Shown: positions 1-64,000 of the stretch, piece after piece | Layout: each line of letters opens with the position of its first letter | Numbering within the stretch: position 1 is the first letter of the stretch | Assembly: GCA_015062585.1 (NCBI GenBank) | Contig: SUUJ01000003.1 | Coordinates: 1 to 64,000, forward strand | DNA length: 64,000 bases | Direction: 5' to 3' | Source of the DNA: Alphaproteobacteria bacterium | GTDB lineage: Bacteria; Pseudomonadota; Alphaproteobacteria; RF32; CAG-239 | Translations under genes and position numbers: made by a program | Notes under the pieces: model-generated | Seen by the model: only the letters and a program-made list of their open reading frames with translations | Database searches by the model: none | Told to the model about the DNA's origin: nothing

Positions 1-1295
1 GTCATAAGTCCTGCAACGGGGAGAGCCATTTCAGAAACTATCTTCCCTTCTGAAACAACTACGTTTCCGCCGAACTCACGTATGCGGTTTGCGGCTATAA
101 CCATATCCTCATCATTTGTTCCGATAGCCTCAACAACATCTGCAATCCAATTTCCTATTTGTTCAAATTCTTTTTCCCCAAATCCTCTGGTTGTTCCTGC
201 CGGAGTTCCTAATCTAATTCCCGAAGTAACTTTTGGCGGCATAGGGTCAAAAGGAATTGCATTTTTATTACATGTCATATGAGCTTTATCCAATGCATCA
301 GCAACGAGGTCTCCTGTTACATTTTTGGGTCTCAAATCCACCAACAACAAGTGAGTATCCGTTCCTCCCGAAACCAAATCAAGACCTCTTTCCTTTAGTG
401 TATCACCTAAAACTTTGGCATTACTTACAACTTGCGCTGCATATTTCCTAAACTCTTCTGTTAAATCTTCTTTAAAACAAACAGCCTTAGCAGCAATAAC
501 ATGCTCCAAAGGTCCCCCTTGAGACCCCGGAAAAATAGCCGAATTTATCTTCTTTGCCAAATCTTCTCTGTTTGTCAAAATCATTCCACCACGTGGACCT
601 CTCAATGTTTTATGAGTAGTCGTAGTAACAACATCCGCCCATTGTAAAGGATTCGGATGCACTCCGCCGGCAACCAACCCCGCAAAATGAGCCATATCTA
701 CCATCAAATATGCCCCTACCTCGTCAGCAATTTTTCTAAATCTGGCAAAATCAATTTGACGAGGATATGCTGACCCTCCGGCGATAATCAATTTAGGGTT
801 ATTTTCTTTTGCTAAACGCTCCACGTCATCATAATCAATCAACCCGCTGTCCTTTTTAACTCCATATGCAACAGCGTTAAGCCATTTTCCTGAAATAGAC
901 ACTTTTGATCCATGAGTTAAATGTCCTCCGGCATCCAAACTCATCCCTAAAATTGTATCAAACGGTTGCAACAATGCCAAATAAACAGCCGTATTTGCTT
1001 GACTACCCGAATGTGGCTGAACATTAACAAACTCTGCATTAAACAATTTTTTTGCGCGTTCTATCGCCAAACTTTCAATTCCATCAACAAACTCACACCC
1101 GTGATAATATCTTCTTCCCGGATATCCTTCTGCATATTTGTTTGTTAAAATCGACCCTTGTGCTTCCAAAACAGCTTTTGAAACAATATTTTCCGAAGCA
1201 ATCAACTCCACTTGATTTTGTTGGCGATTAAACTCTTTTTCAATAAGTTCAAAAATATCTTTATCTTCTACTTGCAACTCTTCTTTAAAATCCAT
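1..1295 (-). CDS. glyA: Serine hydroxymethyltransferase (partial, runs off the left edge)
   Basis: Reverse-strand translation from ATG at 1295: [48 protein letters not shown]...[20 protein letters not shown]...; classic SHMT motifs including [14 protein letters not shown]. Confidence 0.96.
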
Positions 1296-1308
1296 ATCTC
1301 AGCCTCCT

Positions 1309-1731
1309 TTATCCAAGCTCTGCAATTCGACGACAATGTCTCTCACCATTAGAAAACGGAGTCGTCAAAAAAACATCCAAATATGCAAGAACATTTTCTT
1401 TTGATTGTGTTCTGGCTCCAAAAACCGCGACATTAGCATCATTGTGTTCACGAGTTAAAGATGCAACATCCTTATTGTACAAAATAGCGGCTCTAATTCC
1501 TTTGTGACGATTTGCAGCAATAGATATACCGATTCCCGTTCCACAAATCAATACTCCAAAATCAGCTTGTCCACTGTTTATTACATCTACAAGCTTATCT
1601 GCAATCAATGGATAATCACACGATTCTTCAGAAAAAGTTCCGATATCTAGCCAATCGATATCCTGACGCTCATTCTTTAAAAATTCTTTTAATTCAAAGC
1701 CCCCATGATCAGCACCTATCACAATTTTCAT
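1309..1731 (-). CDS. rpiB: Ribose-5-phosphate isomerase B
   Basis: MKIVIGADHGGFELKEFLK...CGTGIGISIAANRHKGIRAA; RpiB/LacAB signature. Internal Met at 1731 preferred over the upstream ORF start. Confidence 0.93.
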   Translation of the reverse strand: MKIVIGADHGGFELKEFLKNERQDIDWLDIGTFSEESCDYPLIADKLVDVINSGQADFGVLICGTGIGISIAANRHKGIRAAILYNKDVASLTREHNDANVAVFGARTQSKENVLAYLDVFLTTPFSNGERHCRRIAELG

Positions 1732-1815
1732 ACACCATCCCCCATAAAAAAACTTACAACTTTCACAATCATATAACAAAGTTGTGATAAAAAAACATTT
1801 TTTTTAAAAAAGATG

Positions 1816-1847
1816 TTGACGTGTGAAAAAATTATTGTATATATAAT
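1816..1847 (+). promoter_or_regulatory. Putative sigma70-type promoter for the tRNA-Cys/tRNA-Asn unit
   Basis: TTGACG (1816-1821) and TATAAT-like box (about 1842-1847) just upstream of tRNA-Cys; spacer is long, so the exact -10 is uncertain. Confidence 0.5.
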
Positions 1848-1878
1848 CTCACCGATTGAGAGAACGGTAACCATGAAT

Positions 1879-1953
1879 GGCCGGTTGGCAGAGTGGCTCA
1901 TGCAGAGGACTGCAAATCCTTGTACATCGGTTCGATTCCGGTACCGGCCTCCA
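1879..1953 (+). tRNA. tRNA-Cys (GCA)
   Basis: GGCCGGT...ACCGGCC acceptor stem, anticodon GCA in GGACTGCAAATCC, T-loop GGTTCGATTCC, encoded CCA. Confidence 0.95.
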
Positions 1954-1968
1954 AATATACCGTATTAT

Positions 1969-2043
1969 TCCGGCTTAGCTCAGCGGTAGAGCAATCGGCT
2001 GTTAACCGATTGGTCGCCTGTTCGAATCAGGCAGCCGGAGCCA
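1969..2043 (+). tRNA. tRNA-Asn (GTT)
   Basis: TCCGGCT...AGCCGGA acceptor stem, anticodon GTT in CGGCTGTTAACCG, T-loop TGTTCGAATCA, encoded CCA. Confidence 0.95.
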
Positions 2044-2515
2044 ATAAAAAAACCACCCTTTTGGGTGGTTTTTTTCATTAGTCCTTGCTTGCCTGCGAAC
2101 AGGCGGCCAACGGGAGCCTTGTTCGGAGTGGATAGTTGGTGAAAACAAACATTGAGCTTAGCAACTTGCTTAGCGAAATGTGCAGTTTGAACCTTACGAC
2201 ACGAGGAGGACCCGCTTGCGGGAGTACCCAATCAGGCAGCCGGAGCCAATAAAAAACCACCCAACAAGGTGGTTTTTTTATTGGTCCTTGCTTGCCTGCG
2301 AACAGGCGAAGCCTGTGAAGAATCAGCTCGAGGATAAAAACAACAATTGCTCTTGTTGTTTTTACCACAAGAGGCGTCGTTTTGTTATTTTTTTGAGCCG
2401 GTGTAAATCGGCGATAAAAACATTACAAAACAAGTGACCGACGCGCACTTGGCGAACAAAGTGAGCCTAGTAAGCTAGAAGCCGGAGCCAACCCAACAGG
2501 GTGGTTTTTTTTATT
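2025..2515. repeat. tRNA-Asn 3'-end plus terminator repeat cluster (three graded copies)
   Basis: AATCAGGCAGCCGGAGCCAATAAAAAA(A)CCACCC...GGTGGTTTTTTT...GTCCTTGCTTGCCTGCGAACAGGCG occurs at 2025-2107 and again at 2230-2310; degenerate third copy GCCGGAGCCAACCCAACAGGGTGGTTTTTTTTATTGGC at about 2481-2518. Confidence 0.9.
2044..2076 (+). terminator. Rho-independent terminator after tRNA-Asn
   Basis: AAAAAAACCACCCTTTTGGGTGGTTTTTTT. Confidence 0.85.
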
Positions 2516-2605
2516 GGCTTTTTGCTGTTTTCTATTCTCTCAATCCTTTTTTTCTGACATAAATCGCCACCTCAAACATTTTAGACAAATTTTTCAAAAA
2601 AACTG

Positions 2606-2634
2606 TTGACGGCATATCGAATCTGTAGTATATT
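2606..2634 (+). promoter_or_regulatory. Putative sigma70-type promoter of an unassigned transcript
   Basis: TTGACG, 17-nt spacer, TATATT; upstream context resembles the tRNA-Cys promoter. Confidence 0.55.
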
Positions 2635-2639
2635 CCTCA

Positions 2640-2993
2640 CATAAACAGATGAATTATTGTGTCGACTAAATGTAAAAGGCTCCAACGGCACACATAATTC
2701 AGCTGAAAATGAATTAAAAAAGCACTTAAAAAAAATAGGAGCCAGCTATTCAGCACAGTGTCGCGTTCATGCCATGCTTAATAGTAGGAGAAAATCCACA
2801 CCTAATTGTCTTCGAACGCCAAGGGAAGACGAAAAAAGAGATTAAAAATTTTGGCCTCTACACACAAAACGAGCCCAAAAAATATTTTTAGTCTGAAAGC
2901 AACAGATTATATGTAAATTACGTATAATCCGGACCACCTAAACAGGTGACTTTAAAAAGAACAACCCTATAAAAAGGTTTGTTCTTTTTTTTA
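2640..2993 (+). ncRNA. Candidate unassigned stable RNA (or very short coding transcript)
   Basis: Lies between a good promoter and a terminator; hairpins GGCTCC...GGAGCC, GTCTTC...GAAGAC and GATTATA...TATAATC. A 62-codon frame 2657-2845 also crosses it. Class not recognised. Confidence 0.4.
2954..2993 (+). terminator. Rho-independent terminator
   Basis: AAAAAGAACAACCCTATAAAAAGGTTTGTTCTTTTTTTT. Confidence 0.75.
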
Positions 2994-3035
2994 TTTAAAT
3001 AATGATAAAAAAACAGGTGCCATATTACAAAATAT

Positions 3036-3325
3036 GACACCTTTTCTTGCAAATTGCCCAATTTAAACTTTTTAAGCAATCAATTTGACAGGTAGGCGTG
3101 CTATTGTCAAAGTTTGAAAATGATGTGTACAAAGAATAGTACATGAGTTTTCAAATTTTGTGATATGACACCTTTTCTTGCAAATTGCCCAATTTAAACT
3201 TTTTAAGCAATCAATTTGATAGGTAGGCGTGCTATTGTCAAAGTTTGAAAATGATGTGTACAAAGAATAGTACATGAGTTTTCAAATTTTGCGATATGAC
3301 GCCTACCTTGCAAATTGCCATCTAG
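3036..3325. repeat. 131-bp tandem repeat (2 copies plus partial third) downstream of rpoC
   Basis: ATATGACACCTTTTCTTGCAAATTGCCCAATTTAAACTTTTTAAGCAATCAATTTGAYAGGTAGGCGTGCTATTGTCAAAGTTTGAAAATGATGTGTACAAAGAATAGTACATGAGTTTTCAAATTTTG repeated; anchors at 3041, 3172 and 3303. Confidence 0.95.
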
Positions 3326-7483
<4,158 letters not shown>

Positions 7484-7497
7484 CTAACTCCTTTACC

Positions 7498-10400
7498 TTA
7501 AATTTCTTCGTTCAAAAGTTCGACATTCAAACACAAAGACTTAATTTCCTTAGTCAACACATTAAATGACTCTGGAATGCCTGATTCAAATGTATCTTCG
7601 CCTCTTACGATAGCTTCATAAACCTTGGTACGACCGTTAACATCGTCAGACTTAACGGTTAACATTTCTTGCAAGGTATAAGCAGCACCATAAGCTTGCA
7701 AAGCCCAAACTTCCATTTCACCGAAGCGTTGACCACCGAATTGAGCCTTACCACCCAAAGGTTGTTGAGTAACCAAAGAGTAAGGTCCGACTGAACGGGC
7801 GTGCATTTTTTCATCAACGATATGGTGAAGTTTAATCATATAGATAATACCGACAGTAACTTTACGGTCAAATTTTTCACCTGTACGACCATCGTACAAA
7901 TCAATTTGTCCTGATGTCGGCAATTCGGCCATAGACAACATTTGATTGATATCATCACCTGTTGCACCGTCGAATACCGGAGTAGCCATCGGAATACCGC
8001 CTTTAAGGTTAGGAATCATAAGATCCAAATCTTCCGAAGTCATATGTTCGATTTCGCGTTTATATTGCTTTTCGCCATAAACTTCTTTCAACTTAGCTCT
8101 CAATTCAGACTCTTTCTTATTGCCGGCTTTAACTTGTTCCCAAAGTTCATTAACTTGTTGGCCAAGTTTTTTAGCAGCCCAACCCAAGTGAGTTTCAAGA
8201 ATTTGTCCCACATTCATACGAGAAGGCACACCCAACGGGTTCAACACGATATCAACCGGTGTACCATCTTCCATATAAGGCATATCTTGTAATGGCAATA
8301 CGCGAGAAATTGTACCTTTGTTACCGTGACGGCCGGCAATTTTATCGCCTGATTGAATCTTACGTTTTGTAGCGATAAATACTTTAACCATCTTCAAAAC
8401 GCCCGGCAACAAATCATCACCGCGTTGTACTTTTTCAACTTTGTTATCGAAGTGTTGTTGAACTTTTTCAACTCTCATGTCAAAAGCATTCAACAATTCT
8501 TCCATATTAGCCATAACAGCTTCATCTTTAACAACGATTTTACGCCATTGAGAAGAAGGAATGCTATCCAAAGCTTTGTCGTCGATTTTAGCGTTTTTAG
8601 CCAAAGTACCTTTAGGAGCATCAACAACTGTTTGACCGTTAAGCATTGTTCTCAAACGAGCTTCCACATTGCGACGAATAATAGCGATTTCGTCATCACG
8701 ATCTTTTGCAAGTTGAGAAATTTCTTGTTGTTCAATAGACAAAGCGCGTTCGTCTTTTTCGACACCGCGTCTTGAGAACACATGAACATCAACAACAATA
8801 CCTTCAATACCAGGTTGAACACGCAAAGATGTATCACGAACATCAGATGCTTTTTCACCAAAGATAGCGCGGAGCAATTTTTCTTCCGGAGTTACCAAAG
8901 ATTCACCCTTCGGAGTAACTTTACCGACCAAAATATCACCGGCTTTAACTTCAGCACCGATATAAACGATACCGGCTTCATCCAAGTTGCGCAAAGCATC
9001 TTCACCGACATTAGGAATATCACGAGTGATTTCTTCCTGACCGAGTTTTGTATCACGAGCCATAACTTCAAATTCTTCAATATGAAGCGAAGTAAATACA
9101 TCGTCACGAGAAATTCTTTCAGAAAGCAAAATAGCATCTTCGTAGTTCAAACCGTTCCATGGCATAAATGCCACCAAAACATTTTTACCCAATGCCAATT
9201 CACCCATATCTGTACATTGACCGTCAGCCAAAATATCACCGGCCTTAACTTCGTCACCGACTTTCACCAAAGGAATTTGGTTAATGCAGGTATTTTGGTT
9301 AGAACGACGGAACTTAGCCAAACGATAAATTTCAACACCGGCATTAGCGGCATGCTCATCTTTAGAACGAACCACAATGCGGTTAGCATCAACAGCGTCA
9401 ACAATACCATCGGCCTTACAAACTACGGTAGCACCGGAGTCTTTAGCCACAACAGCTTCAACACCTGTACCAACGAGTGGAGCTTCCGAGCGAAGCAAAG
9501 GCACACCTTGGCGTTGCATGTTTGAACCCATCAATGCACGGTTGGCGTCGTCGTTTTCCAAGAACGGAATAAGAGCTGTCGCAACAGACACTAATTGTTT
9601 TGGCGAAACATCGATAAAGTTAATTTCTTCAGGTCTTGCAAACTCAAATTCGCCTGCTTTACGACAAGCTACCAATTCATTAACAAAATGACCGTCATCA
9701 GTAACTTTTGCATTAGCTTCAGCTATGATAAATTTGCCTTCTTCATTAGCCGACAAATAAACAACTTCCGAAGTAACAACGCCATCAACAACCTTACGAT
9801 ACGGACATTCGATAAAGCCGTATTTGTTAATGCGAGCATAAGTAGACAATGAGTTAATCAAACCGATGTTCGGACCTTCAGGAGTTTCAATCGGACAAAT
9901 ACGACCATAGTGTGTCGGATGTACGTCACGAACTTCAAAGCCGGCGCGGTCACGCGATAAGCCACCGGGGCCCAATGCAGACAAACGGCGTTTGTGAGTA
10001 ATTTCTGACAACGGGTTGTTCTGATCCATAAATTGAGACAATTGAGAAGAACCGAAGAACTCTCTGATAACCGAAGCAATCGGTTTAGCATTAACCAAAT
10101 CTTGCGGCTTAACATTATTCAAGTTTTCCGAAGACATTCTTTCTCTGATTGCTCTTTCCATACGAAGCAAGCCCATGCGGTATTGATTTTCCATCAATTC
10201 ACCGACTGAACGAACACGACGGTTACCTAAGTGGTCAATATCATCAACTTCGCCCTTACCGTCACGCAATTCAACCATGCGTTTTACAATACGCAAAATA
10301 TCGTCTTTACGCAAAATACCGTATGTATCCGGAGCATCATCAAATGAAATATCCATAGCTGTGTTAATTTTAACACGACCCACAGATGACAAATCATATC

Positions 10401-11673
10401 TGTCTTTATCAAAGAACAAAGCCCTGAACAAAGAATCAGCAGCTTCATATGTCGGAGGATCACCCGGACGCATAACGCGATAAATATCAAGCAAGGCTTC
10501 TTCACGGCAGTGGTTTTTATCAACAGCCAAAGTATTGCGAATGTAAGGGCCTACATTTACACCATCAATGAACAAAATTTTGATTTCATTGATCTTGTTT
10601 GAAGTAAGTTTTTCAAGCAATTCTTCAGTGATTTCATCACCTGCTTCGGCCAACACTTCGCCGGTTTTGGCAATAACAATATTATTAGCCAAGAATTTAC
10701 CCAAAACTTTGTCTTTAGCCAATCTGTAATAAGCCAAACCGTCATCAGCCAATTTTTGAGCATTACGAGATGTCAATTTCTTACCGGCTTCCAAAACAAC
10801 CTTACCTGTTTCGGCATTGACCAAATCAAAGTCAAATTTAACACCTTTCATACGAGCCGGTTCAAATTTAACTTTCCATTCTTTTTTAGCCAATTCGTAT
10901 GTATCAACATCATAGAAGTAATGCAAAATTTCTTCTTTATCCATGCCTTTAATTTCGGCAGGATCAATATGCTTACCTTCTTTTTCCAACTGAGCGATTT
11001 TTTCCATGGTTTCTTTTGAATACAAAGAATACAAAACCGAAGTTACCGGCAATTTACGGCGGCGGTCGATTCTTGCATAAACCAAATCTTTGGCATCAAA
11101 TTCAAAATCAAGCCAAGAACCGCGATAAGGAATAATTCTGGCGGCAAACAAATATTTACCGGAAGAAACTGTTTTACCTTTATCATGGTCAAAGAACACA
11201 CCGGGAGAGCGGTGCATTTGCGATACAACAACACGCTCGGTACCGTTAAAGATAAAAGTACCTTTTTCGGTCATAAGCGGAATATCACCCATATAAACAT
11301 CTTGTTCTTTAATGTCGTGGATAGACTTAGCACCGGTAGCCTCGTCAGTATCCCAAACAACAAGACGGAGAGTAGCTTTAACCGGAGCAGCAAAAGTCAT
11401 GTCGCGTTTGATACATTCGTCGACATCATATTTAGGAGTTTCGAGTTCATACTTAACAAACTCCAACTCGCCATTTCCGGAAAAATCTCTGATTGGGAAA
11501 ATAGATTTGAAAACTTCTTCCAAACCGAATTCACATTTTTCAGCGCCATTAGCCTGAATAAAGTTATTATAAGAACCGGTTTGAACTTCGATTAAACTTG
11601 GCATATCGGCAACAGCGTCGATTCGACCAAAGTTTCTTCTTACACGTCTTTTGCTCGTATAAGATTCCTTCAT
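7498..11673 (-). CDS. rpoB: DNA-directed RNA polymerase subunit beta
   Basis: 1391 aa; [64 protein letters not shown]. Confidence 0.99.
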
Positions 11674-12001
11674 ATCGTTCTAATCCTTTATTAAGTTAAA
11701 TTCTGCGACAATACCATTGGACACGCCAAAACCCGACCGCAGAAGGTTTACACAAATTTTTTATTCAAATTAAAATACATAAAAACTCTGCCAAACCATA
11801 AGATTGGGATCCCCTTGGCAGATAAAGCTTCAAAATAATTGCATGCAATTGGTTGCGATTCGCAACACTTAAATTCGGGGCGATAATGACTCCGTTTTTC
11901 TAATCTTGCAAGCAAAATTTTTCAAAAAAATCATTTTTTTAAATTCCGCGCAAACGCCGACTCAGACTCAATTTGAGTCAAACAGCCGTGTTCATCAAAA
12001 A

Positions 12002-12350
12002 TATGTATTTTTCTTACCCGCTAAATTAAGTATTAGTACCCCATTGAGCATTTTTCTTACCCGCTGATTTAAGTATTAGTAACCCATTATACGAGTCTTA
12101 AAAAATTCGGATAATAAGGTTAATAATAAGATTTTAGGGAAGAAAAAGCGGAGTGTACAAAAGAAGTACATGAGCATTTTTCTTACCCGCTAATTTAAGT
12201 ATTAGTAACCCATTATACGAGTTTTAAAAAACTCGGAGAATGAGGTTAATAATAAGATTTTAGGGAAGAAAAAGCGGAGTGTACAAAAGAAGTACATGAG
12301 CATTTTTCTTACCCGCTAATTCTGTATTAGTAACCCATTATACGAGTTTT
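12002..12350. repeat. 126-bp tandem palindromic repeat (2 full units plus flanking partials) between rpoB and glyS
   Basis: GAGCATTTTTCTTACCCGCT(A/G)ATTTAAGTATTAGTAACCCATTATACGAGT...GGAGTGTACAAAAGAAGTACAT; anchors GAGCATTTTTC at 12046, 12172 and 12298. Confidence 0.95.
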
Positions 12351-13739
12351 TTATTCGTTGAAGTAGTTGCGCAGATAATCTTTCAAATCGCATGTATTAA
12401 CTCTGATTTGTTCCATAGTATCTCTATCACGAACCGTAACCGATTCCGGCTGATTTTCTATGGTTTCAAAATCAACGGTCAAGCAAAGAGGAGTACCGAT
12501 TTCATCATGGCGACGATAAGCCTTACCGATATTACCGGTATTTTCCAAAGCCACACGACCGATACCCAATTTCAATAAATTCTTTTTCAACTCATAGCAT
12601 TTTGCCATAATTTGCTCATTATTTTTCTTCAAAGGAATAATCGCAACTTTAATCGGCGCAAGATGTTTTTTCAATTTTAATACTGTGCGCATATTACCAT
12701 TACCCAAGTCCTCTTCGGTATAAGCTTCGGTCATAACTGCCAACACACCTCTGTCAACACCCATAGACGGCTCAATCACAAAAGGTACAACCCATTTATT
12801 ATTATCATCCATAATGCAGAGTTTTTGTGTTGATTCCTTATTTTCGTGACAATGCGAAGTCAAATTCATCTCGTCTTGAGCTTTGGTATGATTACCCAAG
12901 TCATAGTCGGTACGATTGGCAATTCCTTCCAATTCTTCCATTCCGTGCGGAAACTGATATTCAATATCATAGCAAGCCTTGGCATAGTGAGCCAAATCTT
13001 CTTTAGGAGTGGTATAAATATTGATATTTTCTCTTTTTAAGCCCTGCTCTTCCCACCACTTGATACGAGCCTCTTTCCATTCTTCGTGCCATTTTTCATC
13101 TTCACCTGGCATAACAAAATATTCCAATTCGGCTTGTTCAAATTCTCTCACTCTGAAAATAAAGTTACGCGGAGTAATTTCGTTTCTGAAAGACTTTCCG
13201 ATTTGTGCAATACCGAACGGCAATTTTCTTGAAGTTGAATCAACAACATTTTTAAACTGTGTAAAAATAGCCTGAGCAGTTTCCGGACGAAGATATCCGA
13301 AAGATGAGCCGTCATCAACCGGACCGATGGCTGTCTTAAACATCAGGTTAAAAGGTCTGGGTTCGGTCAAATCGGTCGAACCGCAATTTGGACATTTGCC
13401 GTCTTTAATATGATCAGCTCTAAAACGACCTTTGCATTGTTTACAGTCTGTCATCGGATCTGAAAAAGTATCTTCATGACCTGAATAATGCAAAACTTTT
13501 TGATTGGTCAAAATAGCAGCATCCAAACCCTCGACATCGTCGCGTTCATAAACCATTGCGCGCCACCAAGCAGCTTTCAAGTTGTTTTTCAATTCAACTC
13601 CGAGCGGACCGTAATCATACACACCTTGCAAACCGCCGTAAATATCGGCATTTTGAAAAATAAAACCTCTGCGTTTACAAAGTGAAACCAATTGATCCAT
13701 AGATGTTGCTACCATTTTTATAACCTCTTTTTTTTGCAT
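12351..13739 (-). CDS. glyS: Glycyl-tRNA synthetase, single-chain (alpha2) type
   Basis: 462 aa; [46 protein letters not shown]...[15 protein letters not shown]...[14 protein letters not shown]. Internal Met (MVATSMDQL) may be the true start. Confidence 0.93.
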
Positions 13740-13807
13740 AAATTAAAAATTAACTTATAATGTTTTATAATAGCAAACATAAAATTGCAAGCGGAGATAT
13801 AAACAAA

Positions 13808-14749
13808 ATGGCAAAAAACAATCGAAAAGTAGCTTTTATTTATGATTTTGATGAAACATTGAGCACAACCTATATGCAGGACTATATTTTGATTCCGGCA
13901 CTTGGTGACAAGCCCGAACATTTTTGGAAAACCGCTAACCAATGGTCCAAAGATCACTGTGCCGACCAAATTACCGGCACTATGTATTTTATCCAGCAAA
14001 CAGCTAAAGAAAAAGGCATAAAGCTCACCAAACAATTTTTGTGTGACACCGCCAAAAACATTACCTATTTTGACGGAGTTGAACAATGGTTTGACCGTAT
14101 CAACGAATATGGTGCCAAGCATGGACTTCAAATCGAGCATTACATAATTTCTTCGGGCATGGAAGAAATTATTTCAGGCACTTCTATTCGCAAACATTTC
14201 AAAGATGTGTTCGGCTGTTCATATGTCTATGATGACGAAGGCCTACCTATTTGGCCGGCTCGCGTAGTAAACTATTCGACCAAGACTCAATATATTGCCA
14301 AAATCAACAAAGGCTTGAGCAAAACCGAAGATCGCGCCGTAAACGAATATATGCCGGATGACCAGCGCCGTATTCCATACAAGCGCATGATATATTTCGG
14401 CGACGGAATGACCGATATTCCATCAATGAAAATTGTTAAAGAAAAAGGCGGCAATGCTATTGCCGTATATCGTCCGAAAAGTAAGCATCGCAAAAATGCC
14501 ATTCAGCTTTTGGCTGACAACCGCGTAAACTTTGCCCTACCGGCCGATTATCGCGAAAACAGCCAATTAGACCATGTTATTAAGACCATACTTGATAAAA
14601 TGGCCACCGAACGCGACTTGGATATCCTAAAAGTCAAAGAAGACAAAAAGAAAAAAATGGCACAAACCAAGTCAAACAAACTAGGCCGAAAACTTTCAAT
14701 CTTGGCTAAGCGTCTTACTAAAAAACATAATAAAGAGCCAAAAGCATGA
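13808..14749 (+). CDS. HAD-superfamily phosphatase
   Basis: MAKNNRKVAFIYDFDETLSTTYMQDYIL...YFGDGMTDIPSMKIVKEKGGNAIAVY; HAD DxD and GDGxTD motifs. The ORF track starts at 13760, but the Met at 13808 is favoured. Confidence 0.8.
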   Translation: MAKNNRKVAFIYDFDETLSTTYMQDYILIPALGDKPEHFWKTANQWSKDHCADQITGTMYFIQQTAKEKGIKLTKQFLCDTAKNITYFDGVEQWFDRINEYGAKHGLQIEHYIISSGMEEIISGTSIRKHFKDVFGCSYVYDDEGLPIWPARVVNYSTKTQYIAKINKGLSKTEDRAVNEYMPDDQRRIPYKRMIYFGDGMTDIPSMKIVKEKGGNAIAVYRPKSKHRKNAIQLLADNRVNFALPADYRENSQLDHVIKTILDKMATERDLDILKVKEDKKKKMAQTKSNKLGRKLSILAKRLTKKHNKEPKA

Positions 14750-14771
14750 CCAACTTATCTGCGAGTTTATT

Positions 14772-15446
14772 ATGAGCGACATCATCAAATCAAAAGGTTG
14801 GAACTGGCAAATCATAACCGATGAATTTGCCCAAACATGGAAAAATCCGGCACCTGAGACTTTTTATCTGCTATCACGGTGGAAAAACCAACAGAAACAA
14901 TCTTTTCTGGATTTGGGTTGCGGTCTTGGTCGTCACACAATTTTGTTTGCCAAAAACGGTTTTGATGTGTCGGCTTTTGATATTAGTGAAGAAGCCATAG
15001 AACACACAAGCGAATGGGCAAAAACCGAAAACTTGAATATAGACATAAAACAAGGCGATATGCTAAATATCCCGTTTGATAACGAAAGCATCGACTGTAT
15101 TTTATGTATGAATGTCATTTCACATACCGACACTAAAGGAATGTACAAAATAGCAGATGAATTAAAACGCGTCTTAAAATCTAATGGCGAATGCTATCTC
15201 ACGTTGGGCTCAAAAGAAACTTGGGGTTTTAAACAAGACTGGCCCATGATTGATGAAAATACCAAATTGCGTGATGAACAAGGTCCGGAATATATGGTCC
15301 CACATTTTTATGCCGACTATGATTTAATACATCAACTGTTCAAAGATTTCAGTATTGAAGATATAAAGCACGTCGGAACATATTACACCAAAGACAGCCA
15401 AACTTTTGAAAGCTATCATTGGCATATTTTAATACGAAAGAACTGA
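14772..15446 (+). CDS. Class I SAM-dependent methyltransferase
   Basis: FLDLGCGLGRHTILFAKNGFDVSAFDISEEAIEHT; GxGxG motif I. Confidence 0.85.
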   Translation: MSDIIKSKGWNWQIITDEFAQTWKNPAPETFYLLSRWKNQQKQSFLDLGCGLGRHTILFAKNGFDVSAFDISEEAIEHTSEWAKTENLNIDIKQGDMLNIPFDNESIDCILCMNVISHTDTKGMYKIADELKRVLKSNGECYLTLGSKETWGFKQDWPMIDENTKLRDEQGPEYMVPHFYADYDLIHQLFKDFSIEDIKHVGTYYTKDSQTFESYHWHILIRKN

Positions 15447-15453
15447 GAATAAA

Positions 15454-15774
15454 ATGCAATTTTGTAAACTGGAAATATTTATACCCCAAACTCATCTTAC
15501 GCAGCTGCAGACAGCATTGCAAAATGTTGATGCCGGTCACATAGGAAATTATGATTCATGTTTGTCTTATAGTGAAGTTATAGGAACATGGAGACCTTTA
15601 CAAAATGCCCACCCATATCTGGGAAAACAAAATGAAATAAGTCAGGAGATTGAATTAAAGGTCGAAGTTAGAATTAAAATTGATGATTTAGAGAAAACTA
15701 TACAAGCAATAAAAAATATTCATCCTTATGAAACACCGGTAATTAACATTATACCACTATTAAATGAAATATAG
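15454..15774 (+). CDS. YqfO/NIF3-like C-terminal (CutA-like fold) domain protein
   Basis: MQFCKLEIFIPQTHLTQLQTALQNVDAGHIGNYDSCLSYSEVIGTWRPLQNAHPYLG...IHPYETPVINIIPL; pattern of the NIF3/YqfO insert domain. Confidence 0.65.
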   Translation: MQFCKLEIFIPQTHLTQLQTALQNVDAGHIGNYDSCLSYSEVIGTWRPLQNAHPYLGKQNEISQEIELKVEVRIKIDDLEKTIQAIKNIHPYETPVINIIPLLNEI

Positions 15775-15814
15775 ATGCAATTTCAAAGGCGGTAGGAAGC
15801 GAGATGTCAAAATA

Positions 15815-15847
15815 TATTCATCTTCGAACCAATCTAATTGCTTGAAA
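15815..15847. repeat. Copy of TCATCTTCGAACCAATCTAATTGCTTG interspersed repeat
   Basis: TTCATCTTCGAACCAATCTAATTGCTTG is identical to about 16648-16675. Confidence 0.85.
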
Positions 15848-15987
15848 ACAAAATAAAAAATCGCCATTTATGCGCGCGTTACACACAACGCACCCTAACG
15901 GGTTATCATGTTTTTGCAAACAAAATTCATTTGCTCAAATCATGACGACTTTTGGATTGTGGATGGAATATATAGCTCGTAAGGTAA

Positions 15988-16503
15988 TTAACCGCTAATT
16001 CCTCCTTTATTACGATTTTTTTGAGTGTTTAAGATCTTATTATTATTAATTTTTTCTTGCATTATGTCAAAAGCCCGATTACATTCCTCTCTACTATACT
16101 TATACAGTTCCACATCCGTTCCATCTTTTCTTAAGAGTAATGAAACTTCACCTGTTTTCTTGTTCATAATACTAGTTAGTTCATCACCCTCTTTTGGCGT
16201 ATAATCAATTTTATCCAGAAATGTATCCGGAATAGCCTCGCCGGCACAACAGTGTCCATCCAAAGGGTCAAGAAGTCCAAAAGCATATCCATCGGCTTGT
16301 TTAGTCAATAGACCAATACGTCCACAGGTAACGTAGTTTTCATTATAGCGTTTTATAAGGCTACTAACCTTATCAGGATGTGATACCTTAAATTTTGACT
16401 CGGCCACGCGCCTTTTTTCTGGAGTATCGGTTGGGATGTTTTCCGCTTTACAGAATTCGGCAAATTCCCAACTACCATCTATAGCCAAATGTTCAGTATA
16501 CAT
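15988..16503 (-). CDS. Hypothetical protein (171 aa)
   Basis: Intact ORF starting MYTEHLAIDGSWEFAEFCKAENIPTDTPEKRRVAESKF; no family recognised. Confidence 0.6.
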   Translation of the reverse strand: MYTEHLAIDGSWEFAEFCKAENIPTDTPEKRRVAESKFKVSHPDKVSSLIKRYNENYVTCGRIGLLTKQADGYAFGLLDPLDGHCCAGEAIPDTFLDKIDYTPKEGDELTSIMNKKTGEVSLLLRKDGTDVELYKYSREECNRAFDIMQEKINNNKILNTQKNRNKGGISG

Positions 16504-16611
16504 CGTATTATCCTCCTGTATATTAAGTGTTATCTGAAATTATAGTATCATATAATTAATTTTTAGTCAAAAAATATTTAGGCTCGTTTCAAAACTATAC
16601 TATGGAAGTGA

Positions 16612-16675
16612 GTTCGAAGATATTGTAAAATAAGCCTTCAAAATATGTTCATCTTCGAACCAATCTAATTGCTTG
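16612..16675. repeat. Inverted repeat GTTCGAAGAT...ATCTTCGAAC plus interspersed repeat
   Basis: GTTCGAAGATATTGTAAAATAAGCCTTCAAAATATGTTCATCTTCGAACCAATCTAATTGCTTG; half-copies GTTCGAAGATGTTGTAAAATAG also at about 21199 and 23872. Confidence 0.85.
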
Positions 16676-16771
16676 TAAAATAACAAACTTCTCTTAGCTT
16701 TGCGAGGGTTTACCCAAAGCAAAGGTTAGTTGTTCGCGTAAGTAGGAAGATAAAATCTTCCGTAGCGACGC

Positions 16772-16798
16772 AAAAAGTCGCCCTTAAAGGCGACTTTT
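16772..16798. terminator. Hairpin with A/T tracts (terminator-like)
   Basis: AAAAAGTCGCCCTTAAAGGCGACTTTT. Confidence 0.7.
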
Positions 16799-16841
16799 GA
16801 ACTCTGGCCGGAGACAACTTGCAATCCTCGAGATAAATAGA

Positions 16842-17633
16842 CTACTTTTTCTTACAAATATATAACAAATGCGCACTATATCCTTGTTGATCAATACGCT
16901 CACAAGTTAGAAAATGCCATTTTACAAAAGCATCATAATCTTTTTTAGATAGTTGTTCCACCCATTCTCTCATAGCATATGCTATACCATCAGTGGCCAC
17001 ATTAGTAATATATTTTGTATTTGTTTTATCAAATAGCTTCTTAAAATCTTCAATATGAAAAGCATTAAATATTTCTTCCGGAATATCCTTAAAACGTCCG
17101 GCATTATCCATTACTTCATCTAAACGAGAAACTGCTTGGTGACGTAAACCATAACCGGTCATTAACGAAGCACAAGGAAGATATGCAAACATACATATTG
17201 CTCCTCTTTTAGCAACACGTAAAGTTTCACTGATAGCTTTATTTTTATCTTTTTTATTAAATAAATGATACATAGGCCCCAAATTTAAAACCATGTCAAA
17301 AGTTTTATCTTTAAGCATACTCAAATCCAAAGCATCACCGATCATACACTCAAAATTTTTTAATCGTTTGCTTTTAGATTTCATTACTTCAACATTTTTA
17401 GGAGTAAGGTCAACAGCAGTAACATCATATCCCATCTTAGCTAAAGTAATAGAATAACGTCCGGTTGCTGCACCAATTTCCAATATTTTAGCACCGGGTT
17501 TTAGAAATTTTTGAATATAACGCATAGTTGTCAGATATTCTAAATTGTGCCCTCTATCACTAACCAAACGCTCATCTTCATTGTATTCGGTATATTTATT
17601 TATGATTATGTCTTTATGTTTATTTACAGCCAT
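16842..17633 (-). CDS. Class I SAM-dependent methyltransferase
   Basis: ILEIGAATGRYSITLAKMGYDVTAVDLTPKNVEVMKSK...FDMVLNLGPMYHL. Confidence 0.88.
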   Translation of the reverse strand: MAVNKHKDIIINKYTEYNEDERLVSDRGHNLEYLTTMRYIQKFLKPGAKILEIGAATGRYSITLAKMGYDVTAVDLTPKNVEVMKSKSKRLKNFECMIGDALDLSMLKDKTFDMVLNLGPMYHLFNKKDKNKAISETLRVAKRGAICMFAYLPCASLMTGYGLRHQAVSRLDEVMDNAGRFKDIPEEIFNAFHIEDFKKLFDKTNTKYITNVATDGIAYAMREWVEQLSKKDYDAFVKWHFLTCERIDQQGYSAHLLYICKKK

Positions 17634-17707
17634 TGCGTACCTCTCATAATATAGTATTTCAAATATTAAAACATAAATTATTCATAAATCAATTTATTAT
17701 TTTATTC

Positions 17708-17782
17708 AACCTATGCAAAAATTCACATAGGTTCATTTTATGCTCAAAAAAAGGCTAAAATTTGCTAAGTTATTGAAAAGCA
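17708..17782. repeat. Partial copy of AT-rich interspersed repeat
   Basis: AACCTATGCAAAAATTCACATAGGTTC...TGCTCAAAAAAAGGCTAAAATTTGCTAAGTTATTGAAAA, also at about 21115-21186 and (diverged) 23789-23860. Confidence 0.85.
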
Positions 17783-17846
17783 TTGAAAATCTAATTTATT
17801 TCTGTAATAATTTATCTGAGTTAAACAAAGACCTAATGGGAATAAT

Positions 17847-18665
17847 ATGTTCAAACTAATTGATTTTGATGATAAAATTTTCACTTCTCAACAATTTAGG
17901 AAAGACGAAATTTCGTTTAATCTAATTCTTACATTGATACAAAAACGGGAATATTATCCTCAAATCAAGTGTTATTCTGACCAAAAAGATGTCATAATTT
18001 TAAATACAGATGCTAATCATCCAGTCGTTGTTTGGACAAGTGAAAATTTTAATGATTTTGAATTAATTTATAATTTTGTAAGTAAAGTTTTTTCTAAAAA
18101 CGAACCTTTAAGCCTTACTGCTAAACAATCTTGTTATCAATTTTTTCAGAAAAGAAACTGGGTTTCAGATGATGAAAATACAAAAATTCTTGGTGTTTAT
18201 AAATTAGATAAACTGATAGATATTGAAAAACAAGGATATCTTGATTGTGTAAAATCAACAGATGTTGAAATAGTTGCCAATATGATAAAAGCTTTTGAAG
18301 AAGATGCGCTACCTGAAGAAAAACATCCTTTTTCTTATTATTTAGAGCAAGCAAATAAATATACCACACTTACTTATACTCACAAAGTATGGAAAAATGA
18401 AAATGGAAATATTGTTAGTATTGGACATATAAATAACTCTGAAAACACAGGAAGAATAGGACAAATATATACTGTTCCAACAGAAAGAGGTAAATCTTAT
18501 GCCAAAATGTTGGTTGTAGAATTAGCAAAAATTACGTTAAAAAATAATTTAATGCCAGTTTTATATACTAATTTTCAATATGAACCATCAAATAAATGTT
18601 ATCAAGCAGTTGGATTTGAATTATTGAATACAATATATACTTACTCAGTAAAAAAGATTGCATAA
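17847..18665 (+). CDS. GNAT-family N-acetyltransferase
   Basis: C-terminal GRIGQIYTVPTERGKSYAKMLVVELAKITLKNNLMPVLYTNFQYEPSNKCYQAVGFELL; GNAT motif A/B pattern. Confidence 0.8.
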   Translation: MFKLIDFDDKIFTSQQFRKDEISFNLILTLIQKREYYPQIKCYSDQKDVIILNTDANHPVVVWTSENFNDFELIYNFVSKVFSKNEPLSLTAKQSCYQFFQKRNWVSDDENTKILGVYKLDKLIDIEKQGYLDCVKSTDVEIVANMIKAFEEDALPEEKHPFSYYLEQANKYTTLTYTHKVWKNENGNIVSIGHINNSENTGRIGQIYTVPTERGKSYAKMLVVELAKITLKNNLMPVLYTNFQYEPSNKCYQAVGFELLNTIYTYSVKKIA

Positions 18666-18723
18666 ACATTTTTTAATTAAATATTTTTTATTTAACCAAA
18701 GAACAAGTCCAGATGATAAGAGG

Positions 18724-19563
18724 TTATCTAACAATTGTTAAAAATGTTTTTTGCCCAACTGTTTTATTTATTGGTTTTTCAATGTAATTAAGCATATTTT
18801 GAATGCGTTCTATATGTTTTTCTGAACTTGGTATGTTCTCCGTCAGATATTTTTTCATTTTCGGAGCAATCTTTCTAAAACAAGCTTTGGCGCTTTGTCC
18901 TTGAGCAATATCTTTGTTTTCTTCTCTGTCTTTTAAACAAACGGATAATGCATCCAATAATTCTTCATTACTATACATTTTGGAAAATACCGAAAACATA
19001 ATAGATATATCTCTTATGTTTTTTTGGTTTTTTTCGTTATCTTTAAAATTTAAGATGGCAACTTCGCATATTTTATTAGCCAGTTGATAATCAGGTCTTG
19101 TTACATAAAAAGAATTTCCTCGTTCGGTTGTTATTTTGGATATTTTATGGGTTATTTTATGTTCATCTGATAAATCATCCCAGCAATAGCCATAAAAATT
19201 TCCGCTAAATTGTTTACAAAATTCTCCGGCATTAGGAACGGATTCCATAATACTACGAGATGACAGACTTCCTTTTTTTGATGCTAGACAATACATCGTA
19301 TCATTTTCTTTAATAGTAATTACATCAATGTCACCTGTTTGACGAGGAAAATATTTTTGTAAGAATTTTCTATCTTCATCGTTAACAGATATTTTTTCTT
19401 TTTCAGAAGCTGTATCTTCTATAGAAACTGCATTACAGGTCAACATTGTTGCTATTGAGCCGGCAAAATAATACCGAAGATTATCTTCTGTATCTAAATG
19501 AGGAGCATTTTCTATAGTATAAGACGCAAAGTTTTCCGCAATATCTTGAATTTCTGCGACCAT
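18724..19563 (-). CDS. Hypothetical protein, possibly nucleotidyltransferase-fold (AbiEii/DUF1814-like)
   Basis: YYFAGSIATML (G-S) and later GDIDVI (D-x-D) followed by TRPDYQLANKICEVAILNF...RDISIMFSVFSKM; resembles the NTase GS...DxD and lineage-typical K/RD positions. Assignment by eye only. Confidence 0.4.
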   Translation of the reverse strand: MVAEIQDIAENFASYTIENAPHLDTEDNLRYYFAGSIATMLTCNAVSIEDTASEKEKISVNDEDRKFLQKYFPRQTGDIDVITIKENDTMYCLASKKGSLSSRSIMESVPNAGEFCKQFSGNFYGYCWDDLSDEHKITHKISKITTERGNSFYVTRPDYQLANKICEVAILNFKDNEKNQKNIRDISIMFSVFSKMYSNEELLDALSVCLKDREENKDIAQGQSAKACFRKIAPKMKKYLTENIPSSEKHIERIQNMLNYIEKPINKTVGQKTFLTIVR

Positions 19564-19690
19564 GAATTTATCCTATTTTACAATTTATTATCTTTAATTT
19601 TATGCTATTTTTACGCTTAAATCAATATCAATTTATGATTTTCGGCGGCAAATTGCCTTAAACAGTTGGAAACAACATTCAGTTTGCGAA

Positions 19691-20869
19691 CTAATTTACA
19701 TCACCCAGCACTATTGTTTCTTTAATGTCTTTTATGTTTTTCAAATACGGTATAATTGCTTTAGGATAAAAATCTGAATCTTCCAGTTTGTTTAAGTCTA
19801 TCCATTTTATTTTCTGCTCGTTGCTATCCGGTTCAAAACCGTTACCTAGAGTTGAAAAATCCATCACTTCACATTCAAACATCAGCTCAGACAAATGAAA
19901 ACAATCTAAATCGTATGGCTGATTATGATTTTTTGCAATATAATCACGAGCCAAAACCAAACGCAAAGGTTTTACATCAAGATTAAGCTCTTCTTTGCAT
20001 TCTCTTATAATAGCTTCTTGCATGGTTTCGCCCCATTCATGACCACCACCCGGCAACTTAGAATAGCGACCACGTCCATAATCGACACTCACTGTCAATA
20101 ATTTATTGTCTTTGATAATTATTGCTTTGACCGAATGCTTAAAAAACTTATCCATAACTATATTTGTAACACTTTGTAGGGATTTTAATTTACTTACCTG
20201 CATATAGTTAATAATATCCTTAAAACCATCAAAAACGAGCAAAGGTAATTCCGAATTTATCTTATCTCTAACATATCCATCTTCCATAAATTTGCCATTA
20301 CCGAGTAAAATTGGTTGAACTCTTGCATTGTATGCGCATTCAGTATCTTGTTTGCTATCGCCTATTAACCAAACATTATCTTTGTTTATTTCATATGATA
20401 CATCATTCAGCGCCTCAAAAACAGGTGCCGGATTTGGCTTATTTAGAGTGGCATCTCCATTTCCTAGAATTTTCTTAAATGATATATTCGGAAAACAGAA
20501 CGCAACCTCTTTTAACAATAAAGACTTTTCTTTATTTGAAATTATATACAAATCTATTTTCTTTTGATTACATAATTTAAGAAACTCATTAGCATTTTCC
20601 ATCGGAAAAACTTTATTATAGGTATATTCTGTATAATATTTTAAATATTCACTATAAGCCCTATTAGCGTCTTCGCCAAAAAAGTTAGGAAAATTCTCTT
20701 TTAATGATTTTTTTGCATCTCTATATTTAACTTTTATAATATCCCAAGGTTCTTTATTATACTTATTTAAAACATACTCCATAGCCTCAACAACAGCATT
20801 TCGTGTATGAGCGAGCGTATCATCCCAATCTAATAAAATAGCTTTTGGCATATTAGATATTTTTTTCAT
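19691..20869 (-). CDS. HAD hydrolase / Nudix hydrolase fusion
   Basis: N-terminal AILLDWDDTLAHTRNAVVEA...VWLIGDSKQDTECAYNA (HAD); C-terminal Nudix box GGGHEWGETMQEAIIRECKEELNL. Confidence 0.88.
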   Translation of the reverse strand: MKKISNMPKAILLDWDDTLAHTRNAVVEAMEYVLNKYNKEPWDIIKVKYRDAKKSLKENFPNFFGEDANRAYSEYLKYYTEYTYNKVFPMENANEFLKLCNQKKIDLYIISNKEKSLLLKEVAFCFPNISFKKILGNGDATLNKPNPAPVFEALNDVSYEINKDNVWLIGDSKQDTECAYNARVQPILLGNGKFMEDGYVRDKINSELPLLVFDGFKDIINYMQVSKLKSLQSVTNIVMDKFFKHSVKAIIIKDNKLLTVSVDYGRGRYSKLPGGGHEWGETMQEAIIRECKEELNLDVKPLRLVLARDYIAKNHNQPYDLDCFHLSELMFECEVMDFSTLGNGFEPDSNEQKIKWIDLNKLEDSDFYPKAIIPYLKNIKDIKETIVLGDVN

Positions 20870-21086
20870 TCCTACCTTTTATCTCCTATTTCTTAAATCC
20901 GAAGTCCTCCAACCAACCGGAAATTCCAAAAGTCCTACTTCCATAACCAACCCAAGGATTATCTGTTACATCTCAGCCTTTGCATTGTTTTGCTCATCTT
21001 TACGCATTACTGACTACCTTTAATAATCTTGCTTATCAATTATTAAAACATAGATTATTCATAAATTCAATTTATTTTACCCATTT

Positions 21087-21400
21087 AACCTTTTACATAG
21101 CCATGTCAAAAGTCAAACCTATGCAAAAATTTACATAGGTTCTTTTTCTGCTCAAAAAAGGCTGAAATTTGCTAAGTTATTGAAAAAATAAAAAGCAAGT
21201 TCGAAGATGTTGTAAAATAGGTGGCTGGATTAGGTACTCTCGCTCAAAATTTCGCGGGTCCTCCTCGCGTCGTAGGGCTCGCACGGCTTAAAATTGTGCT
21301 CACCAACTATCCGCTCCGAACCAAGTTGATTCGCCTTAAAACCACTCTCAATCCAACAAAAAAATCCTCCATGAAAGGAGGATTTTTTTGTTGGCTGGAG
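21087..21400. repeat. About 310-bp composite repeat carrying a tRNA-Gln 3'-end fragment (left copy)
   Basis: Aligns along its length with 23758-24070; contains GTTCGAAGATGTTGTAAAATAGGTGGCTGGATT then GGTACTCTCGC...GCGGGTCCTCCTCGCGTCG...CCAACTATCCGCTCCGAACC, ending in CCAACAAAAAAATCCTCC...GGAGGATTTTTTTGTTGG. Confidence 0.93.
21354..21395. terminator. 18-bp perfect-stem hairpin with A/T tracts (bidirectional terminator-like)
   Basis: CCAACAAAAAAATCCTCC-ATGAAA-GGAGGATTTTTTTGTTGG. Confidence 0.85.
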
Positions 21401-21548
21401 ACGATGTGCAATCCTCGAGTAAGTTGTTATTGGTTGTAACATAATATTTTTTATAATTTTAATGTTTTGTTAGAGGTTTGTTAACCTGAAAATAACTGTT
21501 TTTTTTATACATTTAATATAAATTGATGTATGTATAAAGGTATTCATT

Positions 21549-23447
21549 ATGGCAAAACAGGAAGCAAAAACAGATTTATGGGTGTATGATTTATTAAAAG
21601 AAGCTGGTATTTGTCTTGACCCACAAGGATGTTCAATTAAAGAAGTTGATGAAGCACTAAAAACTGCTTCTAAAAAAGGTACTGGTAATGTTGGTTATCC
21701 TGAATATGTCGGTGCTGTCAAAGATTTTTTGCTTGTTATAGAAGATAAATCTGATTTATCAAAACATGTAAAGTATAACGAAAAAGAGTTAATATGTACT
21801 GAAACAAAGTCTGTAACAGATTATGCAGTCAATGGGGCTTATTTCTATGGTAAGCACCTTATAAATAATACTCACTACAAAAAGATTATTGCCTTTGGTG
21901 TATCTGGTAATGAAAAACATCATAAAATAACACCTCTCTTTATAAATGAACGTGAATATTGCAAAGTAATGCCTGATGTTGAATCTTTCTATATCTTCAA
22001 TGAAGAAAACATAGATGAATATTACACTAGAGAAGTTTTAGGCGAAAATACCGATTTACAGAAAGAAACTACTGAAATTCTTAAGTTTGCAAAGAATCTA
22101 CATGAAGATTTACGCAATTATGGAAACTTGCAAGATACTCAAAAACCTCTTGTTGTATCTGGTATATTACTTGCTCTTAGAGAGATTGAGAAAGGCTCTT
22201 TTAATCTTGAGCAATTAAACGGTGATGATGTAGATACAGACGGTAACAAGATTTATGCAGCTATTGATAAAAATCTTCAACGCTCAAAAGTATCACCAAC
22301 AGTCAAGAAAGATAAACTATTAACACAATTTGCAGTCATAAGAGATACTAAAATCCTTAATGAAAAGAACGAAACATTAGGAAAAACACCTCTTAAATAC
22401 TATGCAGAACAAATTTATGATAATATCTACAAAACTATAAAATACACAAAAACAGCAGAAGATTATTTAGGCCGATTCTACGGTGAATTTATGAGTTATT
22501 CTGGTGGTGATGGACAAACGTTAGGTATTATTCTTACTCCAAAACATATTACTCAACTGTTTTGTGATTTGGTAGATTTAAAACCTGATGATGTCGTGCT
22601 TGACCCTTGTTGTGGTACAGCTGGATTCCTTATTGCAGCAATGCATAATATGTTGAAGAAAGCTAAAGATGATAATCAGAGGGAAAATATTCGTAAAAAC
22701 CAACTTCATGGTATTGAACTTCAACCATATATGTTTACTATTGCTACATCAAATATGATTATTCGTGGTGATGGTAAGAGTAACCTTGTAGATGAAGATT
22801 TCTTAAGGTGTAAAGATTCAGAATTACAATTAAAAGGTGCAACTGTCGGTATGATGAATCCACCATATAGTCAAGGTTCAAAAGCTAACCCCTCACTTTA
22901 TGAAATAAGTTTTGTTGAACACTTGTTAGATTCATTGGCCGAAGATGGTAAAGCGATTGTAATTATTCCTCAATCTTCTTTAACTGGTAAGACAAAAGAT
23001 GAGCAAAACTATAAGGAAAGCATATTAAAACATCATACCTTAGAAGGCGTTATAACTTTAAGTGAAAATACATTTTTTGGAGTAGGTGTGCATACTTGTA
23101 TTGCAATTTTTACTGCACATAAACCTCATCCCGTTAACAAAGAGTGTAAATTTATAAATTTCAAAAACGATGGTTTCAAAGTCGCTCCGCACGTTGGATT
23201 GATAGAGACAGAATATGCTAAAGACAAGAAACAACATCTACTTGACGTGTGGTTTGATAGAATTAATGCCCCAATTGATTTTATAGTTAAATCTACAATT
23301 AAACCAGATGATGAATGGCTTCACTCTTTTTATTATTTTAATGATGAAATTCCTGATGAAAATTACTTTGAACAAGCAATAACAGATTACTTAACATTTG
23401 AATTTGAAAAAGTTATCATCAGCCGAAAATTGAATAAAGTCTTTTAA
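21549..23447 (+). CDS. Type I/IIG-like restriction-modification protein: nuclease-like (HsdR_N-like) N-terminus plus N6-adenine DNA methylase; C-terminus probably truncated
   Basis: N-terminus ...DFLLVIEDKSDL (possible PD-(D/E)xK); DVVLDPCCGTAGFLIAAMHNMLKKA and MNPPYSQG (N6-MTase motifs I and IV). No specificity domain in the ORF. Confidence 0.88.
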   Translation: MAKQEAKTDLWVYDLLKEAGICLDPQGCSIKEVDEALKTASKKGTGNVGYPEYVGAVKDFLLVIEDKSDLSKHVKYNEKELICTETKSVTDYAVNGAYFYGKHLINNTHYKKIIAFGVSGNEKHHKITPLFINEREYCKVMPDVESFYIFNEENIDEYYTREVLGENTDLQKETTEILKFAKNLHEDLRNYGNLQDTQKPLVVSGILLALREIEKGSFNLEQLNGDDVDTDGNKIYAAIDKNLQRSKVSPTVKKDKLLTQFAVIRDTKILNEKNETLGKTPLKYYAEQIYDNIYKTIKYTKTAEDYLGRFYGEFMSYSGGDGQTLGIILTPKHITQLFCDLVDLKPDDVVLDPCCGTAGFLIAAMHNMLKKAKDDNQRENIRKNQLHGIELQPYMFTIATSNMIIRGDGKSNLVDEDFLRCKDSELQLKGATVGMMNPPYSQGSKANPSLYEISFVEHLLDSLAEDGKAIVIIPQSSLTGKTKDEQNYKESILKHHTLEGVITLSENTFFGVGVHTCIAIFTAHKPHPVNKECKFINFKNDGFKVAPHVGLIETEYAKDKKQHLLDVWFDRINAPIDFIVKSTIKPDDEWLHSFYYFNDEIPDENYFEQAITDYLTFEFEKVIISRKLNKVF

Positions 23448-23687
23448 TGTTCCTTGCGGGATATACCAACGTTTTGAGTTGTTTTCGCCAATTTCTTCAA
23501 CAACTTGAGGAAATCGACTTAATATCATATCTCGCATGCGTTCGGCAGTTCTTCTTGATACTTGAAAGCGATTCATAATATCTGACAAACTAATTCCTCC
23601 GCGAGTTGATTGCATCCAAATCGCTAAATCTAACAAATCAAAAGTCTTTTCATATGCCATAATATTCATCCTATATAAAACATACAT
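23391..23687 (-). pseudogene. Truncated HTH (WYL-type) transcriptional regulator, N-terminal fragment
   Basis: MAYEKTFDLLDLAIWMQSTRGGISLSDIMNRFQVSRRTAERMRDMILSRFPQVVEEIGENNSKRWYIPQGTL...; typical N-terminus of WYL regulators, which are normally about 300 aa. Last codons are antisense to the methylase gene. Confidence 0.65.
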
Positions 23688-23757
23688 TTAGGTTACGACA
23701 TATTTTGACATAGTAAATAATGCAAATGTTTTTATTAACAATAATGTATTGCTAAAT

Positions 23758-24070
23758 AACCTTTCACATAGCTATGTCAGAAGTTCAACCTTTGCGAATT
23801 TTTGCAGAGGTTCATTTATATACTAAAAAAAGGCTGAAATTGGTTAAATTATTGAAAAATATAAAAAGCAAGTTCGAAGATGTTGTAAAATAGGTGGCTG
23901 GATTGGGTACTCCCGCTCAAAAATTCGCGGGTCCTCCTCGCGTCGTTAAGGTTCGCACGGCTTAAAATTGTGCTCACCAACTATCCGCTCCGAACCGAAT
24001 TGATTCGCCTCAAAACAACACTATCCAACAAAAAAATCCTCCATAAAAGGAGGACTTTTTTGTTGGCTGG
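23758..24070. repeat. About 310-bp composite repeat (right copy), abutting tRNA-Gln
   Basis: GGTGGCTGGATT at 23893-23904 duplicates the tRNA-Gln 3' region at 24071-24082; shared core with 21087-21400. Confidence 0.93.
24023..24066. terminator. Terminator-like hairpin downstream of tRNA-Gln
   Basis: CCAACAAAAAAATCCTCCATAAAAGGAGGACTTTTTTGTTGG. Confidence 0.8.
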
Positions 24071-24138
24071 GGTGGCTGGATTCGAACCAACGAATGACGA
24101 TACCAAAAACCGTTGCCTTACCACTTGGCGACACCCCA
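24064..24138 (-). tRNA. tRNA-Gln (TTG)
   Basis: Reverse complement TGGGGTGTCGCCAAGTGGTAAGGCAACGGTTTTTGGTATCGTCATTCGTTGGTTCGAATCCAGCCACCCCAGCCA. Confidence 0.94.
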
Positions 24139-24501
24139 ACATTTGGGTTCTTATTTTAAGAACAGGCTTATATGTAAATTAAAATAATTATAATTGCAAG
24201 CGTTTTTTTATTTTTTATATATTTTTTTATCATTTTTATAAAAATTCCCTATCAATATTATCTGATTTTTTTCTTCATCACTCATGGAAAAAACAAAATT
24301 TTTCCTCTTTTTTTCATTTATTTATACTTTTTCAACAAAAAAAAATCATTTCTACCAAAGATTAACCCTTTGATTTACTAAAAAAAATAGGCCTCTGCAA
24401 TCTATCGCAAATTGAACAAATAACAAACACACACTTTTTTGTTGAAATATTTATTTTCTTATATTAGAATATATTTATAAATACAACTAAAGAGATAAAA
24501 A

Positions 24502-24666
24502 ATGAAACACAACCTATTCCAAAAAATTCTTAACAAACGATACAGACAAAAGCCGATAAAGCTAAGGCGTTATGAACTGGAAATTATTCAAATTCTACGC
24601 AAACTTACCAGCAACGAAGTCAGGCAAAGTATCATAAATTTTATCAAATCATTAGACAACAGCTAA
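24502..24666 (+). CDS. Small hypothetical protein (54 aa, basic)
   Basis: MKHNLFQKILNKRYRQKPIKLRRYELEIIQILRKLTSNEVRQSIINFIKSLDNS with upstream AAAGAGAT ribosome-binding-like site; below the ORF-track size cutoff. Confidence 0.45.
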   Translation: MKHNLFQKILNKRYRQKPIKLRRYELEIIQILRKLTSNEVRQSIINFIKSLDNS

Positions 24667-24673
24667 ACATATT

Positions 24674-25534
24674 TTACAATTTAGCAACTTCGACACTCAT
24701 TACCAATTTGTGTTTTTCTTTTGGTGCCAGTTTAACAAAGCATTCACCTTGGTTTGCCGGCTCGACACACACAAAATTTCGATACTGCCCCTGGCTCATC
24801 TCTGCCAAATCCTTATTCGGGTTCCATACAACCGTTGATTTTGAACCTTGTTTATTTACGGTTATCATTCGTTTATATGTTTCATCAACTATTTTGACGC
24901 TCTTCTCATGATTATAAAAAGCTGCATCAAACTCGCCTTTAATTTGCAAATCATCAAACGCATCATAAATCTTACCGTCTAAAGAGCTATGATATTTACA
25001 CTCTTCAAATCCTTTCAAAACTATCTTATCTTTATCACCGACATTAAAATAGGCATGTAAAGCTTCGCTGAAATCAAATGTTTTAACGCCATTATTTACT
25101 GTTTCCAAAACACATTCCAACTTGTCCGTAACTTTAACAAACAACTTTGCTTCTATATCCAGGCCATATTTTTTATCAGAATTTAACGAAAACAGCGCCT
25201 TTGTTTCATCTTCGCCGACATTTAACTCATCAACATTCCACATCAAAAGTCTGGCAAACCCGTGCCTTGGCAGATTATCATTAAGCTTTTCTTCGGCAAA
25301 TCGTGGCCAGCAAACCGGCACCCCTCCCCTAATAGCATGAACATTGTCAAATTTATTTAAATTTCCCATCCAAAAAACATCTTGATTTTGATTTTTTGGG
25401 CGAAAAGACATTATATTGCCACCAAATAACGAGAATTTGCACTCCGCCAAAGAGTTACTCAAATCAACAAAACTTTCTTTATCAAAATTCATTTCCCAAA
25501 CCTTTTTCACATATACCATATGAATTATATTCAA
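24674..25534 (-). CDS. D-hexose-6-phosphate mutarotase / aldose 1-epimerase family (YeaD-like)
   Basis: FSLFGGNIMSFRPKNQNQDVFWMGNLNKFDNVHAIRGGVPVCWPRFA...LHAYFNVGD...FVCVEPAN. Confidence 0.88.
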   Translation of the reverse strand: MNIIHMVYVKKVWEMNFDKESFVDLSNSLAECKFSLFGGNIMSFRPKNQNQDVFWMGNLNKFDNVHAIRGGVPVCWPRFAEEKLNDNLPRHGFARLLMWNVDELNVGEDETKALFSLNSDKKYGLDIEAKLFVKVTDKLECVLETVNNGVKTFDFSEALHAYFNVGDKDKIVLKGFEECKYHSSLDGKIYDAFDDLQIKGEFDAAFYNHEKSVKIVDETYKRMITVNKQGSKSTVVWNPNKDLAEMSQGQYRNFVCVEPANQGECFVKLAPKEKHKLVMSVEVAKL

Positions 25535-25639
25535 TCGAACTTAGCGTCAAAGTCAATATTATTTAAATAAATGTTTGACAACCGATTAAAAAAAAGCTAA
25601 AAACAATTCCTGAAAAAATAAATCAAATTTTCTAGAATT

Positions 25640-26149
25640 ATGCGAAAAGTAATTATTTTGTTTACACTTATTGCGATAGCTTTAGGTGTATCGTCTTGCC
25701 AAAAGAAGCAAGCAGTCTGTGAACCAACTCCCGAAGTAACGCCTGTTGTTCAAGAGTACCAACCTGTTCACCACCAAAACAATGTGGATTTGAACGAAGT
25801 AGAAAAGTATCATTATTTCTACGCACCATCTACTGAAATCCCAAAATATGTTAGTGTGAAGTACAACCACAGTGAACCTTACGCGGATCCGATTTTGGTT
25901 GAATATCACTACCAAAATGGTGATACATACACACATATTATTTCTACCGATTTCGGATTATGGGAAAATGAGTACGGCAGACTTCGTGTGGTCATAGATG
26001 AACAAGCAACCGTATGGATGCAAGGTCAAACCAAACAAGGCAAATTCCACGAATTTGTATTCTATGGCGATCCTTCTTTCAACGGCACAAAAATTAAGCC
26101 AAACTCCTACTACAATCACCCCGACGGCGTGATTAAGTATGTAGAATAA
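25640..26149 (+). CDS. Putative lipoprotein (169 aa)
   Basis: MRKVIILFTLIAIALGVSSCQKK: signal peptide with lipobox-like GVSSC. Confidence 0.65.
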   Translation: MRKVIILFTLIAIALGVSSCQKKQAVCEPTPEVTPVVQEYQPVHHQNNVDLNEVEKYHYFYAPSTEIPKYVSVKYNHSEPYADPILVEYHYQNGDTYTHIISTDFGLWENEYGRLRVVIDEQATVWMQGQTKQGKFHEFVFYGDPSFNGTKIKPNSYYNHPDGVIKYVE

Positions 26150-26165
26150 GTTCATTACGGCTTAA

Positions 26166-26198
26166 CAAAAAAGGTACAGTGTAAAAACTGTACCTTTT
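26166..26198. terminator. Bidirectional terminator
   Basis: AAAAAAGGTACAGTGTAAAAACTGTACCTTTT. Confidence 0.8.
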
Positions 26199-26205
26199 GC
26201 TTTAT

Positions 26206-27333
26206 CTAACTTTTACCAAACACTTCATTAAGCTGTCGATTAACACGATAAAAAGTCGTACATTTTGGGATGTCTTTCAACCTTCTGGCACCGATATACG
26301 ACATTGTCGAACGAACACCGCCCAATATCTCCATAATCACATTTTCGACACTTCCCTTATAGGCGACCTCAACAACTTTACCCTCCGAAGCACGATAACA
26401 AGCCATTCCGCCAAAGTGTTTTTCTTGTGCCAGCTGCGATGACATTCCGTAAAATTGCTTATATTTTTCTCTTTTTTGCAAAAATGTTACTTCCTTTGTC
26501 TTATCATCTACGCCGACAATTTGATTTGTTTGCACTACCTTTTCAATCAAATCTCCGGCTGCTTCATCTGTACCTGCAAACATTCCTCCGAGCATCACAA
26601 AATCTGCTCCGGCACCAAAAGCTTTTGCCACATCACCGGCACAAGTACAACCACCATCGGCACAAACCAGTCCGCCAACACCATGAGCTGCATCGGCACA
26701 TTCCAATATTGCCGAAAGTTGCGGGCGTCCGACACCGGTTAGTTTACGAGTTGTACAAACCGATCCCGGTCCGATACCGACCTTAACAATATCGGCACCG
26801 CTCAAAATAAGGTCTTGTGTCATATCACCGGTAACCACATTACCGACCATTATCAACAAATACGGAAATTTTGCTCTGACTTCTTTAACAAATTCCAACA
26901 GTTTTGGAATATATCCGTTAGCAATGTCAATGCACAATTTATCAATCTTAAAATCTTTATTGCCTAATACCTTAAACAACTTTTTCTTATCATCTTTCAA
27001 ACCGGTAGAAATAAAAGTATAAGAGTTTTTATCGCTTTCTTTTTTCTTAAAATTTTTAGCAATATATTGGATATTTTCTTCTTTTTGAAAATCATAATGT
27101 TTGTGCAAACAGGTAATAGCCTGATATTTTTGCAACACATTATTTATTTCAAAGGTTCCGGTTGTGGCCATATTAGCCGCCATAATACCGCAAGTTTTTA
27201 ATGTATGCGGATAATACTTAAACTTATACTCTTTAATAACATCCGCTTCACTGCGCGAATTTAGAGTTGTTCTTTTTGGCATAAATAAAACATCACAAAA
27301 ATCCAATTCTGTGGAATCTTTTATTTGTGTCAT
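26206..27333 (-). CDS. guaC: GMP reductase (IMPDH/GMPR family)
   Basis: LDFCDVLFMPKRTTLNSRSEADV...GIGPGSVCTTRKLTGVGRPQ...GGVRSTMSYIGA. Confidence 0.88.
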   Translation of the reverse strand: MTQIKDSTELDFCDVLFMPKRTTLNSRSEADVIKEYKFKYYPHTLKTCGIMAANMATTGTFEINNVLQKYQAITCLHKHYDFQKEENIQYIAKNFKKKESDKNSYTFISTGLKDDKKKLFKVLGNKDFKIDKLCIDIANGYIPKLLEFVKEVRAKFPYLLIMVGNVVTGDMTQDLILSGADIVKVGIGPGSVCTTRKLTGVGRPQLSAILECADAAHGVGGLVCADGGCTCAGDVAKAFGAGADFVMLGGMFAGTDEAAGDLIEKVVQTNQIVGVDDKTKEVTFLQKREKYKQFYGMSSQLAQEKHFGGMACYRASEGKVVEVAYKGSVENVIMEILGGVRSTMSYIGARRLKDIPKCTTFYRVNRQLNEVFGKS

Positions 27334-27334
27334 A

Positions 27335-29386
27335 TTATCTTCCTCCTAATTTAAGATTAACTGTTGGTCTGATATTTTGATTTTCTCTTTGTTCCGGTCT
27401 TTGATTGGTAAAGACTACCACACTATGCGGTGCAATAGAATATACATCACCTTTTTGATAGTGTTTATCATCCTTGTGCGATGTTTCTTTGGCCGTATCA
27501 AAAACCAATCTCCAATGTCCGTTATGCGGTAATTCCGGCAATCTGACATCCATATTTCCACAAGCATTGCCTGAAGTCATCACCAAAAAATCATCATCAA
27601 ATCTTTTACCGCTTCTGTTTTGACCGTTCAAAACATAGGCTAAAAATCTGTTTTCATAAAAATCCCAATCATTTTGTTGCATATATTCGCCGTTAATATT
27701 AAACCATTCCCATCTTGGTTTACCGTTTGGCATGACCTCGGTAGTAACATTTTCTGCTTTACAAAATATCGGGTGTGCTTGCCTAAAGGCGTTTATCTTG
27801 CGCTCAAATAAATATCTTTCTTTCTGAGCTGCTGACAAATCTTTCCATTTTATCGGAAAACTTCTGGCATAACCGTTATTATTTCCGCCCTGAGTATGCC
27901 AAATTTCATCACCGCTAAGACTCAAAGGCACGCCTCTGGCCAAAACATTTAGGGCATGAGCCGTCTTGGTCTTTACCAATTTTTGCGCCTCATTTTCTGA
28001 CGGGCTGTAATAATTGTCATTACTGCCATCACGATTTTCTTCATTGTTTTCATAATTATTTTTTTCAAAATATGAAACCCAATCATATTGAGTAACACCA
28101 TCGTGCTTGGTAAATATATTTATCTTATTGTTAACTCCGCCACCGGCCATATAACGAGCCAAATCACAAACCTGTCCGTGTTCACCTCTGATAAATCGGC
28201 GCAAGGTCTTTTCATGTTTGTCGTTCCACTCATGAATATCTTTCATTTCACCCAAAAAATATCCACCCACCGCGCTCCATGGCTCACCGCTCATTTTAAC
28301 ACCGGTTTTAGCCTTTACCTCATTTACAATTCGCATAAAATTACCATTGGGATTAAATTGCAAATTGTTATCCAAAGCGCAATCGCCGGCCAAATCAAAC
28401 CTAAAAGCGTCAACTCCGCAAACATCAGCCAAAAACATCAGACTGTCCTCAACTATTTTGCCGCCCTGCGTCGTATTCGGATTAAATGTATTGCCGCAAC
28501 CGGTAGTATTTACAAAACTTTTGTTGTCATGTGGCGAATAACGATAATAGCTTTCGGCATCTAAGCCCTTATATGATAAAAGGTACAAATCAGGCCCAAA
28601 TTCCCCGGTGTGATTATATACCACATCAACACAAACCTCTATTCCGTTTTTGTGCAGATTATTTACCATTTCCAAAAAATCATAAATATTACCATATCTC
28701 GGATCAATGGCATTATGATTTATCGGATTATATCCCCATTGATCTATTAACCCCTTATCTTTTACTATTTGTTTTCCTACCATCGTCGGAGTAATAGGCA
28801 TAAGCTCAATCTGATTATAATTCATATCCTTAAAATACTCAACCATTTCGGATATTGCTTTCAGCCTGCCTCTGTTTTCTTGTTTAACTTCCGGATGTTC
28901 GGCAGTAAAATTACCGACATTAAGCTCGTAGATATGAGTATTGCCCCAATCGGTTTTTGGTTTTTTGTATAAATAAGGATACTTTTTCTCCAAAGATGCC
29001 TTATCCAAAAATCGCACAACACTTTTTGGTGCAACTAAAGCAGAATCTTTATCATTATCGCCGGTTAATATTTCTTTTTCTTCTTCTGTTAAACTGTTCA
29101 AACTTTTGGTAACTTCATAAGCATAAGGATCAACTAACAATTTATTAGGATTAAAAAAACATTTGTTATCCGGATTATATTCACCATGGCCTCTATATCC
29201 GTATTTCTGACCTTCTAAATTCCCCTCAATCTTTATATGCCAAATACCGTCTTCACCTTTGGTCATCGGAATTTTTGTTTCGCTTTTTTCATCATCTGAA
29301 AACAAACAAAGCTCTATTTGTTGAGCCTTTGGGGCATAGACACAAAATTCCGTTCGGTTTCCTTTTAATCTGACACCTTGAAACAA
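27335..29386 (-). CDS. glgX: Glycogen debranching enzyme (GH13 isoamylase type)
   Basis: VCVDVVYNHTGEFGPDLYLLSYKGLDAESYYR, VDAFRFDLAGDCALD, SGDEIWHTQGGNNNGYARS. Confidence 0.92.
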   Translation of the reverse strand: MFQGVRLKGNRTEFCVYAPKAQQIELCLFSDDEKSETKIPMTKGEDGIWHIKIEGNLEGQKYGYRGHGEYNPDNKCFFNPNKLLVDPYAYEVTKSLNSLTEEEKEILTGDNDKDSALVAPKSVVRFLDKASLEKKYPYLYKKPKTDWGNTHIYELNVGNFTAEHPEVKQENRGRLKAISEMVEYFKDMNYNQIELMPITPTMVGKQIVKDKGLIDQWGYNPINHNAIDPRYGNIYDFLEMVNNLHKNGIEVCVDVVYNHTGEFGPDLYLLSYKGLDAESYYRYSPHDNKSFVNTTGCGNTFNPNTTQGGKIVEDSLMFLADVCGVDAFRFDLAGDCALDNNLQFNPNGNFMRIVNEVKAKTGVKMSGEPWSAVGGYFLGEMKDIHEWNDKHEKTLRRFIRGEHGQVCDLARYMAGGGVNNKINIFTKHDGVTQYDWVSYFEKNNYENNEENRDGSNDNYYSPSENEAQKLVKTKTAHALNVLARGVPLSLSGDEIWHTQGGNNNGYARSFPIKWKDLSAAQKERYLFERKINAFRQAHPIFCKAENVTTEVMPNGKPRWEWFNINGEYMQQNDWDFYENRFLAYVLNGQNRSGKRFDDDFLVMTSGNACGNMDVRLPELPHNGHWRLVFDTAKETSHKDDKHYQKGDVYSIAPHSVVVFTNQRPEQRENQNIRPTVNLKLGGR

Positions 29387-29534
29387 ATCACTATCTCCAT
29401 AAATGCAAAATGCTATATAAAAAGTCTAAGATATAGAAAGATAAAAAACAATCCTAAAGTAAAAACAATGCCCAAGCTCTTTTTTAAAAACCATATGAGG
29501 TGCTTGAAGAAAACCTCAAACACCTCATACAAAA

Positions 29535-30044
29535 CTAAAACAGCCAGGCCCACCACAATAAAAATGTGCCGACCGATAAATAAGCAAACAGCGTGGCATC
29601 TGCAAAAACTTTGAGTGATAACAAAGCTATTGAATCCACATCAAACACCAGCAAGAGCAATATGAACAAACAGCTTGGTACCAATAAACCTATCAAAAAG
29701 GTAGGTATCATTAGCCACCATCTATACTGCTCCGCAATATTTTCCACCCATTTGTGTTCTTTCGGATAAACCAAAAATAACAGTGGAGAATATTCCTCTT
29801 CAGCGTCTTGAGCCCATTGCCAACGGGGGAGACGCACATTCTCGGTCATTGTTTCATCAGGCAAGGTTTCCTTTCCCGGAAAAGCCCATAATCCTGCTAA
29901 AGATACCCAACAAACAACGATAAAAAAGTTCAAAAACAAACTTGTTGTCTTCAAACGGCTGCTAAGTCTCTGTTTCATATTTATATAGTTTTTAACATAA
30001 TTGTTCTGCGTTAATTGTAATTTTTTATAAACCCAACTTAGCAT
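29535..30044 (-). CDS. Hypothetical membrane protein (169 aa)
   Basis: Several hydrophobic segments (LFLNFFIVVCWVSLAGLWAF; WLMIPTFLIGLLVPSCLFILLLLVF). Confidence 0.55.
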   Translation of the reverse strand: MLSWVYKKLQLTQNNYVKNYINMKQRLSSRLKTTSLFLNFFIVVCWVSLAGLWAFPGKETLPDETMTENVRLPRWQWAQDAEEEYSPLLFLVYPKEHKWVENIAEQYRWWLMIPTFLIGLLVPSCLFILLLLVFDVDSIALLSLKVFADATLFAYLSVGTFLLWWAWLF

Positions 30045-30154
30045 ATTTTTTGCTCTTGTCCAGTTTTTTTATAATCACAACAACCTTTGGACTATATTGA
30101 CATTATCTCTCTTCGTTGCTAAATTAGAACAAACTAAGAACTAAAGAAGCATAA

Positions 30155-31315
30155 ATGAAGCAACGAATTATAGCCCTGATAGATTGTGATTCATTCTTTG
30201 TATCTTGCGAAAGAGTTGACAACCCATCATTGCAAGACAAACCCGTCTGCGTTATGACATCTGAGGGCAACAAAGGTATCGTAGTATCGCGATCCAAAGA
30301 AGCCAAAGCTCTGGGCGTCAAAATGGGGGCACCCTATTTTCAGATTAAAAATTCTTATCCGCAGATGATTTATCTGCCAAGCCGTCACCAACGATATTCC
30401 GAAATATCAAACCAAGTTATGTCTGTTATCAAAACATTTAGCCCCGATGTTGAAGAAGTATCGATTGACGAGGCTTATATTGATTTAACCGGACTAAACA
30501 AAGTACACAAAACCACTTATACCGACTTAATTATCAAAATTCGTCAAACTATTTTAGATAAAACTTCAATTCCGGTTTCTATCGGCTTAAGCTCATCAAA
30601 AACTTTGGCCAAACTTGCCAGTGACAAAGCCAAAAAAACCGGCGGTATTTTTGTAATACGCCCTGACAAAATATTAGAAACCATCGGTGACGAAAACATT
30701 GAAGACATATGCGGCATAGGATTAAAAAGTGCAAAATCATTAAAATTCAATGGAATATTTAATGTTCGCGATTTCTTAAATCAAGATAATTCACAGATTA
30801 AAAAACTTTTAGGCATTACCGGATTTAATCTGAAACTTGAACTTTCCGGCATTGCTACATCTGTTGTTGACGCTTCCCCAAAAGCACCTCAATCAATTCA
30901 AGATACCAAATCCTTTGAAGATTTTACTGATAACTTAGAGTTTTTGCGTTCACAAACAACCTACCATGTACATAATGCCTCCAAAAAACTTCGGCTTTGG
31001 AATGGCTTTTGCTCGGAAATAGGTATAATATTGCGCACCAAAGATTTCGCCGTAGCTACTCTATATTCACGACTTGAATCTGCTACCAATGCAGAATTGC
31101 AATTGCGTAAACAAGCCCTTACATTGTTAAACCGGCTCTATCGTCCAAATTCGTTATACCGTAGCGTTGGCATTGAATTGCGCCAATTAACTTACAATTT
31201 TGAAACTCAGCAATCGCTATTTGAAAACCTAAAACAAAACGACGACAAACTATCGCGCATTTTAGATGATTTGGAGCAAAAATTCGGCAAAGATATCGTC
31301 AAATTAGGCTTTTGA
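30155..31315 (+). CDS. Y-family DNA polymerase (UmuC/DinB-like)
   Basis: MKQRIIALIDCDSFFVSCERVDNPSLQDKPVCVM...SRSKEAKALGVKMGAPYFQI...VEEVSIDEAYIDLTG. Confidence 0.9.
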   Translation: MKQRIIALIDCDSFFVSCERVDNPSLQDKPVCVMTSEGNKGIVVSRSKEAKALGVKMGAPYFQIKNSYPQMIYLPSRHQRYSEISNQVMSVIKTFSPDVEEVSIDEAYIDLTGLNKVHKTTYTDLIIKIRQTILDKTSIPVSIGLSSSKTLAKLASDKAKKTGGIFVIRPDKILETIGDENIEDICGIGLKSAKSLKFNGIFNVRDFLNQDNSQIKKLLGITGFNLKLELSGIATSVVDASPKAPQSIQDTKSFEDFTDNLEFLRSQTTYHVHNASKKLRLWNGFCSEIGIILRTKDFAVATLYSRLESATNAELQLRKQALTLLNRLYRPNSLYRSVGIELRQLTYNFETQQSLFENLKQNDDKLSRILDDLEQKFGKDIVKLGF

Positions 31316-31502
31316 TGATTTTTCCTTTAAAATAGTGCTTGCATTTATAATAAACCTCATATATATTGCGCTCAACTTTATGATTCTCTTTTGACTTAGG
31401 GAGTCGTTTAGGTGTGCGGATATGTATGGATTTTGTAGTATCTGCGTTGTGTTTATCGGACTTGTAATGCAAGTCATTAAGAAAATATTGAAAGGAAATG
31501 CT

Positions 31503-32012
31503 ATGAGACATGGAATGAAACACAGAAAACTCAATATGGACACTAATGCCCGTAGAGCTTTGTTTTCTAATTTAACAAATGCTGTTTTAACACACGAACA
31601 AATCAAAGTTACTTTGCCACGCGCTAAAGAATTGCGTACATTTGTTGACAATATGATTACCTTGGGTAAAAAAGGTCAATTAAGCAATCGTCGTCAAGCA
31701 TTGGCTTTCTTGCGTGACAACGAAGTTGTTGCCAAATTGTTTTCTACTTTGGCTGAACGTTACAAAAATCGTAACGGTGGTTATACTCGCGTTTTGCGTG
31801 CCGGTTATCGCTATGGTGACTGCGCCGAAATGGCAATCATTGAATTGGTTGACCGCGATGTAAATGCTAAAGGTGCTAAAGACTTGGCTCGTGTAGCTGC
31901 ACAAAAAGCTGCTATCGAGGCTGCTGAAAAAGCTGCTTCTGCCGAAGCTTCTAAAGAAGAAGCTCCTAAAGCTGAAAAGAAAAGCAAAAAATCTGCTAAA
32001 GCCGAAGCTTAA
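31503..32012 (+). CDS. rplQ: 50S ribosomal protein L17 with Ala/Lys-rich C-terminal extension
   Basis: [58 protein letters not shown]. Confidence 0.97.
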
Positions 32013-32034
32013 TCAATATTTTGCATAAAAAACA

Positions 32035-32075
32035 AATAAAAAAACCTCAGTTGTTTTAACTGAGGTTTTTTGTTT
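32035..32075 (+). terminator. Rho-independent terminator after rplQ
   Basis: AAAAAAACCTCAGTTGTTTTAACTGAGGTTTTTTG. Confidence 0.85.
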
Positions 32076-32084
32076 TGGCTTTTA

Positions 32085-32259
32085 GACGCGCTGTTATACG
32101 AGTTTTTATACCAATGCGCTGTTATACGAGTTTTTAAAAACTCGGAGAATAGTTCAGATAAAGTCAAAATAAAAAAGCCGGTGAGCGAGTGTACAAAGAA
32201 GTACATGACCGAACCGGCTATTTGAAATTTTGGCTTTAGATGAGCTATTATACGAGTTT
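32085..32259. repeat. Palindromic repeat element at the galU 3' end
   Basis: GCTGTTATACGAGTTTTTA repeated at about 32090 and 32116, with related GCTATTATACGAGTTTTTA at 32242; hairpin AGCCGGT...TGTACAAAGAAGTACA...ACCGGCT. Confidence 0.88.
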
Positions 32260-33147
32260 TTACACCAAGATGTTATCCAACAACTCTTTACAATAAGCTC
32301 TCAAGTTTGGATCTTCCATCAAACAAAGCTTTAGGTTTGATTTTTCTAATTCTTTATTGGTTCCACAATCAAAACGCATTGCATCACATAACACACCGGT
32401 CAATTTCATACCGCGCTCGGCCGCCAATCCCATTGCATCAGCCAAATTGATTTCGCCGTTAGTTCCTTTTTTAACTTCCGGCAAAATATTCATAATTTCA
32501 TTTGGCAAAATATATGGGCCCATGCTGGCATAATTAGACGGCACATCCTCTAATGCCGGCTTTTCGATTTTGCCTTTAGCATGAACGACCCTTCCTTCAC
32601 GAACTGCACCGGAAAGAACACCATAACGCACAAGCTGTTCTCTGGGCAATTCCATAATGTTTTCGACCATACCGCCATGCTCTTCATAAACATCTAGCAA
32701 TTGTGATAAAACACCTTTACCATGCAAATTGATATACACATCATCAGGCCACATAACCACAAAATCACGGTCACCGACGATTTCTTTAGCCATCAAAATA
32801 GCGTGTCCGTTACCCAAAGGTTGAGCTTGTTCAGCAAATGAAAACTTCATACCTTCGGGAATAACTTTTAACAAATCTTGTAAAATTTCCAGTTTGTTCT
32901 TTTCTTTTAAGTGATTTTCAAGCCACGGATATGGAGAATAATGTTTTTCAAACAAGTGCTTGCAAGATTGGTCACTATATATAAAAACAATTTCTTTAAT
33001 TCCGATTTCGGCACAAGCATCAACCGCATATTGAATAATGGGTTTGCTGTGCAATGTCAAAAAGCCTTTGTGCAAAGCCTTAGTGGCCGGCAGATTTCTT
33101 GTCGAAAGTCCTGCTACCGGCAAAATACAAACTTCAGGTTTTCTCAT
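32260..33147 (-). CDS. galU: UTP-glucose-1-phosphate uridylyltransferase
   Basis: PVAGLSTRNLPATKALHKGFLTLHSKPIIQYAVDACAEIGIKEIVFI...MWPDDVY. Confidence 0.9.
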   Translation of the reverse strand: MRKPEVCILPVAGLSTRNLPATKALHKGFLTLHSKPIIQYAVDACAEIGIKEIVFIYSDQSCKHLFEKHYSPYPWLENHLKEKNKLEILQDLLKVIPEGMKFSFAEQAQPLGNGHAILMAKEIVGDRDFVVMWPDDVYINLHGKGVLSQLLDVYEEHGGMVENIMELPREQLVRYGVLSGAVREGRVVHAKGKIEKPALEDVPSNYASMGPYILPNEIMNILPEVKKGTNGEINLADAMGLAAERGMKLTGVLCDAMRFDCGTNKELEKSNLKLCLMEDPNLRAYCKELLDNILV

Positions 33148-33217
33148 ATAAAATACTCCGATAAATATATTATTTATGCCAAATAATATATCACAAAAAA
33201 ATTATATAACAAGACAT

Positions 33218-36200
33218 TTAGCGGTTAATACGCCCCTTTTTTACAACGCCGCTTGAGCTTTGTGAGTTTGTGTTCTCTGTTTTTTCTTTTTTCTTGGTAA
33301 AATCAATAACTTTTACTGTTTCGTTGCTAATTTCCTCATTAGCCTCTTTAATTTCTTCAAGATCGCGACTTACAGTAACTTTTTTACCGGTTCTTTTAAC
33401 CGATATACTTCCGGTATTTTCTTTAATCAGACGCTCATTTTCCTCTTCTGTAACTTTTTTGTTATATGCTTCTTCCTCTTTGGCTATTTTATCACTAACC
33501 AAATTATCAAGCGTTTTTATCTTTTCACTCAACGAGGTATTACCGGCAACAATTTTATCTAAAGCATCTTTCACATCAGCATTAAGTTGTTCAAATTCAC
33601 TGATAGTTCCGGTGACTTGATGCAAATTACGAGCTGTAACCAAATTATTATTCATTTGTTCCAACTTTTTAATTTCATTGTCAATCTCTTCTTTTACCAA
33701 CATATAACCTTTATCATTTTCTAAAGTATAATCAGTAATTATGTTAGCCAATCTGGTCGTATAACTTGCCACTTTAGAGTAATAATCCTCAACAATGACT
33801 TTCAATTCACCATTTGCTTTGACAACTTTATCATATTCAAAAGCATTTTGTTTTTGCAAATCGCTAAGATGTATTTGATCTGTCTTCGTCTTAATTGTTT
33901 CAATTTTCTGCAATGTTTTTTCATTAAGATCTTTTAATACATCTACATTTTGCTGATTGATACTGTCGCTATCCAACGATGCCAATTTATCCATAAATTC
34001 ATTTATCACGATATTCAGTTCACCGCTGACATCATTATACTGTTTTATGCTTTCATCGCTGAACGCTTGTTGAAGTTGTTTATCAATTTCAACTTTTAAC
34101 TTCTTTTGAGCACTTTTAATCAAATCTTCCGCGATTTTCTTTTGCTCGGAAGCTCTTTGATTTAATCGCGTTTTTTCAGCTTCTTCTGCAGCTCTTTGCT
34201 CAGCAACAATTTGGTCTTCTTTTGACTTATACACATTAAACAATTTTGACACATCAATGCTCATATCAGGATTTGCCATTGAATTTTTTGCAGCTATTGA
34301 ATATCCGGGCAAATGCACCGGTTCCGGATGCTTAATATTAAACAATACATCCATTGTCCAATTTTTAATACTTCCGACGCCTATTAAATTGATGTTTAAA
34401 TTATCGGCTGTCATTGTAGCTTCGCCAATACTGAAATCACCATCTTTAATTGCCAATTTTCCGATTATCTTATCAAAAGCCGTTGTTCCGTTGGCAATAA
34501 TCGAATTACTTTTTTCAATAAAACCATCTGACTTATCTCTCACACTTATGTCATCATAAAGTGTTTTAATATCAATACCCGCAACATTTGTTTTGTCTGC
34601 TACGAAATCTATTGTACCACTAAGATTTTCAACAAAAACCTCTTCACTGACCGCCTTAGAATTTAAATTTATCTTAGTCGTAAAAGTACCATCTTTAATA
34701 CCATATACTTTTCCGCTCAAAGGAAAATCAGAAACATTGGCATTTGCTATATCTATTGCCAAATTTATTGTCGGATCATTTACCATTGTTAAAACAACTC
34801 CGGCTTTTATCGGCGTGTTGCGATAGGTTGCCGAGAACTCCGGAATACTGACAACACCATCTTTTACATCAATATTAAACTTTGATTTCTTAAATTGATA
34901 ATCTTTATAAATCAATTCGCCGACATCAAGCTTAGCCTTAACATTCAAATTTTCATAAGGTGTATAATCTATTTTTTCCTTACTCCACACCGGTTTTGGT
35001 ATAAATGTGACAATATCCGTATCAAGTTTTGCACTGATTGGAAGTCTGTTTTTCTGTCTTACCAAATATTTTTCAACATCAATTTTATTTACTCTCAAAT
35101 CTGTTTCAATAAGTTTATTCTCTCCCGAAAAATTATAGTTTACATCACCGACGAGTTGCGTATACCCCATACTGATATCAGCTGAACTTAGTTGCATATG
35201 GTCGGATTTTCCTTTAATTTTTGCTTTTAAGGAGAACAACCCCAAAGAAGAGGCTTGCGGTTCATAATCAATACCTAAACCGGAAAATAAATTTACAGCC
35301 TCAGGGTATTTTACTTCTATATCACCGTCCAAAGCCACCTCATTACTTATATCAACGCTACCGACATAATTGACTTCTAATTCGCCTGTTGCAATATTTG
35401 TATTTATTCCGAAATTATTCAGCGACCCGTTTATGGTTCCGCTACTTTGCAAATTATAAAATCTGTCATAACTGATATCGGCTTTCGGCAAACCGAATTT
35501 TTCAATCATATTTACCAAATCTGTCGTTTCTATATTAAATTGCATATTTTCAAAAACCGGCGCTTGACCAAATCCTTTAACATTTCCCGTAAATGACAAT
35601 CTGGTATTTGCTAATCTGTCGATACTCAGTTTCTCAACTTCTAATGTGCCTTGCAACAAATTTCCGCTAAACGCTACTTTTTCAAAAGGCAATCCGCTAT
35701 AAATAACAAGATTGGCATTTGCCTGCAATGTAATATCAAAATTATTCAGGATTCCCATTTTCGAAAAGCGATATTTCATTCTTTCGGTAAAAGACTGCTC
35801 TTTGACTTCTGCCGGAATTGGAGCTAAATAATTATCCAAATTTACCGTATCGGCATTAACATTGATAACAAAATCTTTTCTACCTTCAAGCGACATTCCG
35901 GCTTCACCGTTAAAAATGGTATTATCAAGCATCACTTTAAAAGGAGCTACATGAAGACTATCGAAATTTCCTACCACTTTTGCTGTAACCGACAATTTTT
36001 TATATGTCGAAGCGGCTGTTGCTTTTGGTTGCATTTCAAGCCATCTAAATAATTGCATCAAATTTTCCGTATTGGCAGATACTTCACTTTGATAATAAAC
36101 CTCATCGTTATAAGAATATACATTTCCTTTAACACTAAGTTCTGTATCTCCCGGCAATATAATATAAAAATTATCCAATAACAGACCTTTTTCATTGATC

Positions 36201-37375
36201 TCAAAAGTGGTGTTCAAATTCTTAAAATTTTGCCCATTGAACGAAGAACGCATTGACTTGATATTAGCGTCAATCTTCATTTTGTTATTTAGTGTAAACG
36301 GATCCTTTGAATATTTTGTAATAAAGCTTTTTATATAATCACCTAACGGATCCAAATTCAAATCAGCAAACTCAAAATTAATTGTAATATTCGGTTCATC
36401 AAAATTGCCATTTGGTATTTTTACAGATCCCGCGCCTTGTGTATCATCATACTTTAACACCATATTGCTGATATTTATCATTTGCTTATTTAATGCTAAA
36501 TCAAAACCGGCTACCAACGGCTTTTTATAATCATCACTTAGCTTAAGCGATGGTAAATTATCATTAACAAACTCGCTAAATCTCTTAGATTCTACAACTA
36601 CATTACCATTAAGGACTCTGTTTCCTGTATGAAAAGAACCGTCAAATCTTATATAGCTGTCTGATTTAGGATGGGTAAATACAGCATTCAAAGTTGTTGC
36701 CATACTATCAGTCATTTTTCCGATAGTAAGCGCAAAGCCTTGCGGAACATTGTTGTTGAGATAATTTCCCTCAATTCTAAAAGGCCCGAAAACATTTTGA
36801 GCCATAACCTCACCGTTCAAATTGTCAACCGTAAATTCCATTTCGCCGTTTGAAGCCGTAACATTGAGCTTAGCATTTCTAAAAGACATACTGTTCAGCG
36901 TCATTTTAGAATCTTGCATCATTTGGCGTTGATCCGCACTTAGATCACCTTGCCAATTCAAACCTTTATCATCCCAATCTACATTTACGACAACACCGTC
37001 TAAGACCATTTTTCTTATTTCGATATTGCCCTTAACAAGTGGAAGCAAAGACAATTCGGCATTAACATTTTTTACATGAAGCAAAGGCTTTTCCCCTTTT
37101 GCTTTTGTATTATATATCTTAGCATTTATAGCTCTTAAATAAGGCGATGGAAAAATTTTGAAACTTACATTTCCTTCAAAGACAACATATTTTCCGGTCG
37201 AATTATAAATTTGATCCGCTATTTTGTTCTTATGCTGATTCCAATCAATCGAAATCACATAGATAAAAAGTCCGCCGGCGGCCAAAATCAATAACAAGAA
37301 TAACCCTAAGATAAACTTTTTCACTTTATTCAACCCCTTATTAAAACGACAAAATAGCCATTGTATTAACGCCAA
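33218..37375 (-). CDS. AsmA-family protein (1385 aa) with C-terminal coiled-coil
   Basis: N-terminal TM followed by YVISIDWNQHKNKIADQIYNSTGKYVVFEGNVSFKIFPSPYLRAINAKIYN; long beta-rich body; AsmA C-terminal GTTAFDKIIGKLAIKDGDFSIGEATMTADNLNINLIGVGSIKNWTMD. Confidence 0.85.
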   Translation of the reverse strand: MALIQWLFCRFNKGLNKVKKFILGLFLLLILAAGGLFIYVISIDWNQHKNKIADQIYNSTGKYVVFEGNVSFKIFPSPYLRAINAKIYNTKAKGEKPLLHVKNVNAELSLLPLVKGNIEIRKMVLDGVVVNVDWDDKGLNWQGDLSADQRQMMQDSKMTLNSMSFRNAKLNVTASNGEMEFTVDNLNGEVMAQNVFGPFRIEGNYLNNNVPQGFALTIGKMTDSMATTLNAVFTHPKSDSYIRFDGSFHTGNRVLNGNVVVESKRFSEFVNDNLPSLKLSDDYKKPLVAGFDLALNKQMINISNMVLKYDDTQGAGSVKIPNGNFDEPNITINFEFADLNLDPLGDYIKSFITKYSKDPFTLNNKMKIDANIKSMRSSFNGQNFKNLNTTFEINEKGLLLDNFYIILPGDTELSVKGNVYSYNDEVYYQSEVSANTENLMQLFRWLEMQPKATAASTYKKLSVTAKVVGNFDSLHVAPFKVMLDNTIFNGEAGMSLEGRKDFVINVNADTVNLDNYLAPIPAEVKEQSFTERMKYRFSKMGILNNFDITLQANANLVIYSGLPFEKVAFSGNLLQGTLEVEKLSIDRLANTRLSFTGNVKGFGQAPVFENMQFNIETTDLVNMIEKFGLPKADISYDRFYNLQSSGTINGSLNNFGINTNIATGELEVNYVGSVDISNEVALDGDIEVKYPEAVNLFSGLGIDYEPQASSLGLFSLKAKIKGKSDHMQLSSADISMGYTQLVGDVNYNFSGENKLIETDLRVNKIDVEKYLVRQKNRLPISAKLDTDIVTFIPKPVWSKEKIDYTPYENLNVKAKLDVGELIYKDYQFKKSKFNIDVKDGVVSIPEFSATYRNTPIKAGVVLTMVNDPTINLAIDIANANVSDFPLSGKVYGIKDGTFTTKINLNSKAVSEEVFVENLSGTIDFVADKTNVAGIDIKTLYDDISVRDKSDGFIEKSNSIIANGTTAFDKIIGKLAIKDGDFSIGEATMTADNLNINLIGVGSIKNWTMDVLFNIKHPEPVHLPGYSIAAKNSMANPDMSIDVSKLFNVYKSKEDQIVAEQRAAEEAEKTRLNQRASEQKKIAEDLIKSAQKKLKVEIDKQLQQAFSDESIKQYNDVSGELNIVINEFMDKLASLDSDSINQQNVDVLKDLNEKTLQKIETIKTKTDQIHLSDLQKQNAFEYDKVVKANGELKVIVEDYYSKVASYTTRLANIITDYTLENDKGYMLVKEEIDNEIKKLEQMNNNLVTARNLHQVTGTISEFEQLNADVKDALDKIVAGNTSLSEKIKTLDNLVSDKIAKEEEAYNKKVTEEENERLIKENTGSISVKRTGKKVTVSRDLEEIKEANEEISNETVKVIDFTKKKEKTENTNSQSSSGVVKKGRINR

Positions 37376-37456
37376 ATAATCTTTGATTTTATAATAATCT
37401 GAGTTTATTATAAGGCATAAAATTAAAAAAACATTTAAATTATAAGGTTATAGACA

Positions 37457-37846
37457 ATGAATAATTCGCAAAAACTCTTCGACCTTGCAAAATCAGTATC
37501 TGCAAACGCCTATGCGCCCTATTCAAACTTTCATGTCGGAGCAGCCATTTTAAGCGATTCGCAAAAATTTTATTGCGGTTGCAATGTCGAAAATGTGTCT
37601 TTTCCGGTCGGAACTTGTGCCGAAAGCGGAGCTATTGCGACAATGATTGCCGGTGGAGATAAAAAAATAAAAGAAATATTGATATATGCTTCTTCAAAAG
37701 ATCTCATTTTCCCATGTGGAGCCTGTCGCCAAAGGATTGCCGAATTCAGCAGTAAAGAAACTTTGGTTCACTTGGCTGATGACAGCGGAATAAAACAAAC
37801 TCTCACTATTGAAGAATTGTTACCATACTCTTTCAAGGAGTTCTAA
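37457..37846 (+). CDS. cdd: Cytidine deaminase
   Basis: AYAPYSNFHVGAAILSDSQKFYCGCNVENVSFPVGTCAESGAI...PCGACRQ. Confidence 0.94.
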   Translation: MNNSQKLFDLAKSVSANAYAPYSNFHVGAAILSDSQKFYCGCNVENVSFPVGTCAESGAIATMIAGGDKKIKEILIYASSKDLIFPCGACRQRIAEFSSKETLVHLADDSGIKQTLTIEELLPYSFKEF

Positions 37847-37850
37847 TCAT

Positions 37851-38663
37851 ATGACCAAAAGTGCTTCTTTTTATAATCAATTAAAACAACATCTCAACGG
37901 TTTTGCTCCGGAAATTGCTCTGATTTTAGGTTCGGGATTAGGCGAACTTGCCGATAATATCAAAAATCCGATTATAGTCCCCTATTCAAGCATTAAAGAT
38001 TTTCCGCAAAGCAGTGTAGTCGGTCACAAAGGACAGTTTGTTTGTGGTGTAATAAACGGCAAAAAAGTAATTTGTATGCAAGGGCGCGTTCACTTATACG
38101 AGGGACACAAAGCACAAGAAATTTGCCAAATAATCAAAGCACTAAAATTGCTTGGCGTAAAAAAACTTATTGTTACAAATGCCGCCGGATCATTAAATCC
38201 AAAACTTAAAGCCGGATCCATAATGATGATAACCGACCATATAAATATGAGCTTCACCAACCCTCTTATCGGACCAAATGACGATTCTTTCGGCCCTCGT
38301 TTTTCTGATATGAGCAATTCTTATGACCAAGAGCTACAAGCCTTGGCATTAAATCTTGCCAAAGAGGAAAAAATCAAAATACATCAAGGTGTTTATCTCA
38401 TGGTTTCAGGTCCTAATTTCGAAACCAAAGCCGAGGTAAAAGCCTTTGGAATACTGGGCGGTGATGCCGTCGGAATGTCAACCGTTCCTGAGGTAATTTC
38501 CGCTGCTTACTGTGGCATAAAAACTCTTGGATTTTCTGTTATAACTAATATGGGAACAGGCTTACAAAAATCGCCCCAATCACATGACGAAACCTTGGCT
38601 ATGGCCTCTAAAGCGACTAATAGCTTAGCTATATTGATAAACAAAATCATTGAAAGGATATAA
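37851..38663 (+). CDS. Purine-nucleoside phosphorylase
   Basis: ALILGSGLGELADNI...QGRVHLYEGHKAQEI...TNAAGSLNPKLKAGSIMMITDHINMSFTNPLIGPND...GPNFETKAE. Confidence 0.93.
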   Translation: MTKSASFYNQLKQHLNGFAPEIALILGSGLGELADNIKNPIIVPYSSIKDFPQSSVVGHKGQFVCGVINGKKVICMQGRVHLYEGHKAQEICQIIKALKLLGVKKLIVTNAAGSLNPKLKAGSIMMITDHINMSFTNPLIGPNDDSFGPRFSDMSNSYDQELQALALNLAKEEKIKIHQGVYLMVSGPNFETKAEVKAFGILGGDAVGMSTVPEVISAAYCGIKTLGFSVITNMGTGLQKSPQSHDETLAMASKATNSLAILINKIIERI

Positions 38664-38669
38664 CACAAA

Positions 38670-39401
38670 ATGGATAATCCTACCGCTGCAAAACTATTGA
38701 TAGAATGTTTGGACTTAACCAGTCTGGGTGACAAAGATAAAAATGAGACTATTCATGCTTTGTGCCAAAAAGCCGTAACCGACCATGGTTCAGTCGCTTC
38801 TGTTTGCATCTATCCTCAATTCATAAACTATGCCAAAAACATCCTTCCCGAAAATTTTAAGATTGCAACAGTCATAAATTTTCCTCAAGGTCTTGCCAAT
38901 AATACACTCATGGAAAAAGAATCTTTATCGGCCATTGAATATGGAGCAGATGAATTAGATATTGTTTTTCCATATCAAACATTTCTCTCAGGTGATATAG
39001 ATTTTTGTAAAGAATATTTAGATATTGCCCGAGAAACCTGCCAAGACAAAATCTTAAAAATAATCATTGAAAGCGGCGAACTGAAAACCATTGAAAACAT
39101 CAAAAAAGCAACCCAACTATGCATTGATGCTGATGTAAATTTCGTTAAAACTTCTACCGGCAAAACAAAAGTTTCCGCAACTCCGCAAGCTGCCAATGCC
39201 ATTTTGGAAACCATTGCCAAAAGCGGCAAAAACATCGGATTTAAGGCTTCCGGCGGTATAAAAACCATGTATGACGCCAAGACATATTTAACTTTGGCTC
39301 AATCAATAATGGGTACTAACTGGGTCAATTCATCTCATTTCAGAATTGGCGCCAGCTCGTTATTAGACGATTTAATAAAAACCATAGAACAAGGATATTA
39401 A
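38670..39401 (+). CDS. deoC: Deoxyribose-phosphate aldolase
   Basis: DADVNFVKTSTGKTKVSATPQAANAIL...IGFKASGGIKTMYDA. Confidence 0.93.
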   Translation: MDNPTAAKLLIECLDLTSLGDKDKNETIHALCQKAVTDHGSVASVCIYPQFINYAKNILPENFKIATVINFPQGLANNTLMEKESLSAIEYGADELDIVFPYQTFLSGDIDFCKEYLDIARETCQDKILKIIIESGELKTIENIKKATQLCIDADVNFVKTSTGKTKVSATPQAANAILETIAKSGKNIGFKASGGIKTMYDAKTYLTLAQSIMGTNWVNSSHFRIGASSLLDDLIKTIEQGY

Positions 39402-39402
39402 A

Positions 39403-40713
39403 ATGCTTCCTCAAGAAATCATCAGAAAAAAACGCAACAATCAAGCATTAAGCACCGAAGAAATAAATGAATTTATCAAAGGCGTAACCGACGGAAGCAT
39501 TGTTGATGCTCAAACAGCATCTCTTACTATGGCCATTTTCTTAAACAAAATGACCAAAGAAGAAACCACCGCCTTAACTCTGGCCATGCGTGATTCCGGA
39601 GATGTCTTAAAATGGGACGATGTTGACGGGCCCATTATTGACAAACATTCTTCCGGCGGTGTCGGAGATAAAATAAGCTTAATGCTGGCTCCGATGCTAG
39701 CTGCCTGTGGCGGCTATTGTCCGATGATTTCAGGACGAGGCTTGGGACACACCGGCGGCACATTAGATAAATTTGACTCAATTCCGGGATATCAAACCCA
39801 ACCCAGCAACGAACTTTTTAAGAAAACCGTTAAAGAAGTAGGTTGTGCCATTATCGGTCAAACCGGCAACTTAGCTCCTGCTGATAAGAAAATTTATGCA
39901 ATCAGAGATGTTTGCGCCACAGTTGAATCTGTTGACTTGATTACAGCCTCAATTTTATCAAAAAAATTAGCTGCCGGACTTGATTGTTTGGTTATGGATC
40001 TAAAATGCGGCAACGGTGCTTTTATGGATTCACTTGAACGCGCCGAAGAATTAGCCTCATCAATTGTACGCGTAGCAAACTCTGCCGGCACCAAAACCAA
40101 AGCAGTAATTACTGATATGAATCAAGTTTTGGGTTATAATGTCGGCAATGCTTTGGAAGTAGCCGAAGCTGTTGATTACCTAAAAGGCAAAAACATTGAC
40201 CCGCGTATGCACGAAATAACCTTAGAACTTTGCGGCGAACTCCTTGTATCGGCAAACTTATTCGATTCTTTAGAACACGCTAAAGAAAGCCTTCAACAAG
40301 CTTTGGATTCCGGTCTTGCTCTGCAAAAATTTCAAGATATGGTTTCTTACCTTGGCGGCCCGAAAGACTTTTGCGAAGATGTTTGGAAATATTTACCCAA
40401 AGCCAAAATCATCCGCCCTGTATACGCCAAAGAAAGCGGTTATGTTTATTTTATGGACACCCGAGGTATAGGATTGAGTATTATCGAATTAAAAGGCGGT
40501 AGAACAACCCCTGATCAAAAGCTTGATTATGCAACCGGATATTCCGAATTTTGCCAACTTGGCGATATGGTTGACAAGAACAAGCCTTTGGCAATAATTC
40601 ATGCTCAAACCGAAGAACAATATGAAAAAGCCGCTGAAAGCCTGCTTAATTTGATAACCATATCCGACAAATCTCCAATACCGTCGCGTTGCGTTATCAA
40701 AAAAGTATCTTAA
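39403..40713 (+). CDS. deoA: Thymidine phosphorylase
   Basis: DKHSSGGVGDKISLMLAPMLAACGGYCPMISGRGLGHTGGTLDKFDSIPGY. Confidence 0.95.
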   Translation: MLPQEIIRKKRNNQALSTEEINEFIKGVTDGSIVDAQTASLTMAIFLNKMTKEETTALTLAMRDSGDVLKWDDVDGPIIDKHSSGGVGDKISLMLAPMLAACGGYCPMISGRGLGHTGGTLDKFDSIPGYQTQPSNELFKKTVKEVGCAIIGQTGNLAPADKKIYAIRDVCATVESVDLITASILSKKLAAGLDCLVMDLKCGNGAFMDSLERAEELASSIVRVANSAGTKTKAVITDMNQVLGYNVGNALEVAEAVDYLKGKNIDPRMHEITLELCGELLVSANLFDSLEHAKESLQQALDSGLALQKFQDMVSYLGGPKDFCEDVWKYLPKAKIIRPVYAKESGYVYFMDTRGIGLSIIELKGGRTTPDQKLDYATGYSEFCQLGDMVDKNKPLAIIHAQTEEQYEKAAESLLNLITISDKSPIPSRCVIKKVS

Positions 40714-40716
40714 ATC

Positions 40717-40754
40717 AAAAAAAATCGCTTCTCATACAACGGAAGCGATTTTTC
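40717..40754. terminator. Bidirectional terminator between deoA and tolB
   Basis: AAAAAAAATCGCTTCTCATACAACGGAAGCGATTTTT. Confidence 0.8.
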
Positions 40755-40756
40755 AT

Positions 40757-42088
40757 TTAAGGTAACAAAGGCGACCAAGCCGGGTCCGAAGCATCAGCCG
40801 GTGTTATAATTTGTCGTTCGTTATAACCGGTCAAATCAATTGAATAAAGCTTAACCGGTGGTGTTGCTTTGCCTCGACCTTTGTCCTGACGAAAATATAT
40901 CAACACACGACCGTTTGGTGACCAAGTCGGACCTTCAACCAAATATCCGGAAGTCAGCAATCTTTCGCCTGATCCGTCCGGATACATCACCCCGATATAA
41001 AACTGACCGCCTGCCATTTTGGTAAAAGCAATATAATCGCCTCTGGGTGACCAAACCGGAGTAGCATAACGACCGTTACCAAAGCTTATTCTCTTAACAT
41101 TAGAGCCGTCAGCATCCATAACATATAATTGTTGATTACCGCCTCGGTCAGAGTTAAACACAATCTGACTACCATCAGGCGAATAGCTCGGACTGGTATC
41201 AATTGCGCCACTATGTGTCAGTCTTTTTTTCTTCCTTGTTTTGATATCCATTTCATAGATATCACTTTTACCATTGTGAGCATAGGACATCAAAACCTTT
41301 TCACTATCTGGTGAAAAACGCGGCGCAAAAGTCATTCCGGGAAAATCACCCAAAACTTCTTGTTCGCCTGTTTCAATATCCAAAATATAAACTCTCGGAA
41401 TATTTCCGGCATATGACATATAGGTAATTTTTTGCAAATTCGGCGAAAAACGCGGTGTTAAAGCCATTGACGCTCCATTTGTCAAAAATTTGTGATTTTC
41501 GCCGTCTTGATCCATAATAGCCAAGCGTTTTACCCTTTTGGTCGCCGGACCTGATTCTGAAACATATACAATTCTGGTATCAAAATACCCCTTTTCACCG
41601 GTCAACCTTTCGTATATGGTATCGGCAATCACATGAGCAATTCTCCGCCAGTTATCTTTGGTTGTAGTAAAAGACTGCCCCTCCATCTGATTTTCGGCAT
41701 ATACATCCCACAATCTGAACGAAACCTTTATATTATTGTTATCAACTTCAACAATTTCGCTTTGAATTAAGGCCTGAGCCTTAATAGCTTTCCAATCCAA
41801 AAACTCCGGTTCCTGATCCATTGAAGAAAACTCTTGGATATAACTGTCACTATCAATTACTCTAAACAAACCCGAGCGTTCCAAATCGGCTTTTACAACT
41901 TCTAAAATATTGTCACCTTGCTGACCTATAAAAAATCCGTCATGAATAACACTAGGTATGGCAATCGGCATCGGATCGCGCATTGCCCCGCTTACATCAA
42001 TCGCTAACTCTGCTCTTGCGACAGAACATGTAATCAAGCTAATCAACAAACAAACAAACAATTTTAATTTCATTTGCAAAAACCTCAC
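40757..42088 (-). CDS. tolB: Tol-Pal system protein TolB
   Basis: Signal peptide, TolB N-terminal domain, WD40-like repeats ([38 protein letters not shown]). Confidence 0.95.
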
Positions 42089-42199
42089 AATTTTTCATTT
42101 TTCCATATTCTAATCAATTTTGGTTAAGATTCAATTAGCACATTAGTTAAATTTATTATCTTTCTTGACAAATTTTATTATTTTCATAATCTTATTTTT

Positions 42200-42658
42200 A
42201 TGGAAATAAAAGACATAAAAACAATTTTACCAAAAGGACGATCGATTTTAGCCTTTGATTACGGCGAAAAGCGACTGGGCGTTGCTGTATCTGATTTGTT
42301 GCTAATGACCGCTAATCCGCTAAAAATTATCTATCGTTCAACTTTTGACAAAGACCTTGCGCAAATCAAACAAATTATCGAAGAAAAAGAAGTCGGTGCC
42401 ATCATTTACGGGTTACCTCTTCAAATGAACGGTAGCGAAGGAAAAACAACCGAAATGGTCAAAGATTTTGCCGACAAAATTGCCAAACACATCAATTTAC
42501 CCTATGCATTTTGGGATGAAAGATTATCATCTCGAGCTGTCGAAAATTTTCTAATCAAAGAAATTGATATGTCGCGTTCCAAAAGAAAAGAAACTTTGGA
42601 CGCCTCTGCCGCAGCCTATATATTGCAAGGCGTTTTAGATTCACTGGCATATTTATAA
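42200..42658 (+). CDS. ruvX: Putative pre-16S rRNA nuclease / Holliday junction resolvase-like YqgF
   Basis: SILAFDYGEKRLGVAVSD...GAIIYGLPLQMNGSEG...WDERLSSRAVE...DASAAAYILQGVLD. Confidence 0.93.
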   Translation: MEIKDIKTILPKGRSILAFDYGEKRLGVAVSDLLLMTANPLKIIYRSTFDKDLAQIKQIIEEKEVGAIIYGLPLQMNGSEGKTTEMVKDFADKIAKHINLPYAFWDERLSSRAVENFLIKEIDMSRSKRKETLDASAAAYILQGVLDSLAYL

Positions 42659-43347
42659 GCCACAGCCTTTAGAGTTTGCAAAAACAGTTCATCGTTAAGC
42701 AATTTATCATCACCTTCGCCGATATTATCGACCAATTCCGCCACTTTTTTGACTTCTGCAACTTTTTGCGGTAAAAACCTGCGACAAAAAGCATAGGCTG
42801 AAGCATAAACATTGCTTACATCATAGCCGATAATTTCGAGTAATTCCGCAACTGAAAAATCATTTATTTTTTTATAATCGGATATTTTATACCAAAAGCC
42901 GATATTCTCTTTAGCCAATTCCCGCCAAAAAAATGCCTTTCCCGGATCTGGTTTTCTTGTAGGTGCGATATCTGAATGACCGACAATATTTTCCGGCCTT
43001 ATCTTATATTTTCTCATTAGTTTTTTAATCAGTTCGATTCCCGATTTTATCTGTTCCGGTCTAAATTTTTTCTGTCCCAAAGTTTTTGAGCAAAATTCAA
43101 TCCCGATAGAGTGCGAGTTAACATCTTCAACCCCACGCCAATACGACACTCCGGCATGCCTTGCTCTATGTTTTTCACCAACCAATTGCCAGATTTCACC
43201 ATCTTCGGCTATCACATAATGTGAACTTACCTCATTATTCTCAAACGATTTTATTGCCTCTTTCACATCAAATGCCACCGCATGCAAAACAATCATATCG
43301 ATTTTGCTTTTTCTTACTCCGTAATATGGCAATAATTTTCTTCTCAT
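42616..43347 (-). CDS. N-acetylmuramoyl-L-alanine amidase (AmiD/AmpD-like)
   Basis: MIVLHAVAFDVKEAIKSF...VSSHYVIAEDGEIWQLVGEKHRARHAGVSYWRGVEDVNSHSIGIEF...GHSDIAPTRKPDPGKAFFW. Confidence 0.9.
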   Translation of the reverse strand: MRRKLLPYYGVRKSKIDMIVLHAVAFDVKEAIKSFENNEVSSHYVIAEDGEIWQLVGEKHRARHAGVSYWRGVEDVNSHSIGIEFCSKTLGQKKFRPEQIKSGIELIKKLMRKYKIRPENIVGHSDIAPTRKPDPGKAFFWRELAKENIGFWYKISDYKKINDFSVAELLEIIGYDVSNVYASAYAFCRRFLPQKVAEVKKVAELVDNIGEGDDKLLNDELFLQTLKAVAYKYASESKTPCNI

Positions 43348-44504
43348 TTTTTTCCTTTTGCTTTTACAATTTCTTGATACGCCAAATTTATTTCAGCCAT
43401 TCGCTTAGTGGCAATTTTTATTTCTTTTTCCGATGCATTGGTCAATTTATCAGGATGATATATCACAATAAGCTTTTTCCATCTGGCTTTGATTTCTTCC
43501 ATATCCGCATCATAAGAAAGTCCCAAAACATCATAAAACCCCATCAGTTTTTTACTTATCGGATTAGGCTTAAACTCCTTTTTCAATCTGGCAAAAGATC
43601 TGTCATCAAGCCCGATTATTTTTGCTACTTTTTTCAGCATCCGCATTTCTGCTTCACCGATAACCTCATCAGCCGAAGCTATCTTAAACAAATTTTCAAT
43701 CGAAACATCTTTCAAATTTTCATTGTTTCGGGTCAAACTTTCCAACATATCGGCATATTTTTCCAAAGAAAATTTGTGCTTTTGTTTGTTTTCAAAAATC
43801 TCATAAACAAAAGATTTTTGTTCCGGTTTTACTGCAAACACCTGACAAAACTTTTTTCTTTCTTTGTCGTTAATCTTACCGTCTGCCTCAACAATCAGCG
43901 CCGCTAAAGCCGCCATAATTTCCAAATAGCGCCTGTGCTCACCGACTTGAGCATCGCGCCATAGTTTTAACGGATTGATTTTTTGCCAATAGTTTCTAAG
44001 CATATTAAACGGCATCAGCTTTGCACCCTCAAGCCTGCGATAATCTGCAATAAATCCAAGTATTATACCGACAAATATCAATATCGGACTTTTTAACAAA
44101 AAGCCTACTATACCGCCCAAAATTTTACCCCAGTTATTATCAAAAAAATGATCTGTTTTTTTCTTAATTTTTCTCAATTTAGAATTTTTGGGCATATCAA
44201 AAATAAATTGTCCGGCAATAAACAACAAAATAAAGCCTATCAGCCCGAATAATATCAACCCCAAAAGTCCAAACCAAATTTTACCCCAAATATTGCCGTC
44301 TAATCGGTTATAATACTTATAATATTTATACGGTAGCTTGATTCTGATAATATCATCCAAATGATTTATTTGCTTTTCGATATTTCTGATAACATATGTT
44401 TTATCAATCAACATATGTCCTAAAAACAAACCGACTAACAATCCGTTCAGACCAAATAACCTAAGTCCGATTAAAGCAAGTGTCAATTTTCCCAATGGCG
44501 ACAT
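43344..44504 (-). CDS. TerB plus DnaJ domain membrane co-chaperone (DjlA-like)
   Basis: TerB-like region ...AALIVEADGKINDKERKKF..., C-terminal J-domain YDVLGLSYDADMEEIKARWKKLIVIYHPDKL. Confidence 0.85.
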   Translation of the reverse strand: MSPLGKLTLALIGLRLFGLNGLLVGLFLGHMLIDKTYVIRNIEKQINHLDDIIRIKLPYKYYKYYNRLDGNIWGKIWFGLLGLILFGLIGFILLFIAGQFIFDMPKNSKLRKIKKKTDHFFDNNWGKILGGIVGFLLKSPILIFVGIILGFIADYRRLEGAKLMPFNMLRNYWQKINPLKLWRDAQVGEHRRYLEIMAALAALIVEADGKINDKERKKFCQVFAVKPEQKSFVYEIFENKQKHKFSLEKYADMLESLTRNNENLKDVSIENLFKIASADEVIGEAEMRMLKKVAKIIGLDDRSFARLKKEFKPNPISKKLMGFYDVLGLSYDADMEEIKARWKKLIVIYHPDKLTNASEKEIKIATKRMAEINLAYQEIVKAKGKK

Positions 44505-44521
44505 TATCTAAAGTCCTTATT

Positions 44522-45283
44522 CTATAATGTGATTACCGAAACATGGTTAGGAAAGTCTTTCGGTTCACTAACCAATCCCTGATGAGTAAATCGCCTAAAA
44601 CTAAAATACTCATCCTCCAGTGTATAGGTATCCAGATAGGCTGTCTCAATATTTTCAATTCCGGCTTTTTTCAATCTATCCAAGCAATAGTTAGGCAAAT
44701 CAAAATAAAAATACCCTTTTCTCTTACCGACAACAAAATATTTTTCATTTTCTTTTGCCTGCTCTAAAAACTGATTATAAAAACTTTCATCTACCTCATA
44801 CGATTTTTGCATAACACAAGGGCCGATTGCCGCTTTAATATTCTTCAATTCTGCCCCGTTTTCAATCATCAGTTTTATAACATTTTCCATAATTCCCTTA
44901 AAAGCTCCGCGCCAACCGGCATGAGCCGCCCCGATTACACCGTTCTTTCTGTCTTCAAACAATACCGGTGCACAATCAGCCGTCCTTACACAAAGCCCGA
45001 TTCCCTTATTTTTAGTAACCGTTCCGTCCGCAACAACACTATCCCAAGAAGCCTCTTCTATATATACGGCTACATTACTGACACCTTGGTTAAGCAACAC
45101 CAAATTTTCTTTTTCCAAACCGACCTTGTTTGCAATTGTTTGCAAGTTTTTCATTAAATCTTCTTTATCATCATAACTCTTGGTATTAGCGTTTAAGCTT
45201 GCATATTTTCCTTTAGAAAAACCACCGCTGCTTCCGAAAAAACAATGCTTGTTTTTATCCAAATTGTTTGCTTGCCAAGTCAT
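44522..45283 (-). CDS. pgeF: Multicopper/laccase-like domain protein YfiH (PgeF family)
   Basis: ADGTVTKNKGIGLCVRTADCAPVLFEDRKNGVIGAAHAGWRGAFKGI...IGPCVMQKSYEVD. Confidence 0.93.
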   Translation of the reverse strand: MTWQANNLDKNKHCFFGSSGGFSKGKYASLNANTKSYDDKEDLMKNLQTIANKVGLEKENLVLLNQGVSNVAVYIEEASWDSVVADGTVTKNKGIGLCVRTADCAPVLFEDRKNGVIGAAHAGWRGAFKGIMENVIKLMIENGAELKNIKAAIGPCVMQKSYEVDESFYNQFLEQAKENEKYFVVGKRKGYFYFDLPNYCLDRLKKAGIENIETAYLDTYTLEDEYFSFRRFTHQGLVSEPKDFPNHVSVITL

Positions 45284-45289
45284 CTTGTT

Positions 45290-46483
45290 CTAATCCCTCC
45301 AAAAAGACTTTCCTTCATCAAGTTCAAGCCCCAATATTTCAGCCACCGTTTGCCCTACATCAGCAAAAGTATCGCGACAACCGACATATTTCTCTTCAAT
45401 GTTTTTACTAAACATCAATACCGGAATTTGTTCTCTGGTATGGTCTGTCCCTCTAAAGGTCGGGTCATTACCATGATCTGCCACAATAAAAGCCACATCA
45501 TCTTCACGCATTACATTAACAATTTCAGGCAATCTTTCATCAAAATATTCCAATGCCCTGGCATAGCCTTCTAAGTTGCGACGATGACCATACAACATAT
45601 CGAAATCAACAAAATTGGTAAAAATCAAGCTATTATCCGATGCTGTTTTACCTTCACTCAAAGTTTTATCCCAAAGCTCCTCAAGACCCGAGGCTAAAAC
45701 TTTTTTCCCTACTCCGCAACCGGCATAGATATCACTGATTTTACCGATGGCAATTACCTCTTTTCCGCTATCTTTTACCACATCAAGCAAAGTTTTTTTA
45801 GGAGGTTTTACCGAATAGTCATGACGATTCTTGGTTCTGACAAATTCGCCTTTTTTTTCCCCGACAAACGGTCTGGCAATAACTCTGCCGATATTATAAG
45901 GCTTCAGCTCCTCAAAAGCAATTTGACAAACCTCATACAATCTTTCCAAACCAAAATATTTTTCGCTTGCCGCAATCTGAAAACAACTGTCTGCTGAAGT
46001 ATAGCAAATCGGCTTTCCTGATTTGATATGCTCTTCACCTAGTTCTTCAATAATTTCCGTACCGGAAGCTGCCTTGTTCCCCAAAATACCGTTCAAACCG
46101 GCTCTTTTACAAATTTTATCAATAAGCTCCTTCGGAAAAGACGGATAATCCGGCTTAAAATATCCCCAAGGCGATGTAACAGCTACTCCGGCCAATTCCC
46201 AATGCCCCGACGAAGTATCTTTGGCAAGACTTACTTCTTTGCAATTGCCGTATTTGGCATTCAAATTGATTTTTGCATCGCTACTTGAAAGCTCTCTGTT
46301 CAAGCCTGTTGCCTTATTAGACGCTTTAACCAGACCGAGTTTTACCAAATTAGGTATCTTCAAATCAGGATAATTATCTGCAATATGCCCGAAAGTATCA
46401 GCGCCTTCATCTCCAAAATCTTTGGCATCTTTTGCACCGCCGATTCCAAATGAATCCATCATCAAAATAAACACTCTAGGCAT
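45290..46483 (-). CDS. deoB: Phosphopentomutase
   Basis: MPRVFILMMDSFGIGGAKDAKDFGDEGADTFGHIAD...GHWELAGV...FVDFDMLYGHRRN...VADHGNDPTFRGTDHTRE. Confidence 0.95.
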   Translation of the reverse strand: MPRVFILMMDSFGIGGAKDAKDFGDEGADTFGHIADNYPDLKIPNLVKLGLVKASNKATGLNRELSSSDAKINLNAKYGNCKEVSLAKDTSSGHWELAGVAVTSPWGYFKPDYPSFPKELIDKICKRAGLNGILGNKAASGTEIIEELGEEHIKSGKPICYTSADSCFQIAASEKYFGLERLYEVCQIAFEELKPYNIGRVIARPFVGEKKGEFVRTKNRHDYSVKPPKKTLLDVVKDSGKEVIAIGKISDIYAGCGVGKKVLASGLEELWDKTLSEGKTASDNSLIFTNFVDFDMLYGHRRNLEGYARALEYFDERLPEIVNVMREDDVAFIVADHGNDPTFRGTDHTREQIPVLMFSKNIEEKYVGCRDTFADVGQTVAEILGLELDEGKSFWRD

Positions 46484-46508
46484 ATTTTACCCTCTCAAAA
46501 TGATTTTA

Positions 46509-47933
46509 TTATTTAATCTTTATGGTATGGAGCAAGTTAGTGCGTCCCTTAATACTCAACGGGAAACCTGCCGTAATAATAATGTGATCGCCAGCCTTTG
46601 CCAAACCGATTTTTTTGACATGTTTAATTGCATATTTTTCAACATTAGAAAACATCTTAAAACTGCTCTTGTTTACATATGGCTTAACGCCCCAAACAAT
46701 TGCCATTTGTCTTGCCACTTTCAAACTGGGCGATAATGCCAATATCGGCAAATCGGGGCGTTCTCTGGCAGTTAAAAATGTGGTAAATCCCGATGATGAA
46801 AAGCTTACGATTGCTTTCAAATTTTTCAAAGTTCCCGACAATTCGGAAGCCGCATAAGTAATTGCATCGGCTTCATCGGCCGCAAACGGTCTTCTTCTTG
46901 AAGAATTCATCAATTCAAAAAATAACGGATCGCTTTCCACTTGATCAATAATCGAATGCATCATCTTAACCGCTTCAACCGGATACTTACCGGCAGCCGT
47001 TTCAGCCGAAAGCATAACCGTGTCAGCACCATCATATACCGCTGTCGCCACATCAGACACTTCGGCGCGTGTCGGTGTCGGATTTATAATCATCGATTCT
47101 AGCATTTGTGTAGCAATAATTACCGGTTTTGCATACATTCTGCATCTTTTCACAATTCTTTTTTGCAAAACCGGAACTGTCGGCAAAGGACATTCCACAC
47201 CCAAATCACCGCGTGCCACCATAATAGCGTCAGATTCTCTTACAATATTATCCAAATCTTCAATTGCACTTGGTTTTTCCAACTTTGAAATTATCTTGGC
47301 ACGATTACCGATAAGTTTTTTAACTTCTAAAATATCTTCAACGCGTTGAATAAAAGATAAACCAATCCAATCAACTTCGTTTTTCAATGCAAATTTGATA
47401 TCCTTTTTATCCTTTTCGGTAACGGCGGAAATTTTCAATTTTGTATTTGGCAAGTTTACACCTTTGTGGCTGGAAATATATCCGCCAACTTTTACAACCG
47501 TTTCAATTATACTTTTAGTAGCCTTAACCACATCCAAAACGATATAACCGTCATTAACCAATAATTTATCGCCAACCTTAACTGCGGCAAAAATTTCTTT
47601 GTGCGGAAGACAAACTCTTGACGCATCGCCCAAAGTATTTTTCATGTCAAAAGTAAATCTTTGACCTTCTTCCAACCAAACTTTTTCTTCCTTAAAATTA
47701 CCCACACGCAGCTTAGGACCTTGCATATCTGCCAAAATAGCAATAACTTTTCCTTTTTCTTTTTCCAACTTTCGAATAATTTTAATTCGCTCTTTATGTT
47801 CATCATAGGTGCCATGACTGAAATTGATTCTAAAGGCATCAGCGCCGGCATCAATCAACTCGGCTATTTTTTCTTTTGTAGCCGAAGAAGGTCCGATTGT
47901 TGCTAAAATTTTTGTATGTGTTCCAAATGGCAT
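46509..47933 (-). CDS. pyk: Pyruvate kinase
   Basis: TKILATIGPSSATKEKI...IISKLEKPSAIEDLDNI...IMVARGDLGVE...ETAAGKYPVEAV. Confidence 0.95.
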   Translation of the reverse strand: MPFGTHTKILATIGPSSATKEKIAELIDAGADAFRINFSHGTYDEHKERIKIIRKLEKEKGKVIAILADMQGPKLRVGNFKEEKVWLEEGQRFTFDMKNTLGDASRVCLPHKEIFAAVKVGDKLLVNDGYIVLDVVKATKSIIETVVKVGGYISSHKGVNLPNTKLKISAVTEKDKKDIKFALKNEVDWIGLSFIQRVEDILEVKKLIGNRAKIISKLEKPSAIEDLDNIVRESDAIMVARGDLGVECPLPTVPVLQKRIVKRCRMYAKPVIIATQMLESMIINPTPTRAEVSDVATAVYDGADTVMLSAETAAGKYPVEAVKMMHSIIDQVESDPLFFELMNSSRRRPFAADEADAITYAASELSGTLKNLKAIVSFSSSGFTTFLTARERPDLPILALSPSLKVARQMAIVWGVKPYVNKSSFKMFSNVEKYAIKHVKKIGLAKAGDHIIITAGFPLSIKGRTNLLHTIKIK

Positions 47934-48073
47934 AATTTTATTTCCTTATACTATAATATAATTTGTTATTCATGATATATAAAATAAGTTAATAAGGTGT
48001 TATTTTTATACTTGTAAATAGCAAAATAATTTGTTACTTTGAGGCAACATTTTTTTATAGCAAGGAGATAAAA

Positions 48074-48328
48074 ATGACTGAACAAACAACTCAAACCGGT
48101 GGTATTGCCGCTGACAGACTTCGTTCTTTAATCGAAAGAATAGAGCGCCTGGAAGAAGAAAAGAAAGCTCTATCCGGTGATATTCGTGATATTTTTGCCG
48201 AGGCTAAATCAGCCGGCTTTGATGTAAAAATCATGCGCGCCGTTATCAAGCTTCGCAAGATGAACGCGGCTGATCGTGACGAACAAGAATTTTTGCTCGA
48301 CACCTACAAAAAAGCATTAGATATTTAA
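48074..48328 (+). CDS. GapR-like nucleoid-associated protein (DUF2312)
   Basis: ADRLRSLIERIERLEEEKKALSGDIRDIFAEAKSAGFDVKIMRAVIKLRKMNAADRDEQEFLLDTYKKAL. Confidence 0.92.
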   Translation: MTEQTTQTGGIAADRLRSLIERIERLEEEKKALSGDIRDIFAEAKSAGFDVKIMRAVIKLRKMNAADRDEQEFLLDTYKKALDI

Positions 48329-48361
48329 TAAAAAAGCCTCTTAACCGAGGCTCTTTTTTTT
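48329..48361 (+). terminator. Rho-independent terminator after gapR-like gene
   Basis: AAAAAAGCCTCTTAACCGAGGCTCTTTTTTT. Confidence 0.8.
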
Positions 48362-48881
48362 ACAAGGTTTTTAACAAAATTCCCAAAACACCCGATAAAC
48401 ATAAATAATAAATCGGGCTTTTTTTCCAAATTCGCATCATCGCGATTATTACGGCCAAAAACAATATTTCCGTATTGCCGACTATCACTATTTTTCCCAA
48501 CTCCAAACCGGCAAACAAAATCATTGCCAATACAGCCGGTCGGATACCGTTCAAAACATCTTTTACTCTGACATTACAGCTATATTTTCCCATTACCTTA
48601 GCTATTATAATCATAATTATAACCGACGGCAAAACTAATGACAATGTTGCTAAAATTCCGCCACCGATTCCACCGGCATTAAATCCGGCAAAAGTAGCCA
48701 TATTCACACCGATAGGCCCCGGAGTTGACTCGGATATTGCAATCATATCAGCTAATTCTTGTTTGCTGAACCAATCATATTTATCAGCCAAATCAAACAA
48801 AAACGGAACTGTGACCAAACCGCCGCCGATGGCCAACAAACCTATCTTAAAAAATTCCAAAACCAACAAAATATATGTCAT
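48360..48881 (-). CDS. Chromate transporter (short-chain ChrA half)
   Basis: FFKIGLLAIGGGLVTVPFLFDLADKYDWFSKQELADMIAISESTPGPIGVNMATFAGF. Confidence 0.9.
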   Translation of the reverse strand: MTYILLVLEFFKIGLLAIGGGLVTVPFLFDLADKYDWFSKQELADMIAISESTPGPIGVNMATFAGFNAGGIGGGILATLSLVLPSVIIMIIIAKVMGKYSCNVRVKDVLNGIRPAVLAMILFAGLELGKIVIVGNTEILFLAVIIAMMRIWKKSPIYYLCLSGVLGILLKTL

Positions 48882-49423
48882 TTTATCAATCTTCTCTTAA
48901 TTTCACCAACACCCAAAGCCACACAACCGGCCAAAACCACTAACAAAACCGCCGATATGTTTACTCCGACCAACAGCCCTATTGCGCCAAGAAAAATCAC
49001 AACATTGTATACGCTTCTCAAATTCTTTTTTGCCAAATCATAAATAATATTTAGAATTAGCGCTACAACACAAATTCTAATTCCGTAAAAAGCATATACC
49101 ACATAACGATTATCCATAAAATTTTTCAATACCGACGCAATCAGGGTAATAATGACAACCGACGGAACAATCATTCCCAAAGTTGCAGCTATGGCGCCTT
49201 TAATCTTTGCCTGATTATATCCGATAAATGTTGCCACATTAACTGCAATAATACCCGGTGTACATTGTCCGATAGAATACAAGTCGAGCAATTCTTCTTC
49301 GCTTAAATATTTTCGTTTATCCACCACTTCGGCTTTTAGTAACGGCAACATTGCATAACCACCGCCAAAGGTAAATAAACCCACCTTGAAAAATATCTTA
49401 AACAATTTCCATAACTCACGCAT
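48878..49423 (-). CDS. Chromate transporter (short-chain ChrA half)
   Basis: FKVGLFTFGGGYAMLPLLKAEVVDKRKYLSEEELLDLYSIGQCTPGIIAVNVATFIGYNQA. Confidence 0.9.
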   Translation of the reverse strand: MRELWKLFKIFFKVGLFTFGGGYAMLPLLKAEVVDKRKYLSEEELLDLYSIGQCTPGIIAVNVATFIGYNQAKIKGAIAATLGMIVPSVVIITLIASVLKNFMDNRYVVYAFYGIRICVVALILNIIYDLAKKNLRSVYNVVIFLGAIGLLVGVNISAVLLVVLAGCVALGVGEIKRRLIK

Positions 49424-49513
49424 AAAAACTTATCTTTCATCTGTTGTTATTACTCTTAAAAATGAATATATCGCATATATGGTTTTATATTAGTTAACAT
49501 TTTAAGATAAAAA

Positions 49514-50518
49514 ATGATTATAGGTATTTTAAGAGAAACAAATTCTTACGAAAACCGAGTTTGCGTCACACCGCAATCGGTAAAAAAGTATATAGCAAAA
49601 GGTCTTTCGGTTATAATTGAAACAAATGCCGGTGCCAATTCTTGTTTTAATGATGAGGAATATATATCCTCCGGTGCAACAATAAAAAGAACCGCAAAAG
49701 AAATTCTTCAACAGAGCGATATTTTATTAAAAATCAATCCTCCGACTTTTGATGAACTTAAATATCTGAAAAAATCAACAATTATTATCGGTAATTTTCA
49801 ACATTCGATTTCCGACAAATTATTAAACCAAATACATCAAAAATCACTTTTTTGCTTTGCCTTGGAAAAACTGCCACGCATTTCCCGAACTCAAAGTTTT
49901 GATATTTTATCTTCTCAAGACAACCTTTCAGGATATCAGGCCGTTTTAAAAGCTTGCGATTTTTTAAAAAAATCGGTTCCGATGATGATTACCTCTGCAG
50001 GAACATTGCCTCCGGTAAACTTTTTGATTTTGGGTATAGGAGTTGCCGGACTTCAAGCCATAGCTACCGCTAAAAGACTTGGCGGAAAAGTATTCGCACA
50101 TGATATTCGCCCCGAAACAAAGGAGCAAGCTCAATCACTCGGTGCAATTTTTGTTGAAAATATCAATGATATACTTCCTAAAGTCGATGTTGTTATCGCT
50201 TGTGCCTCTTCGCCCGCAAAAAAAGCTCCGGTTTTAATCAAAAAAACAACAATAAAAAATTTAAAAAAAGGCTCTGTTCTGATTGATATGTCTATATCAT
50301 CCGGTGGCAATATTGAGGGAAGCCAAATTCACAAAGTCATCAACATTTACAATTGCTTAGTTTACGCCGACAGCTCCTTAGCCAACCAAATACCTCAAAG
50401 TGCAAGCGTTTTATATGCCAATAATTTAAGCAATTTTATTGAATATTTAAATATTGGTCAGACATCAGCTCTTACCTTAAATAAAAATGACGAAATCATA
50501 AAATCAACCCTGCTGTAA
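49514..50518 (+). CDS. pntAA: NAD(P) transhydrogenase subunit alpha part 1
   Basis: IIGILRETNSYENRVCVTPQSVKKYIAKGLSVIIETNAGANSCFNDEEY...; dinucleotide-binding GIGVAGLQAIATAKRLGGKVFAHDIRPE. Confidence 0.88.
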   Translation: MIIGILRETNSYENRVCVTPQSVKKYIAKGLSVIIETNAGANSCFNDEEYISSGATIKRTAKEILQQSDILLKINPPTFDELKYLKKSTIIIGNFQHSISDKLLNQIHQKSLFCFALEKLPRISRTQSFDILSSQDNLSGYQAVLKACDFLKKSVPMMITSAGTLPPVNFLILGIGVAGLQAIATAKRLGGKVFAHDIRPETKEQAQSLGAIFVENINDILPKVDVVIACASSPAKKAPVLIKKTTIKNLKKGSVLIDMSISSGGNIEGSQIHKVINIYNCLVYADSSLANQIPQSASVLYANNLSNFIEYLNIGQTSALTLNKNDEIIKSTLL

Positions 50519-50532
50519 CAAGGAGAACCCAA

Positions 50533-50817
50533 ATGAATTTATGGTTATTAGCGACAATTTTTATGCTCGCCTGTTTTGTCGGTTATTTTGTAATTTGGCG
50601 CGTTACTCCGGCTCTTTACTCGCCACTGATGAGCGTATCAAATGCCATATCAGGCATTATCATAATCGGTGCCATTCTCTCGTTTGAAACAACACAGTCT
50701 CAAACTGACAAAATTTTATCTTATTTGGCGGTATTTTTAGCCTCAGTAAACATCTTTGGCGGCTTTGCCATCTCGCAAAGAATGTTAAATATGTTTCATC
50801 TCAAGGAGAAAAAATAA
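50533..50817 (+). CDS. pntAB: NAD(P) transhydrogenase subunit alpha part 2 (membrane)
   Basis: 94 aa, three TM segments; LYSPLMSVSNAISGIIIIGAI; position between pntAA and pntB. Confidence 0.9.
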   Translation: MNLWLLATIFMLACFVGYFVIWRVTPALYSPLMSVSNAISGIIIIGAILSFETTQSQTDKILSYLAVFLASVNIFGGFAISQRMLNMFHLKEKK

Positions 50818-50819
50818 CA

Positions 50820-52169
50820 ATGTTCATTCCAAATTTGCTATATTTAGGCTCATCTTTTTTGCTTATTGTTTCAATCAGAATGCTATCATCACCCAAAACG
50901 GCAGTTAAGGGAAACTTGCTTGGAATTGTGGGTATATTTTTAGCCATTTTCTCATGCCTTGTCTTTTCTGCCACCGACAACAAATTACTGATTAGCGCAA
51001 CAATAGTTTTGGGAGCTGTTCTTGGCATATACTCCGGACTAAAAGTAAAAATAACCGCATTACCGCAAATGATAGCCGTTTTCAATTCCTTGGGCGGATT
51101 ATCAGCCGTATTTATAGCATTATCCGAACAAATATCTCTTTCAACACAATATTTTATGAATACTGCCGGACTTGTTATCGGTGCTATAACCTTTAGCGGT
51201 TCTATTATAGCTTTTGCCAAACTTCAAGGTCTTATAAGCACAAAACCCCTTCATTTCAAATTTCAAAATAACCTGAATTTTTTGCTTTTTGTTATCATAT
51301 TATTCCAGTCATTTTATTTTTTGCAACAACCTGACAATATCATTTTTCTTTGTATATGTTGCCTAACTCTCATACTTGGTATTTTACTTTTATTGCCCGT
51401 CGGCGGTGCCGATATGCCGGTAGCCATATCGATACTAAATGCTTTTTCCGGCTGGGCAACAGTCGGTATCGGATTTTCGCTATCATCTATAATTCTTATA
51501 ATTATCGGTTCAATTGTCGGATTTGGCGGTTCAATTTTGGCTTTTATTATGATGCAATCAATGAACCGAAGCTTAAAAAATATTTTAACCGGATCATTTT
51601 TAATTAAACAAAACACTTTTACTAATTCTTCCAAAACAGCTCACGCAGGCTCGCCTGAAGATGCCGCTTTTATTATGGAAAATGCACAAAAAATTATTAT
51701 AGTTCCCGGCTATGGCATGGCTGTTGCTCAAGCGCAATTTTCCCTAAAAAATATGGCCGATATCTTAAGAAAAAAATATAATGCAAGCGTCAAGTTTGCT
51801 ATTCATCCCGTTGCCGGTCGTATGCCCGGACACATGAATGTGCTGTTAGCCGAAGCCGGTATTGATTATACTGATGTTTTCGAGCTAAATGACATAAACA
51901 GCGAATTTTCAAACACCGATGTTGCTTATGTAATCGGCGCAAATGACATTACCAATCCTTTGGCCAAAACCGATTCATCTTCGCCGATTTATCAAATGCC
52001 GATATTAGAAGTTGAACAAGCCAAAACCGTATTTTTTGTAAAACGAAGCCTGAACAGCGGATATTCAGGAATTGACAACCCGTTGTTCTATGCTCCAAAC
52101 ACTATCATGCTATACGGTGACGCCAAACAGGTTACCGATGAAATTGTAAAACAGCTGGAACAAAATTAG
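50820..52169 (+). CDS. pntB: NAD(P) transhydrogenase subunit beta
   Basis: GGADMPVAISILNAFSGWATVGIGF...VIIVPGYGMAVAQAQ-type motif; FAIHPVAGRMPGHMNVLLAEAGIDYTDVFELNDINSEF...DVAYVIGANDITNPLA. Confidence 0.95.
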   Translation: MFIPNLLYLGSSFLLIVSIRMLSSPKTAVKGNLLGIVGIFLAIFSCLVFSATDNKLLISATIVLGAVLGIYSGLKVKITALPQMIAVFNSLGGLSAVFIALSEQISLSTQYFMNTAGLVIGAITFSGSIIAFAKLQGLISTKPLHFKFQNNLNFLLFVIILFQSFYFLQQPDNIIFLCICCLTLILGILLLLPVGGADMPVAISILNAFSGWATVGIGFSLSSIILIIIGSIVGFGGSILAFIMMQSMNRSLKNILTGSFLIKQNTFTNSSKTAHAGSPEDAAFIMENAQKIIIVPGYGMAVAQAQFSLKNMADILRKKYNASVKFAIHPVAGRMPGHMNVLLAEAGIDYTDVFELNDINSEFSNTDVAYVIGANDITNPLAKTDSSSPIYQMPILEVEQAKTVFFVKRSLNSGYSGIDNPLFYAPNTIMLYGDAKQVTDEIVKQLEQN

Positions 52170-52741
52170 TTACCGGATATTTTTTGTGCTATTTGTTCGC
52201 TCATCTGAGCAATCATTTCGCCCATAACCTTGGCATAATCGCCATATCCGTCATCAACCGGTTTGTTTAGAGATGTTTTCCCTTTATAAACTACATTAAA
52301 TGTATTGCCGCTTTTTACCGTCCACAAAGCTTCAAAATAAGCTTGATTATTCTCAACCATATCAAATTTAACAACCGACACATTCAAAATATATTTATAC
52401 TTTTCCAACAAAGATGTTCGCGGTTTTATCGCCGCTTTTGGCAAATAGGCTCGCAAATCTCCGGCAATAACTCTTTGTAACATAATATCCAAATCTTCGC
52501 CCCAGCGATTTACCTCATCAATATTTAATTCGCCACCATTTTCGGAAAAAGAAACAATTTGCGGTCGATCGATATATTCAGGCAACTCCGGTAAATCAAT
52601 ACCCAAAGACAAACTGCTTTGGCTTATCGGCGCAACATTTTCTACACTCTTCAGTGTATAAAAAGTGCTCTCCGGACTATATCCGCCCAAGCAACCGGTC
52701 AACAAAAACAAACTTATTGTACAAACAATTTTTTTCATCAT
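52166..52741 (-). CDS. ABC-type transport auxiliary lipoprotein (PqiC/MlaX-like)
   Basis: MMKKIVCTISLFLLTGCLGGYSPESTFYTL; lipobox; last gene of the MCE operon. Confidence 0.8.
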   Translation of the reverse strand: MMKKIVCTISLFLLTGCLGGYSPESTFYTLKSVENVAPISQSSLSLGIDLPELPEYIDRPQIVSFSENGGELNIDEVNRWGEDLDIMLQRVIAGDLRAYLPKAAIKPRTSLLEKYKYILNVSVVKFDMVENNQAYFEALWTVKSGNTFNVVYKGKTSLNKPVDDGYGDYAKVMGEMIAQMSEQIAQKISGN

Positions 52742-53497
52742 TTATTTTTTTCCTTTAATCAATGCTTCGGGATGTCTTTCCAGATAGTCGGTCAAATTTT
52801 GCATAGATTTTGCGGCTTTTGCCACATTAACCGTCATTTTATTAAAGTTGTCCAATACTTGAACCGTCACACCTTTATTGCGTTGAACCATATTTTCAAT
52901 ATCCGCAACAATCTTATTTAATTCGGGCATCATTTTATTCAATCCGGCAAAAAATTCGGTAAAATTTTTAAATCCTTCGGCTAGCGGAACTTTTTGCAAA
53001 CCGCGTGATAATTCACCTATCGGCGACAAAGTTGTCGGAATTTCCAACACTCCGACATCATCATGGAGCTTTACTTCTGTTTCCGGCATCATTACCAATT
53101 CAACCATCAATTGACCGGTAACAAAACTGTGTGTAGCCAATCTTGCCCGCAGACCTCTTTTAACCAATTCATCCAAAACTGCTTTTTGCGAAGAAAAAAA
53201 CGAATTAGAATTTATCGATTTGGCACTCATTTTAGCATATACCGGAATGCTGAATGTCAGAGTTTCAGGGTCTGTCTTAATTTCGATACGACTGACCTCG
53301 CCGATTTTAACTCCCTTAAACACTACTGCCGAACCGACACTCAAACCATTGACCGATTCTTCAAAAAACATTACAATTTCTTTGCCTTTGTTACCAAAAA
53401 TCTTATTTTGCAGCAATCCGCCCAAAATAAGCAACAATACAGTTACGGAAGCAACCATAAAAATTCCGATTTTTCTCTTATCAGGTTGTCTTGGCAT
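52742..53497 (-). CDS. MCE-domain protein (MlaD-like)
   Basis: MFFEESVNGLSVGSAVVFKGVKIGEVSRI; MCE core. Confidence 0.9.
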   Translation of the reverse strand: MPRQPDKRKIGIFMVASVTVLLLILGGLLQNKIFGNKGKEIVMFFEESVNGLSVGSAVVFKGVKIGEVSRIEIKTDPETLTFSIPVYAKMSAKSINSNSFFSSQKAVLDELVKRGLRARLATHSFVTGQLMVELVMMPETEVKLHDDVGVLEIPTTLSPIGELSRGLQKVPLAEGFKNFTEFFAGLNKMMPELNKIVADIENMVQRNKGVTVQVLDNFNKMTVNVAKAAKSMQNLTDYLERHPEALIKGKK

Positions 53498-54246
53498 TAT
53501 TCTCTTCCTCCACTTAAAAATCTAAACACATTTTGATTTGGCGGGTTTTTCAACAAATCCTTAGGATTACCACGGGCTGAAATACCTTTTACATCAACAT
53601 CCAAAAACACCGAATTATTACCTATGGCAAAAATCGAACTAAGTTCATGAGTGATAACCACAATGGTAGTACCCAAACTCCTGTTAATTTCCAAAATCAA
53701 ATCATCAAGCAGCTTTGAACTGACCGGATCAAGACCGGCGGACGGTTCATCAAAATACAATATTTTTGGATCTAAAGCCAGAGCTCTGGCCAAACCGGCG
53801 CGTTTTTTCATACCGCCGCTGATTTCCGAAGGATAAAAATCGCCATATCCCTTTAGCCCCACCAAAGCTAATTTAAGTTCGACCAAATCAGCAATCATCT
53901 TAGGTGTATAATCAGTGTATTCTTGCAGTGGCAAAGCAATGTTTTCCGCCAAGGTCATTGATGAAAAAAGTGCACCACTTTGATACAAAATACCGCAATT
54001 TTGCATAATCAATTTTTTATTTTCATCATCTTGAGCATAAAAATTTTTGCCCAAAACAAAAACTTTTCCTTTTGCCGGTTCTTTTAATCCGGTCATAACC
54101 CTCATCAGCGAACTTTTACCGCAACCGGAACCGCCCATAATAATGAAAACATCGCCTTTATTTACTGCAAAATCAACATCACGCATCAAGACATTACTGC
54201 CGTAAGCAACTTCAATTTTCTCACCTTTTATACTGATGTTTTCCAT
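53497..54246 (-). CDS. ABC transporter ATP-binding protein (MlaF-like)
   Basis: Walker A GGSGCGKSS, signature EISGGMKKRAGLARALALDPKILYFDEPSAGLDP. Confidence 0.94.
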   Translation of the reverse strand: MENISIKGEKIEVAYGSNVLMRDVDFAVNKGDVFIIMGGSGCGKSSLMRVMTGLKEPAKGKVFVLGKNFYAQDDENKKLIMQNCGILYQSGALFSSMTLAENIALPLQEYTDYTPKMIADLVELKLALVGLKGYGDFYPSEISGGMKKRAGLARALALDPKILYFDEPSAGLDPVSSKLLDDLILEINRSLGTTIVVITHELSSIFAIGNNSVFLDVDVKGISARGNPKDLLKNPPNQNVFRFLSGGRE

Positions 54247-54249
54247 AGT

Positions 54250-55356
54250 TTATATTCCCATTGCCTGACAAATCCAAGTTATAATACCTGTCGCCACAAT
54301 CATTATTACAATAGATGACACCACAGCTTTTGTAGTTGCTAAACCGACACTATCGGCATTTCTTCCGCAAGCAATTCCATAATAACAACCGCAAGCCGAA
54401 ATAATTACGCCATATACCAACCCGTGAAAAAGCCCGACCAAAAAGTTATTTAGCCCAAATGCTTCAACCGAAAAATGAACATATTGTTGCGGTGCAATAT
54501 CCAATATAAAAATTGCCACCACCCCGCCACCGATAATTCCCATAATATCGGCCAACATCGTCAAAAACGGCATAACCAAAACCAAACTCAGTAATCTTGG
54601 CAAAATAAGAAAATCGCTGACATCAAAGCCCAATGTTTTTAACGCATCTACCTCTTCATTAACCTGCATAGTACCGATTGTTGCCGCATATGAAGCCCCT
54701 GTCCTGCCGGCCATAATAATTCCGGCCATAATTGCTCCCATAATTCTTATCATGCCGATAGTAACCAATGATGCTATATAAATCTCAGCTCCAAACATTT
54801 TAAGCTGAATAGCTCCGACAAAAGCTAAGATTAACCCTACCATAAAACTGACAAGACTGACTATACCCACGGCCTTATAACCGCAATCTTCCAAAGCAAA
54901 ATCAAAATCTATTTTGCGCATAACCGCAGTTCCGGATATAAAGCGCCTTAGCGAAGCAAAAACATCTTTCAAAAAGGCCATAACTTTTTTTATTGTGGCA
55001 ATATTTTCAATAGTCCGACCACCCACCCGTTCAAAAAACGGTATTTTTTTATCCTTAGAAACAGTTGGTTTTCTATCAACTTTTAACGCAAGCTCAACCA
55101 ATTGTTGAAGATTTTTCGGCAACCCCGACCAATCAATCTTAATATCGTTCTTTTGACAAACAAGGGCTAACTTAAATAAAATTGCCACCAACGAAGAATC
55201 CCACTTTTGTAGTTCTTCGGTATTAAAGCTGACTTTTTCTACATTTTTTAGTGAATTAAACAGAGCATTTATTCGTTTTTGATCATCATAAAGCAAAATA
55301 TCTCCAACCGGCGATATCAAAAAATGATTATCATTCTTTTCAAACTCTAATCCCAT
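54250..55356 (-). CDS. MlaE-family permease with N-terminal STAS-like domain
   Basis: IMAGRTGASYAATIGTMQVNEEVDALKTLGFDVSDFLILPRLLSLVLVMPFLTMLADIMGIIGG. Confidence 0.93.
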   Translation of the reverse strand: MGLEFEKNDNHFLISPVGDILLYDDQKRINALFNSLKNVEKVSFNTEELQKWDSSLVAILFKLALVCQKNDIKIDWSGLPKNLQQLVELALKVDRKPTVSKDKKIPFFERVGGRTIENIATIKKVMAFLKDVFASLRRFISGTAVMRKIDFDFALEDCGYKAVGIVSLVSFMVGLILAFVGAIQLKMFGAEIYIASLVTIGMIRIMGAIMAGIIMAGRTGASYAATIGTMQVNEEVDALKTLGFDVSDFLILPRLLSLVLVMPFLTMLADIMGIIGGGVVAIFILDIAPQQYVHFSVEAFGLNNFLVGLFHGLVYGVIISACGCYYGIACGRNADSVGLATTKAVVSSIVIMIVATGIITWICQAMGI

Positions 55357-55433
55357 AAACTTTGCTCTTTTTTTGAATAAGTTAGAGATATAATATATTC
55401 CTTAAATAAAAAAAGCAACTGTTACATCTGAAT

Positions 55434-55496
55434 AAAAAAGAGGCTGAAAACTCATGTAGCTAAGCTACACAAATATTTTCAGCCTTTTATTCTTTT
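55434..55496. terminator. Strong hairpin with CTCATGTA...TACACA core (repeat-family related)
   Basis: AAAAAAGAGGCTGAAAACTCATGTAGCTAAGCTACACAAATATTTTCAGCCTTTTATTCTTTT. Confidence 0.8.
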
Positions 55497-55524
55497 GCAC
55501 TTAGAATATTCTTATCCGACTTTT

Positions 55525-56865
55525 TTATTCGTCATCATTTTCATCGGAAATAATAATTTCTTTTTTCTTCATTTTTATTCTGGTTATGCGCATATTATCA
55601 ACCTCCATAACCTCATAAAAACCATATTCATCTTCAACCTTATCGCCAACTTTAGGAATTTGTCCCAATAGTCCGAATACATATCCGCCGATTGTTGATT
55701 CTTCGTGCTCAACCTCGGGCAATTCCATACATTCGAAAGCATCTTCAATCAAAAATGTACCTTCAAACTCGCAAATAGTTTCATCAATTTTCTTAATCGG
55801 TTCACAGGACGGAACATCATGTTCATCCAAAATATCACCGACTAATTCTTCCAAAATATCTTCCATTGTGAGCATACCGGCAGTTCCGCCATATTCGTCA
55901 ACTACTATTGCAAGATGTATTCTTTCACACATCATTTCTTGCAAAATTTCGGAAATAGATTTGTTTTCGGGTACAAATAAAATTTTGCGAGAAATCTTCT
56001 TCAAGAAATCTTTATCGGCTTTTTCTCCGCTATGTTCCAGAAAATCTCTGATATGTATCATTCCGACCACATGGTCGCGATCTTTATCACAAATCGGAAA
56101 ACGGTTGTGACCGTGCTTTTTAATAAAATCCAAAGCTTCTTCAAATGAATAATGCGTATAAAGACACTTCATATCTTGTCTCGGCATCATAATTTCATGA
56201 GCGCAAATTTCCGAAAAATTGATGGCATTTTGAATAATTTCGCCTTCGGTTTCATCAATAATACCGGCACCTTGTGAAGCATCAATAATGATTTTAATTT
56301 CTTCTTCCGAATGGGCATTTTCATCTTCGACAGCCTGTCTTACCCCCATTGCCTTCAAAATCCAAATTGATACATGGTCAAAAATCCAAATAAACGGCGA
56401 AAAAATTCTGTTAAAAGTATACAACGCCGGTGCGATTCGCAAAACATAGCGTTCGGTATCCTGAATAGCCAAAGATTTCGGCACCAATTCGCCTAACACC
56501 ACATGCAACAATGTAATAAATGTAAAGGCCACACCAAAGCTGATTGAATGCAACAACACCGGATTATCTGCCAACCAATAACCGAAACATTGTTCCAAAA
56601 GCTTTGAAACAGCCGGTTCGCCTATCCAACCCAAACCAAGTGAAGCAATGGTAATACCCAGTTGAATTGCACTCAAATAAGTATTTAGCCTATCATTTAT
56701 TTTTAGCGCAATTTTTGCACGTTTGCTGCCTTGATGAGCAAGCTCTTCCAATTTTGAGCGTCTTATTTTAACAATAGAAAATTCTGAAACTACGAAAAAA
56801 GCATTGGCAAAAACCAAAAACAAAACCAACGCGATGTTGATTGCATACATATAAGCGGGTGTCAT
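55525..56865 (-). CDS. CNNM/CorC (HlyC/CorC) family protein with CBS pair
   Basis: DUF21 membrane domain (NAFFVVSEFSIVKIRRSKLEELAHQGSKRAKIAL), CBS region MMPRQDMKCLYT...VVDEYGGTAGMLTMEDILEELVGDI. Confidence 0.93.
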   Translation of the reverse strand: MTPAYMYAINIALVLFLVFANAFFVVSEFSIVKIRRSKLEELAHQGSKRAKIALKINDRLNTYLSAIQLGITIASLGLGWIGEPAVSKLLEQCFGYWLADNPVLLHSISFGVAFTFITLLHVVLGELVPKSLAIQDTERYVLRIAPALYTFNRIFSPFIWIFDHVSIWILKAMGVRQAVEDENAHSEEEIKIIIDASQGAGIIDETEGEIIQNAINFSEICAHEIMMPRQDMKCLYTHYSFEEALDFIKKHGHNRFPICDKDRDHVVGMIHIRDFLEHSGEKADKDFLKKISRKILFVPENKSISEILQEMMCERIHLAIVVDEYGGTAGMLTMEDILEELVGDILDEHDVPSCEPIKKIDETICEFEGTFLIEDAFECMELPEVEHEESTIGGYVFGLLGQIPKVGDKVEDEYGFYEVMEVDNMRITRIKMKKKEIIISDENDDE

Positions 56866-57155
56866 AACTCTAAATCAGGTACCTCATAAAATATCAAAAA
56901 AACAAGAACATACTACATACTAATATTTGCTTTGTCAACGAATGAAAACACGAAATAGAAAAGTTATAAAAAAATATGTTGCCTTATACATCAAACAATG
57001 ATATGTTACCCCAATCTTTTGATATTATTAGTTACATATATTAGTATAACTTCAGGTGTTTTTCATCTTACTTTCGTTATTCTAACACCATAAGTGTAAC
57101 TATTTTATTAAAAGCCGTTAAATAAAACCGCAAAATAAATAAAAATAACAAGCAT

Positions 57156-57626
57156 ATGAAGAAGTTCGAAAAAAAACAACTGGATTTCCTCTTAACATTA
57201 CCTAAAGAGGAACTGGCACATCATGTAGGAAATATTTATCCTTCGGTGCAAATGGAATTATTTCAAAATTTTCCTGAAACATTTAAGATCTTGTCCGACA
57301 GAGTTAACATTATCACACCTGTGGTAAGAAAAATGTTAGCCAGCCATAAAAAAATTTGGTTGGATGTCTTAAAAAAGCAACCCTTCTCCTATGAGGACGA
57401 AGCAGCCATGATAAAGCTGTGGCCCGAGATTACAAAAGAGATTCAAGACAGTCGTATAGAAAACGATTGCTTGCTTCCCGAAACCGAAAAGGCTTACTAT
57501 AACCTCTGTAAAAAAAATCCTAATCTGCCAAGAATTAAATATATTTGGCACCCCGCTTTCAATGAGCAAGAGGAAAAAGAGGAAACGATTGAGCAGATGA
57601 TTCAGGATCTGGAATTGCTTTCTTAA
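57156..57626 (+). CDS. Hypothetical protein (156 aa)
   Basis: Intact ORF MKKFEKKQLDFLLTLPKEELAHHVGNIYPSVQMELFQNFPETF, followed by a terminator. Confidence 0.6.
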   Translation: MKKFEKKQLDFLLTLPKEELAHHVGNIYPSVQMELFQNFPETFKILSDRVNIITPVVRKMLASHKKIWLDVLKKQPFSYEDEAAMIKLWPEITKEIQDSRIENDCLLPETEKAYYNLCKKNPNLPRIKYIWHPAFNEQEEKEETIEQMIQDLELLS

Positions 57627-57645
57627 TTAAGCATCTGATACTTTC

Positions 57646-57689
57646 AAAAAAAACGACAGCCATTAAAAAGCTGTCGTTTTCTTTTTTTC
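57646..57689. terminator. Bidirectional terminator
   Basis: AAAAAAAACGACAGCCATTAAAAAGCTGTCGTTTTCTTTTTTT. Confidence 0.8.
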
Positions 57690-57701
57690 TAGTTTTTTTA
57701 C

Positions 57702-59366
<1,665 letters not shown>

Positions 59367-59374
59367 TTATAAAA

Positions 59375-59665
59375 CTATTCTTCTACGACGCCCAAAATTT
59401 CAGCTTCTTTAATAATCAGCCTGGTCTCGCCGTTAACCTTTACTTCAGTTCCTGACCACTTGCCGAACAATACCTTATCACCAACTTTAACATTTAAAGG
59501 AACAACTTGTCCTGTTTCAGCTCTATATCCATCTCCTATGGCTTCAACAATACCCTCCGATGGTTTTTCTTTGGCTGTATCCGGAATAATAATTCCGCCC
59601 GCAGTCTTAGTACTTTCTTCCAATCTTTTCACTAACACTCTGTCATGCAAAGGTCTGATTTTCAT
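59375..59665 (-). CDS. groS: Co-chaperonin GroES
   Basis: [38 protein letters not shown]...[16 protein letters not shown]. Confidence 0.98.
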
Positions 59666-59745
59666 TTTGTAATACTCCATTATATTTAATTTACGCTAAT
59701 CTTTTAGTTAGTTACCAAAATACAACTTGTCAAGAGTCTGTTCAC

Positions 59746-59779
59746 AAAAAAATGCCCTTTTAAACAAGGGCATTCTTTT
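59746..59779. terminator. Terminator
   Basis: AAAAAAATGCCCTTTTAAACAAGGGCATTCTTTT. Confidence 0.8.
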
Positions 59780-59796
59780 ATAATTGTTAAATCAAA

Positions 59797-60561
59797 TTAT
59801 TTAGTTTCATTTTTCTTGATAATGGTCAATGTTTGCGTAATAGCCGCAACCAAGAAGCTGACTACGAACAAGAATGAGAACAAAGCCACACTGCCAAAGA
59901 ATATCCAAGCCTGCGGATATATAAAGCTGATTTCACGAGCCACAGCACTCATCCAACCATCCATAACAAACAACTTAACCAATGTATACATTGCCATTCC
60001 TAAATCGGCAAACATCGAAAAACTGTCGCCATAGAAATTTACGGCCAAAATAGCAAATACATAAAACGAAATTACAAAAATTCCCAAAAAAGCAAAGAAC
60101 AGCGGCAACAATTCCAAAAATATGCCGATCAGTTTATCCATTTTTGCAAATTTGGAAACATATTTAAACAATCTGAACAATCTGAATGTTCTAAATACAA
60201 TAAACGAGCTGGCTACGGGCACCGAAGATATAACAACGATAATCAAATCAAATATATTCCAACCTGATTTAAAAAACTTCTTTTTCAAAGCAAATATCTT
60301 CAAGAACATTTCCACTATAAAAATACCCATAAACAGTCTGTCTAAAAAGTAAAGCAAATTTCCATAGTAAAAATCCATTGTCGGAGATGTCATCAAACCA
60401 AGCACAACAGCATTGGCCAAAATCACAAACATAATAAACATCTCAAATGTAAAACCGGTAACCAATTTGGTCAAACGCCTTTGGTCATCATCATAATACA
60501 AAGAATCAACAAACTTTTTAGTTTTACCTGATTTTTTGTCATTTTTCTTTTCAGCAACCAT
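59797..60561 (-). CDS. Voltage-gated-like ion channel (ion transport domain)
   Basis: S1-S4-like hydrophobic segments with FRTFRLFRLFKYVSKFAKMDKLIGIFLE and pore-like segment LVKLFVMDGWMSAVAREIS. Confidence 0.8.
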   Translation of the reverse strand: MVAEKKNDKKSGKTKKFVDSLYYDDDQRRLTKLVTGFTFEMFIMFVILANAVVLGLMTSPTMDFYYGNLLYFLDRLFMGIFIVEMFLKIFALKKKFFKSGWNIFDLIIVVISSVPVASSFIVFRTFRLFRLFKYVSKFAKMDKLIGIFLELLPLFFAFLGIFVISFYVFAILAVNFYGDSFSMFADLGMAMYTLVKLFVMDGWMSAVAREISFIYPQAWIFFGSVALFSFLFVVSFLVAAITQTLTIIKKNETK

Positions 60562-60579
60562 AACTTTTCTCCCTGATAT

Positions 60580-61242
60580 CTAAAATCTCAATATTGCTAC
60601 TACGATTCCGGCAATAGCAATCATAGGCCCGAACGCCAAAGATTTTTTCCTTTGAACCAAAGCCCAAACAATACCCAATATCGACGCACCGGCGATAACA
60701 TTTAACAATCCCTCTACACCAAGCCATGCACCTAGTGCCGACAATAATTTTATATCACCACCGCCAAACGCATCTTTTTTATACCATACAATTAACAAGC
60801 ATACCAACACCGGCAAGAAATATCCTACCATTGCGCCGATTACACTATCTTCTATCTGCAAATTGCTCAATCCGAAACAAGCAACAAACACACCCAATAA
60901 CAACAGCGGAATTGTCAAAATATCCGGCAACAACAAACTTCTGAAATCAATTTCTGCCAACAACAACAGCAAGCAGATGTACAAGGTCAAAAATGCCGGC
61001 GCGATATTACTTGTAAAGAATAATCCCAAAGCAACTACTAAAGCGCTAAACAGACCGCACATCAACGAACGCCACATAAATTTTTTGTAAAGTTTAGTCT
61101 TCCTGATGGCTTTCAATTTTTTTTCATGTCTGAACAACTCAACCAAAGCCCCTGCAAAAGTAGCCGGCATAAATTTATTAAATCGTCTTGCCATATACGG
61201 CACACAAAATCCGAAAACAAGCGCACAAAAAACAAAGAGCAT
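60580..61242 (-). CDS. Prepilin peptidase (A24 family)
   Basis: LLLLAEIDFRSLLLPDILTIPLLLLG...KKDAFGGGDIKLLSALGAWLG (D...GGGD catalytic motifs). Confidence 0.88.
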   Translation of the reverse strand: MLFVFCALVFGFCVPYMARRFNKFMPATFAGALVELFRHEKKLKAIRKTKLYKKFMWRSLMCGLFSALVVALGLFFTSNIAPAFLTLYICLLLLLAEIDFRSLLLPDILTIPLLLLGVFVACFGLSNLQIEDSVIGAMVGYFLPVLVCLLIVWYKKDAFGGGDIKLLSALGAWLGVEGLLNVIAGASILGIVWALVQRKKSLAFGPMIAIAGIVVAILRF

Positions 61243-61298
61243 AATCGATTCCTTTCGCTATTATGCCCTTTGATTATCACAAAAAAGATAAAATTTGA

Positions 61299-63140
61299 TT
61301 AACTTAACGAGTTTAAGATATAACTGCTTATCTTTTCCGCATAAAATGACGGATCGGATATCGGCTCGCCTTCAGCAACTTTTGACTGATCGAGCAATAC
61401 TTTGGCAATTTCCTCAACTTTTGCCTTGTTATTTTCACTCATAACCATATCGCTGAGTTTAATAATCAGCGGATGATACGGATTAAGTTCCAAAATTCTG
61501 GTTGATGCAAAAGCGGTTTGTTGCTGATGATTTTTCATCAATCTTTCGAGATGCAAGCTCATTTGTCCGCCCTCAACAGTCAGACTTACCGGTGAGGTAG
61601 TCAATTTTTCGGTTGAAGTAACTTTACCTACTTCGTTTTTCAACAATTCGCTCATAAATTCACACAGCTTTTCCAAACTTCCTTCATCAGCTTTTTTCTC
61701 CGCTCTTTTCCATGTCATATCAACATCAGCCTGAGAAATATGCTTGATAGCATAACCCTTAAAATTAGGCAAAACCTGAGGCCAAAATTCGTCAATCGGT
61801 TCGTTCATAAGCAAAACCTCGATTCCTTTTTGCTTAAAAGCTTCCAATTGCGGATTATTGCGCAATACGGCAATATCATCACCGGTAATATAATAAATTG
61901 CCTTTTGGTCTTTGTCGCAACGAGCAATATACTCATCCAATGAAGTCAGCTTTTCATTATCATTAGTTGAATAAAAATAAGATATTTCTGCTATTTCTTC
62001 ACGATTTTTAATATCTTCGTAAATACCTTCTTTCAAAACAATACCGAAGTTTTTCCAAAATTCGATATAGTCATCATAATTTTTGGCTTTCTTTTTCAAT
62101 TCTTTCAAAAGGCGTGAAACCGTGCCGTTTTTTATTTTTTCCATCAAAGGCGAATTTTGCAGCATTTCGCGAGATATATTCAAAGGCAAATCCGCACTGT
62201 CAACAACACCTTTTACAAAACGCAAATAATTAGGCATCAATTGTTCGATTTTGTCAGAGATAAACACTTTATTTATATATAGCTTAAACGAATTTTTCTT
62301 ATCCGGCTGAAACAAATCATACGGAGCTTTTTGCGGTACAAACAACAATCCGGTATATTCCAAATTGCCTTCAGCCTTAAAATGCAAGGTCAGCCAAGGA
62401 TCATCAAAATTATGCGAAATATGTTGATAAAAATCTTTGTACTGATCTTTGGTAATTTCGGCTTTATTTCTCGCCCACAGAGCCGAACCTTTGTTAATAA
62501 CTTCTTCGCCGACCTTATCCAAATCGAGTACAATCTTATAATCTATATGGTCTGAATAAGTTCTTACAATTTGTCTTAAATAAATGGTATCGACATAGTT
62601 TTTTTCATCTTTTTTCAAAAACAACTTGATATCGGTACCGTTAACATCTTTGTTGGTTTCAGTAATTTCAAAACCGTCGATTCCATTCGAAACCCATTTC
62701 CAAGCTTGGTCTTCTCCGGCTTTTTTAGTAACAATTTCGACTTTATCTGCCACCATAAATGCCGAATAAAAACCCACGCCGAACTGTCCGATAAGCTCAC
62801 AAATAGAGCCATTATCCGAAGCATTTTTAACAAAATCGGCAGTACCGGACTTGGCAATTGTACCCAAATGATCAATCAAGTCTTGTTTGTTCATTCCGAT
62901 TCCATTGTCCGAAACGGTTAGAGTATTTTCTTTTTCATCAGGCTTCAAAATTATCTTAAACTCGCCCGAAGCCTTAGCAATATCAGGATTGGTCAACGCC
63001 AAATATCTCAGTTTATCGCAAGCATCCGAAGCATTGGATATTAACTCTCTTAAAAATATTTGTTTTTCGGAATAAAGTGAATTTATCACAATGTCGAGCA
63101 TTTTGCTGACATCAGCCTGAAAAGCTATTTTATCGGACAT
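61299..63140 (-). CDS. htpG: Chaperone HtpG (Hsp90)
   Basis: IALQ-like start, SLYSEKQIFLRELISNASDACDKLRYLAL...DNGIGM...GTIAKSGTADF...GQFGVGFYSAFMVADKV. Confidence 0.97.
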   Translation of the reverse strand: MSDKIAFQADVSKMLDIVINSLYSEKQIFLRELISNASDACDKLRYLALTNPDIAKASGEFKIILKPDEKENTLTVSDNGIGMNKQDLIDHLGTIAKSGTADFVKNASDNGSICELIGQFGVGFYSAFMVADKVEIVTKKAGEDQAWKWVSNGIDGFEITETNKDVNGTDIKLFLKKDEKNYVDTIYLRQIVRTYSDHIDYKIVLDLDKVGEEVINKGSALWARNKAEITKDQYKDFYQHISHNFDDPWLTLHFKAEGNLEYTGLLFVPQKAPYDLFQPDKKNSFKLYINKVFISDKIEQLMPNYLRFVKGVVDSADLPLNISREMLQNSPLMEKIKNGTVSRLLKELKKKAKNYDDYIEFWKNFGIVLKEGIYEDIKNREEIAEISYFYSTNDNEKLTSLDEYIARCDKDQKAIYYITGDDIAVLRNNPQLEAFKQKGIEVLLMNEPIDEFWPQVLPNFKGYAIKHISQADVDMTWKRAEKKADEGSLEKLCEFMSELLKNEVGKVTSTEKLTTSPVSLTVEGGQMSLHLERLMKNHQQQTAFASTRILELNPYHPLIIKLSDMVMSENNKAKVEEIAKVLLDQSKVAEGEPISDPSFYAEKISSYILNSLS

Positions 63141-63291
63141 AAAGTACAACTCCTTTAAGTTTTTTTATTGCATAACTATATCCATAGTTAGTAACTTTTT
63201 TTGCTCATTGCAAGATTATACTTGATTTATTTTGCAAATTGGTTACATTGTAGTCTGATTTTTTAATAAACAACTATTGGAGTTTAATATA

Positions 63292-63531
63292 ATGGTATCT
63301 GTTGTTAATGATGCTTGCGTAAAATGTAAATCTTGCGTAGAAGTATGCCCTGTTGATGCTTTTCGTGAAGCTGAAAATATGTTGGTAATTGACCCTGATG
63401 TATGTATTGATTGTGGCGTTTGCATTTCTGAATGCCCTCAAGAAGCTATCACTCCTGAAGATGAAGCTGATGAAAAATGGGTTAAATACGCTCAAGAAAA
63501 TGCTAAAAATTTGCCAAATGCAAATGAGTAA
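63292..63531 (+). CDS. 4Fe-4S/3Fe-4S ferredoxin
   Basis: [53 protein letters not shown]. Confidence 0.94.
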
Positions 63532-63549
63532 TTTTTAACAAATATAAAT

Positions 63550-63592
63550 AAAAAAAACTCCTCTTTTGGCAAAGAAAGGGGAGTTTTTTATC
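63550..63592 (+). terminator. Rho-independent terminator
   Basis: AAAAAAACTCCTCTTTTGGCAAAGAAAGGGGAGTTTTTTATC. Confidence 0.75.
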
Positions 63593-63607
63593 TGTTAGCG
63601 AGGTATA

Positions 63608-64000
63608 ATGATTAAGCAAACTGAAATTGCAACATATTACGATGTAGTAGGTATCGGCAATGCCATTGTTGATGTTTTGGCCAAGGTCGGCGATCGATTC
63701 TTAACCGAGCGCAATTTACCCAAAGGTTGTATGACCTTACTAAACGCTCAAGATGCCGGCAAAATTTATGCCGACATTGTTCCCGAATGTCAAGTATCAG
63801 GCGGTTCGGCAGCCAACACTGTCGCCGGATTGGCTTCACTTGGCGGAGCACCGGCTTTTATCGGCAAAGTTCACGACGATTTGCTCGGACAAGAGTTTAC
63901 CAAAGATATCGGCTCGGCAGGTATTGACTTTTTTACCGCACCTTTGAAAGAAGGTCCGATGACCGGCCGTTCTATTGTTTTGGTCACTCCCGATGCTCAA
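63608..64000 (+). CDS. PfkB-family carbohydrate/nucleoside kinase (partial, runs off the right edge)
   Basis: MIKQTEIATYYDVVGIGNAIVDVLAKVGDRFLTERNLPKGCMTLL...VSGGSAANTVAGLASLGGAPAFIGKVHDDLLGQEFTKDI. Confidence 0.92.
   Translation, partial: MIKQTEIATYYDVVGIGNAIVDVLAKVGDRFLTERNLPKGCMTLLNAQDAGKIYADIVPECQVSGGSAANTVAGLASLGGAPAFIGKVHDDLLGQEFTKDIGSAGIDFFTAPLKEGPMTGRSIVLVTPDAQ

Follow-up and report, generated by a model that had tools for sequence, protein, structure and literature searches.

The 3' end of a tRNA gene and its terminator are repeated directly behind the intact gene in an uncultured gut Alphaproteobacterium, which raises the question of what such repeats are and how they are gained and kept. 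The stretch of DNA analysed (the window) comprises 64,000 nt of contig SUUJ01000003.1 (GCA_015062585.1), and positions given below are window coordinates. An initial annotation of this locus had described the duplicated tail and terminator, together with a decayed third copy, as a footprint.

The array behind tRNA-Asn

The gene for tRNA-Asn(gtt) (1969-2043, forward strand; ARAGORN and Rfam) is an intact resident gene with tRNA-Cys directly upstream, and its last 19 nt (2025-2043) constitute the tail, X. All parts of the array lie downstream on the same strand. Terminator hairpin 1 (2045-2075), a perfect 13-bp stem with a T-run and a fold z of -4.0, is followed by X' (2080-2113, with its clear part at 2090-2113), where the tail, T-arm and variable region of the tRNA recur in inverted and degenerate form, as detected by local alignment to the tRNA reverse complement and as inverted repeat I11. 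The T-arm 5' strand recurs in forward orientation (GCCTTGTTC, 2116-2124), at the position where it was read in all core A copies, and precedes a structured insert, core A (2125-2229), which shows covariation and lies within a covariance model match at 2116-2239 (E 1.7e-33, a value that is not independent, the model having included the window's own copy). Sequence identity and alignment place a second, 19-nt X at 2230-2248. It is succeeded by terminator hairpin 2 (2246-2285, fold z -4.2), in which pairing extends into CCA-AT/ATTGG, a second X' (2286-2310, aligned to the tRNA reverse complement), a T-arm-like sequence (GCCTGTGAAGAATCAGC, 2311-2327) read also in the B-type units of relatives, and core B (2328-2479). 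The region 2290-2492 folds with a z of -3.7, and the same core has been found at the Asn locus in relatives and at other tRNAs of the genome. The third X, found by identity and alignment, comprises just 11 nt (AGCCGGAGCCA, 2480-2490), as against 19/19 in unit 1, and is followed by a reduced terminator with flank (2491-2526), which by alignment has lost the 5' A-tract arm and resembles the terminator of a paralogous locus (L009). Two tandem units are thus present, unit 1 with core A and unit 2 with core B, each in the order X, terminator, X', T-arm 5' strand, structured core and X again, with cores of roughly 105-150 nt. A promoter and terminator scan called no promoters inside the units and, by its own rules, no terminators, though the hairpins fold strongly, and an Rfam scan of the window returned only tRNA above threshold.

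Much of the initial description is borne out by alignment. The segment 2025-2105 (3' end, terminator and next 30 nt) aligns to 2230-2308 with a score of 64, the maximum for the same tail being 18.5 among 4000 windows drawn at random from the 64 kb, and the shortened tail at 2480-2526, the proposed third copy, exceeds that maximum with a score of 21.5. The likeness reaches beyond the hairpin, the 19 nt of 2025-2043 being identical to 2230-2248 and the trailing 36 nt 94% identical, and the 5' part of the tRNA is absent from the copy, which had rightly been described as something other than a second tRNA. The sequence after the terminator does recur as stated, but the "following GTCCTTGCTTGCCTGCGAACAGGCG" is not an unrelated flank; it is the tail and T-arm of the tRNA in degenerate, reverse-complemented form. 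In alignment and as inverted repeat I11, the trailing TGCCTGCGAACAGGCGGCC corresponds to a degenerate reverse complement of the T-arm and neighbours of tRNA-Asn, so that a fold-back begins with the tail and terminator. Selection on the hairpin had also been suggested; the difference between CCACCC/GGGTGG and CCACC/GGTGG amounts to one pair lost at the loop, with no compensatory change, and selection on pairing is therefore without support inside the window. Among relatives, many paired positions of the terminator stems differ while pairing is kept, as judged by eye and not by a formal count.

Taken together, the locus is probably a tandem array of the tRNA-linked repeat (TLR) type, the kind that includes RtT of E. 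coli, with two units behind tRNA-Asn that carry core A and core B and between whose tails X-to-X recombination or conversion would have occurred.

Further features have been observed in the surroundings. About 320 nt without a convincing gene are bracketed by a promoter-like site at 2606-2634 and, at 2954-2995, a strong hairpin carrying a T-run. Since this stretch (within 2600-3000) had no match in 37 relatives, it may be a small RNA that is young or confined to the lineage. At 3032-3293, beside the 3' end of rpoC, lie two direct repeats of 131 bp with 98% identity and a partial third. A paralogous rpiB - tRNA-Cys - tRNA-Asn block (L009) occurs on contig C14 of the same genome (G000), and this contig ends within the core A unit of that locus, which implies that such arrays break assemblies.

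Units at other tRNAs and base pairing in core A

The pattern extends well beyond tRNA-Asn. When the last 28 nt of each of the 42 tRNA entries of this 1.5 Mb genome were compared with their own 450 nt downstream, alongside every other tRNA tail, the own 3' end was the best recurring tail at 17 entries and the inverted own tail matched best downstream at 10 of the 42, with about 1 expected by chance. Core A also stands behind the tRNAs Gln(ctg), Gln(ttg), Glu(ttc) and Thr(ggt), the last of which has two such copies, and each unit bears the tails and T-arm strand of its own tRNA. The units of Trp, Lys, Ser, Arg, Leu, Pro and Thr(tgt) have other cores. Cores are common to different tRNAs, and X and X' are tRNA-specific. 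Reading X' by eye, the T-loop complement TTCGAA was seen to be repeatedly exchanged for forms ending in AGAA (L010, L011, L015, L031, L147 and L174), such as GATGAGAACC in E. coli Tyr and, in this genome, Ser-gga, GCGAGAACC at Gln and TGAAGAACCC at Glu.

Some units stand away from any tRNA. On the reverse strand of the window, a Gln-type unit with core A lies with its shared flank at 23732-24063, behind tRNA-Gln(ttg) (24064-24138), and a second, free-standing Gln-type unit at 21055-21391 (core A at 21222-21326). The two share about 330 bp and stand 2.3 kb apart, separated by the gene for an N6-adenine DNA methylase (21549-23447) and by a small ORF at 23391-23687, so that the free-standing unit lies across the methylase gene from tRNA-Gln. 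An integron-like cassette is a conceivable reading of the Gln units. In RGIG5458 (L085), three Gln-type core A units with no tRNA within the 8 kb adjoin the gene of an AAA_13 ATPase and an ORF resembling, by eye, a large serine recombinase.

Core A has been shown to be under base-pairing constraint. In 24 distinct copies, the hand-read structure comprises 93% standard pairs, with 88 cells changed on both sides, and the covariation score of 0.36 compares with 0.145 for shuffled alignments and was reached by none of 500 shuffles. Sliding the pairing partners by 1-3 columns abolishes the covariation, a control biased towards the structure since this was drawn from the same sequences as were tested. 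Variation in the outer T-arm pairs follows from that of the tRNAs; the inner helices covary too, columns 14/88, for example, changing from C-G to U-A. When the single copy in the window was folded by energy, the result was unremarkable (z -1.3).

These findings bear on whether the tails are att footprints, left by integrative elements that targeted tRNA 3' ends and have since been deleted. Such elements typically duplicate the tail at the 3' end of a tRNA gene, and the methylase gene between the two Gln-type units of the window, like the AAA_13 gene beside those of RGIG5458, could be taken to speak for them. Nonetheless, an origin as integration scars is very unlikely. Between the Asn tails there is no integrase, other recombinase or element body, only a structured non-coding core, and the two Phage_integrase matches in the genome are both on contigs other than the window's. 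The same short core recurs with matched tails at several different tRNAs, and its conserved structure, the inverted tail and the regularly spaced tandem runs of two or three units likewise speak against such scars. The shared, covarying core already largely contradicts the footprint proposed initially, and E. coli TLRs display the same architecture as the units.

Variation among relatives and inserts at other hairpins

Comparison of the syntenic Cys-Asn locus in about 50 relatives, which had been suggested at the outset, showed that unit number varies between 0 and at least 3 and that the cores differ. Core A and core B occur in reversed order in G038 as compared with this genome, and closely similar loci carry a stub only (L099), one unit (L102) or one and a truncated second (L094). 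The last copies in arrays are often truncated. This variation and the truncated ends would suit a simple duplication in tandem of the tRNA 3' region with later decay, an account which is nevertheless extremely improbable: direct duplication does not yield an inverted tail, and the account is already contradicted by the shared, covarying core, which lies between the tails, is common to other tRNAs and genera and is constrained in its pairing.

The strong tail copies follow the host. The sequence of tRNA-Asn differs between genera, with nine 28-mer variants, and strong direct tail copies (score of at least 17) best match the own species' variant at 9 of 9 loci, spanning five variants. This matching by species points to the resident tRNA as the putative source of conversion or of repeated templating. 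In a TLR-type array, exchange between unit tails and the tail of the tRNA, by recombination or conversion, would add, remove and reorder units, and such X-to-X exchange would keep the tails matched while leaving the tRNA intact. The origin and upkeep of the units thus become testable through strains with 0, 1 and 2 units. Self-primed reverse transcription from the terminator might produce the inverted tail, a proposal kept as no more than speculation, because no reverse transcriptase (PF00078) was found in this genome, G038 and G047 possessing one. With PF00078 absent from this genome, a retroelement or retron was rejected as a candidate.

A pattern scan for core A in one genome per species (84,980 species) gave matches in uncultured gut and rumen Alphaproteobacteria, flanked by X' and X of the tRNA type (Thr, Gln, Glu, Ser and Asn). 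A few matches in Streptomyces and other unrelated high-G+C genomes were without such flanks and were dismissed as chance. With the covariance model, 385 genomes sampled from the class yielded core A-like matches in 8, the weakest (L175) being probably due to chance, and those in other alphaproteobacterial families lie behind tRNA-Leu (L172 in G200 and L174 in G337) and tRNA-Arg (L173 in G400). Core A was not found in viral contigs with a pattern that required a loop of at least 3 nt and would miss the window's short-loop form.

Copies on the 5' side of tRNAs mirror the units described above. The first 36 nt of tRNA-Pro(tgg) (L013) and tRNA-Ser(tga) (L017) are repeated upstream with zero mismatches (score 36, null maxima 12 and 14), and both copies stop at the anticodon loop, where a core-like insert begins. 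At tRNA-Thr(ggt) (L014) a shorter copy stops near the D-arm, again before a core-like insert. At all three loci the leader and the 5' half of the tRNA are duplicated upstream, as a mirror image of the 3' units. In one relative (G096), core A has been found in the loop of dispersed REP-like palindromes, for instance GTCATTGCCGGACTTGA/TCCGGCAATCC (L179, L181, L183, L185, L187 and L189). The filled palindromes have three different stem sequences, empty palindromes with the same stems lie nearby, and three of the core A copies hold a further 70 nt nested inside the core. The 5'-side copies, these palindromes and the free-standing Gln-type units suggest that the cores may be separable inserts capping hairpins.

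It is possible, if less likely than a TLR-type array, that the cores are small selfish inserts in hairpin loops (the T-loop, the anticodon loop and the tips of dispersed palindromes), forming RNAs with no host role, and that tail copies persist because a tRNA arm can bear such an insert only beside an intact tRNA. Such inserts would explain the filled and empty palindromes on three stems in G096, the onset of the insert at the anticodon loop of the Pro and Ser copies and the presence of common cores at several tRNAs; on the other hand, the filled palindromes could have spread as composites, the inverted tail is poorly explained, and no enzyme has been found, with reverse transcriptase lacking in this genome and the Y1 transposase (PF01797), the REP/RAYT driver, in all of five genomes. 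REP elements driven by RAYT were rejected on the latter ground. A rather doubtful proposal is that cores are small structured elements inserting into hairpin loops (T-loop, anticodon loop, palindromes), with TLRs, including those of E. coli, as remnants where the copied tRNA tail makes insertion into a tRNA arm harmless; if cores do settle in hairpin loops, they would represent a new kind of small mobile element.

Comparison with the tRNA-linked repeats of E. coli

The TLRs of E. coli K-12 have been known since 1978 (Egan and Landy 1978; Rudd 1999, as described in PMC8144298). They lie behind tRNA genes in tandem, with 1-5 per locus and 22 copies at ten loci, and are defined by a perfect match of 18-19 bp between their own 3' end and that of the upstream gene, together with which they are transcribed and then processed. 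An early claimed function was retracted, and no function was known for TLRs before the same authors' work on the 5S-linked ones (PMC8144298). The array behind tRNA-Asn agrees with this type in its position immediately behind a tRNA gene, in its tail (19/19 nt in unit 1; only 11 nt in unit 2) and in its copy number, with two tandem units here and 17/42 tRNA entries genome-wide. Reading of the 178-bp repeats of E. coli tyrT/tyrV revealed X, a linker, X' (86% complementary), the T-arm strand, a core and X, and among seven further loci the architecture was seen at lysV and argQZYV and not at leuQPV, proM, thrT, serT and leuZ. In the E. coli repeats read here, an inverted tail is followed by the T-arm strand and a GC-rich core, an order that agrees with the window units, and lysV repeats the terminator too. 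This common order of parts at tyrT/V, lysV and argQZYV argues for a TLR-type array and against an integration footprint.

The RtT RNA model (Rfam RF00391) spans exactly X' to X of one tyrT/tyrV unit, and a tandem GA motif is reported for RtT (PMC7657543), to be compared with the GA/GA internal loop read in core A. The model, which scores the E. coli loci at 133-138 bits as a positive control, had no match in this genome at E up to 10, and the core A model had none at the E. coli TLR loci; membership of the RtT family by sequence was consequently rejected. Given that neither model finds the other's sequences, the likeness to the E. coli repeats is one of architecture, and common descent is without support. 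For the "core D" units (A2), the MAFFT alignment was too loose for model building or an RtT homology test.

A second parallel is offered by RrA, RrB and RrF, located behind 5S in E. coli rrn operons, where a gene tail is likewise repeated between two terminators. These belong to the rRNA operon and the window array to a tRNA, and CsrA and Hfq binding is an aspect of RrA, RrB and RrF. Their RNA arises by read-through and ends just past the repeated tail, the 3' end of RrB mapping 3 nt beyond it, which the authors ascribe to RNase E (PMC8144298). By analogy with this 5S-linked case, leakage past terminator 1 would give an RNA, which may be cut at the copied tail as the element that 3' processing would recognise, and the repeated terminators would end transcription. 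No 5S gene was found in six assemblies.

Judged by its architecture as read in the DNA, the array is a TLR, with other core families and wider use. As against the 22 copies at ten loci in E. coli, a single genome of 1.5 Mb has units at about 17 of its 42 tRNA genes, along with several unrelated core families, free-standing copies and 5'-side copies, the last absent from the described TLR type. What is new here is the abundance, the core families, the mirrored 5'-side copies and the presence of core A in palindrome loops of a relative. The same architecture recurs in Alphaproteobacteria with unrelated cores and tRNA-matched tails, which indicates that the conserved part of these repeats is their architecture and not their sequence.

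Follow-up and report, generated by a model that had tools for sequence, protein, structure and literature searches.

A structured core inserted at the T-loop of many tRNA genes: candidate miniature mobile elements in Alphaproteobacteria

Why should one and the same noncoding sequence lie behind different tRNA genes of a genome, joined each time to a tRNA 3' end at the same nucleotide of the T-loop? This question is raised by the window analyzed here, a stretch of 64,000 nucleotides from an alphaproteobacterial genome (G000; 1.5 Mb, 20 contigs). tRNA genes are favored docking sites for mobile DNA, and an integrase normally fits one or only few tRNAs. The initial annotation had described three copies of the core in the window, fused to the 3' ends of two different tRNAs, and had suggested a small mobile or recombination-generated element with the T-arm as its junction. 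All three copies were confirmed by sequence, and the fusion at a common T-loop position was found to hold more widely, for at least 10 tRNA species. Both this range of tRNAs and a filled/empty pair at a tRNA-Ser gene support the proposed element.

Copies in the window and its genome

The 3' end of the tRNA-Asn gene (AATCAGGCAGCCGGAGCCA) is present at 2025-2043, within the tRNA, and again as an exact repeat at 2230-2248, with the core in between (Table 1). The Asn unit consists of the tRNA 3' half (2025-2043), a terminator (approximately 2044-2075), the complement of the 3' half together with a hairpin termed P0 (approximately 2076-2125), and the core (2125-2229). Following the junction logic of the filled/empty pair described below, we read the 3' half of the intact tRNA-Asn, from the T-loop onwards (2025-2043), as probably supplied by the element. 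At the tRNA-Gln locus, AATCCAGCCACC is located on the minus strand at 24071-24082 within the tRNA and again at 23893-23904 and 21220-21231, each time behind a core. Covariance model R1 gave eight matches in the whole genome, at tRNA-Asn (two loci), tRNA-Gln(TTG) (two), tRNA-Thr(GGT) (two, in tandem), tRNA-Glu(TTC), and tRNA-Gln(CTG). The second Asn locus is a tRNA-Cys/Asn locus that is cut by the contig end.

Table 1. Features of the two tRNA loci in the window that carry the core
Feature	Positions	Strand	Evidence
tRNA-Asn(GTT), intact	1969-2043	+	ARAGORN, Rfam
Asn unit, 205 bp	2025-2229	+	Sequence; covariance model R1
Type Ia structured core, GGAG...P2...P3...AGTACCC	2125-2229	+	R1 match 2121-2229, 126.5 bits; covariation
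Displaced tRNA-Asn 3' end copy, exact 19/19	2230-2248	+	Sequence
Second terminator and second complement/T-arm-like segment (GCCTGTGAAGAATCAG)	2249-2326	+	Sequence
'Type II' structured insert, distinct from the core, then another tRNA-Asn end (AGCCGGAGCCA)	2327-2479	+	Boundaries approximate
Second Gln-type core, then tRNA-Gln segment 21220-21231	21232-21321	-	R1 match, sequence
N6-DNA methylase gene, candidate cargo flanked by two cores	21549-23447	+	ORF; Pfam PF02384, E 4.3e-34
98-aa ORF between two core copies	23391-23687	-	ORF list; Pfam: no match
Displaced tRNA-Gln 3' segment AATCCAGCCACC	23893-23904	-	Sequence
Gln unit 1, 178 bp, with tRNA 3' half, terminator, complement and P0, and core (23905-23995)	23905-24082	-	R1 match, sequence
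tRNA-Gln(TTG), intact	24064-24138	-	ARAGORN

No restriction subunit was recognized beside the methylase gene (21549-23447) in the stretch read, and the gene possibly belongs to a lone or broken restriction-modification system.

A folded core behind at least ten tRNA species

Throughout the family, a core of about 80-145 nt occupies the T-loop position TTCG/AAT (a slash marks the junction) behind at least 10 tRNA species. In tRNA orientation, the layout is TTCG/GAGYGGATAGTTGG...P2 hairpin...CCTTACGACRCGAGGAGGACCCGC...GCGGGAGTACCC/AAT..., with the adjacent tRNA's 3' half to the right of the second slash. Cores were found at genes for tRNA-Thr, Asn, Arg(TCT), Glu, Gln(TTG), Gln(CTG), Val, Ser, Lys, and Met; copies at tRNA-Leu(TAA) and tRNA-Arg(ACG) come from named MAG contigs. 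Spacing and flanks were tabulated for about 80 copies and tested on the 46 copies that have an intact tRNA a short distance upstream. On this basis, the core starts 61-87 nt past the intact tRNA (median 72.5, s.d. 5.7). In the 46 copies, the 19 nt 3' of the core match the 3' half of their own tRNA by 88% on average, and the best of the other tRNAs in the set reached 64%; the own tRNA was the best match in 41 copies, and 33 matched it in at least 17 of the 19 positions. This pairing of core and tRNA 3' end is not due to chance. The left side of the core carries tRNA sequence, too, namely the T-stem 5' strand. The duplicated 3' segment varies in length between copies. The tRNA copy on the left side is truncated at its 5' end and, in genome G024, begins at the anticodon stem. 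A few copies are located outside a tRNA context, and these lack the direct repeat.

The core covaries like a folded molecule. Covariation was detected both by RNAalifold and by counting pairs in an alignment not fitted to structure (covariation score 0.300 versus 0.136). In an alignment of 74 distinct copies, which was fitted to the structure model and therefore leans towards it, double changes were observed in 14 of 17 pairs, amounting to 170 cells versus 45 in shuffles and at most 29 in slid controls. Conserved letters are mainly found in internal loops and junctions, a pattern like that of folded RNAs, and the junction nucleotides are nearly invariant. The initial annotation knew of no named family of this kind, and the core indeed remained unmatched at the gathering level in Rfam 15, including group I and II introns; a relaxed threshold yielded only weak hits far below the gathering scores.

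Hairpin P0 precedes the core in 32 of 62 distinct upstream regions, compared to 2.8 expected. The 3' strand of P0 corresponds to the T-stem 5' strand of the cognate tRNA, and the sequence further upstream is complementary to the tRNA 3' half. The 193-nt unit at tRNA-Ser (see below) folds as a chain of hairpins, in which a long H1 is directly followed by P0, P2, and P3. H1 begins at T-loop position 58, and its 5' strand is made up of the tRNA 3' half and the terminator. Relative to shuffled sequences, folding of this unit gave z-scores of -6.35 (DNA) and -5.63 (RNA).

The covariance model matched 31 of the 38 genomes of the genus and 84 of 170 genomes of the order, the latter in 14 of 17 genera. 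In a sample of the class, 7 of 395 genomes were matched, three of them from other families and again at tRNA T-loops. Moreover, the core was found on 17 named MAG contigs, titled uncultured Alphaproteobacteria, proteobacterium, or Pseudomonadota, from which the tRNA-Leu(TAA) and tRNA-Arg(ACG) copies come; the search pattern used here does not cover type Ia cores, and the 17 records are a lower bound on the distribution. Searches of phage, plasmid, and viral-contig collections gave no real copy. Three viral pattern hits (L034-L036) were rejected, as the remaining core is absent from them and the surrounding sequence is GC-rich and coding-looking.

Filled and empty sites and the spread of cores

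Empty sites in relatives, which the initial annotation had named as a sign of mobility, were found at tRNA-Ser(GCT): this gene is filled in genome G002 and empty in G003 and G001. In the two empty genomes, the native terminator is located directly behind the tRNA (...CCA/CTTAAACCCTAGAGAAATCTAGGG...). The filled site reads ...CCA/TAAAAAAAAAGCTCCC...terminator...P0...core...ACCC/AATCCTGTACTCTCCGCCA/CTTAAACCCTAGAGAAATCTAGGG..., that is, a 193-bp unit followed by AATCCTGTACTCTCCGCCA and the native terminator CTTAAACCCTAGAG.... The inserted unit measures exactly 193 bp, is devoid of ORFs, and is composed of the tRNA 3' half, its own terminator, the complement, the T-stem hairpin, and the core; it thus holds both the tRNA tail and the terminator that the element had been proposed to carry. 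The displacement of the native terminator in G002 identifies the event as an insertion. Insertion of such a unit, about 170-210 bp long, takes place between tRNA positions 57 and 58 in the T-loop (TTCG/AAT); it rebuilds the whole tRNA and shifts the native 3' end and the native terminator downstream. Its presence at the same tRNA is patchy even between close relatives, as seen for tRNA-Ser.

A second pair is provided by the ppdK terminator, which is a plain hairpin in G002 and contains the core in the hairpin loop in G003; in G004 and G006, a P0-like hairpin without core is found at this position. In addition, several diverged copies occupy the loop of a dispersed palindrome in genome G108 (TTGCCGG...CCCGGCAA); in some of them, another insert is nested. 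Copies lacking tRNA 3' segments had been named as an argument against the proposed element: the cores behind tRNAs always switch at the T-loop, but a few diverged copies are indeed located in other hairpin loops. At three loci of G108 (L208, L210, L213), a palindromic insert (CAATTGCATTCGGCGTCGCGTGCC...) lies within the core, which itself lies within the dispersed palindrome, resulting in three hairpin-in-hairpin levels.

Among close relatives, the cores group according to the tRNA locus at which they lie, and many copies are therefore vertically inherited. Cores at different tRNAs can nevertheless be 88-96% identical, with cognate flanks in each case (Asn_G011/Gln_G029, 96%; Asn_G006/Lys_G040, 92%; Gln_G009/Glu_G009, 90%). 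Such similar cores at different tRNAs also occur inside one genome (Gln/Glu in G009, Asn/Ser in G012). This combination of similar cores and cognate flanks needs either core movement with target-matched flanks or conversion-driven core swapping.

In six cases, two directly oriented cores flank a segment of 1.3-6 kb. The genes on these segments encode the N6 DNA methylase of the window, an ankyrin protein, GIY-YIG nucleases, Fic and BRO-N proteins accompanied by fragments of a large serine recombinase, and, in one cluster, two tRNA-synthetase-like proteins and a peptidase S66. Such genes may have been carried by the cores or may only have been enclosed through recombination around them. The last-mentioned cluster, located between two tRNA-Glu cores of G003 (L082, 1582-6717), comprises genes for a MetRS-like and a class II synthetase-like protein, a peptidase S66 of the LD-carboxypeptidase/MccF type, and methyltransferases, and looks like a small biosynthesis or immunity cluster.

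Possible mechanisms and the search for a mover

We consider it probable, at roughly 70%, that the units represent a family of miniature, noncoding, non-autonomous, tRNA-targeting mobile elements, which insert at the T-loop in folded form and are mobilized in trans. The unit starts with a copy of the tRNA 3' half including CCA, followed by its own terminator, and the complement of the 3' half closes the long H1. H1 is succeeded by the short P0, in which the T-stem 5' strand recurs as the 3' strand, and by the conserved two-hairpin core P2/P3, ending in ...GTACCC. Because the core covaries, the unit may well be recognized as a folded single strand. It would be moved by a recombinase supplied in trans, perhaps from incoming phages or islands, and the core could also enter the apical loops of other hairpins, as in the terminator and the dispersed palindromes. 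Copies would then duplicate in tandem, and longer gene-bearing segments would end up between them. Several observations speak against this reading. No mobilizing enzyme was found in G000 despite its eight core matches, many copies are vertically inherited, and the copies outside tRNAs lack the direct repeat. Moreover, a plain DNA integrase acting between tRNAs would bring along the wrong 3' half, yet the flanks are nearly always cognate.

Two further readings address these flanks. Tentatively, the element could copy its target: the folded core would recognize any tRNA T-loop hairpin, or another hairpin loop, insert after TTCG, and use the target tRNA as the source of its left end (H1 and P0). 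A single element could in this way enter many tRNA genes and leave each of them functional. We know of no integrase or transposon that copies its target in such a way. Copying could also take place at the RNA level, which we regard as unlikely. Here, the core RNA would become joined to the T-loop of a pre-tRNA, and the chimera, copied into DNA, would be written back beside the same tRNA gene, so that flanks would always be cognate; the fold-backs H1 and P0 would be traces of self-primed synthesis. The RNA-like covariation, the variable length of the duplicated 3' segment, the 5'-truncated tRNA copy left of the core, which in G024 starts at the anticodon stem, and the cognate flanks at 10 or more tRNA species despite similar cores are all consistent with this scenario, but G000 lacks RVT_1, and gene conversion or long residence at each tRNA could give cognate flanks as well.

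For the favored trans-mobilized element, a mover would have to be supplied from elsewhere. The element itself contains no integrase, the 193-bp unit being too short and without a gene; a tyrosine integrase nearby was seen only at an island in G024 (see below). The trans-acting integrase envisaged by the initial annotation was not identified in G000: only two tyrosine recombinases were hit, one XerD-like and one XerC-like, with no dedicated integrase among them, and models of integron integrases, the enzymes that would accompany an attC cassette, scored far below the cut-off. No Y1 transposase (PF01797) was detected in G000, G002, G003, G004, and G009, no reverse transcriptase (RVT_1, PF00078) in G000, G002, and G003, and no IS110 DEDD recombinase (PF01548) in G000, with one hit over the cut-off among the 38 genomes. 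Tyrosine integrase, Y1, reverse transcriptase, and IS110 were thus rejected as resident movers, since they are missing from G000 apart from XerC/D. Likewise, ORF clustering over the fetched loci did not point to a carrier gene adjoining the cores, but gave mainly host genes conserved together with the tRNA loci.

Islands and prophages integrate at the T-loop of tRNA genes in so-called class II sites, for example mycobacteriophage Ms6 (PMC1762012), and displaced tRNA 3' fragments resulting from integration are common (PMC9897764). The units resemble these systems in T-loop insertion, in the direct repeat of the tRNA 3' end, in rebuilding the tRNA by the incoming copy, and in displacing the native end. 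They differ in being only about 200 bp long without integrase gene or ORF, in using one core for at least 10 tRNA species with an identity block that begins exactly after TTCG, in their folded, covarying core, and in occasional hairpin-loop sites outside tRNAs. The resemblance (direct repeat plus rebuilt tRNA) raises the question of whether the units are decayed attachment scars of ordinary tRNA-targeting islands or prophages with tyrosine or large serine integrases, the core being a leftover attP arm. In G024, a 420-aa tyrosine integrase adjoins the core at the end of an island of about 8 kb at tRNA-Val, and decayed large serine recombinases (3' parts with Recombinase and Zn_ribbon_recom domains) adjoin tRNA-Thr cores in several genomes (L083, L179, L052, L067, L080). 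But the direct repeat of the G024 island, which spans the tRNA-Val anticodon stem to the T-loop, fits equally well a later insertion into a tRNA-Val that already contained the unit, leaving this integrase as a mere lead to the mover, and the association with serine recombinases, the second lead, was seen only at tRNA-Thr. Moreover, neither uniform spacing nor a unit of hairpins placed end to end is expected from random decay, and the copies in ppdK and the palindromes lack a tRNA; scars therefore seem an improbable origin. The least likely reading is a fixed functional RNA, in which selection would hold the core behind tRNA genes as a regulatory or processing domain with the tRNA-like flanks as part of the working structure and mobility secondary or long past: nearly invariant junction nucleotides, strong covariation across genera, and the constant 61-87-nt spacing would fit, but not the patchy presence at the same tRNA among close relatives, the multiple copies and tandem arrays, or the copies in the ppdK terminator and dispersed palindromes.

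Other short elements share single traits with the units. Mitochondrial double-hairpin or repetitive hairpin-forming elements are short, noncoding, potentially mobile, and consist of adjacent hairpins (PMC2800124). The likeness is one of description: the units are equally short and noncoding with adjacent hairpins. Loops vary in the sponge elements, but in the units it is the internal loops and junctions that are conserved. To our knowledge, neither T-loop specificity nor a tRNA-restoring unit is known for the mitochondrial elements. Rickettsia palindromic elements are short palindromic repeats of alphaproteobacterial genomes and can be set beside the units by description only, both being short and palindromic; we know of no T-loop targeting by them. 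IS200/IS605-derived miniature elements and REP sequences have subterminal hairpins, a G-rich tetranucleotide before the hairpin, and insert without short target duplication. The units share the subterminal hairpins, a conserved GGAG before the hairpin, and the lack of a short target duplication, but G000 has no Y1, and their left hairpin consists of target tRNA sequence. IS110-type elements use a bridge RNA, a structured end with segments matching or complementing the target; the RNA-like structured end of the units also contains target-matching and complementing segments, but there is no IS110 recombinase in G000. The defining test of each known mobile family tested, an own or resident dedicated recombinase, was negative for the units, and they are therefore likened in their action to tRNA-targeting integrative elements but not classified among them.

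A single folded core of about 100 nt that enters at least 10 tRNA species and repairs each of them points to an unrecognized mode of T-arm recognition, which may rest on structure instead of sequence, and likewise to minimal mobile elements of a new class. The units explain many 'tRNA fragments' in these genomes, and as their structured sequence is defined and both filled and empty sites are at hand, the mover can be sought directly.

Other inserts occur in the same tRNA arrays. The 'type II' insert (hairpin...GTGACCGACGCGCACTTGG...AAGCTAGA) is found in tRNA-Asn arrays, in the window (2327-2479) and at L107, L109, L110, and L019, and similar inserts are present in other genomes of the genus. 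It joins the acceptor-stem end, not the T-loop, and a related sequence lies behind a tRNA-Thr array (L009). Further, unrelated inserts are located at tRNA-Asn (L023, L096, L114, L120) and tRNA-Ser (L229). Types III and V use the same T-loop junction as the core (TTYG/...CC/AATC or ATCC) and type IV a different one; one insertion system may be common to several insert families. A mirror case on the 5' side was observed in G000 (L009, 1556-1760), where a duplicate of the tRNA-Thr 5' end (GCCGCTATAGCTCAGTGGTAG) is located upstream of the intact gene with a hairpin-rich repeat in between, and L179 shows a similar tRNA-Thr 5' duplication.

Follow-up and report, generated by a model that had tools for sequence, protein, structure and literature searches.

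Composite repeats of RtT-like units and module arms at a tRNA-Gln(UUG) gene that probably received modules one after another

Why is a restriction-methylase gene beside tRNA-Gln(UUG) in an uncultured gut bacterium bracketed by two direct repeats of about 310 bp? We addressed this question in a window of 64,000 nucleotides (contig SUUJ01000003.1) from a 1.5-Mb genome in 20 contigs. The original prediction, made from the letters of this window, saw in the repeats the trace of insertion at the tRNA gene. We favour, with good confidence, an explanation in two parts: each repeat would be a composite, in which a structured-RNA unit of RtT-like layout, with its copy of the tRNA-Gln tail, is joined to the tRNA-proximal arm of an integrated cargo module, and modules would have been added serially at the tRNA-Gln(UUG) 3' end with CCAGCCA as their common core. 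The restriction-enzyme gene is probably one of several such serial insertions at tRNA-Gln.

Composition of the repeat pair

We searched the genome with the right repeat as query. The results showed that 21087-21398 and 23758-24075 are 89% identical (E 7e-112), with gap-free sub-blocks at 81-96% identity, which bears out the predicted near end-to-end likeness of the two copies. As predicted, the right copy adjoins tRNA-Gln(UUG); it runs into the tRNA 3' end. The repeats had also been said to contain tRNA-Gln tails. This holds for the first 12 nt, which are present in both copies, while only the tRNA itself retains the whole tail AATCCAGCCACCCCAGCCA. Exact copies of GGTGGCTGGATT, the reverse complement of AATCCAGCCACC (tRNA-Gln nt 58-69), were found at 21220-21231, 23893-23904 and 24071-24082, the last one within the tRNA, and after these 12 nt both repeats continue with the element arm. 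CCAGCCA, the last 7 nt of tRNA-Gln, has a second copy next to the left terminator (Table 1).

Each repeat consists of an RtT-like unit of about 135 bp and an arm of an integrated element, also of about 135 bp. The unit begins with part of the tRNA tail in inverted form, continues with the T-arm half GGTTCG and a structured-RNA insert, and closes with the tail, which starts at T-loop nt 58. On the tRNA strand, the right repeat comprises a terminator hairpin, the inverted partial tail, GGTTCG, an insert of ~95 nt, AATCCAGCCACC, and an arm starting TATTTTACAACATCTTCGAACT; the left repeat is ordered likewise and is preceded by CTCGAGGATTGCACATCGTCT and CCAGCCA. The covariance model of the unit matched the right copy at 23901-23997 (89.9 bits) and the left copy at 21228-21323 (84 bits). 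The parts recur separately: the RNA insert at 5 further places in the genome, all of them tRNAs, and parts of the element arm at 17693-17779 and 16611-16630. At 17693-17779 the inner portion of the arm is present for a third time; this segment lies without a unit between the GNAT and methyltransferase genes, and is possibly an old module border.

We rejected the view that plain attachment-site duplication alone produced the 310 bp, because half of each repeat is a unit that is found elsewhere, at tRNAs without cargo. The interpretation of the whole repeats as tRNA duplication from one insertion was not supported for the same reason, and also because the units are polymorphic independently of the rest of the site, as a pair of related loci described below (L216 and L217) demonstrates.

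Table 1. Features of the window, numbered from its first nucleotide
Feature	Position	Strand	Detail
Class-1 RtT-like insert with intact 19-nt tail	2119..2248	+	Downstream of tRNA-Asn (1969-2043); covariance-model match 2119-2233
Alternative (A-form) arm of module 3	16611..16804	-	GAGTTCAAAAGTCG-terminator to block A-like TTTTACAATATCTTCGAACT
Module-2 end with degenerate core	16805..16832	-	CTCGAGGATTGCAAGTTGTCT (16812-16832), CCGGCCA (16805-16811)
Module-2 cargo	16842..20869		HAD-NUDIX 19691-20869 (-); ORF 18724-19563 (-); GNAT 17847-18665 (+); methyltransferase 16842-17633 (-)
Left element arm, tRNA-proximal end of module 2	21087..21219	-	Block A at 21198-21217
Left RtT-like unit, subtype b	21220..21352	-	Tail nt 58-69 at 21220-21231
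Left terminator-like hairpin	21353..21394		
Module-1 end, then displaced CCAGCCA	21399..21419	-	CTCGAGGATTGCACATCGTCT; CCAGCCA at 21392-21398
Module-1 cargo: 632-aa type IIG restriction-methylase-like protein	21549..23447	+	PADLOC PDLC03602, E 1.7e-162; N6_Mtase
Module-1 cargo: 98-aa WYL-type HTH-like protein	23391..23687	-	PADLOC WYL, E 1.2e-5
Right element arm, tRNA-proximal end of module 1	23758..23892	-	Block A TTTTACAACATCTTCGAACT at 23871-23890, and palindrome
Right RtT-like unit, subtype a	23893..24024	-	Anti-tail, GGTTCG, class-1 RNA insert, tail nt 58-69 at 23893-23904
Palindromic intrinsic-terminator-like hairpin between tRNA and right unit	24025..24066		
Putative attachment core CCAGCCA	24064-24070		tRNA nt 70-76
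tRNA-Gln(UUG), target gene	24064..24138	-	nt 58-76 (AATCCAGCCACCCCAGCCA) at 24064-24082

RtT-like units at many tRNA genes

Seven sites of the genome match a 14-base core of the insert without mismatch, and every one of them lies downstream of a tRNA: Gln-UUG (two sites, the left one 2.7 kb away), Gln-CUG, Asn, Glu-UUC, and Thr-GGU (two sites). All 7 copies were recovered by the covariance model. We then compared the 19-nt tail of each of the 42 tRNAs with the 420 nt downstream of it. The results showed a copy of the tRNA's own tail (<=5/19 mismatches) downstream of 14 of the 42 and upstream of none; with Gln-CUG, Gln-UUG (cut tail) and Trp (6 mismatches) added, the count rises to about 17. 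The tail copies start at T-loop nt 58 and are preceded by one of several insert classes, of which class 1 is the window's (GGAGYGGATAGTTGG..GAGGAGGACCCGC..GCGGGAGTACCC), class 2 contains ACGGRAGTATGCC, and others exist as well, the classes other than class 1 having been assigned by reading and not by model. At tRNA-Asn in the window, no cargo lies between the tRNA and its unit. A second array was seen at tRNA-Gln(CUG) (L022, G000:C12 71500-86000), with unit fragments at 75.3, 75.5, 76.5 and 82.2 kb and, between them, a 234-aa ORF and transporter-like genes. At tRNA-Thr(UGU) (L034/L024), units of another insert class stand in tandem up to the end of contig C9.

Among the sampled relatives, 24 of 97 genomes, all of the window's family, contained the strict class-1 pattern, and the reversed control gave 0. 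A scan of GTDB contigs yielded 63 stretches, titled as uncultured (alpha)proteobacteria or Azospirillum/Rhodospirillales, several of which name gut or rumen samples. In a phylum-wide sample of 399 genomes under strict filters, only this genome had a class-1 match. The strict pattern had 0 matches in viral contigs, which left a phage origin of the class-1 insert without support. When 76 strict cores were examined, 57 had a same-strand tRNA upstream, nearly all within ~410 nt, and in 33 the tail matched the upstream tRNA over 17-20 nt with <20% mismatch. In many other class-1 cores the tail match is limited to the first 11-12 nt, and cores without an upstream tRNA lie mostly near contig ends or within islands. 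Applied to 296 genomes of the class, the covariance model added 3 further families, each directly 3' of a tRNA (Leu-CAA, Arg-CCG and Leu-CAA; L222-L224); for L222, ARAGORN overlooked the tRNA, which Rfam detected (locus L236). The association of these units with tRNA genes extends across species. An artefact of assembly or binning, to which a metagenome-assembled genome of 20 contigs, some ending in such repeats, might give rise, is highly improbable given that the equal architecture is present in many independently assembled genomes.

We aligned 37 class-1 units to examine their RNA structure. The consensus structure has 22 pairs, 11 of which are changed on both sides, and 97.7% of the cells are paired; this level was reached by 0 of 500 shuffles, and slid versions reached 35-57%. 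The predicted RNA fold of the insert is thus supported by covariation. The insert is absent from Rfam; permissive scans of the window region and 24 related loci returned tRNA, one weak RtT match, and otherwise scores far below gathering. The mean pairing of the anti-tail over the set was -13.4 with the unit's own tail and -11.7 with permuted tails (sd 0.46; 0/5000), while in several single units, including the window's right one, pairing with the own tail was no better than with other tails.

These data bear on whether the units could be relics of tRNA-integrated elements, that is, attachment-site debris without an RNA function. Elements that target tRNA genes carry segments of the type of tail nt 58-76, which is what such debris would contain, and the units do stand at a hotspot, some of them truncated or degenerate. 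However, the inserts are conserved with strong covariation in their RNA pairs, one insert occurs at different tRNAs, and the anti-tail follows the tail, so that we regard the relic explanation as improbable. If the units act as RNA, read-through from the tRNA promoter would transcribe them and the enzymes of tRNA processing would cut them, by analogy with RtT of E. coli; transcription of the unit is uncertain because terminators lie between it and the tRNA.

Module ends, cargo, and occupied and empty sites

The restriction-methylase-like protein of module 1 matches PDLC03602, a model of 637 positions, over residues 2-621, and the 98-aa WYL-type protein had no match in the Pfam search. The methylase failed as a marker of the module: it was found at tRNA-Gln in none of the other relatives, among which only distant homologues (34% and 30%) turned up. 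The 34% homologue, in G009, lies ~1.4 kb beyond an RtT-like unit of tRNA-Pro (L232, 897-1166 and downstream), a proximity that may be a coincidence. Beside the third boundary of the window, at 16687-16771, the arm of module 3 contains an 85-bp class-3 structured insert, 77% identical to the insert of a tRNA-Glu(CUC) unit (G000:C5:205960-206044).

We compared the tRNA-Gln hotspot in 20 relatives of the genus. The results showed that the cargo behind tRNA-Gln varies from genome to genome among sister species. At two loci (L205 and L210) a DUF6538/Phage_integrase protein starts within 125 nt of tRNA-Gln, and at a third (L213) a DUF6538-bearing frame with a split integrase stands there. At 10 boundaries in 6 genomes (window 2, L202 4, L203 1, L208 1, L216 1 and L217 1), CCAGCCA or CCGGCCA is preceded by CTCGAGGATTGCA..TCGTCT or a closely similar sequence. 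Beyond CCAGCCA comes an RtT-form start or else a different arm, which in most cases begins with GAGTTCAAAAGTCG and leads to block A. A recurrent end, CCAGCCA, and a following start or arm form the pattern expected if modules are added serially at a tRNA 3' end.

Empty versions of the site were also found. In G019 (L163/L208), two units lie in direct tandem, AATCCAGCCACC being followed by CCAGCCA, with no cargo between them. The window's right copy groups with the first of these units and its left copy with the second (GGATAGTGTGG-type versus GGATTGAGAGTGG; the differences are small), and in the window 2.5 kb of cargo separates subtypes a and b. Judged by its sequence, the G019 a-b tandem is an empty site. 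In another pair of loci (L216 versus L217), one unit is present or absent exactly between CCAGCCA and CATTGTGCAAAGG, the boundary being otherwise identical. As in tRNA-targeted integrative modules, a recurrent end thus lies beside a copy of the tRNA 3' end, and occupied sites with differing cargo exist alongside empty ones. Serial site-specific insertion at tRNA-Gln(UUG), one of the two routes originally proposed, is supported by the differing cargo of sister species, some with a downstream tyrosine integrase, by the recurrent module ends, and by the cargo-free tandem; the relatives are not uniform in arrangement or size.

An alternative that dispenses with a site-specific recombinase is tandem duplication of unit and arm, with the cargo inserted later or through homologous recombination between units. 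An 89% identity over 310 bp would offer a substrate for homologous recombination, both copies have the unusual junction of the 12-nt tail with TATTTTAC, which suggests copying, and cargo-free unit tandems are common. Module ends before CCAGCCA are nevertheless the same despite different species and cargo, and the coexistence of subtypes a and b in G019 indicates that the two copies are not a recent local duplication. We consider tandem duplication unlikely.

Serial addition in turn leaves the left side of the modules to be accounted for. The left junctions of modules 1 and 2 have neither CCAGCCA nor the initial ~90 bp of the arm in its usual form; they therefore show no clean attL, and the model has to invoke deletion or gene conversion as well. 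Either the missing sequence was lost by deletion or exchange after insertion, or the modules came with an RtT-form start. The genome encodes 2 tyrosine recombinases, both on contigs other than the window's, and none was found among the ORFs of modules 1 and 2.

In the mechanism that we propose, modules would have joined one by one at the tRNA-Gln(UUG) 3' end, with a DUF6538/phage-type tyrosine integrase presumably acting in trans, and duplicated tails may offer additional landing sites. A module may have been inserted into an a-b tandem, or each module may have brought its own unit.

Inserts in other hairpins and likeness to known systems

Inserts were also found outside tRNA tails. In G328 (L235, L240-L245), class-1 copies occupy the loops of REP-like palindromes, GTCATTGCCGGGCTTGA^..^CCCGGCAATCC or GTCAT..CCGG-(G/A)CTTGA^..^CCCGG..ATCC, and an empty palindrome adjoins one class-1 copy. 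A further insert is nested in the class-1 copies of L242-L245. At L202, the terminator loop of the arm was found with and without a structured insert of ~87 bp (arms after 1782 and ~6351 compared with those after 3329 and 7242), and L150 and L214 have identical flanks with different insert classes between them. These observations suggest, from sequence comparison, that the inserts move between hairpin loops.

The same observations raise the origin of the units, a matter compatible with serial accretion of modules. The inserts may be selfish structured elements that land in apical hairpin loops, tRNA units being one host type among others. The palindrome loops of G328, with an empty palindrome alongside one copy, the different insert classes in the common flanks of L214 and L150, and the L202 arms with and without an insert are all in keeping with this proposal. 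Against it, strict-pattern copies are mostly at tRNAs with matching tails, and neither a mobility enzyme nor target duplications came to light. We regard it as a tentative possibility, and treat mobility of the inserts as conjectural. A wider formulation, to which we likewise give somewhat less than even weight, is that small structured elements of classes 1, 2 and 3 graft into hairpin loops (the T-loop of duplicated tails, terminators, REP-like palindromes) and so build tRNA-tail RNA arrays, whose extra 3' ends would act as landing sites where defence and other modules pile up.

We then compared the units with RtT of E. coli (RF00391, rttR). In the tyrT repeats of E. coli MG1655, tRNA-Tyr and a trailer are followed by the inverted tail GCGGGGAAGGATGAG, AAGGTTCGA, an insert and AATCCTTCCCCCACCACCA; the annotated rttR RNA ends at the CCA of the repeat, and the Rfam RtT model pairs anti-tail with tail. 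Both systems share a position 3' of a tRNA, an inverted tail, a T-arm half (GGTTCGA in E. coli), an insert in the T-loop position, a 19-nt tail from nt 58 to CCA, a tandem array, and a closing stem in which anti-tail pairs with tail. In the window's Gln units the tail extends over nt 58-69 only. The closing stem is supported for the unit set; in several single units the own tail pairs no better than others. Unlike E. coli RtT, the class-1 insert is not recognised by RF00391, intrinsic terminators stand between tRNA and unit, units occur at many tRNAs of one genome, and cargo genes lie between units. With the gathering score of 45, RF00391 had no match in this genome; the sole match in relatives, at the tRNA-Pro unit of G009, scored 32.2 bits, below the threshold. 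By layout the window's units are RtT-like, and by Rfam score they are not RtT members. E. coli RtT has been reported to be released from the tRNA transcript (PMC4986893). In the open-access literature, our search brought up no relevant account of RtT-like or tRNA-tail repeats in bacteria other than Gammaproteobacteria.

The modules share with tRNA-targeted islands and tycheposons (PMC10872708) serial cargo modules at a tRNA 3' end, tRNA-end repeats at the borders, and tyrosine-type integrases, here in relatives. They differ in that the window modules are without an integrase, the core is 7 bp, and the module starts are fused to RtT-like units. Identity with a tycheposon, a large cargo transposon with a tRNA border and an internal xerD-type recombinase, was rejected, as no recombinase is among the module ORFs. 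The occupation of a REP-like loop by the G328 insert recalls REP palindromes as insertion targets (e.g. IS110/IS621, PMC11208160), but no transposase or transposon end was identified with it, and the insert is a structured RNA of ~100 nt.

Repeats of RtT type were already familiar in E. coli and its relatives. One alphaproteobacterial genome now shows their anatomy, with a different RNA that covaries, at up to ~17 of its 42 tRNA genes, and further families have it too. Occurring so widely, it represents an element of more general kind, and the many sites allow its origin to be studied by comparison. RtT-like repeats are also tied here to an insertion hotspot at a tRNA with restriction-modification cargo, and the occupied and empty sites make the mechanism of insertion testable.
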